Notes: generated by a model from the letters alone, not told the origin. A stretch of DNA of 35,984 nt from Elusimicrobiota bacterium (GCA_016207565.1 JACQPK010000303.1:1-35984); one strand, 5' to 3'; shown: positions 1 to 35,984, counted from the first letter of the stretch. Numbers and translations: made by a program.

Positions 1-454
1 CCTGTCCCCCTCGGTCCTGAACACCGGCGCCGGCGAGGCGGCCCCTGGTGCCCCCGGGTCTTCGGGCCTCGAAGCGGTCGGGCGGGGCGTTCCCCCGGCC
101 CGGCCTCGCGGCCTGATCGCGGAGCGCGCCGAATTGCGCCCTCAGCCGCTCCCGCCACGGCTGGCCTCCTCCTCCGCCGCCGGCGAGTCGCGAAGGCAAC
201 GCGCCGGCGAGACCCTCATTGCCCAAGGGCAGCGCCTCGTCGGGCAGCGCGGAATGCTCCGGCCGCTGCTCGGAGGCGAGAGTCCAGGGTAGGCTGCCCC
301 GCGCCGGGGCGGGGTCAGGACGGCGTTGGGCTACGAATGCCCCGATGACGAGCAGGATGAGCAGCCCGGCCGCCGACGCGACCAGGGCCCGCTTGCCGGG
401 GCTCGGCCGTTTGGGCGGCGTGAGATTGAATTTCTGCTCCTCGTTGGACCCCAT
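1..454 (-). CDS. Hypothetical signal-anchored protein, 3' end outside the window
   Basis: Hand translation from ATG at 454 stays open to base 1: MGSNEEQKFNLTPPKRPSPGKRALVASAAGLLILLVIGAFVAQRRPDPAPARGSLPW...; one N-terminal TM helix. Directly downstream of the gene ending at 477. Confidence 0.65.
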   Translation of the reverse strand, partial: MGSNEEQKFNLTPPKRPSPGKRALVASAAGLLILLVIGAFVAQRRPDPAPARGSLPWTLASEQRPEHSALPDEALPLGNEGLAGALPSRLAGGGGGGQPWRERLRAQFGALRDQAARPGRGNAPPDRFEARRPGGTRGRLAGAGVQDRGGQ

Positions 455-476
455 GACCCGTTCTCCTTCGCCTGCG

Positions 477-2270
477 CTATCTCCGGCCGGCGCAATCCTC
501 GACCACGAGGTCGCGGGCCGCCCGAGTCTCCCAGAGCGCGACGATGTCGAGCCTCAGGGCCTCGGCCAACTCCGCGAACTTCGCGTCGTCGTCCGGCTCC
601 GCGGTGACGACCCTGTTCCACGACGCCTGCGACGCCTGCAAACGCAACAAGACGCCGTTCATGGCGGTCTGGAAGGAAGAGTCGAGACAGTTCAGGCGCC
701 AGCCCGCGACGGCGCCCTTGGGATACTTGTACATGAAGTTGAGGACGTGCTCGTTGTTGAGGGCGTGCTGCTGGGCGAGCCAGTACACGTCGCGCTGCTG
801 ATTGGCGTTGACGAGACTCCAGAGCGGGTCCTTGAGCGCGTCGCGGGCGCGGGCGAGGCCGTTGGTGATTTCCGCGAGCGCGGAGCGGGCGGCGCAGGCC
901 TCCTGGCGGCCGGCGTCGCAGGCCTGGGCCAGTCTCGCCTTAGGCTGCTCGAGCTCGACATTCACCTGACCGAGCAGTCCGTCGAGGCCCGAGAAGATCA
1001 GCGAACGCGCGTCGACGCGCCCACGCACCGCCGCGAGCCTCTCCGGCGATTCCGCGTTGTCGTAGAACGCGTCCCGCTCGAGCGTGTCGGGGGTCAAGGC
1101 GTCCACGGTGAGCCGGAGCTTTTCCGCGACGCCATCGGCGCCGGAAAGCCAGTCGTGGATGGGCTCGAGCGCCCGCACGCTGACCCCCGGCGCCTCGGCC
1201 TCGATCGACGTCTGGTCGCGTTCGACGCGCGCGACGAGCTCGGCGACCTCCGCCAGAGCCCTGCTCGCGCGCGCGACGTAGGCGTCGGTGCCGTAACGCA
1301 GCAGCTTGCGCGCGATCTCCGGGAAGCCCGTGAAGGCCTCGACATAGGCGTTGGCCCCGGCCACCATCAGTTCGTGGTCCCCAGCCAGCGGACTGGAGCC
1401 GGCAGGCGCCGCGGGTCGGTCCGCGGCGCCTGCGCCCGGCCCGTCGCTCGGACGGCCGGCGGCGCCGGTCGCGGCAGCCGACCGCGCCCCGGAGCCGGGG
1501 ACGTCGACGGGCTTCGGCGCAGCGTGACCGTATCTGGGCGGGGAGCCTCCTGCGTCGAGGCTGCCTGCGTCTGGGGTCTCGCGAGCGGCTCGCGAGGACA
1601 CGGCCCGAGCCACGGCGGCCAGGTCGAAGGCTCCGTTCGCCCTGGCCTGCAGAGCGGCGGAGCGCGACTTGGAATACTGAGCCCTGCTCACCGCGTCCTT
1701 GCGATACGCAGGCGGCGGCAGCTCCGCCGGCCTGCTCGCCGGCCCCGCGGCTGGGCCGGCGGCGGCGGAACCCGCGATCATTCCCGGCGAGCCTCCGGCC
1801 TCCGCGAGCCGCTCGGGCCGGAAACTCACCCGAGCGATCGGCCGCGGTGGCGCGGGCGCAGTCTCGGATGACTCTCCGCCTCCTCCGGGCAAGTGCCGCT
1901 CTCTCGCGGGCGGGCGGCGGGGCTCCGCGACGTTCGGCCGGGCGGCCGAGCGCGGCGGCTTCGGTGACCGCGCCAGTCGCGTCATCGGCAGTTTCGAGTG
2001 CAGGGGGATCGGGCCGGGCTGCCGCGAATCGGGGCTCGGCGCGGAAACGGAGGTCGTGCCCGGGGCCGATGATGGAGCGACAGGTTCAGCCGACCGCTCG
2101 CCGGTGGCGATCCAGGGAATCTCGTTCCGAGCCCGGTCCGCCCTGCCCGGACGGAGGGCGCCGTACGCTGCGAGGACTAGGAGCCCAAGCGCGGCCACCG
2201 CAGGCGCATGGCTCCACGAGTCCGGCCGATTCGCTGCCTGGGGAACCAGCTTGGGATCGCGCGGTGCCAT
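477..2270 (-). CDS. Hypothetical signal-anchored protein with long Pro/Ala/Arg-rich linker and C-terminal helical domain
   Basis: Long ORF; ATG at 2270 (MAPRDPKLVPQAANRPDSWSHAPAVAALGLLVLAAYGAL...) gives an N-terminal TM helix. Confidence 0.7.
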   Translation of the reverse strand: MAPRDPKLVPQAANRPDSWSHAPAVAALGLLVLAAYGALRPGRADRARNEIPWIATGERSAEPVAPSSAPGTTSVSAPSPDSRQPGPIPLHSKLPMTRLARSPKPPRSAARPNVAEPRRPPARERHLPGGGGESSETAPAPPRPIARVSFRPERLAEAGGSPGMIAGSAAAGPAAGPASRPAELPPPAYRKDAVSRAQYSKSRSAALQARANGAFDLAAVARAVSSRAARETPDAGSLDAGGSPPRYGHAAPKPVDVPGSGARSAAATGAAGRPSDGPGAGAADRPAAPAGSSPLAGDHELMVAGANAYVEAFTGFPEIARKLLRYGTDAYVARASRALAEVAELVARVERDQTSIEAEAPGVSVRALEPIHDWLSGADGVAEKLRLTVDALTPDTLERDAFYDNAESPERLAAVRGRVDARSLIFSGLDGLLGQVNVELEQPKARLAQACDAGRQEACAARSALAEITNGLARARDALKDPLWSLVNANQQRDVYWLAQQHALNNEHVLNFMYKYPKGAVAGWRLNCLDSSFQTAMNGVLLRLQASQASWNRVVTAEPDDDAKFAELAEALRLDIVALWETRAARDLVVEDCAGRR

Positions 2271-2437
2271 GGTCCGACGAACGTCCAGAGTGTAAGTCCG
2301 TTGCCGTCCTTCCGTCAAGGTCGCCCGGCATGCCACACCCATAGGTTGGCGCCGCGAGCCCCGGCGTCCCACTGGAGTTATGCACAACTCGAAAAGCCGG
2401 GAGATTTGCAGGTCTTTACGAAGCGTCGCGAGACAAC

Positions 2438-2565
2438 TTCAGAGCCTCTTGAGAGGAGCGGGCCGCGCCGCCTGCCCGGCGGCCGGCCGAAACGCTCCGG
2501 GCTCCCTTCGGTTCACGCCGGCCCGTGCGCCTTCGCCGACACATTCCGACTCAAGAGGCTCTGAA
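2438..2565. repeat. Perfect 16-nt inverted repeat (TTCAGAGCCTCTTGAG ... CTCAAGAGGCTCTGAA) in a divergent intergenic region
   Basis: Arms at 2438-2453 and 2550-2565, read directly. Confidence 0.85.
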
Positions 2566-2668
2566 TCCCTCCGCCCGGCGGTTGAGAAACGTTCATTCCG
2601 GGACGCCCCTTTTTCGCTTGAGGGGATTTCTCGTGGGCGCCACCCCGTCTCGCGGCTACCCTTCGAGC

Positions 2669-3250
2669 ATGCACAAACCAAACGCCGTCTCCCGGATGTT
2701 CTTAGCCGTGCTCACGCTGGCGTCGCTCGTCGCCGAGAGTCGCGCGGGCGGTTGTTCTGAGGCGTCCGTCGTGCTCCCGGCCTCGACCAGGATCACCGTC
2801 GCGGACGGGTCATATAAGGAAGCCGAGGAGCTCAGGGCGGGCGACATGCTGCTGTCGTACGACGATGTCGCCGAGAAGCTCGTGTCGAGCTCGCTCACCG
2901 TCGCGCCTGGCCCCGCGCAGCCCCGAGACCTCGTGGGCCTCATCAGCTCCGAAGGCAACGCGATATTCATCTCGACGTCGTCGGGCCTGCAGATCCTGCT
3001 TGGGGGCGGCTTTCGGCCCGTGAGCGAGCTGAAGGTCGGTGACGACGCGACCGTGCTGAGCACTGCCTCCGTTTCGGGCCGGACCTTCGTTCCCGCGAGG
3101 ATCAACGCCCTGGACGTCGCCCGGGCAGACCCGCACGCGGGCTACAGCGGCGCCATGCCCGCGCTCGTGGAGTTCGATGCTCCGGCCTATTTCGCCGCCA
3201 ACGGCTTCGTTTTCCGGCGCCACTGCGGCTCGGGGAAGCGAACGCCATGA
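2669..3250 (+). CDS. Exported Hint (hedgehog/intein)-like domain protein, apparently lacking catalytic residues
   Basis: Signal peptide, then TRITVADGSYKEAEELRAGDMLLSYDD ... GGFRPVSELKVGDDATV ... DAPAYFAANGFVFRRH, the block layout of Hint domains. Confidence 0.6.
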   Translation: MHKPNAVSRMFLAVLTLASLVAESRAGGCSEASVVLPASTRITVADGSYKEAEELRAGDMLLSYDDVAEKLVSSSLTVAPGPAQPRDLVGLISSEGNAIFISTSSGLQILLGGGFRPVSELKVGDDATVLSTASVSGRTFVPARINALDVARADPHAGYSGAMPALVEFDAPAYFAANGFVFRRHCGSGKRTP

Positions 3251-4401
3251 AGCGGCGGCTCGTCGCGGCTGTCCTCCTGGCGCTCCTGTCGGCCGGCTGG
3301 AGCTCGGCGGCCACGGAGGCGAGCGCGCCGCCGCCGGAGCCGCGCGCGGTCAATGTTTGGAATATCTGGCGGCCGGGAGCCTGCTTCAGTCAGGACTACG
3401 GCGGGATATACCGGGAGCCGGGCTTCGACCGCTACCTTCTCTACTATGGAGCCGTCACCGACAAGAGCGGCGCCCATAGCTGCGTGTCCACGGGGTACAG
3501 CGAGGACATCTGGCTCACCTGGAGCATGAGCGATGGCTACGAATTCGGGCAGAACGCGGCCGTGGACCCTCCGCTGCGCATCCTCTCGAGCAAGGACTTC
3601 GCGGACAAGTACGGCAAGGGCCCCGGCGGCTGCGAGACCTGCACCGGCTGGCATATCGGCGATTCAGCGGTAACGCGGGGCCCCGAGACGCTCACCTACT
3701 ACTTGTTCTTCGACGCGCAAAGCTGCGCGGACGCGGCCGCGGGGACCTGGGCGGGGCTGTTCGTGGCCGCTTCCGCGAGCGCCTTTCACGGCTTCGAGAT
3801 CCAGGGCGCGCCGCCCTTGGCGGGAAGACCGCCGTTCCACTTCGCCCGGACCTTCAAGGACCCCACGAACGGGCGCATGTACCTGTATTACCGGGATGCG
3901 ACGACGGCGATCCGGGTGGCCCGGGTCAACGATGACGGCGTCGGATTGGACGTCGTCATGGAGAACGACGCGCGACCCGTGATCCCGGCGCTCACGGCCA
4001 ACGTCGTCAGCCCGTATTATGCCGACGGGGCGTACTATGCGGTGGCCGACAATTTCGGTTCGGGGCATCTTCAGGATCTGCGGACGCTCTGGCTGCTCGG
4101 GCCGAGCGCGACGCCGTTCACGTTCGATTGGGACGCGCGCAAGGCAATACTCCGGGCGGGGTCCTGGTACGCCCACTCGTTCGGTTTTCCCTCCACGCTC
4201 TCGCCTGCGGCGACGACCGATCGCAAGCCGAGAATCTACTTCTGGGGCAGCGCCGGCGACGGCGACTCCTGCGGCGGCGCCGGCGCCACCTCGGCGGGCG
4301 CGTTGCTGCGTGAGTTCCCTCAAGCGCCTCTAAAGAGACGGGCTGACCCATGGTCCGGAACCCATGAAGAACAAGCGCTTTTCAGCTCCTCCCGAAATTG
4401 A
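3247..4401 (+). CDS. Exported protein, probable five-bladed beta-propeller (glycosidase-like) fold
   Basis: Signal peptide MKRRLVAAVLLALLSAGWSSA; repeated aromatic strands (YREPGFDRYLLYYGAVTD, ARTFKDPTNGRMYLYYRD, VSPYYADGAYYAVAD). ATGA overlap with the upstream gene. Confidence 0.5.
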   Translation: MKRRLVAAVLLALLSAGWSSAATEASAPPPEPRAVNVWNIWRPGACFSQDYGGIYREPGFDRYLLYYGAVTDKSGAHSCVSTGYSEDIWLTWSMSDGYEFGQNAAVDPPLRILSSKDFADKYGKGPGGCETCTGWHIGDSAVTRGPETLTYYLFFDAQSCADAAAGTWAGLFVAASASAFHGFEIQGAPPLAGRPPFHFARTFKDPTNGRMYLYYRDATTAIRVARVNDDGVGLDVVMENDARPVIPALTANVVSPYYADGAYYAVADNFGSGHLQDLRTLWLLGPSATPFTFDWDARKAILRAGSWYAHSFGFPSTLSPAATTDRKPRIYFWGSAGDGDSCGGAGATSAGALLREFPQAPLKRRADPWSGTHEEQALFSSSRN

Positions 4402-4402
4402 G

Positions 4403-4431
4403 TGGACCGCTTCGGATCGGGCGGGTACGCT
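4403..4431 (+). promoter_or_regulatory. Putative promoter TGGACC-N17-TACGCT, 6 nt before the ATG at 4438
   Basis: Hexamers and spacing read directly. Confidence 0.4.
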
Positions 4432-4437
4432 AGCGGC

Positions 4438-6045
4438 ATGAAACGACGCGGGCGAGTTCCACGATTGATCGCGCTGACGATGTCGGTCGGGGGAAGCGAT
4501 AGGGCGCTGGCGGCCTGGCTCGGCGCGACGCTGATCGCCGCTGCGTGGGCCTGGGGGAGCCGGGAACGCGCTCCACGTCCCGGACCGTCGCGGGTCGCCT
4601 TCCCGTCGCGCCCGACCGTCCCGGTCCCGCCGAGCCCCGCGGGCGAAGGGCTCGTCGGCGTGCTCGCCGGCGATCGTTTCGATCGGGGGCGCCCGGTCCG
4701 AGATACCGCGTCATCGTTATCGATCGGCTCGTTCGGCCGCCTCCGTTCGTTGACGCGGGCGGCTGCGCCGGCCGGCTCGCGGCTGCTCGCCGGGATGCCC
4801 GCCGCGGGAGAAGCGCCCGAGGCTGAGGCGACGCCGGGTCGCCGAGTCGCTCCGCCGCCGGACGCGCAGGCTCCGGCGCGCCCGAAGACGGGCGACGCGG
4901 GCGCGGCCATCGTCCGGTGGCGCGGTGAGGTCGACGCCGGACCCCGGGGAATTCTTCGCGACGGTCTGAACTCCCGGCCGGCGTCGAACGCCGACGGCGC
5001 GCGCCTCGCGGTCTCCCCCCGATTCGTCCCAATTCGCCGCGCCCCTCGGCCGACCGCCGCGCGGCTCCGGACGGGGGTGCTGCGCCCCGTCTCCGTCTTC
5101 GGCTCAAGGCAGGCGTCCGCGAGGTCGGAAGTCCCAGTCGAGACTCGGATCGGGGTCGCCGGCCCCTACCCGGGGCTCGGCCGAGCGCCGGGGGGCACGC
5201 TGACGCCGCTCGTCCGGCCGGCGGATGTCGCCTCGCCGGCGGACGTGGCGACGCTTGCGGCCGGGCGCAGCGGCGGCGCGTCACCTCGCGCCGCCCCGCC
5301 CGCAGGCGACATGGAGGGTTGTCTGCCCGCCGGGACGGACCTGGAGCGGCTTCGAGCCTGGGAAGGAAACGCGGTGGGGACTGTCCGAGTTCGAAACGCG
5401 CACTGGGGCGAGCAGTCGTACACGGTCGACCGCCTGATACTGCCCGAGGAGAGCGCGTACCGGACGATGACGCTACACGGCGGCGGCGTTTCGATAGCCT
5501 ATGACCTGAAGAGCCCGGCGCTTTGGGGCGACCTCTGCGACGGCTACTCGGTGAGCGGCTATGATACGAGCGGCGACACGTCGGCGTTGAGGAGCTACAC
5601 GGTAAGGCCCACGGCTCCGCGCAAGCTCTGCGATTTCCTGGCCGCGGCGGCGGGCAATCCGAGCCGGGTCTACCCTGCCGGCCGTCTCTGGCAGATGAGG
5701 CTCCTGCTCCCTCCCGGCGCGTCGGGCGTGGGCTTCAACGCCCCCCATCACGGCTGGGGAGAGCGTCTCTGGGGATTCACCGAGTCCGATGATCTTGACG
5801 CGCTGCGGCACTCGATCGCGAGCATCGCGGTCGGCATGCCGGGCTGGGGAGTGGGAGCGGACACGGTTTTGGCGGGGCATCTCAAGCTGCCGGGAGCCGC
5901 CGCCGCGCCTCGTTGGCTCTACCTCAACATCGCCGTGCCCGCTACCGCCCAGCAACAGGGAATCGAGCTGGGCCAGCTACAGTTCAACTTCGTCGTGACC
6001 GGCCTCGAGGCCTTCGAGGCCTGGCGCGAGCGCTGCGCACGCTAG
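4438..6045 (+). CDS. Hypothetical signal-anchored protein with disordered linker and globular C-terminal domain
   Basis: ATG 4438; TM helix; C-terminal region from about MEGCLPAGTDLERLRAWEGNAVGTVRV looks folded. Confidence 0.7.
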   Translation: MKRRGRVPRLIALTMSVGGSDRALAAWLGATLIAAAWAWGSRERAPRPGPSRVAFPSRPTVPVPPSPAGEGLVGVLAGDRFDRGRPVRDTASSLSIGSFGRLRSLTRAAAPAGSRLLAGMPAAGEAPEAEATPGRRVAPPPDAQAPARPKTGDAGAAIVRWRGEVDAGPRGILRDGLNSRPASNADGARLAVSPRFVPIRRAPRPTAARLRTGVLRPVSVFGSRQASARSEVPVETRIGVAGPYPGLGRAPGGTLTPLVRPADVASPADVATLAAGRSGGASPRAAPPAGDMEGCLPAGTDLERLRAWEGNAVGTVRVRNAHWGEQSYTVDRLILPEESAYRTMTLHGGGVSIAYDLKSPALWGDLCDGYSVSGYDTSGDTSALRSYTVRPTAPRKLCDFLAAAAGNPSRVYPAGRLWQMRLLLPPGASGVGFNAPHHGWGERLWGFTESDDLDALRHSIASIAVGMPGWGVGADTVLAGHLKLPGAAAAPRWLYLNIAVPATAQQQGIELGQLQFNFVVTGLEAFEAWRERCAR

Positions 6046-6076
6046 GAATCGGAGCGGGTGCGTGCCGGCGGAAACA

Positions 6077-6805
6077 TTAACCATCGAAGTAGCGGAAGCC
6101 CTTCCCCGGCACCGCCTGCAGCCGGTCGGCGAGCTCTTGGGGCAGCTTGCGGCGAAGGTTTCGCAGATGCGAGTCGACGAGGTTGTCGACGGCGACGGTG
6201 CGCCAGAGTTTGGAGAGGAAGAATTGGCGGCTCAGGATCTTCGGCCGGTTCTTCACCATGCAGTAGAACAGGTCGAACTCCTTGTTCGTGAGGTTCGCGA
6301 TGCTGAGGTTCCGGAAGCGCACGAGGTTCGCGTCCGGGTCGATGATCACGTCTCCCGCGACGAGCTCTCCTCCGTGGCCCTCCTCGAAGGCGACCCTCTG
6401 GAGCAGTGCCTGCGCCCACATCGCGAGCTCCCGCGGCGCGACCGGCTTGACGAGGTATTGATCAGCCCCCGCGTCGAAGCCCGCCGCCTTGTCATCGAGC
6501 TCACCCTTCCCCGTGAGCATGATGATCGGGGTGCGCGCCAGGACTTTGTGCGCCCGCGCCTTGCGGGAGAACTCCAGGCCGCTGCCGTCGGGCAGGGCGA
6601 TGTCGAGGATGACGAGGTCCGGGCGCTCCGACTGGAAGAGATGCAGTCCCACCGCGATGGTATCGGCCTCCAGCACGCGATGGCCGAGGCCCGCGAGCGC
6701 CAGCGCGGCGTAGCGGCGAGTCTCCAAGTCGTCCTCGATGAAGAGGAGGGTCTTGCCCCCGGCTGGCTTCCGAGGTCTGGGGACGGCGTCTCCTTCCGGT
6801 CCCAT
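6077..6805 (-). CDS. OmpR/PhoB-family response regulator (REC + winged-helix DNA-binding domain)
   Basis: TLLFIEDDLETRR, DLVILDIALPDGSGLEF, PIIMLTGKG, LVKPVAPREL; C-terminal LTNKEFDLFYCMVKN...VDSHLRNLRRKLP...GKGFRYF. Confidence 0.93.
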   Translation of the reverse strand: MGPEGDAVPRPRKPAGGKTLLFIEDDLETRRYAALALAGLGHRVLEADTIAVGLHLFQSERPDLVILDIALPDGSGLEFSRKARAHKVLARTPIIMLTGKGELDDKAAGFDAGADQYLVKPVAPRELAMWAQALLQRVAFEEGHGGELVAGDVIIDPDANLVRFRNLSIANLTNKEFDLFYCMVKNRPKILSRQFFLSKLWRTVAVDNLVDSHLRNLRRKLPQELADRLQAVPGKGFRYFDG

Positions 6806-6869
6806 GTCCGCGCTGGCAGTATAGAGGGGGACCGCCGAATTCTCAAGACCCTCACATCGAGGAAATCCG

Positions 6870-6941
6870 AGCCCACGGCGAGAGTCGAACTCGCGACCTA
6901 CCGCTTACAAGGCGGTTGCTCTACCGCTGAGCTACGTGGGC
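6870..6941 (-). tRNA. tRNA-Thr (anticodon TGT)
   Basis: Reverse complement GCCCACGTAGCTCAGCGGTAGAGCAACCGCCTTGTAAGCGGTAGGTCGCGAGTTCGACTCTCGCCGTGGGC folds as a cloverleaf; 7-bp acceptor stem; TTCGACT T-loop; loop CTTGTAA; CCA not encoded. Confidence 0.95.
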
Positions 6942-7153
6942 GATTGTGCTTATTGTACTGGAAGAATCCCGCAGACGCCAGGAGTCGCGGGCGGGCGTGT
7001 CGCGGGCGGGCGGGCGGGGTGCCGTACTTGGTGCCCTCAGAGTCCCAGCATTCTCCGGACCTCAGCGTCGAGCTGAGCGAGAAACACCGGATCGACGGCC
7101 CCAACCCTCGCCCCAACCCCTGTCTTGTCGATCGCACGAAGCTGCCCCACGAG

Positions 7154-7480
7154 AACCCCAAGTTCATCAATGTTCAAGGAAAGCTGACCGACACCGCGGG
7201 TAGTTTCTTGACCGGAATCAAGACCGTCACGTTCAGACTTTACACGAGTTCCACTGGTGCAGTTGGGACGCCGATCTGGACCGAGAGTCAGTCCGTGGCA
7301 CTCTCGAGCGGCGTGTTCAAAGTCTCGCTCGGCACGACAACCACCTTGGACTCGTTGTCCTTCAGTCAACTGATATGGACGAGCCTGTCAACCCGACCTT
7401 GGTCTCCGTCGGAGAATTCTCTCCGATGCGGTCCGTCCCGGGAAAATCCAGGACAAGAGGGCGAGGCTGTTCTCGACGGT
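7154..7480 (+). pseudogene. Frameshifted fragment of a surface-protein domain of the 'FINYQGKLTD' type
   Basis: NPKFINVQGKLTDTAGSFLTGIKTVTFRLYTSSTGAVGTPIWTESQSVALSSGVFKVSLGTTTTLDSLSFSQLIW, continuing in another frame as DEPVNPTLVSVGEFSPMRSVP. Confidence 0.6.
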
Positions 7481-7513
7481 GAATCAACCTGATATTCGCG
7501 TGTCGTAAAGCCT

Positions 7514-7547
7514 CTTATCACGACCTCCCATTCCGCCTGAACGATTC
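7514..7547. repeat. 34-bp dispersed direct repeat, copy 1
   Basis: cttatcacgacctcccattccgcctgaacgattc; one mismatch to 18455-18488. Confidence 0.9.
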
Positions 7548-7626
7548 ACCTCCGTAAGAATGCCCCCCCGAAACCGCGCGGCGCAAGGCGCATCGCCGCG
7601 AGTCGGCCGCTTATCTGGGAGAGACC

Positions 7627-7730
7627 GCGGCCGCGCACGCGGGCGCAGGCGCGCCCGAACGCGCCGCCTCACGCCTCGGTCGCGGGGTCGGTCGGAGCTT
7701 GGACGTCGTCATCAGGGGCCGGCGGATCTA
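7627..7730. repeat. 104-bp perfect direct repeat, copy 1
   Basis: gcggccgcgcacgcgggcgcaggc...ggggccggcggatcta, identical to 12768-12871. Confidence 0.97.
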
Positions 7731-7884
7731 TCCCTTCGTATAAGCCGGGACCCGCCTGGGGATCATCGCCTTCGGCCGCCGGAGGGCTCCGCGCCGGAAG
7801 GAGCTTCGGGAAATCCGTCGAAAGCCCGAGATGGGCGAGCACCCTTGCGATCTGTCTGTCCTCGGGGGCGACGAGGGAAGAACA
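7669..7884 (-). pseudogene. Probable C-terminal remnant of an IS91-like transposase
   Basis: Hand-translated open frame: CSSLVAPEDRQIARVLAHLGLSTDFPKLLPARSPPAAEGDDPQAGPGLYEGIDPPAPDDDVQAPTDPATEA*. Frame not in the supplied ORF list. Confidence 0.6.
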
Positions 7885-8142
7885 TCAGAGCGCCAACGCG
7901 AAAATCAGGCCCGCTTACCGGAAGGACACCATCGGCACGGTCCGAAATACGCATCGGAAGGGAATAACGCTGAAGAGCGGCAAACTTTTCCATCGCTCGC
8001 GCGCTAAGCCGGCGTGGTCGAGCGGCCCATCGCGATCCCCTGCTTGTGCTAGCGCGACGGCACTTACCGGACGGCCGACTACCTGCTCGGCCTGGCGCTG
8101 ACGAGAGACCGCAGGGCGGTCGAAGTCCCCAAAGCCGACCCG

Positions 8143-9246
8143 TCACTTGATGTAGCGGCCGAACGACTTGCTCAACTGTAGGTTGAGTATCTTGTACGAG
8201 CTTAGCCCGTTGAAGAACGAGTTTAGAGGGGCGTCTATGAAGGATCCGGTCAGATTGGCCGATAGGCCCCAAGGACGGAAGGTCAAATTGACCCCGAGAT
8301 GGATCGGATTCAGCGCCCGCAGGTATTGCTGCTCGGTCACCGGCCCGCCGAGAGTGTTGATCGGTTTTCCGTAGCGGAGCTCGCGCCCGTTGAGGAGCTC
8401 ATCGGGATCAGTAACGGCGTTGACGGCGCTCGAGACGAAGGACGCCATAATGTCGGCCCTCAGGTATGGGTTGAGCCGGAAATGCTTCCCCAAGGGGATG
8501 CCCCCCTGGATCCCGAAGAAGCCTCCGTAGTCCACCGAGCTTCCGGTCCAATCCCGGGAGATGCACTTATAGCCGGCGAGCGTCTCCGGACATTCGGTGC
8601 TGTCAGCGGCTGAATACTGGCTCAAGAACAAAGATGTCCCGGAGGCGCGCGTGAAGTGGACCACCGGTCCCAAGAAAAGGCTTCCATGCAGTCGGTCGCT
8701 ATTGCCGCCGCCGAAGTTTATGCCGAGTTGGATTCCAACAGACTGGCTCCCATGAGACTGCGCGCGCTGCAAGATGATGCTGTTGGCAGCTCCGACGAGC
8801 GCGGGCTTCGACGCGTAGGCGGCCCGGAAACCGTCGGTCGTCCGAGCTTCGATGCGTCCGGGGCCCAATCTCGCGAAGAGAACGGATGCGAACAGGGTCG
8901 TGTGATCCGAGACCGCGCGGTCGTACTGGGCGGTGGCGCCCCACCCCGCCATGCCCTGCGCCACGGTGCCGTCGATGATGCGGTTTCCCGGCACCAGCGC
9001 GAGCGGGTCTTGAAACTTTTCATCCACCGCGGGCTTCTGCAGGCGGAAGTAGTTGAGCGAAGTCGATAGCCTGTAGTCCCCCTCATTGAAGACCATCATG
9101 GGGAGGGGGGGATTCGAGTACAACGCCTGCAAGGCCACCTCGGCGTTGGTCATGGGCAGGCCGCCCTGGGCCAGCCCCGTGTCGAAGCCGAGGCAGGGCC
9201 TCGTCCATAGTAGCGGCAGGACCGAAAGCCATAGAGGAGGTCGCAT
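8143..9246 (-). CDS. Probable outer-membrane beta-barrel protein
   Basis: Signal peptide; alternating strands (YRLSTSLNYFRLQ, HLGVNLTFRPWGLSANLTGSF), ends LNLQLSKSFGRYIK. ATG 9246 overlaps the upstream stop (TGATG). Confidence 0.65.
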   Translation of the reverse strand: MRPPLWLSVLPLLWTRPCLGFDTGLAQGGLPMTNAEVALQALYSNPPLPMMVFNEGDYRLSTSLNYFRLQKPAVDEKFQDPLALVPGNRIIDGTVAQGMAGWGATAQYDRAVSDHTTLFASVLFARLGPGRIEARTTDGFRAAYASKPALVGAANSIILQRAQSHGSQSVGIQLGINFGGGNSDRLHGSLFLGPVVHFTRASGTSLFLSQYSAADSTECPETLAGYKCISRDWTGSSVDYGGFFGIQGGIPLGKHFRLNPYLRADIMASFVSSAVNAVTDPDELLNGRELRYGKPINTLGGPVTEQQYLRALNPIHLGVNLTFRPWGLSANLTGSFIDAPLNSFFNGLSSYKILNLQLSKSFGRYIK

Positions 9247-10181
9247 CAACGCCCCAGTTTCGCCAAGTCGCCCTTGCCGGGCGACTTCCCCTGCACCAGC
9301 GTGGCGATGACGGTTCCATTCTCCCCGAATTCGGAAACCTCGATGACGCCGAGCTGTCTCTGCGTGTGTCCCGTCACCTTGCCGGTGGTAGGGCTGCGGA
9401 TCTCCCGGCCGAGCCGGTAGACTTTCAGCCGGTCGCCGATGTTGAGGCCGGAGTCCTCTCCGGCGTCCAGATAGATCTTCTCATCCTCCACGTCCGCCAC
9501 CCGGCAGGACCAGGGCTGCTTGTTGACCTGAGCTTCGATGTTGAGCGCGAGCCGGCTGATGGCGGCGCGGAGAGCGTCTCCCTCCAGCCTCTCCCCGAAG
9601 CCCGCCTGGGAGCCGAACCCCATGATCTCCCCCGTCTTGACCCGCGCGGAGCCCTGTCCGCTGTCCGCGTGGAGGACCCTCCCGGTCTCCGCGTCGACCA
9701 CGCGCACGTCGACGGTGACCGTGGCCTCCTGCTTCTTGCTGTTCCCGAGGATGAACTCCTTGCCGCGCGTCTCCCTTCCGAAATTGGAGATTGTGCCCAC
9801 CACGACGGCGTTGAGACCCAGGACGCTTCCCATCTTGGCCGCGGACTCGTCGTCGATGGCGCCGGTCAGGCCCTTGCGCTGCTCCGCCAATACCTGGTCG
9901 AGCTTCTGGCGCTCCACGACGATGAAGCTGCCCGTCTTGACCAGCTCCGTGGTCAGAATGTCGGCCGCCGCGCCGCCGAGTCGCCCCTGGCCGTAGGCGG
10001 TCTTGTTTTCGAACTCGACCACGCCAACGCGCCGGCGCGGGCCGCCGTAGCGTCCGGCGGCCCTCGTCGTCGGGTGGGCCGAAATCGCCTGCTCCATGGT
10101 GGTCTTTTGGGCCGTCCCGCAGGCCACGGGGAGCGCAGACAACGCCACGGCCAGGCATCGGAGCGCTGATCGGAGCCTCAT
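9246..10181 (-). CDS. CsgG-family lipoprotein
   Basis: Lipobox ...LPVACGTAQ; RRVGVVEFENKTAYGQGRLGGAAADILTTELVKTGSFIVVERQKLDQVLAEQ...GLNAVVVGTISNFGRE. Confidence 0.85.
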   Translation of the reverse strand: MRLRSALRCLAVALSALPVACGTAQKTTMEQAISAHPTTRAAGRYGGPRRRVGVVEFENKTAYGQGRLGGAAADILTTELVKTGSFIVVERQKLDQVLAEQRKGLTGAIDDESAAKMGSVLGLNAVVVGTISNFGRETRGKEFILGNSKKQEATVTVDVRVVDAETGRVLHADSGQGSARVKTGEIMGFGSQAGFGERLEGDALRAAISRLALNIEAQVNKQPWSCRVADVEDEKIYLDAGEDSGLNIGDRLKVYRLGREIRSPTTGKVTGHTQRQLGVIEVSEFGENGTVIATLVQGKSPGKGDLAKLGR

Positions 10182-11014
10182 TTGACCGTCACCTCCAGAG
10201 CCTCCTCGGTGACCCGGTCGATCGTGGCGTGGATCGCGGTCGAGTCCTCAATCCCCTTCGCGAGCTCCTTGGTTGAGATCCCCTTGAGCCGCGCGTCGAG
10301 CCGCGCGGAGCCGGCGACGAAGAAACGGAGATGAACCGCCGCCACCCCCGGGACACCGGCGATCGCCGCCCTAACGCGATCCACGGCTCTCATGTTGCTC
10401 GCCCCGCTGAGGAGTATCGTCACCGGCGCGTCGCCGTCGAGCGCCGCCAGGAGCGCCTGCACGAGCTGCTCCCCGGCTTTCTTGCCCGCTTTAGTGAAGG
10501 CCTTCATCAGCGCCGGCCGGCGCGTCGCGTCCATCCCGGAGGCGGCCACCTCCGCCGTCGCAAGGACCTCCTGGGACTCAGCCCGATAGGCCTTGGCCAC
10601 GAGCGCGACCCGATGGCTGACGAGCGTCTCGTAGCCGGTGTCGGCGACGGGCGCGCCCTCGGCCGTGCCGACGACGAGGATCTCCGCGTCCAACCGCTTG
10701 CCCAAGGACGCCGCCCCGCTCAGGTCTCCCGCGGCGACCTGTTTGCGGAGCTCGGCCGTTTCGACGGCCATGAGGGCGCTTCGTTCGACGACGCTCAGGC
10801 CGGCCTCCTTGAATGCGCGGCTGACGGCATCGGCTGCGTAGGAGAAACTCTCGCCCTTGGCTCCATCCGCCGAGGATTCCTTCAGGACCACGGCGATCCG
10901 GGCGGAGCCCGCCGCGGCTCTCGCCCTTGCCTCCGCTCCCGTCTCGGCGGAGCTCGGCAAGAAGAGGGCCGACAGCAACGCTCCGGCGCAGAGGGCGGAT
11001 AGGATCGGGCTCAT
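10178..11014 (-). CDS. Exported CsgG/LpoB-related protein
   Basis: Signal peptide; AGLSVVERSALMAVETAELRKQV...LGKRLDAEILVVGTAEG resembles the CsgG/LpoB layout. ATGA overlap with neighbours. Confidence 0.6.
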   Translation of the reverse strand: MSPILSALCAGALLSALFLPSSAETGAEARARAAAGSARIAVVLKESSADGAKGESFSYAADAVSRAFKEAGLSVVERSALMAVETAELRKQVAAGDLSGAASLGKRLDAEILVVGTAEGAPVADTGYETLVSHRVALVAKAYRAESQEVLATAEVAASGMDATRRPALMKAFTKAGKKAGEQLVQALLAALDGDAPVTILLSGASNMRAVDRVRAAIAGVPGVAAVHLRFFVAGSARLDARLKGISTKELAKGIEDSTAIHATIDRVTEEALEVTVK

Positions 11015-11673
11015 TGCGGGAATTTATCCACCAGCTTCCGGGCGGCCTCCCGCGATTCATCCCGCAGGTCGACGTCTGATATCTCGTCGGTGAAGTCCGC
11101 CGCTCGTCTGGCCGCGCTGCCCGGCAGGAGTTTCTTCGAGCTGTCCTTGACGGACTTCACGACCTTGCCCGCGATGTTGATCGCGGCCTTGCCGACGGCA
11201 TCGGGCCCCGCGCCTCCGGTGACGCCGAACTCATCCCCATCGAAGACGGGCTTTCCGTCCGAGGTATCGCAGTGGAGGCTCAAACGGACCCTGCTCACGC
11301 TCAACAGTAGGGCCGATTTGAAAGCGTACTCGAGCACCGTGCCGAAGCAAAGGACATCGGCGCGGACGGCCCGGCTGAGTTTCTTGAATGGCACCGTTCT
11401 GATCTCGCCGCCGTCACGGATTCCCAGGCGGTCGAGGGCCGCGTCGGTCTCCTTCTCGTCCTGGACACGGTACATGCGCCGGCGGAACTCAGCGGCCAAG
11501 TATCTGCGAACGATCTCAGGAGCTTTGACGCTGTTGGAGTTGTTTGTCAGGAGGAGCAGGGCGATGGTGCTGCCGCCATAGGGAAGGGGCTGCCTCGGAG
11601 CCGTGGAAGCGCAGCCTGTCGTGGCGCCTACGGCGAACAGCATAGACAGTCTACAGACTCTGCGCGACATCAC
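11011..11673 (-). CDS. Lipoprotein, GNA1162/DUF799-like
   Basis: Lipobox TTGCASTA; STIALLLLTNNSNSVKAPEIVRRYLAAEFRRRMYRV...; first gene of the coupled operon. Start is GTG 11673 or ATG 11670. Confidence 0.55.
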   Translation of the reverse strand: MMSRRVCRLSMLFAVGATTGCASTAPRQPLPYGGSTIALLLLTNNSNSVKAPEIVRRYLAAEFRRRMYRVQDEKETDAALDRLGIRDGGEIRTVPFKKLSRAVRADVLCFGTVLEYAFKSALLLSVSRVRLSLHCDTSDGKPVFDGDEFGVTGGAGPDAVGKAAINIAGKVVKSVKDSSKKLLPGSAARRAADFTDEISDVDLRDESREAARKLVDKFPQ

Positions 11674-11835
11674 GGCGGAGTTTAACAGGCGCCCCTGAAA
11701 TCATCAAGTCGCTGTCGCCGCCACGGCAAGATAGTATGTTTTCGAGATCGATGGGGCCGGCGCCGTGCACCATCTGGAACTTCTAGGTCTCCGAGTCGTA
11801 CGGGCAATTCCTGAAGTAGCGACGTTTCATCTACA

Positions 11836-12681
11836 CTACTCCCGGCAGCGCGGTTGGGCGTGGCGGGAAACCAGCGGATTGCACTTCGGGAGCCGCCGGT
11901 CGGCGGCGCGGGCAGGATGCTGAGGCGGGACCCTCTTCGCAGGCGCGGAAGCGCCCGTCGGAGCATTCCCTCCGCCTACATCCCCCGACGGCAGGTTCTC
12001 GACGGGCTGAGCGAGTGCCGCAGCGTCGGGGGTCGCCGGCGGCGCCGCAGCGCGCCGCGGCGCGGGGCGCATGCGCTCAGGGTTCCCGCGCGATGAGCTA
12101 AGCAGGGTCCGACCCAGCATCACCGCCGCGGCCGTGGCAGCCGCGACGGCGCCGATGACCCACGCCCGCCTCGATCCTGGAGCGTGCGGCGCAGGAGCGC
12201 TGCCGGCCGCGGACGCCTGCGGAAGGATCGGCTGCGCCGGAGCGCCCGGCGCGAGCCGGACCGCGCGGGGGATCTTCAATACCGCCAAGCCACCTACGAT
12301 TCGCGGCACGATGTCGCCAATCCTCTCCGCGGGAGCCTGTATCGATGCAGCGGCGCCCATCGCTTCGCGCCATTCGGGCTGGCGCTGCTGGAACTCGGCG
12401 TGGGTGATGCCCTGGAGGACCGGTATGAACGGCTTGGAGCCCTCGTGCGCGCGAACGACTTCCTTAGTCACCTGGTTCGAGCCGATGGACCGCGGCGTGA
12501 CGAGCACGACCACCGCCGCCGAGTCCTCTACCGCCTGTCCGGTTTGCAGGAGATAAGACGCACCGGGCATGCTGTCGCGCTCGTAGTACCATGTCTGGTA
12601 GCCGGCGGACTCAAGGCCGCGGGCCAGCTCCACGGCGAGGGCCTCGTCGCTCCCCACGTGGCTGATGAAGATATGGCCCAC
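11836..12681 (-). CDS. TIR-domain protein with C-terminal TM helix and Pro/Ala-rich tail
   Basis: HIFISHVGSDEALAVELARGLESAGYQTWYYERDSMPGASYLLQTGQAVEDSAAVVVLVTPRSIGSNQVTKEVVRAHEGSKPFIPVLQGI; TM AWVIGAVAAATAAAVML. Start moved to GTG 12681 because TATCCT lies 6 nt upstream. Confidence 0.85.
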   Translation of the reverse strand: MGHIFISHVGSDEALAVELARGLESAGYQTWYYERDSMPGASYLLQTGQAVEDSAAVVVLVTPRSIGSNQVTKEVVRAHEGSKPFIPVLQGITHAEFQQRQPEWREAMGAAASIQAPAERIGDIVPRIVGGLAVLKIPRAVRLAPGAPAQPILPQASAAGSAPAPHAPGSRRAWVIGAVAAATAAAVMLGRTLLSSSRGNPERMRPAPRRAAAPPATPDAAALAQPVENLPSGDVGGGNAPTGASAPAKRVPPQHPARAADRRLPKCNPLVSRHAQPRCRE

Positions 12682-12687
12682 GGGCGA

Positions 12688-12716
12688 AGGATAATCCACC
12701 GCCAGCGTCGCCGCAA
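12688..12716 (-). promoter_or_regulatory. Putative promoter TTGCGG-N17-TATCCT for the TIR gene
   Basis: On the minus strand; TATCCT ends 6 nt before GTG 12681. Confidence 0.45.
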
Positions 12717-12767
12717 GGGGCGCTTCACGGCGCCTTCAAGTGCTGCCGCGCCCGAACGATTGGCTGG

Positions 12768-12871
12768 GCGGCCGCGCACGCGGGCGCAGGCGCGCCCGAA
12801 CGCGCCGCCTCACGCCTCGGTCGCGGGGTCGGTCGGAGCTTGGACGTCGTCATCAGGGGCCGGCGGATCTA
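12768..12871. repeat. 104-bp perfect direct repeat, copy 2
   Basis: Identical and same orientation as 7627-7730. Confidence 0.97.
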
Positions 12872-12872
12872 G

Positions 12873-13226
12873 CCTCCGCAGAAGACCAGAGCGAAGCCCG
12901 CGGCGCAGCGGAGGCCCGAGACCCCCGCCGAACGGGCCGCGGACTGGAAAAAGGTCCGCGGGAATCCGGCCTATACGTTCTCCAACAGCAATCAAATCCG
13001 GCGCAAGGGGGGCGAGCCGATCCGTGTCGACAGCGCCGAGGGCAAGCAGATCCAGGTCATCCTGGACCGCCAACGAAAGGACCGCGATGCCAACAAGAAG
13101 CAGTCCGAACTGTTCTGGAAGATGACCCGCGCCAAGGACGCCTTCGAGGCGCTCGCCGTCCTGAAGGAGGCGAAAGCCAAGGACCCCGACGCGGGAACGC
13201 CCAACACCGTCTACAACAAGAAGTAG
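12873..13226 (+). pseudogene. 5'-truncated hypothetical gene abutting the 104-bp repeat
   Basis: Frame ...ETPAERAADWKKVRGNPAYTFSNSNQIRRKGGEPIRVDSAEGKQIQVILDRQRKDRDANKKQSELFWKMTRAKDAFEALAVLKEAKAKDPDAGTPNTVYNKK*; no start after the repeat-derived TAG at 12870-12872. Not in the ORF list. Confidence 0.6.
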
Positions 13227-13333
13227 CCCGCCGGCGACGGTCCGCTTCCTCTCAGCGGGACCTACGGCCGCCGGCCTCCGCGGTGCCGCTTGACCCCTTG
13301 GCACGCGCGAAAGCAGGGGGCATCCTCCCTCTG

Positions 13334-14344
13334 ATGCTCTCGCTCTTGATCTGGCTCTCCACGACCGGCTTCGCGCAGGAGCGCCTGCCCAAGGTCTACG
13401 GCTTCAACTTCCCGGTCTGGAACGAAACCGCCTACGAGAGCAAGACGGCGTTGAAGGGCCTGAAACGGCTCCGCAAGACCGGGGCCCGGTGGGTGGCGCT
13501 CACTCCCACCTGGTACGTCGACGACCCTCGTGCCTCGACGCTCTCCCGCTGGAACGCTCCGGAGCCGGGCGAGTCAAAGACCCCGAGCGACGACTCGGTC
13601 CGCACCGCGCTGATGTGGGCGAAACGCCTGGGCCTCAAGACGATCCTCAAGCCCCACGTCGACGTGAAGACCGGCGAGTTCCGCGGCTCGCTCTCTCCCG
13701 ACGACGAGGACGCGTGGTTCGCGGGTTACGAAGCGTTCATCCTCCACTACGCCCGGATCGCGCAGCAGGAGGGGTGTTCGCTCTTCGTGATCGGGACCGA
13801 GTTGAGCAGCCTCTCGGGACTCGGGCACGGCAAACGGTGGGATCGTCTCATCGCCCTGATACGGGAGGATTTCTCGGGCCCGCTGACCTACGCGGCAAAC
13901 TGGGACGCGGTGCATCTGACCCCGTTCTGGGAACGGCTCGACTACATCGGCGTCGACGGCTATTACCCGGTCCCGGGCGCCGACGCCGGCCAGATGCGTG
14001 CGGGTTGGGCTCTACACCGGACGCACCTCGGCCTCCTGGCGGCTCGCTGGGGGATGCCGGTCCTGTTCACCGAGATCGGCCTGAGCAGCCAGTCGGGGGC
14101 GAACATGCGCCCTTCGGAGTGGAAGCCTTTCGGCGACGTCGACACACAGGTGCAAGCCGATTACCTCAAAGCCTTCCTGGACGTCTTCGACTCTCAAGAC
14201 TGGTTCGCGGGTTTCCTGTATTGGCCCTGGGAACCCGATTCGAAGAAGGGAGGTTCTCGGGAGCGGGACATGACCGTCGAGGGCAAGCCGGCGTCGGCAG
14301 TCCTCAAGAGATACTTCGACCGGTTCCGGAGCAGCCCCCCGTGA
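13334..14344 (+). CDS. Exported TIM-barrel glycoside hydrolase, GH113-like
   Basis: VYGFNFPVWNETAYES...ARWVALTPTWYVDD...LFVIGTELSSLSG...LTYAANWDAVHLTPFWERLDYIGVDGYYPV...MPVLFTEIGLSSQSG...FAGFLYWPWEPD. Confidence 0.8.
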   Translation: MLSLLIWLSTTGFAQERLPKVYGFNFPVWNETAYESKTALKGLKRLRKTGARWVALTPTWYVDDPRASTLSRWNAPEPGESKTPSDDSVRTALMWAKRLGLKTILKPHVDVKTGEFRGSLSPDDEDAWFAGYEAFILHYARIAQQEGCSLFVIGTELSSLSGLGHGKRWDRLIALIREDFSGPLTYAANWDAVHLTPFWERLDYIGVDGYYPVPGADAGQMRAGWALHRTHLGLLAARWGMPVLFTEIGLSSQSGANMRPSEWKPFGDVDTQVQADYLKAFLDVFDSQDWFAGFLYWPWEPDSKKGGSRERDMTVEGKPASAVLKRYFDRFRSSPP

Positions 14345-14500
14345 ACGAGTAGCGACGTTGCGCCCGCAGAGCAAGACGCGGCGTTTCTCAACGACACGCG
14401 AAGACACGCAGGCGACTTCGCCGGGCTGAAGGCTTCGCCCATCGATGGCGTCAAGGGCCGAAAGGCCGGCAGGCGAGCAGACGTTCGCCTCGAGCCCGCG

Positions 14501-15085
14501 ATGGAGCGCGCACCTTCGCACAGGCGCGCCAGCGCGGTGTTTACCGCCCTGGCACCCGCCGCCGCACTCGCAGCGCACGGGGTCGCCTCGCCGGACCCCG
14601 TGAGCCAAGCATTTTGGCTCTGGTCCGTCGCCGTGGCGGCCCGCCACTCGTGGGAGGAGACCCGCGGCGAACTATGGTCCTACTTCGGCCGGGTCAGCGG
14701 CAACCCGCTACTCAGCCGCCTCGGACCGGTCCCCGGCTTCGTCGTGATCGTGCTGCCCGCGCTCGCCCTCCAGGTAACGGCCGCGACCCTCGGCCTTCTC
14801 GGAAACGACCCGTTTTGGCTCGCGGTTCTCATCGGGGGACGGATCGGGGATGCGGTCTTCAGCCACTTCATCCCGGCGGCGAGGGGATTCACGCCGAATC
14901 CGGGCCTGCCGACGGCTTGGGTCTATCTCGTCGACGGTCTCGCGATAGCGCTGACCTTCAGCGCGGCGGTGGCGCAGGGCTGGACGGGGCTTCTTGTCGG
15001 TGCGGGCTTCTTCGCCGTGCTGGTCCCGGTATTCCGGCTCACGGGAAAGCTGTTCCGCCGAGTTTGGCACTTGCCCCGAGCCTAG
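14501..15085 (+). CDS. Multi-pass membrane protein, possibly HXXEE-domain family
   Basis: About five hydrophobic segments; HSWEE (HxxEE) in AARHSWEETRGELW. Confidence 0.5.
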   Translation: MERAPSHRRASAVFTALAPAAALAAHGVASPDPVSQAFWLWSVAVAARHSWEETRGELWSYFGRVSGNPLLSRLGPVPGFVVIVLPALALQVTAATLGLLGNDPFWLAVLIGGRIGDAVFSHFIPAARGFTPNPGLPTAWVYLVDGLAIALTFSAAVAQGWTGLLVGAGFFAVLVPVFRLTGKLFRRVWHLPRA

Positions 15086-15130
15086 CGGCGAGGCGGCTTG
15101 GAAAGCCGCTCCCTGCACGGGGCGGAGACC

Positions 15131-15159
15131 TGGCGGCTGAGGACGTCACGCGCTATCCT
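15131..15159 (+). promoter_or_regulatory. Putative promoter TGGCGG-N17-TATCCT, 7 nt before GTG 15167
   Basis: Hexamers and spacing read directly. Confidence 0.4.
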
Positions 15160-15166
15160 CCCCTCC

Positions 15167-16192
15167 GTGAGGGCGCTTCTCGTCGCCACGCTCCTGACGC
15201 AGCTCGCCTGCTCCTGGAAGCAGGTGGCCCGCGCTCCCCGCCCGCAGCCTGCGCCACCGCCGGCGGCCCGGACGCCGGCCGGCCCGCCGGCGCGGGCGGC
15301 CGCTGACGCGGCGACCGCCACCGATGTCAGGGTCCTCGAAACCCATGATCTCTCCCCGTTTGAATCGGGGGAACGGGGTGCGGGACCGGCGGTCGACCTC
15401 GCGGTGCACGTGGCAAGCGGCTGCTCCCTTCCGTGGGAGCGGCTCTCTGCTGGCGTTGTCGGCGCCCAGAGGATCTTCCGTGCCGCGGGCGTCCGCCTCC
15501 GCGTTGTCGGAGCCTGGACGATCAGTCTTCCGGAGGACTGGATCGACTTGGACGCGGACCGTTTCACGGGCCCTCTGCAGGACCCCCTCGCCGCCCGAAA
15601 ACGCGAGCTCTACGACTACATCGCCCTGACGAAGTCGGCGCTTACGAGCAAGGCCGAACGGGTATTCGGCGCGGTCGTAGCGGGAGACCCGCCCGGAGAG
15701 CGGCGGCTCCACCTGCTCTGTTTGCGGCAGGTCCGGTTCACCATCCACGAGGAGGCGCCTGGGCGGGAACCGCCCTGGAAGGAGCAGCTCGTGGCTGCGG
15801 GAGGGCTGTCGTTTCCCCCCTACAAGTACGGCGACCGCTTGCCGAGGACCCTCCGCGGTATCGTGACCTTGAGCCCCACCCCGAGGACCCGGGACCCGGA
15901 GCGGGCCATTGCCCACGAGCTCGGCCATAAGCTTCTGAACGTCTCCCACGAAGGAACGGGCATCTGCCCGCAGCACGAGGTCAAGGGCGAACGCGATCTC
16001 ATGGTCTACGGCTCGGGCACCGAGATCCCCTCGGGGCGCGAGGGCCGCTGGCACCGCGAGCGGCTTCACCGAAGTCCCTTTCTCTACCGGATCGACGGCG
16101 GCACGCGGGTCTACAACGCCGAGTACCTGGCGGGTGGGGAGTACGGCGATCCGATCTACGGGGATTACAAGGTCTTGCCGAGCTGCCCCTGA
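15167..16192 (+). CDS. Lipoprotein with zincin-type metalloprotease motif
   Basis: GTG 15167 gives VRALLVATLLTQLACSW (lipobox); HELGHKLLNVSHE with downstream DLMVYGSG. Confidence 0.65.
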   Translation: MRALLVATLLTQLACSWKQVARAPRPQPAPPPAARTPAGPPARAAADAATATDVRVLETHDLSPFESGERGAGPAVDLAVHVASGCSLPWERLSAGVVGAQRIFRAAGVRLRVVGAWTISLPEDWIDLDADRFTGPLQDPLAARKRELYDYIALTKSALTSKAERVFGAVVAGDPPGERRLHLLCLRQVRFTIHEEAPGREPPWKEQLVAAGGLSFPPYKYGDRLPRTLRGIVTLSPTPRTRDPERAIAHELGHKLLNVSHEGTGICPQHEVKGERDLMVYGSGTEIPSGREGRWHRERLHRSPFLYRIDGGTRVYNAEYLAGGEYGDPIYGDYKVLPSCP

Positions 16193-16237
16193 GGCGCGGG
16201 CGGCGAGGAGCACTGCTCGCGACGGATAAAGCTCGGC

Positions 16238-16392
16238 CTTCCCAGGAGCCCGGCCTGCCTACGGAACAGGCCGTCCGAGACGACCGCGTGCACGTGGAGA
16301 TGCAGATTCAGCGTAGAGCCGAAGCGCTGAATGAAATGGATCTGCGCCGCGGTCCCCGCGCCGAGCTTGCGGGAAGCCGGAGCGCCTGTTAC
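16238..16392 (-). pseudogene. IS91-family transposase internal fragment
   Basis: Hand translation: APASRKLGAGTAAQIHFIQRFGSTLNLHLHVHAVVSDGLFRRQAG, the IQRFGS.LN.H.H.H..V.DG.F block. Frame differs from the listed ORFs. Confidence 0.8.
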
Positions 16393-16572
16393 ATATCCGG
16401 CATGATCCTCTCGGGGCGGGCCTTCCTGCTCTCCGCCGCGCCCGCGGGCGCGTCGGAGAGCCGGCGCGCCGACCTCGTCGGCAAGGCCGACGGGACCCTC
16501 TCAATGCTGTGGAGCCGCGGCGGAAGGACGATCCTGATGTCCCTGCCCGGCTCCAGGTAGGCGGGGGCTCGC

Positions 16573-17667
16573 GTGGACGGGCGTCCGAGGCGAGCGCTAC
16601 TCGCGGGCGCCACCGCTGCGGCGCTGCTCGGCGCATTCGCCGTCTTCGCGCTGAGAGCCTCCCGGATGCCGCCACCTGAGGGCGAGACCGTCCACGAGCC
16701 CCTGTCTTCCGAGGCGCTGGCGGCGCTCCACGAGCGGGCGTTCGCCGACCCGGCAGCCGAGCCTCCGCTCGCGCCGACCCCGCAGCCGCTTCCGGCATCG
16801 CTCGAGCCCGCCTTCGCTGCCGAAGGCGCGCCGGATCCCGGGCTGCTGACGGGCTATTGGGTACGCGCCCGCGGCGCTCCGAATCCGCTCGGCGACGCCG
16901 GGTCCGAGCTTCGATTCAGGACGCCCTTGACCGACGACGGCTGTCTTCTGCACGCGGGCATGGGCGATCTGCTGGGGGTGGGCTGGCCCGGCACGGGAGA
17001 GACCCACGGCGGCGTGCGCGTGGAGGACGGCTCCGCGCGCTTCGACGTCGCGCGCCCGCTCGAGACCCGCGGCTTCCGCTTTCGCTGTCGCGTCCAGGAC
17101 CCTCTCCGCGGCTACCGGCTCCTCTGCCGTGTGGCTTCGGTGGTCGCGACGGCTCGGGGCGTCGTCGAGACGCCGGAGGGATATACCGCCTACGAGCGCG
17201 GCTCGGGCGCCGCCCGCCCGCCGGCGCCCTCCGGCCCGCGGCCGGCGGAGCCGGCTCACGTGCCGTCGCCGCTGCGGGCTCGCAAGTCGAGCACGAGGTT
17301 CGTCGTAGCGCAGGACGTCGCCGAGCTCGACGGTGGCGCGAGCCTCGGCTGGGAGGAGGCGAAAGGCGTGGCCAGCGGCATCGACCCCGACGTGGAGGTC
17401 CCAAAGGGCGCGCGCGTCACCCGCCAGGGCGAAGGAGAGAACGCCATGCTCGTCATTCGCGTGCCGCAGGCGGTCCAGCTCGTCGGCTTCTTCCGACGGA
17501 ACCTCGCCGAGAAGGGTTGGACGATCGTCGAGGACAAGCCTCGAGGCGGCTCCTTCGGGTCGGAGCCGGCCCGGCTCGCCGCCGTGAAGGAAGACCGAGG
17601 CATCCTCGTCGTGGACTTCGGCGACGGGTCCGCGAACATCTCGCGCGCGCCGGTAGCCGCTCCTTAG
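16573..17667 (+). CDS. Hypothetical signal-anchored protein
   Basis: GTG start; TM near the N-terminus (ALLAGATAAALLGAFAVFALRA); Pro-rich linker; two apparent globular regions. Confidence 0.6.
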   Translation: MDGRPRRALLAGATAAALLGAFAVFALRASRMPPPEGETVHEPLSSEALAALHERAFADPAAEPPLAPTPQPLPASLEPAFAAEGAPDPGLLTGYWVRARGAPNPLGDAGSELRFRTPLTDDGCLLHAGMGDLLGVGWPGTGETHGGVRVEDGSARFDVARPLETRGFRFRCRVQDPLRGYRLLCRVASVVATARGVVETPEGYTAYERGSGAARPPAPSGPRPAEPAHVPSPLRARKSSTRFVVAQDVAELDGGASLGWEEAKGVASGIDPDVEVPKGARVTRQGEGENAMLVIRVPQAVQLVGFFRRNLAEKGWTIVEDKPRGGSFGSEPARLAAVKEDRGILVVDFGDGSANISRAPVAAP

Positions 17668-17890
17668 CCGGAGCGATTCCGGGCGGAGCCCCGCCAGGGG
17701 CTCGAAGGCCTCCACCGGCTCGGCGATCCCGGCCAGGGCGAGGCGGCAGACGGGGCGGAGCGCGAAGGCCGCCTGCTCAACGACGCCGCGGTCAAGCCGT
17801 AGGTCCGAAGACTCCCGGACGAGGACCGCTCGACTCATTCGCTCGGGTCGGACGGTCGTCTATCATGGGACTCCCGGCAGGAGAGTCCCC

Positions 17891-18445
17891 ATGAGAATCT
17901 GGGTCGTTCTCGCCGGCCTCGCCCCAGCCCCGTCGTTCGCGCAGGAGTCCACCTCCGCGCTCTCGCAGTTGTCCCCGGACGCTGGAGCCGCGCAGGAGTC
18001 CGTGCAGCGGCTAGGCGGACGCGAGCGGATCCCCGTACGCAAGAAGTTCCAGACGGTTCAGGATGGCCGGCAGTTCCTTGACGGCTTCACGCTCGGCGAA
18101 TGCCGCAACCGCCGCGAGATGCGTGACGAAAGCGGCCGCTCCGCCCCCGGGACGATTCGCGTGTCGCTCATGATCAACGCCTTTGTAGAATCGTCTTGGT
18201 GGCCTCACATCATGGTCGTCGATGGCGAGTGGGACGCCGTCACGCTGATCCGGTTCCTGCTCGAAAAGGACGGCCACCAGGTTCTCGAGGAGCACAACGG
18301 GGTGGACGCGCTCGCTGAGCTCGGCGTCGAGCCGAAGAAGGAAGGGGCGGCGCTGCCGGACCTCATCATCCTCGATGTGATGATGCCGCTCATGGACGGG
18401 TACGCGACGGCGACGAGGCCCATCCCGGTCGTAGCGGCCAAGTAG
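17891..18445 (+). pseudogene. Decayed response-regulator receiver domain fused to an unrelated N-terminal region
   Basis: IMVVDGEWDAVTLIRFLLEKDGHQVLEEHNGVDALAELGVEPKKEGAALPDLIILDVMMPLMDGYATATRPIPVVAAK*: acidic pocket altered and C-terminal half missing. Confidence 0.6.
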
Positions 18446-18454
18446 ACATAACGC

Positions 18455-18488
18455 CTTATCACGACCTCCCGTTCCGCCTGAACGATTC
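18455..18488. repeat. 34-bp dispersed direct repeat, copy 2
   Basis: cttatcacgacctcccgttccgcctgaacgattc. Confidence 0.9.
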
Positions 18489-18531
18489 GGCTCCTTCCAA
18501 GGTCGCCGCGACCCTGGCCGGACGCTGAGCC

Positions 18532-19077
18532 CTACTGCACCGGCACCGCAGGGGCCGGAATCTGGTGCTTGGCGTAGCAGGATTCGACGCCCAGTCCGTC
18601 GCAGTAGCCCCGCCGGCGGACCTGGAACTCGTCGAGGCGCCACTCCCCATTGACGTACTTGTAGGCGAGCGTCCCGTCGAAGACGATCGTGGCGCCGACC
18701 GGGATGGGCGTCACGCCGCTCGACTGCGCGCCGCCCTTCAGATCGTTCTGGTAGCCCGTGGAGAAGTCGGAAAGGTGCATGACGTTGCCGGGGATCTGGT
18801 AGTCCCCGATCGAGTACTGGATGTGACCTACCGGCTCTTGCCAGTACGTGTCGCCCGTGGACTTGAGGCCGTACCGGACCTGGATCGCCCAGTAGACGCC
18901 CGGCAACCCGGGCTTGCGCATGTCGTAGCCCTCGCTCGCCTGGAATTCCTCGAGGCTCCCGAGTTGGGTGAAGCGGTCCTCGACCGCGCGACGGGCCTCG
19001 GGCGCGCCGGGCCTGGGCTTGTCGGAGCAGGCGGCGAGGGCGGCGACGAGGAGCCCGGCGGCGAGGGAGCGGCTCAC
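18532..19077 (-). CDS. Hypothetical lipoprotein
   Basis: GTG 19077: VSRSLAAGLLVAALAACSDKPRPG (lipobox); globular remainder. Confidence 0.65.
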   Translation of the reverse strand: MSRSLAAGLLVAALAACSDKPRPGAPEARRAVEDRFTQLGSLEEFQASEGYDMRKPGLPGVYWAIQVRYGLKSTGDTYWQEPVGHIQYSIGDYQIPGNVMHLSDFSTGYQNDLKGGAQSSGVTPIPVGATIVFDGTLAYKYVNGEWRLDEFQVRRRGYCDGLGVESCYAKHQIPAPAVPVQ

Positions 19078-19297
19078 GGCCGTGATCCTACCCTTTCCGC
19101 TCTGGGGCGGCAATGTAAGTCCCGGGCGGATGACGCGCGACGAGCCGAACGCTCGGTGCCAAGGTTCGCATGACGGCACGAACGTGGCGTGGCGCCTGGC
19201 AGCCAGCAGGTCTATCGCCTCGGCCGGATCCGCGACTTTGCGATCCTCAGGGGCGGGGCTATGATCGATTCGATTGGCCTGCGCGCCGCGACGGGCT

Positions 19298-19753
19298 TCA
19301 TACGATCCAAACGGGATACTTGCCGTGATAGAGGAGAGCCGCGGAGCCTCGGCAGCCCAGCCTGAGCCGCGCGGGACCCGCGGGATTGAAGACAACGCCG
19401 TCGTACCGCCGCGCCTCCACGATCCTAGTCAGAATCTTGGCGGCTCGCTCCGCCCGCAAGGTGAAGCCGGGCGATGGGGCCGCGTGCCGCCGGCGGAAGG
19501 CCGCCGGTCCCGTGAAGAGCTCGATGAGACCGCTGCGAGTTCGGGCCTTGAATCCGCCGGAGGGACTTCCCTCGTACAAGAGCGTGCTGGATAGAAGGGC
19601 GCCGCTGAGGGTCCGGATTCGATGGGCTTTCAGCTCGCGCTTCAGGCCCAGGATCGCTCGAACGAGGGATTGATCGCGACGGCGATCGGCGCCGCTGAAA
19701 GGGCGAACGGAGAGTTCATCGGTAACCGCCTTCCCGGTGAAGTGTTTCGACAT
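19298..19753 (-). CDS. Hypothetical protein
   Basis: ATG 19753, ORF ends 4 nt from the upstream gene, same strand. Confidence 0.5.
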   Translation of the reverse strand: MSKHFTGKAVTDELSVRPFSGADRRRDQSLVRAILGLKRELKAHRIRTLSGALLSSTLLYEGSPSGGFKARTRSGLIELFTGPAAFRRRHAAPSPGFTLRAERAAKILTRIVEARRYDGVVFNPAGPARLRLGCRGSAALLYHGKYPVWIV

Positions 19754-19756
19754 AGA

Positions 19757-20722
19757 CTATAACGATAAGCCCGCTCCCCTGCCAGTGGCTGTGGCGGAGA
19801 GGTCCTCTTGGAGACGCTCCAAGAGCCTTCGGGTCGACGACTCCGACCCGAAGGGAATGACGCCCGGGTCCGCCGCGAAGTAGTGGGAGCCGGAAGGGCC
19901 TTCCACCGCGAACCAGCAAAGCCCGCGGTGCCTGCCCTTCCATGCCAAAAGCGAGCCTTCCTCAAACCACCGTTCGCCGCTCTCGGTGAACAGGACGGGC
20001 CGGCCGCGATGCGCGAGCAATACGCCCGCGCCGTTCCAGGGAAAGAATCCTCCGTGGGTGTCGTTCGCCCGCCAGCACACATCGAAACAGCGACGGGGCC
20101 CGAGCGCCCGCGCGGCGTTGGAGAGCCGCCGGCGCAGACGCTCGCGTGCGCGCAGGGCATACACAAGGAAGAGGAGGAGGGCGACCGTCGACGCCAGGCC
20201 TGCCGCCCCGAGCCAGTCGAACAGCAGCCGGAGCGGCGTCCTTAGCCGCGCCGATCTCAGTATCGCCGCGGAGCTGTAAGCGCCTAGGCGTTCATCCGGA
20301 TCGCGCGCGACCCTCTCGTAATAGGCTTTCGCCTCGGAGCGCCGTCCGGCTCGAGCGAGGAGGTCTCCCGCCTTCAGCAGGCAGGCGGCGTGGACGTATT
20401 TGAAATCGGGATCTGCCGCGTGCTCGAGCGCCGCGATCGCGATCTCGGGGTCCTTTTCGATCGTCCAGCCGGAGAGGACGTTAAGGATGTAGTCATCCAT
20501 GAGGGAGTGCTCTAGGATGATGTCCGAATGGTGAAGCGATTTCCGTCCGTCGATCGCGCCGTAAAGATGGCGGAGCTCGTTATGGGTGGTCCAATCGAAG
20601 CCCTGGGCCGAGGCGAGGCGCTTCTCGTAGCGGGCGATCTTAGCCTTGATCTCGACCAGGGATTCGTCGCCCGCGGCGCACGCGGGGAGCAGCCACAAGA
20701 CGGCAAAAGCAATTCGGCGCAT
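19757..20722 (-). CDS. Exported TPR-like protein with central TM helix
   Basis: Signal sequence MRRIAFAVLWLLPACAAGDES; helical repeats (AACLLKAGDLLARAGRRSEAKAYYERVARDP); TM GLASTVALLLFLVYAL. Confidence 0.65.
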   Translation of the reverse strand: MRRIAFAVLWLLPACAAGDESLVEIKAKIARYEKRLASAQGFDWTTHNELRHLYGAIDGRKSLHHSDIILEHSLMDDYILNVLSGWTIEKDPEIAIAALEHAADPDFKYVHAACLLKAGDLLARAGRRSEAKAYYERVARDPDERLGAYSSAAILRSARLRTPLRLLFDWLGAAGLASTVALLLFLVYALRARERLRRRLSNAARALGPRRCFDVCWRANDTHGGFFPWNGAGVLLAHRGRPVLFTESGERWFEEGSLLAWKGRHRGLCWFAVEGPSGSHYFAADPGVIPFGSESSTRRLLERLQEDLSATATGRGAGLSL

Positions 20723-20731
20723 GGCTCACGA

Positions 20732-20760
20732 AGGATAGGCCCGCCCCGTTTCCGATTCAA
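20732..20760 (-). promoter_or_regulatory. Putative promoter TTGAAT-N17-TATCCT, 9 nt before ATG 20722
   Basis: Hexamers and spacing read directly on the minus strand. Confidence 0.45.
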
Positions 20761-20979
20761 GCCCCCGTGACTGAAGTCGCAAGGACGAAGACGGCCGCTC
20801 GGGTGGAAGAGTCCAGGCGCGTGCGGCGGCCCCAAAGGTCGTAGACCGCCCTCATCCGGAACGACGAGCGGGCCAGCAGGCGGCCGAACTCGGCGGCGTC
20901 GTAGGTGCGCAGTTCGAAAGACTCCCGGAGGAGCCGCCCCCCGCAGGAGACGAACTGCAGCAGCTTCTCCCGCCGGCTG
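20757..20979 (-). pseudogene. 3' fragment of a SAM-dependent methyltransferase-like gene
   Basis: Hand translation: SRREKLLQFVSCGGRLLRESFELRTYDAAEFGRLLARSSFRMRAVYDLWGRRTRLDSSTRAAVFVLATSVTGA*. Confidence 0.5.
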
Positions 20980-21325
20980 GGAGCTCAGCACGAAGATCGG
21001 CTCGCCCTTCCACCGCGCGGTATTCCTGGGGTTCGTGGTCTCGGAGGTCCATCCGTTCACGGCCGGCAACGGCCGAGCCACCCGCATGATCTCGGACGCC
21101 CACCTGCTGGCGGCCGGATTCTCGGGAATCGTGGTGACGACGCGCTCCCGGGACCTCTATCTGCGGGCCTTGCGATGCGCCTCTCGCCGCGACTCCTCCC
21201 AAGGCGATTGGCGGGCGTTCCTCGCCTCCACGATGGAAAGGCTCCACCGAACCTATCGCGACCTTCCGGTCCGGTCCACCGAGGAAACCCTGAGCTTCTG
21301 CAAGAGGGAGAACCTCGAGAGTTGA
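20978..21325 (+). pseudogene. 3' fragment of a Fic-domain protein
   Basis: WELSTKIGSPFHRAVFLGFVVSEVHPFTAGNGRATRMISDAHLLAAG...: HPFxxGNGR motif, but no N-terminal Fic helices upstream. Confidence 0.75.
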
Positions 21326-21461
21326 GGGCTCGAGAACGCCCAGAAGATGATCCCTTCGATCCGCTTCCGCCATGGCCACGACCCGTCGCACGCGCCAGGC
21401 AGCGCGTGCTCCTCCTGGAGTTCAACGGGCCCAGAGCGCGCGAACTCCTGGTGCAGGCATA

Positions 21462-21541
21462 ACGAACAACGCAACGTGGATGCCGGCTCGCGCCGGCGCT
21501 GACGCGCCTGGTCCCGTAGGCACCACGTTGCGTTATTCGGT
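21462..21541. repeat. About 80-bp imperfect inverted-repeat element with internal palindrome
   Basis: AACGCAACGTGG (21468-21479) and CCACGTTGCGTT (21523-21534) inside longer imperfect arms; internal GCCGGC-TCGC-GCCGGC. Confidence 0.85.
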
Positions 21542-21558
21542 TGCGGTTGCGGTAAGGC

Positions 21559-22188
21559 TCAGTCGAAGCGGACGCCGGTTTCCTGCAGGCGCTCGATCGA
21601 GTGCGAGACGCGGTCCCACCGCGGGATGCGGGGCTCCGGGAAGTCCCGGCGCTCGCGGCACCAGAGGTGGCGCACCTCGAGCAGGTAGTACTCGCCTTCG
21701 CGGCGCGACGCGAACGCGCCGACGGCGCTGCCGTTGGCCGCCTCGGTGAAGGCGACCTTCCAGTCCTCGTTGCCGCGCTGCCAGGTCTCCTCGGTGACCC
21801 ACGTGCCGTTGTAGCCGCAGGAGCCGCCGTTGCCGAGCCGGTTCTCGCGGGGTCCGTAGTACTCCACCTTCCTCGTGCTGGCGAGGTCGACCGACTGGCC
21901 GATCTCGTTGCCGCGGATCGTGAAGTTCCAATCCGCGTTGCGCCCGCTCACCCGCGCGGAGAACTTCGCGACGCGGCCTTCCTGCTCGAGCTTCACGCTG
22001 ACCTTGCGGCTGCCGTCGGGTCCGAACTCGACCTTCAGCGGGCCCGTGAAGAACTCCACGGTCCGGCCGTCCTGGTCGGCGATCCTCAGCGGCGTCGAGC
22101 CCGCGAGCGTGAGCTGTCCGTTTCGAGTCTCTTCGCCGCAGGCGACCAGCACGGCGGCGAGGGCAATGCACCATCGGCTTCGTTTCAT
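21559..22188 (-). CDS. Hypothetical lipoprotein
   Basis: MKRSRWCIALAAVLVACGEETRNG (lipobox). Confidence 0.7.
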   Translation of the reverse strand: MKRSRWCIALAAVLVACGEETRNGQLTLAGSTPLRIADQDGRTVEFFTGPLKVEFGPDGSRKVSVKLEQEGRVAKFSARVSGRNADWNFTIRGNEIGQSVDLASTRKVEYYGPRENRLGNGGSCGYNGTWVTEETWQRGNEDWKVAFTEAANGSAVGAFASRREGEYYLLEVRHLWCRERRDFPEPRIPRWDRVSHSIERLQETGVRFD

Positions 22189-22353
22189 CGGTTGTGCGCT
22201 CCTAGGTCGTCGGCCGCGGTGGGAAAAGGATGGACGACGGGCCGGGGAATTTTCGGCCCCTTCTGTCTCCGGGACGACAGACGGCTCAGGATATTGCCAA
22301 AAGACCTAGAAACCCAAGGGCCCTCTGGCCCAGGCGCGCCTAGGGCGGAGGGC

Positions 22354-23208
22354 CTAGGTTGTTGGCCGGCCGCCGGTAAGCCGCTCGCTCAGCTCCCAGA
22401 GCCGGCGGGCCGCGGCATCGTCGAGCGCCGGGGCGCGCGGCGGCTTCTCGCGACGCTTGTAGAAGTACTTCCCGGTGGGCGAGCCTGCCTCGGGCGCGGA
22501 GGCGAGATAGACGATCGTGTCGGCCCCCTTCTCCGGGCTCAGCATGAAGAGCTGCCCGAGCCGCATCGCCGCGTTCAGGAGGCCGGTGGTGTTTAAGCCG
22601 AAGCCCGTGGCGACGACGCCCGGGTGCATCGCGTTCGCGACGACCCCCGTCCCCTCGAGCCGGCGCGCCAGCTCCCGGGTGAATAGGATGTTCGCCAGCT
22701 TCGAATAACCGTACGCGAGCCACATATTGTAGCCGCGCTCCGCGTTGAGGTCGTCGAACGGCAGCCCCGCCGCGGCCGCGCGGTGCGCGTCCGAGGACAC
22801 GTTGATCACGCGGGCGGGAGCCGAGGCCCGCAAGCGGCTGAGGAGCAGGTTCGTCAGCAGGAAATACGCGAGGTGGTTCGTCGCGAACGTGCGCTCGAGG
22901 CCGTCCGCGGTCAGCTCCCGCTTCTGGTACATCGCTCCGGCGTTGTTGATCAACACGTCGATGCGCGGGCAGAGCCGCTCGACGAGCACAGCCGCGCCGC
23001 GCACCTCCTTCTGGACGGAGAGGTCCGCCAAGACGAGGTCCGCGCCGCCCCCGGCGGCCCGGACGGCCCCGACGGCTTCCGCCCCCCGGTTCCCGTCGCG
23101 GCAGACGAGGACCAGACGGGCGCCCATCGCCCCGAGCGCCACCGCCGCGGCCTTCCCGATCCCGGAGCTCGCTCCGGTGACGACGACGAACTTGTCCTTC
23201 ATATCCAT
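22354..23208 (-). CDS. Short-chain dehydrogenase/reductase (retinol-dehydrogenase-like)
   Basis: VVVTGASSGIGKAAA, NNAG, YGYSKLAN (YxxxK). Confidence 0.95.
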   Translation of the reverse strand: MDMKDKFVVVTGASSGIGKAAAVALGAMGARLVLVCRDGNRGAEAVGAVRAAGGGADLVLADLSVQKEVRGAAVLVERLCPRIDVLINNAGAMYQKRELTADGLERTFATNHLAYFLLTNLLLSRLRASAPARVINVSSDAHRAAAAGLPFDDLNAERGYNMWLAYGYSKLANILFTRELARRLEGTGVVANAMHPGVVATGFGLNTTGLLNAAMRLGQLFMLSPEKGADTIVYLASAPEAGSPTGKYFYKRREKPPRAPALDDAAARRLWELSERLTGGRPTT

Positions 23209-23252
23209 GGCTCAGCGAAGGTAGCGTTGCAGGTCGGAGGCCCCGAGGCTCA

Positions 23253-25400
23253 CTAACGCGTCCGCAGTTGGCTTCCGGCGGTGGGGGCCGCGCCGCTCAA
23301 GTCGGCGGCGAGCATGTCGGTCAGCACCGCCACGCCCTCGTGCAAGACGATGTCGGGCGAAGGCGGAGCCTTCTCGTAGTCTTCCTTCTTCTCGCCGGGC
23401 TTGGGCGTGGGCGTGGGGGTCGGCGACGGCTTCGGGACGGGCTTGCCGTCGAGGAGCCCGATGGTGATGTCCGGGCCCTCCTCGAACGGCTTCTCCTTGC
23501 GCGCGGCGCGCTCCTTCTTGCGCTCCTGATCGCGCGCCTCCTGAGCCTTCTTCTCGGAGAGCCGCGTCGCCTCGTTCAACGACACCGTCTTGGTCTCGGT
23601 CTGCTTCTTGAAGGTCCGGACGTCCTCAACCACCCACGCGAACTCCTTGGAGGCCCGCACGCGCTCCTCCGAGGACTTTTTCAGCACCGAGACCGGCGGG
23701 AGGATGGCGTCGAGCTTTTGATGCGGCGCCGGCGCCACCTCGTCGTACGGGAGCGCGTTCTTCTGGGAGGACTCGCTGAAATCGGCCTCGTCGGTCATCG
23801 ACGGGACGCGGATATCCGGGATCACCCCGCGGTTCTGCGTCGACGCTCCGGAGACGCGGTAGAACTTCTGGATGGTCAGCTTCAGCGAGCCGGGCTTGAG
23901 CGAGCGCATCGATGGCGGGAGATAGTTGGCGAGATCGACCATCGCCTGCACCGTCCCCTTCCCGAAGGTGCTCTTCTCGCCCACGACGACCGCGCGGCCG
24001 TAATCCTGCATCGCCCCGGCGAGGATCTCGGAGGCCGAGGCGGAAGCCCGCGACGTAAGGACCACGAGCGGCCCGCCGAACTCCGTCCCCGGCTCCGTGT
24101 CCTCGAGCAACTGGATCGCGCCCTGGGTGTCCTTGACCTGCACGACGGGCCCCTGCGGGATGAACAACCCGGTGAGCGCGACCGCCTCCTTCAGCGAGCC
24201 GCCGCCGTTGCGGCGGAGGTCGAGGATGAGGCCTTCGATCTTCTCCTGCTTGAGGCGCACGAGCAGCCGCTCCACGTCGCGCGTCGTGCTCTTGGCGTCG
24301 CGGCCGCCGCGCATGTCGGAGTAGAACTCGGGGAGCGTCAACAGCCCGACGCGGTGAGGCCTCTTGCCGCGGCCCGGCACCGTCAGCACCTTCGCCCGCG
24401 CCTCCTGCTCCGTCAACTTGATCTCGTCGCGCACGAGCGTGACCACGACGCGCGTCGCCGGGTCGAGGGCGTCGGACGGCAGCACGCGCAGCCGGACGGT
24501 CGTACCCTTCTCGCCGCGGATCATCTGGACCACGCGCTCGAGGTTCATGCCGAGCGTCTCGACCCAGGGGGCGTCGCCTTGCGCCACGGCCTCGATCCGG
24601 TCGTTGGGCTTGAGGCGCTTGTCCCGGTCGGCCGGGCCGCCCGGCACCAGCGAGACGATCTTGGCGTAGCCCTCCTCCGACCGCAGCACCGCCCCGATGC
24701 CCTGGAGGGAGAGCCGCATGCCGATGTTGAAGTTCTCGGCCTGCGCGGGGGCCATGTAGTCGGAGTGCGGGTCGAACGAGTGGGAGAGGGCGCTGAGATA
24801 GGCCTGGAGCACCTCATTGGTGTCGTACTCGCCGAGCGTGCGCTGGGCCTGCTCGTAGCGTTTGCGCACGGTCTTGATCTGCTCCTCCGGCGTGGCGCCG
24901 TTCAGCCGCTCCTGCAGCACCTCGTACTTGACGCGCAGCCGCCAGAGCTCGTCAGACTCCTGGGGGCCCGCGGGCCACGGCGCCTTGGTGCGGTCGACGG
25001 CGAACGTCTCGTCCGTCGTGAAGGTGAAGGTCGAGTCCAAGAGCCGCTTCACCAGCGCGACGCGCTCGTCCATCCGGGTCTTGATGCGGTCGAAGATGAA
25101 GTACGCCGGCGAGACGTCGCCGCGGCGCAGGCGGTCGTCGAGGGTGTTCTGGTAGAGCAGCTCGAACTCGTCGACATCCGCCCTCGACAGCACCATGTGG
25201 TTGAAGTCGAAGAACTCGATGTAGTTGCGGAGCATCTGGCGGGCCGCCGTGTCGTCCACGCGGGGCCGGGAGTAGTGCGCCTGCTCCATGAATCGCACCA
25301 CGAGCTCGGCCACGATCGGCGCCGACGCGTCGGGATGGAGGCGCTCGGCCGCCGCCGCGGGCGCGACGAGGAGCCAGACCGCGAACGCGAACGTCCTCAT
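23253..25400 (-). CDS. prc: Tail-specific/C-terminal processing protease (S41, Prc-like, PDZ)
   Basis: Signal peptide; SFDPHSDYMAPAQAENFNIGMRLSLQGIGAVL; LILDLRRNGGGSLKEAVALTGLFI; TSRASASASEILAGAMQDYGRAVVVGEKSTFGKGTVQ. Confidence 0.93.
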   Translation of the reverse strand: MRTFAFAVWLLVAPAAAAERLHPDASAPIVAELVVRFMEQAHYSRPRVDDTAARQMLRNYIEFFDFNHMVLSRADVDEFELLYQNTLDDRLRRGDVSPAYFIFDRIKTRMDERVALVKRLLDSTFTFTTDETFAVDRTKAPWPAGPQESDELWRLRVKYEVLQERLNGATPEEQIKTVRKRYEQAQRTLGEYDTNEVLQAYLSALSHSFDPHSDYMAPAQAENFNIGMRLSLQGIGAVLRSEEGYAKIVSLVPGGPADRDKRLKPNDRIEAVAQGDAPWVETLGMNLERVVQMIRGEKGTTVRLRVLPSDALDPATRVVVTLVRDEIKLTEQEARAKVLTVPGRGKRPHRVGLLTLPEFYSDMRGGRDAKSTTRDVERLLVRLKQEKIEGLILDLRRNGGGSLKEAVALTGLFIPQGPVVQVKDTQGAIQLLEDTEPGTEFGGPLVVLTSRASASASEILAGAMQDYGRAVVVGEKSTFGKGTVQAMVDLANYLPPSMRSLKPGSLKLTIQKFYRVSGASTQNRGVIPDIRVPSMTDEADFSESSQKNALPYDEVAPAPHQKLDAILPPVSVLKKSSEERVRASKEFAWVVEDVRTFKKQTETKTVSLNEATRLSEKKAQEARDQERKKERAARKEKPFEEGPDITIGLLDGKPVPKPSPTPTPTPKPGEKKEDYEKAPPSPDIVLHEGVAVLTDMLAADLSGAAPTAGSQLRTR

Positions 25401-25447
25401 GGCGGCGAGTCTAGCGGATTGGCGGAGTGCCCCGGTTGACGATCGCG

Positions 25448-26368
25448 TCACGAACCCTCCAAGATCGCCCGCAGGCGATCGGCGTAGCCGGTCTCGGGAT
25501 CCAACGCGGTCTGCCCGGCCGTGTAATCGTAGACGCTCCCCAAAAGCGCGAAGTCGGCCGTGCGCCGCTCGGCCTCGTGACGCTTCCGCCAAGCGGCCAG
25601 GACGGCCTCCGCGCGGCCCTTCGCGTCGTCCGAGAGTTCTCCGAGCTGCGAGCCCCCGAGGGCGAGCCCCTCGGCGTCGACGGCGAGATAGGCCTCCATC
25701 TTCTCGAAGAAGCCGAGCTCCACCCACTTGCGGCGGATCTCCTGCGCCGCCGGGCTGTCGTTGACGCGAAGGCGGGCCTCGGCGGTCACGTCGCCCGCGC
25801 GCACGGCGTCCTCGATCCGGTCGAGCGCCTGCTCCAGCTCCTTGGCGCCGCCGCGATCGCGGATGTTCGTCAGCCGGCCTCGCGTCCCCGCCACCGCGCG
25901 GCCGACCTTCCGGCGCCAGTCCTCGGAGCGCAACGCGTCGGTGAGGGCCGCCTCATCGAGCGGCACCTGCACCTCGGCCCACTCCCCGAGCTTCCCCTTC
26001 AGCACGAGGAGCTGCGTCGAGCGCTCGGCCGGCTCGGGCGGAGGGAGCGCGGCGAGCAGCTCCATCGCCGAGCCCACCTCCGTGCCCACGTCCTGGTTGC
26101 GCGCGAAGGCCTGGGCCTGCCCGGCGGGGTTGGGGGCGGTCTCGACGTCCGCGAGGAGCGTGGCCAGCCGCGCGAGGCAGGCCCGGAGCGCCTGAAGCGC
26201 CGGGCGCGCGGCCTCCAGCGCCCCCCCCAGCAGGCGCCCCTCGGCGATCGCCGAGTCGAACGCGGTTCGCGCCTCGATGGAACGCTCGAGCATCGACCGG
26301 AGGGTCGCGGTCGCCTTGCCGGCCGACTTGCGAAGCTTCTCCTCGGGGGTCTTGGCCATGTTCAGCAT
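25448..26368 (-). CDS. Hypothetical helical protein
   Basis: Start ATG 26368 or 26359 (MAKTPEEKLRKSAGKA...), overlapping the end of the next upstream gene. Confidence 0.65.
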   Translation of the reverse strand: MLNMAKTPEEKLRKSAGKATATLRSMLERSIEARTAFDSAIAEGRLLGGALEAARPALQALRACLARLATLLADVETAPNPAGQAQAFARNQDVGTEVGSAMELLAALPPPEPAERSTQLLVLKGKLGEWAEVQVPLDEAALTDALRSEDWRRKVGRAVAGTRGRLTNIRDRGGAKELEQALDRIEDAVRAGDVTAEARLRVNDSPAAQEIRRKWVELGFFEKMEAYLAVDAEGLALGGSQLGELSDDAKGRAEAVLAAWRKRHEAERRTADFALLGSVYDYTAGQTALDPETGYADRLRAILEGS

Positions 26369-26628
26369 CCGATGATATATAGTAGCAAGCCGAAGCCCAC
26401 GAGGCCGATGCCGGCCATGATGAGGAACCCGCCGGCCGCCGGCCCGTCGCCCTTGGCGCGCGTCTGCCCGCTGAGCTTCACTTGCCGGCGGAACGAGGCC
26501 GGTTCCGGCATCTCCGCGTCCTTGCCTTGCAGCTGCTGCTCGACGCGGGCGCGCAGCTCGGGAGGGACCTCGTCGATTCCGGCGTACTCCTTGCCGTCGA
26601 TAAAGATGCGCCTCCGGCGGTTTTCCAT
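26362..26628 (-). CDS. Small protein with C-terminal TM helix
   Basis: MENRRRRIFIDGKEYAGIDEVPPELRARVEQQLQGKDAEMPEPASFRRQVKLSGQTRAKGDGPAAGGFLIMAGIGLVGFGLLLYIIGC; real start is internal to the listed 399-aa ORF. Confidence 0.65.
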   Translation of the reverse strand: MENRRRRIFIDGKEYAGIDEVPPELRARVEQQLQGKDAEMPEPASFRRQVKLSGQTRAKGDGPAAGGFLIMAGIGLVGFGLLLYIIGC

Positions 26629-26665
26629 GGCGGTTGGCAACAAAGTATGGGGGCTTTCTCCCGGC

Positions 26666-26694
26666 TTGACAAGTGGGAACGCACGGACCATCCT
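26666..26694 (+). promoter_or_regulatory. Putative promoter TTGACA-N17-CATCCT, 6 nt before ATG 26701
   Basis: Consensus -35 and weak -10 read directly. Confidence 0.5.
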
Positions 26695-26700
26695 GGCGCT

Positions 26701-27447
26701 ATGGGGCGGCTGAAAGAGGCGGCGGCGCTTCTCCTGGCGGCGGCGGCCGCCGCCGCGGCTCCGACGGCGCAGCAGCAGATCAAGGCCCTCGAGCACAACG
26801 TCGACCAGGCGTTCTTGCTCCAGTACCTCCACCAGAACAAGGAGAAGGTCCACGCGGCGCCCGGGAACGTGCGGTCGATCTCGGCGCGCATCGTGAAGGC
26901 CACCGGCAGCGCCTTCCACCACAAGACCCATCTCTACACGGTCGAGGAGCCGCAGGTAAACGCGCTGACCTCGCCCGGCGGCAACATCTTCCTTTATAAG
27001 GGGCTCATCGGCTCCGGGCTGTCCGACGACGAGATCGCCGCGCTCTTGGCGCACGAGATCGCGCACGTCATGCACCTGCACTGGCTCCAACGGCTCAAGC
27101 GGAACCTGGAGGCCGCGAGGCTCGCCGAGTACAGCGCGCGGCAGTACGGCCGCTCGAGCGCGCAGATCTCCTACCTGCTCAACCGGATGAAGAACCTGAG
27201 CTACGACCGCGAGGAGGAGCACCAGGCCGACGCCACCGGGCTGCGGCTCGTGGCGCAGGCCGGGTTCAAGCCGCAAGGGATGGTGAGCCTCCTCAAGAAG
27301 GTGCAGGCCCTGCAGAGCCCGCAGCAGGCGGCGGCCGAGAAGAATCCCTACCTCGCCTCTCACCCGGCCATCGACGAGCGCGTCGTGAAGGTCCAGTCGC
27401 TGATCGACTCCGGCCAGGCCAAGCCCGTCAAGAAGCGGCTGTTCTAG
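26701..27447 (+). CDS. M48-family metallopeptidase
   Basis: Signal peptide; NIFLYKGLIGSGLSDDEIAALLAHEIAHVMHLH (HExxH); EEEHQADATGLRLVAQAGF. Confidence 0.92.
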   Translation: MGRLKEAAALLLAAAAAAAAPTAQQQIKALEHNVDQAFLLQYLHQNKEKVHAAPGNVRSISARIVKATGSAFHHKTHLYTVEEPQVNALTSPGGNIFLYKGLIGSGLSDDEIAALLAHEIAHVMHLHWLQRLKRNLEAARLAEYSARQYGRSSAQISYLLNRMKNLSYDREEEHQADATGLRLVAQAGFKPQGMVSLLKKVQALQSPQQAAAEKNPYLASHPAIDERVVKVQSLIDSGQAKPVKKRLF

Positions 27448-27545
27448 CGCGTTTACCATCTCGCGCGTCGGAGGTTCGACGGGCGGCCGGGTCGATCTCC
27501 TCAGGCGGCGGTGCTCCCGGCGGGCTACCCTTACGGCGATTTCGG

Positions 27546-27593
27546 GCCGCGGGGGCCGCATGACCGGGTATGGCTCCCGCGGCCGGCTTTTTT
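27546..27593 (+). terminator. Rho-independent terminator
   Basis: GCCGCGGGGGCC ... GGCTCCCGCGGC (12-bp stem, one G-U), then CGGCTTTTTT. Confidence 0.85.
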
Positions 27594-27598
27594 GGGCC

Positions 27599-27626
27599 TG
27601 GTAAAACCCGGAGTCGGGGGTATACT
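27599..27626 (+). promoter_or_regulatory. Putative promoter TGGTAA-N16-TATACT
   Basis: Upstream of ATG 27643; same pattern as at 30477 and 31860. Confidence 0.5.
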
Positions 27627-27642
27627 CCGAAGTGGGCTCCCC

Positions 27643-28440
27643 ATGACCCTCCTAACGGTTTTGGCCGCCTTGGTCCTCCCGGCGCCGGCGGAACCGCTCG
27701 TGTGCGCGCCCGGTCCCACGGCCGGGGTCTGCGAGAACCTCTCGCCCGAGGTCGTGCGGAAAGTGTTCGAGGGGGCGGTGAAGAAGCAGGGGCTCGAGCC
27801 CGCGCCGACGATCGTGCTCGCCCCGGAGCAAGAGTTCGTCACCTTCGACTGCGCCGCGGGCCGGGCGAAGGCGGGCGGCTCCAATGCCGAGACGAACCTC
27901 TGCGGCGGACAGCACGTGATCACGGTCGGCCGGTCCGTCGCCGACATGTCGATCGCCTGTCCGGCGCTGGGCGTGACCGCGGAGCAGACGCTGGAGGCCT
28001 GGGCCCTGCACGAGGGCGCCCACGTGAAGCACCAGCATGTGGCGTGCCGTCGCCTCGACCTCCAGCGGATCTGCGTGGCGTGGGGCGATCAGCCGGCCGG
28101 CCGGCGGGCCGTCACCCGGCTCCTCCGGGTCCAAGGCGTCGCTTCCGTCGACCAGCTCCCGCCCGAGGGCGTCGTCAGCTTCCGCAACTCCTTCGTCAGC
28201 GAGTGCCTGCGCGTCAAGGAGGCGGAATTCAACGCCTCCGCTCGCGAGCAGGAGGACCAGGCGGACGCCGAGGCGCAGAAGCTCTCTCACCCCCGCGCGA
28301 TGGAGTGCGCGATGCACGGCGCCATCCTCTATTTGAAGGCGATCGGCGCGCAGCCCGGCCAAGCGCACAAGCGTCCGGAACGGCGTCTCTTGGACGCCGA
28401 GGAACGCGCCGCGGCCGCGATCAACTCCGCGCCGTTTTGA
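27643..28440 (+). CDS. Exported M48-like metalloprotease
   Basis: Signal peptide; WALHEGAHVKHQHVAC (HExxH); ASAREQEDQADAEAQKL. Confidence 0.75.
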   Translation: MTLLTVLAALVLPAPAEPLVCAPGPTAGVCENLSPEVVRKVFEGAVKKQGLEPAPTIVLAPEQEFVTFDCAAGRAKAGGSNAETNLCGGQHVITVGRSVADMSIACPALGVTAEQTLEAWALHEGAHVKHQHVACRRLDLQRICVAWGDQPAGRRAVTRLLRVQGVASVDQLPPEGVVSFRNSFVSECLRVKEAEFNASAREQEDQADAEAQKLSHPRAMECAMHGAILYLKAIGAQPGQAHKRPERRLLDAEERAAAAINSAPF

Positions 28441-28455
28441 CGGACACCGAGCCCA

Positions 28456-30396
28456 TCAGCGATCCTCGATGAGCGGGATCGGGTCCCGCGCCACTCGGTC
28501 GAGAAGCTCCCGGTAGCTCAGCTCCGGAGGGGCGGCCTTCAGCCGGTCGACGACGGCGACGCTCTCCGCGTCCATCAGCGCGCCGAGCTGAAGGAGGCTC
28601 ATCTCCTCGAGGGTGCTCCACCACAGGGTCTTCCAGCCCTCCGTCACGCCCACCCAAGTCCTGCGGCCGCGCTCGAAGGTGACGACGAGGCGGACGCCAG
28701 GGGAGCCCGGCAGGTCCCGGATCAGATCGATGCGGCGCCCGCTCGAGCCGGGCTCCTTGCGAAAGCCCTTCTTGCGCAGCCAGTACTCCGGGTTCATCAG
28801 GCTGGTCTTTCGATAGCTGTCGAGGACCGCGCGGATGTCGGAGGCCTTTACGGCTCGGCGCTCGAGCGAGAAGTTCCGGGGCATCCGCTTCTCCAGACGC
28901 TCGACGTCGGCCTTCGACAACGCCGGATTGACCTCCATCGGGAAGAGCTTCGTCCACGAGTGCTCGCCGCGGTCGACCGCGGCCTGCACCTCGGCCTCCG
29001 TCTTGTAGTAGGGACCGATGATGCGCCGGGCCTCGCCGGGGTCCAGCGTGTCCAAGAACCGGTTCACGCGGCGGTCGACCTCGTTGATCGCCCAGCCGTA
29101 CTCGAGCATCATGAGCGGAGAGAAGCCCCGGCGCCGGTGCCGGACGTAGTCATTGGGGTGGTGCGGGCGATAGTCGAGGTTGTGCCGGAAGATGAGCCAC
29201 AGGCGCTTGAGGCGGGACTCGTGGCCGAGCGTGAACCGGTTCACCGCCGACATGATGACGTGGTGGTAGATCTCGTCGCGGAACACGCCCTCCAACACCT
29301 TGTCGGTGGGGCTGCCGGTCTTCGCGTTCGCCTTGAGCATGAGGTAGGCTCCGGCGGCGCCGACCTCCGCGAGCGCGCGGTTCGACATGCCAGACCGGGC
29401 GGCGTAGTCGGTCCCTTCCCGCGGCAGCCTCGGCGCCTCGCCGGACTGCGTCAGCTTAGCGAAGCCGGGGAAGCGCGTCTGGTTGTAGACCTTCTCGAGG
29501 ATCGGCCCGTGGCGGACCTCCTCTCTCGCCCAGATCGAGGTGTACGCCGGCTTGCCTTTCAGCGCCACCTGCAGAAGACGCTCTTGGAAGGTGATGCCGA
29601 GGAAGTGGGACATGCGCGGCATCCGGTTGTGCAGGCTTTGCGCGAAGGCGTACTGGTACTGGAGCGTCGGCTCCTCCATGTCCATCGTGCCCTTGAACAT
29701 CTTCATGAGGCTCGCCGGCTCGAGCGACGACTCCGCGAAGTCCTGCGGACCCGCGTCCTTGAGCCGCTCGCCGTCGGTCCACTTGTTCACGAGATCGCTG
29801 TTGTTCGAGCGCAGGATCCCCTCCTGCGAGGACATGGCCTCGAGGCGGTTAAACGACCAGGCGAGGTCCCCGTCGGTGACCGCCCGGAGGATCTCGTCGA
29901 CGCGCCGGCCGAAGCGCCGGATGCGGCGCGCCTTCTCGGGCAGCTCGCGCAGCGTCCGGATCGCGGCCCGCGCCAGCGACTCGTGAGGCGCGCCGGGGAC
30001 GTGGGAAACCTGATGTTCGATGCCGCTCTCGTCGACCACGAGGTGCTGCTCGAGCTTCGGCGCCGCGAGGTCGGCGCGCCGAGCGGGCGCCGCCTCCCGC
30101 TCAGCGGCGGCGACCTCGCTCTCCGAAGCCCCGGTCCAGAACGCCCGGATGACGCCGCCCGCCACCCAATCCATGCGCGCCCTCCGCACGGGCGCCACGG
30201 TCGCAGCGGCGACCGGCGCGGGCAACCGCAGCGCGCCCATCGAGGGCGCGACGGCTCCCGCCGCTCCGGCGGCGCCGGCGACCGGCGTGGCCGGCAGCGC
30301 GAGCTCGATCGCTCGTTGAGCCTGCGCCGCCGGCCCAAGGGCCAGCGTCCCCGCGACCACGGCGGCGCGGATTATCGGTCGAAGATTATCGTTCAT
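28456..30396 (-). CDS. Exported ferritin-like diiron protein resembling acyl-ACP desaturase
   Basis: ATG 30396: MNDNLRPIIRAAVVAGTLALGPAAQAQ signal peptide; LGITFQERLLQVALKGKPAYTSIWAREEVRHGPILEKVY (EExRHG) and GVFRDEIYHHVIMSAV (DExxHH). Confidence 0.65.
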   Translation of the reverse strand: MNDNLRPIIRAAVVAGTLALGPAAQAQRAIELALPATPVAGAAGAAGAVAPSMGALRLPAPVAAATVAPVRRARMDWVAGGVIRAFWTGASESEVAAAEREAAPARRADLAAPKLEQHLVVDESGIEHQVSHVPGAPHESLARAAIRTLRELPEKARRIRRFGRRVDEILRAVTDGDLAWSFNRLEAMSSQEGILRSNNSDLVNKWTDGERLKDAGPQDFAESSLEPASLMKMFKGTMDMEEPTLQYQYAFAQSLHNRMPRMSHFLGITFQERLLQVALKGKPAYTSIWAREEVRHGPILEKVYNQTRFPGFAKLTQSGEAPRLPREGTDYAARSGMSNRALAEVGAAGAYLMLKANAKTGSPTDKVLEGVFRDEIYHHVIMSAVNRFTLGHESRLKRLWLIFRHNLDYRPHHPNDYVRHRRRGFSPLMMLEYGWAINEVDRRVNRFLDTLDPGEARRIIGPYYKTEAEVQAAVDRGEHSWTKLFPMEVNPALSKADVERLEKRMPRNFSLERRAVKASDIRAVLDSYRKTSLMNPEYWLRKKGFRKEPGSSGRRIDLIRDLPGSPGVRLVVTFERGRRTWVGVTEGWKTLWWSTLEEMSLLQLGALMDAESVAVVDRLKAAPPELSYRELLDRVARDPIPLIEDR

Positions 30397-30476
30397 AGTC
30401 CCGAGCGTAACCGGCCGGCCGGCCCTCCGCATGCGGCGAACGACCCCCGCGCCTCGGAGGCTTTCGCCTAGTGTGA

Positions 30477-30505
30477 TGGTAAACGAGCGTGACCCGGGCT
30501 ATACT
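30477..30505 (+). promoter_or_regulatory. Putative promoter TGGTAA-N17-TATACT, 6 nt before GTG 30512
   Basis: Hexamers and spacing read directly. Confidence 0.55.
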
Positions 30506-30511
30506 CCGGGC

Positions 30512-31789
30512 GTGCTCGGCGAGCCGCACTCCTCCGGCGGCTGGAAGGTCGACCGCGAAGGCGCGCTCCGCAAGATCCAAGCCTACCAACTCGAGAACCC
30601 GGAGCACTTTCTGCTCTCCTGGCTGCGCGGAGCCGTCGCGAGCGGAGCGCGGCGCATCAGCCTCGCGACGGGCACGAGCGGGTTACGACTCGGATTCGAC
30701 GGACACCCGCTCCCGCCGGATCTCTTCGAGGACCCCCTCCAGGCCCTCCTGACCGGCGACGGCGGCCAGCCCGCGCGCTACCTCATGCAAGGCGCCGTCG
30801 CGTGCCATCGGCTCGGCCTCACCACGGTCGAGCTGTCATCCGGGGCCGGCGCCGGACGCAAACGACTCGAGCTGATGCCCGACCTGCGCCATCTCACGTC
30901 GCCTGCGAACGACGGCGCCGAAGCGACGGTCGCCGCGGTCCGTTCCAGCTTCCCTCTCTGGCCGTTCGGCGTGCGCGCCCGCTTGGCCGCGGCCGCGCGC
31001 CGGGCGGTCGCGGAGTTCGGCCTAGGGCGCTGCGCGTTTGTCTGCGATGGGAAAGAACTCCCCGAGCTCCCCGGTTCCGGCGCCCGGCTCGCCTTGGCGG
31101 GACGCGACGGGTTCGTCGCGGTCCCCGCGCGGCAGCGCTCGCGCGCGGCGGCGATCCTGTATCGGCACGGCGTGCGCGCCGCCGAGATCGAAGGGCCCGA
31201 GGACGTCGTCCCGGTCGAGCTGCACCTGCGAGATGACGCGCTGCCGCTCGACCTAGCGCTCAAAGGGGTCGTGCGCGAGCCCGAGCGTCTCTTCGACGGC
31301 GCCGCCCAGGAGGCGCGCCGACTGCTCGCGGAGATCTTGCCCGGACACGTGCACCACCTGCAAAACCTGATCCACTCGGAGGTCGTGCGCGCCCGCACCT
31401 GGGCCGGAGGCCGGTTCTCCCGCTGGCTCACCTCATGGAAATCGTACGGGCCGAGCCCGGCCTTCGAGCGAGAGTCGGACCGCGCGGGCCGCTGGATCCG
31501 CCTGTGCGCGCGCCGCCTCTTGGTCGGCCCGGGGCCCGACGCCGGAGACCCGCTGCGCAAGGCGCTGTGGGAGGCGCCGCTCTTCACGAACCTCGAGGAC
31601 CGGCGGCTGTCCTTGCTCGACCTCTACCGCAAGACGGCGGAGCGGCCGCCGCTGCGCGCCATCGTGGGCCGCGTGCCGTACCCGTTCGATGACTCCGGGG
31701 CCGTCTGGTGCGCCGACAACGCGGACCTAGAGCTGCTGCGCGCGCGTATGCCCGCGGCGGTGGACGTCATCCACCGGATCCAGGGCTAG
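30512..31789 (+). CDS. GHKL/HSP90-like ATPase-domain protein (tentative)
   Basis: WKVDREGALRKIQAYQLENPEHFLLSWLRGAVASGARRISLATGTSGLRLGFDGHPLPPDLFEDPLQALL resembles the N-terminal GHKL layout. GTG start chosen from promoter spacing. Confidence 0.5.
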   Translation: MLGEPHSSGGWKVDREGALRKIQAYQLENPEHFLLSWLRGAVASGARRISLATGTSGLRLGFDGHPLPPDLFEDPLQALLTGDGGQPARYLMQGAVACHRLGLTTVELSSGAGAGRKRLELMPDLRHLTSPANDGAEATVAAVRSSFPLWPFGVRARLAAAARRAVAEFGLGRCAFVCDGKELPELPGSGARLALAGRDGFVAVPARQRSRAAAILYRHGVRAAEIEGPEDVVPVELHLRDDALPLDLALKGVVREPERLFDGAAQEARRLLAEILPGHVHHLQNLIHSEVVRARTWAGGRFSRWLTSWKSYGPSPAFERESDRAGRWIRLCARRLLVGPGPDAGDPLRKALWEAPLFTNLEDRRLSLLDLYRKTAERPPLRAIVGRVPYPFDDSGAVWCADNADLELLRARMPAAVDVIHRIQG

Positions 31790-31824
31790 CTCGGACGGAT
31801 GCCCTGAGCCCGCAAGTTGAGTTA

Positions 31825-31851
31825 GTAAATTGGGGACTGTCCCCACTTTAC
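31825..31851. repeat. Hairpin GTAAATTGGGGA-CTG-TCCCCACTTTAC
   Basis: 11 of 12 bp paired around a 3-nt loop. Confidence 0.85.
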
Positions 31852-31859
31852 TCCGCGTG

Positions 31860-31888
31860 TGGCAATGCGGAGGGGAGGCGGCTATACT
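31860..31888 (+). promoter_or_regulatory. Putative promoter TGGCAA-N17-TATACT, 6 nt before ATG 31895
   Basis: Hexamers and spacing read directly. Confidence 0.55.
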
Positions 31889-31894
31889 CCGCGC

Positions 31895-32671
31895 ATGCGG
31901 ACACGCGCGGCGGCGCTCGCGATGCTCCTTGCCGGCTGCATCAGCGTCAAGGACCAGGAGCGGCACCGGGTCGGCCCCGCGGCGGTGCCGGCCGAGAACC
32001 GCGAGGACCAGCTCCAGCGGACGAGCGTCGGCGGCGTGGAGCTGCGCTCGTTCGTCTACAAGCCGCGGCTCTTGCCGCTCGAGGACTTCTTCAAGCGCAT
32101 CGCGCGAGGCGACCTCAAAGAGGCGATCCGGCGCGCGGATCTCCGCTACAGCCCCTCGAACGCCGACGACAAGGCGCTGAAGACCCTCCTCAAGCACGGG
32201 ATCGCGCCCGCGTACATCGACGTGGCCAACACGGGCGGCGCGCCGGTCGACCTGTCCCGGCTTCGGCTCGCGCTGGCCGACTCCGGGAGCCGGTTCGAGC
32301 CGATCCCCAACGACCAGCTCCCCAAGGTCTTCGAGGAGTTCAACCCCAAGGCCGCGGCCGCCAACGTCTACAACACCGGCGCCGCGATCGTCGGCTGCGC
32401 CGCGGCGCTCGCCGTGCTCGCGGCGGGCGTCGTCGCCGGAGGCGACCCGTTCGGAGGCTTCGGCGTGCTCGGCGTGCTCGGCGAGCTTCCCGGCTTCCTG
32501 GACGACGAGGTCTACAACGAGCTCAAGAAGACCACGCACGTCGAGTACGACGGCCTGCTCTGGAAGCCCGGCGTCCTCGCGCCCGGCGAGCGCGCGCGCG
32601 GGCTGGTATTCTTCCGCGCGGGCTCGGCCGACTGGACCTCGGCCAGGCTCGCGGCCGACCTGACGCCCTAG
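31895..32671 (+). CDS. Hypothetical lipoprotein
   Basis: MRTRAAALAMLLAGCISVKDQ (lipobox). Confidence 0.75.
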   Translation: MRTRAAALAMLLAGCISVKDQERHRVGPAAVPAENREDQLQRTSVGGVELRSFVYKPRLLPLEDFFKRIARGDLKEAIRRADLRYSPSNADDKALKTLLKHGIAPAYIDVANTGGAPVDLSRLRLALADSGSRFEPIPNDQLPKVFEEFNPKAAAANVYNTGAAIVGCAAALAVLAAGVVAGGDPFGGFGVLGVLGELPGFLDDEVYNELKKTTHVEYDGLLWKPGVLAPGERARGLVFFRAGSADWTSARLAADLTP

Positions 32672-32684
32672 GTTCCGGGGGACG

Positions 32685-32906
32685 TCATCGGTTGTTCCTG
32701 CGATCCCGCTCCGCCCGCTCCCGGGCGACCTCCAGCTCGATGATCTTGCTTTTGATCGCCGCAACGTCGGGCGAGCCCGCCTCGAGGATGAGGGTCCATC
32801 CGAGGAGGCGCTTCGCCGCGTCGAGCTGGCCGAGCTTCTCGGAGACGAGCGCGAGGCTCGCGGCCAAAACGGCGCCCAGGCCGCCCGAGGGGCTAAGGCG
32901 TCTCAT
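32685..32906 (-). CDS. Small hypothetical protein
   Basis: 73-aa ORF just downstream of top6A on the same strand; weak evidence. Confidence 0.35.
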   Translation of the reverse strand: MRRLSPSGGLGAVLAASLALVSEKLGQLDAAKRLLGWTLILEAGSPDVAAIKSKIIELEVARERAERDRRNNR

Positions 32907-32912
32907 GCGGCC

Positions 32913-34016
32913 TCAGTCGAGCCAGTCCTTTTCCTTGAGCTTTTGCGGCAGGTACTTCTTGGTCAGGTACTGGAAGTCCTTGTTCGCCAAGGCGTCCAGC
33001 TCGAACTTGAGCCCGCTCGAGAGCATCCGCTTGATCTCGACCTGCCACTCCTTCTTTTGGAACCAAGGGTAGTTCAGCAGCTCCTTCGCGCGGCCGATGT
33101 CCTTGTCGTTGAGCTTGATGCCGACGTTGCGCGGCAGGTCGTAGTGCTCCGGGTCGGCGCTGGAGAGGCCGACGAACTTCGCGTCCGGGATCGCCATGCG
33201 CTGGCTCTCGAACGCGAGGTTGATCGAGCCCTGCTTGACGACCGAGTAGATGTAGTAGCCCCAGGGGTCGTTGTCGCCGAGCACGTAGACCGGAAGCCTC
33301 TTCTCCTCGTGGAGCCGGCGGGCCAGCCGGCGCACGCCGCGGGGCGGCTGTCCGTTGCCGGTGAGGAGGACGCAGTTGTACTTCTTCCAGAACTTGTCCT
33401 CGGCGAGGCGGTTCCACTGCGTGCCCTTCTCGACGAGGAGGATGAAGTCGGCCGTGCACTTCTTGATCTTCACGTACTCGTCCTCGACGATCGAGGGGAC
33501 CGAGTAGCCGCCCTTGCCGAGTTTGCCGCAGTCGACGCGGTCGCCGTCGTCCTCGAGCACGAGCGGCCCGATGACGGTGCCGCCGTTCTCGGCGCGGACA
33601 TGGAGCTCCTCGCGCAGCGCCTCGAGACTGACCTCCAGGTCCTCGATCACGGGATCGGACTCGTCTTGCGTGTCGAAGCTGTTCTCGTGCGAGTCGCCGA
33701 GCGTGTGCTTCGTCCGGTAGTAGATCTCCCGGAGGCTGGTGGTGAGCTCGGCCTGCTGCAGCTCGTTGAGGGCGTCGGCCACGAGCATCGTCTGCATGAA
33801 CTTCTTGGCCATCGCCACGTTGAAGAAGGAGCGGGCCTGGGTGTTGTCCCCCATCTCGATGATACCGCGCTTCTCGTTGAACTTCACGTTCGAGAGGGAG
33901 CGGACCGGGATCTCGATGGTCGGGTCCTTCTTCTTGTTGGCGGCCGCGATCACGAGGTCCGCGAGCCCGACGAGCTTCTTGGCGACGTCGCCGCCGCCGC
34001 GCGTTCTGGTGGCCAT
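32913..34016 (-). CDS. top6A: DNA topoisomerase VI subunit A (Spo11-like)
   Basis: TSLREIYYRTKHTLGDSHENSFDTQDESDPVIEDLE (catalytic Tyr region); Toprim LPVYVLGDNDPWGYYIYSVVKQGSINLAFES; start abuts the top6B stop. Confidence 0.95.
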   Translation of the reverse strand: MATRTRGGGDVAKKLVGLADLVIAAANKKKDPTIEIPVRSLSNVKFNEKRGIIEMGDNTQARSFFNVAMAKKFMQTMLVADALNELQQAELTTSLREIYYRTKHTLGDSHENSFDTQDESDPVIEDLEVSLEALREELHVRAENGGTVIGPLVLEDDGDRVDCGKLGKGGYSVPSIVEDEYVKIKKCTADFILLVEKGTQWNRLAEDKFWKKYNCVLLTGNGQPPRGVRRLARRLHEEKRLPVYVLGDNDPWGYYIYSVVKQGSINLAFESQRMAIPDAKFVGLSSADPEHYDLPRNVGIKLNDKDIGRAKELLNYPWFQKKEWQVEIKRMLSSGLKFELDALANKDFQYLTKKYLPQKLKEKDWLD

Positions 34017-35930
34017 TTACTTTTTCCCCTTCTTCTTCGCCTTGGCTTTCGGCTTCGACTTCGCCTTCTTCGCCGTCTTCGCGCCCTTTGCGGCTTTCTT
34101 TGCGCCCTTCGCGTTTTTCCGTTCGTCCGTGAGCTCGGCGGCGGGCGTCTCGGGAACGGAGACGACCGCGACTCCGGGGCTCGCGTTCGCCTCGAGCGGA
34201 GTTTCCACAGGCACCTCGCCCTCGATCCCCTCGGGCGTTACGATGATCGAATGAGGCAGGCCCGCCGGCGCGGTGCTCTTGTCCGTGAGCTCGTCGGTCA
34301 GTTGGCCGCCGGTGCGCTTGTTGGCGATGTCGATGAGCTGGTCCCGGAGCTTCTTGTCGGCGAGCTTGCCGCCCTTGAGGCTCTTGCACGCGGCGACGAC
34401 CTCCTCGATATAGAGCTCGAAGATGTTGCGGCGCTTGAGCTCGTGGTGCGCGCGCTCGCGTCGCTTGAGGAACACGCCGAGGCGCCGGCCGGCCTCCCGC
34501 AGGCCGAGGGTGATCTCCTTGCGGATCTCGTCGTAGTCGGCGATGGCCTCCTTCGACTCGCTCGTGAAGGGCACCCAGACGGACGCCATGTGGACCATCA
34601 CGACCATCGGCCCGGCGGGAGGCGCCCCGCGCGACTGGGCGACCCCGTAGTTCTTCCACGTCGTGTCGAGCACCGCCTTGAAGGTCGCGCACGCCGACTG
34701 CTGGTACAGGAGCGGCACGCGGTTGGCGAAGCGGATCACGCGCGCGAGCTCGTTATCGTCGGACTCGTGGGATTCCCCTTCGGCGAGCGGCTTCTTCTCC
34801 GTCGCGGCCGCGGCGGCGGCCTGCTGCTCCGGGTGCTTGCCGAAGGCGAGGCCGACCTCGATGATGAACGGGTTGCCGCGATAGACGGCGGGCGGCCGGG
34901 TGACCGCGGTGTAGAACTCGCCCTAGATCTGCTTGTAGAGGCCGGACAGGATCGCCTTCTCGCCGATCGGCGAGAGGCAGTTCGTCGGCGGCGCCATGAG
35001 CTTGGTCGCCTGGATCGCCTTGTAGACCTTTTCGGCCTCCTGGCCGACGACGTCCTTCGGACGCTTGTGCGGGTTGAGCCCGGCGGCCTTGCAGATCTCC
35101 TCGGCGGTGGCCGCCGAGACGCGGCTGAAGTCGGTCGACAAGAAGCCGCTGAGCCAGTGGGACTTCGTGTCCTGCAGCATCTTGAGGAGCATGCCGAGCT
35201 CGATGCCGTAGGGGTGCGGCTTGATCTCTCGCGGCGGCTCCGGGAGCTGCTGCATCGTCCGGGGGTAGACCCGGGTCTCGCCGTCCGGCGCGACGTAGGT
35301 GAACTTCGCGTGCGGGTTGCCGATCGAGGTGAGCTCCATGTATTCGTCGACGGAGGCGCGGCCCTTCTGGTAGCGCCCCTCGAGCTCGATCGTGACCTGC
35401 GTGCCGCGGTGGGACTCCCACTCGATCTCCTTCTTCTCGAGGATGATCGGCTCGTTCTTCTTCGTGTCGATCTGGACCTCGAAGTAGTGCGCGGGCACGT
35501 TCTGGCCCGTGCGGGAGATGATCTTCACCGGTTTGCCGGTGGTGAGCTGGCCGTACATGCCCGCCGCCGAGATGCCGATGCCTTGCTGCCCGCGGCTCAT
35601 GCGGAGGCGGTGGAACTTGGAGCCATAGAGGAGCTTCGCGAAGATGCGGGGCACCTGCTGCCGGACGATGCCGGGTCCGTAGTCGACCACGGTCACGCGG
35701 AACCGGGTCGCCTCGCTGATTCTAGGCGGCGGCGCGTCGCCCTCCCCGACCGCCTCGAGCTTCACCACGATCTCGGGGAGGATGCCCGCCTCCTCGCTGG
35801 CGTCCAGCGCGTTGTCGACGGCCTCCTTCACCGCGGTGAGCAGCGCCTTCCTCGGGTTGTCGCAGCCGAGAAGGTGGCGGTTCTTCGTGAAGAACTCGGA
35901 GGCGGAGATCTCGCGCTGCTGCTTGCCCAT
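34017..35930 (-). CDS. top6B: DNA topoisomerase VI subunit B, frame interrupted by one in-frame TAG at 34923-34925
   Basis: ISASEFFTKNRHLLGCDNPRKALLTAVKEAVDNALDASEEAGILPEIVV (GHKL), H2TH region ending CLSPIGEKAILSGLYKQI, then TAG, then in-frame GEFYTAVTRPPAVYRGNPFIIEVGLAFG (transducer). Confidence 0.93.
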
Positions 35931-35984
35931 TTCGTCGGCGGAGAGGCCGGCGGGCCGCCTTTTTGGCGGTGCGGGGGGCGGCGC

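Follow-up and report, generated by a model that had tools for sequence, protein, structure and literature searches.

The window analysed here is the entire contig C196, 35,984 nt, of a 4.95-Mb Elusimicrobiota MAG in 519 contigs with 77.5% completeness and 5.4% contamination. It carries a block of five genes between two short direct repeats (Table 1). All of them lie on the minus strand, as the sequence-only reading had claimed, in the order TIR, GNA1162-like, FlgT-like, CsgG-like and barrel. The extent it had given, 8143–12681, is too short, as the TIR frame begins with GTG at 12699. The four envelope genes are joined consecutively by 4-nt overlaps and are probably translationally coupled. A gap of 162 nt, between 11673 and 11836, separates them from the TIR gene, and no terminator-like site was found within it.

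Table 1. Features of the gene block, its flanks and the related repeat copies (window coordinates unless a contig is named).
Feature	Position	Strand	Description or basis
IS91-type remnant (copy 1)	7506–7884	minus	~70 last transposase codons, stop, ~165-nt 3′ tail
Direct repeat copy 1	7627–7733	.	104 nt exact, 107 nt at 99%
Five block genes	8143–12699	minus	all between repeat copies 1 and 2
Outer-membrane beta-barrel protein, 368 aa	8143–9249	minus	AlphaFold2 and Foldseek
CsgG-like outer-membrane lipoprotein, 311 aa	9246–10181	minus	PF03783, E 1.6e-29
FlgT/FlgO-like periplasmic protein, 278 aa	10178–11014	minus	alignment with homologues
GNA1162-like lipoprotein, 220 aa	11011–11673	minus	PF05643 above cut-off; lipobox ATTGC by reading
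TIR-domain protein, 287 aa	11836–12699	minus	PF13676, E 1.6e-16
Direct repeat copy 2	12768–12874	.	inner IS91-tail piece, without outer end
5′-truncated gene fragment	12873–13226	plus	3′ part of duplicated-domain gene; relative on C153
IS91-family Y2 (HUH) transposase fragment IHFIQRFGSTLNLHLHVHAVVSDGLFRRQAG	16249–16341	minus	PF04986, NCBIfam, profile
Copy 4	18441–18494	minus	outer ~50 nt only of IS91-type tail
Copy 3	C482:22104–22319		~217 nt, about 90–91% identical; 90% to copy 1 over 219 nt

The earlier assignment of one gene to the CsgG family holds, at 103 bits for PF03783 against a curated cut-off of 20.8. This protein also has a weak C-terminal FlgT_C match, a profile match to CsgG structures and, by reading, a lipobox. 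Aligned with its homologues, the FlgT-like protein lacks their N-terminal domain; the long homologues match FlgT_N or FlgO weakly, below cut-off. AlphaFold2 models the 368-aa protein as a barrel with modest confidence (pLDDT 60.6), and the best Foldseek matches of this model are OmpT, porin and FapF barrels with E down to 1e-7. Pfam and NCBIfam searches of the five block genes found no curli subunit, CsgE or CsgF.

From family membership alone, we infer the roles in an envelope complex. The CsgG-like lipoprotein would form a ring or channel associated with the outer membrane. Its partners in the periplasm would be the FlgT-like protein, in its shortened form, and the GNA1162-like lipoprotein, and the barrel may be its partner in the outer membrane.

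The TIR assignment is likewise upheld, with 61 bits for PF13676 (TIR_2) against a cut-off of 28. The protein consists of an N-terminal TIR domain (10–97), one transmembrane-like stretch (by reading) and a proline-rich tail. The domain aligns with structures 7uxr and 3h16 and places the Glu of TKEV at the usual catalytic place; the Trp before this Glu is not conserved. If the stretch is read correctly as an anchor, the protein would sit in the inner membrane with its TIR domain in the cytoplasm. It has weak profile matches to the TIR models of defence systems, and the four other block proteins gave no PADLOC match, ThsA, SAVED effector and Argonaute partners included. It is probably an independent effector, NAD-cleaving or signalling, and not a dedicated part of the complex.

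The FlgT-like, GNA1162-like and CsgG-like genes together are a conserved Elusimicrobiota operon. At 80 CsgG loci in relatives, the GNA-like gene is found at 69, the FlgT-like gene at 58 and both at 53; each ORF was assigned to its best profile only, and many of these contigs end nearby, so the counts are lower bounds. The named relatives at these loci are nearly all Elusimicrobia MAGs, which places the window in Elusimicrobiota. The commonest order is FlgT-GNA-CsgG (46/80), and the window's order GNA-FlgT-CsgG occurs at none.

A search of relatives for the whole block, proposed along with the cassette idea, turned up this trio without its companions. The barrel is at 0 of the 80 loci, many of them on contigs that end nearby, and so is TIR; the neighbourhood checks used small purpose-built profiles that can miss distant TIR proteins. 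Across 235 genomes of the class, no contig with one of the listed FlgT-like matches also bears a TIR domain, the window excepted. Barrel homologues occur in three of these genomes besides the window's own, the best one being 38% identical and not adjoining the operon on its short contig. Both the TIR–envelope link and the barrel–operon link are singletons.

Besides this block, the MAG carries a second operon, at C77, with the standard order FlgT-GNA-CsgG. A tree of 82 CsgG proteins puts the window protein in a 13-row Elusimicrobiota clade (100/99), apart from the C77 copy and beside the copy from a genome of the same family. The closest FlgT-like homologue lies on the contig of that neighbouring copy, ~20 kb off. 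Both paired branches are long, so the pairing may be artificial and the exact place is unsure. The GC3 of the block, 0.79–0.89, is near that of the flanks, 0.80–0.97, and its composition is thus not foreign. As a separate observation, the CsgG-like fold is greatly expanded: at E ≤ 0.001, the window's own genome (G000) has 12 places with a relative of this protein, and a same-family genome has 18.

As to the repeats, a direct comparison of both stretches confirmed that 7627–7730 and 12768–12871 are identical and co-oriented 104-mers. A T/G mismatch and then CC follow, extending the match to 107 nt at 99%. This pair is the sole direct-repeat family of ≥20 nt within 5000–15000, and hence is not a chance occurrence. 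The peptide end described on the minus strand, DPPAPDDDVQAPTDPATEA and its stop, and the inverted repeat GGCGCG-TTCGGG-CGCGCC are both present, but the hairpin is only as stable as shuffled sequence (z about −1).

Elsewhere in the genome there is one other long copy, copy 3 on C482, which matches copy 1 past the 104-mer as far as 7506. The short copy 4 is 92% identical to copy 1 over 40 nt and 82% to the C482 copy over 50 nt. The outer end is common to copies 1, 3 and 4, while their inner stopping points differ; copy 2 lacks the terminal, ori-side ~120 nt, which one-ended transposition requires. The oriIS end of such elements has secondary structure and adjoins a GTTC/CTTG-type target tetranucleotide. 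CTTG is near the outer end in copies 3 and 4 and absent in copy 1, and the predicted folding is no better than that of shuffles.

Searched at the relatives' CsgG loci, as had been advised, the 104-nt sequence gave short and weak matches only. It had no match in viral contigs and, as DNA, only short, weak and chance-like ones in plasmids. Matches on C73 and G003:C79 were weak and read as G+C-rich chance. A known RNA family within the repeat was dismissed, as Rfam matched the tRNA only. So was a plus-strand gene with the repeat as its 5′ end (MSPETARRKARGRESAAYMGD...), for which other genomes of the class gave no convincing encoding, the minus frame being IS91.

The proposed origin of the repeat, the 3′ end of a transposase gene of the IS91 family, is borne out by a profile and by plasmid IS91 C-termini. 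The stop-to-stop frame 7672–7884 on the minus strand, with its stop inside the repeat, matches at E 7.8e-5 an IS91 profile built from four plasmid IS91 proteins, and the next match among the searched frames is at E 0.42. Plasmid IS91 C-termini align at 7854–7762 minus with 42% over 31 aa, which is weak alone. A 63-aa tail query against plasmids matched 63 records at E 1–10, those listed being mostly IS91 transposases or unannotated places. In a Tn3-annotated plasmid match, the segment lies ~25 aa from the stop, as in an IS91 transposase record, and in the window the distance is 23.

The fragment at 16.2 kb matches Y2_Tnp (PF04986) above cut-off at 16255–16341 minus over 29 positions, plasmid IS91 transposases with 58% over 31 aa (E 6e-4), the ISCR and IS91 models in NCBIfam, and the four-protein IS91 profile at E 6e-7. 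An intact IS91 transposase was to be looked for, and the Y2_Tnp search of the 77.5% complete assembly returned this single 29-position match only. Y2/HUH transposase sequence is therefore present as fragments only.

Both repeats had been taken as transposase 3′ ends. This is right for copy 1, which would be the 5′-truncated tail of a transposase gene, together with the 3′ flank and, near 7506, the outer end. Copy 2 has only the last ~20 codons, since its peptide ORF then runs antisense to the plus-strand gene fragment. The minus ORF 12810–13304 was rejected as transposase beyond those codons for the same reason that its DNA is plus-strand coding. On C153, an intact frame of 338 aa ends in a stretch with 84% identity to 12915–13226, and the substitutions between them number 11/11/29 at the three plus-strand codon positions. 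Copy 2 has the TIR side on one flank and a truncated gene on the other, and would be a 107-nt internal piece, most simply from local duplication or filler insertion. Both block repeats are best explained as scraps of one dead IS91-family element.

Several observations concern the surroundings. The intact frame at C153:1269–2138 (L125–L127) has two domain copies with the motif FSNxNxIRRxxG and no Pfam match, and its 3′ part is a parent-like relative of the fragment beside copy 2. Further debris beside copy 1 is a gene fragment at 7126–7492 (INVQGKLTDTAGSFLTGIKTVTFRLYTSS...) near tRNA-Thr. The ORF at 17891–18445 looks chimeric, with a secreted-protein start and a response-regulator receiver piece, and stops just before copy 4. 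On C482, a short run at L004 7000–7100, just left of copy 3, TIRLHRVLKAPPERI, looks like the beginning of an SRPBCC-type protein, and a truncated C-terminal gene piece lies right of it.

More remotely, the secreted proteins at L004 1494–3855 on C482 and at 2525–3250 in the window contain a motif that recurs (TSCFLKGTKILMADGTYKNIEEIQAGE..., PASTRITVADGSYKEAEELRAGD...) and reads like a Hint-type domain. Adjoining ORFs at 32913–35930 are, by reading, candidates for the A and B subunits of DNA topoisomerase VI. Integration at tRNA-Thr (6869–6941) was considered and discarded: the block lies 5′ of the tRNA, and the repeats include no duplicate of the tRNA end. An empty site was sought through GH113 and its neighbours without success, as the GH113 homologues are 43–51% identical and no other tested window gene matched in the two homologue loci examined.

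We hold it fairly probable that the block between the repeats is resident: a paralogue of the FlgT-like/GNA1162-like/CsgG-like operon that is diverging fast, has been extended by a barrel gene and has a TIR gene as neighbour, amid IS91 and gene fragments. The sequence-only reading had instead proposed a 5-kb mobile cassette. When IS91/ISCR elements transpose by one end, the process begins at oriIS and can take adjoining DNA along, and the resulting circles can recombine into resident homologous DNA, leaving partial duplicates (PMC13393415, PMC13023784). Here, a circle with the block would have used the 104 nt of homology to recombine with an IS91 tail already in place, which would leave direct repeats at both ends, by the route described for ISCR1 (PMC13023784). 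The profile match of the repeat to the IS91 tail, the outer end of copy 1 facing away from the block, which a one-ended transfer of it would require, and the relatives' CsgG loci without TIR and barrel are consistent with this. However, copy 2 is without the outer end that a circle from oriIS would bring, so the circle route needs a further deletion. Besides, the assembly is without an intact transposase, the core operon is conserved with a CsgG of the same lineage, and the composition is native-like. The cassette is thus unlikely. Local duplication of the copy 1 scrap needs less than a circle plus a deletion, which favours the resident operon, and two further IS91 scraps and several pieces of genes are present anyway in the region of this presumed duplication. 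The block appears resident instead of mobile, although some points run against this. The perfect identity over 104 nt indicates a recent event at both block ends, the window's gene order has no counterpart in the 80 loci, and the long CsgG branch leaves the tree place unsure. Moreover, the search of relatives turned up no orthologous site, and none of them shows the block at this place. Residency is what we infer.

Two other accounts bear on the same data. A misassembly, in which the block is misjoined between two copies of a 104-nt repeat near the short-read k-mer limit, would suit a MAG this fragmented and incomplete, as well as the sharp end of the copy 1/2 identity after 104 nt. The repeat would be bridged by paired reads, or by single reads of more than 104 nt, however, and GC3 and the CsgG phylogeny agree with the same lineage, so we regard it as quite improbable. 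A dedicated system, in which TIR and CsgG/FlgT/GNA1162/barrel act jointly, perhaps by sensing phage or damage to the envelope and coupling this to NAD depletion, has a similarly small chance of being right. The TIR gene is directly upstream on the same strand with no terminator-like site between, its product has a membrane-anchor-like stretch, and it weakly matches the defence models; but TIR is missing from the relatives' CsgG loci and from the contigs of the listed FlgT-like matches in the 235 genomes, the partners of known TIR defence systems are unmatched, and a literature search found no paper with both terms. Very improbable is the combined case of a membrane-anchored TIR wired to the CsgG/FlgT-like/GNA1162-like/barrel complex, forming a new system for defence or stress that senses the envelope and was spread by IS91-type rolling-circle transfer.

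If the TIR link were true, cytoplasmic TIR signalling would be joined to an outer-membrane complex. The case mainly shows how IS91 debris beside an ordinary operon can mimic a mobile cassette. The trio itself is conserved across Elusimicrobiota without an assigned function in the literature found, and many loci are listed for its study.

Compared with known systems, the remnants resemble the IS91/ISCR (HUH Y2) elements in the C-terminal transposase frame, the Y2 motif fragment, the outer end common to several copies and the differing inner ends. They differ in being fragments with no intact transposase, no recognisable terIS and only a candidate oriIS, and in that one copy has no outer end. 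The TIR protein is like Thoeris ThsB, TIR-SAVED and TIR-pAgo in its domain and weak profile matches, but is putatively membrane-anchored, and the block encodes none of the partners of those systems (ThsA, SAVED, Argonaute).

The CsgG-like protein shares with the curli channel the PF03783 domain, the lipobox (by reading) and the profile match to CsgG structures, whereas the block has no gene for a curli subunit or CsgE/CsgF. In Neisseria, a lipoprotein cluster has a DUF799 (GNA1162) gene and a CsgG-family gene close by, as here, with another middle gene and no TIR or barrel noted (PMC5282872). The nearest parallel is the Elusimicrobiota operon itself (L140–L207). The window differs from it in gene order, in the FlgT-like protein without the N-terminal domain, and in the barrel gene added downstream and the TIR gene upstream, but has the same three families adjacent on one strand and, as often there, overlapping.
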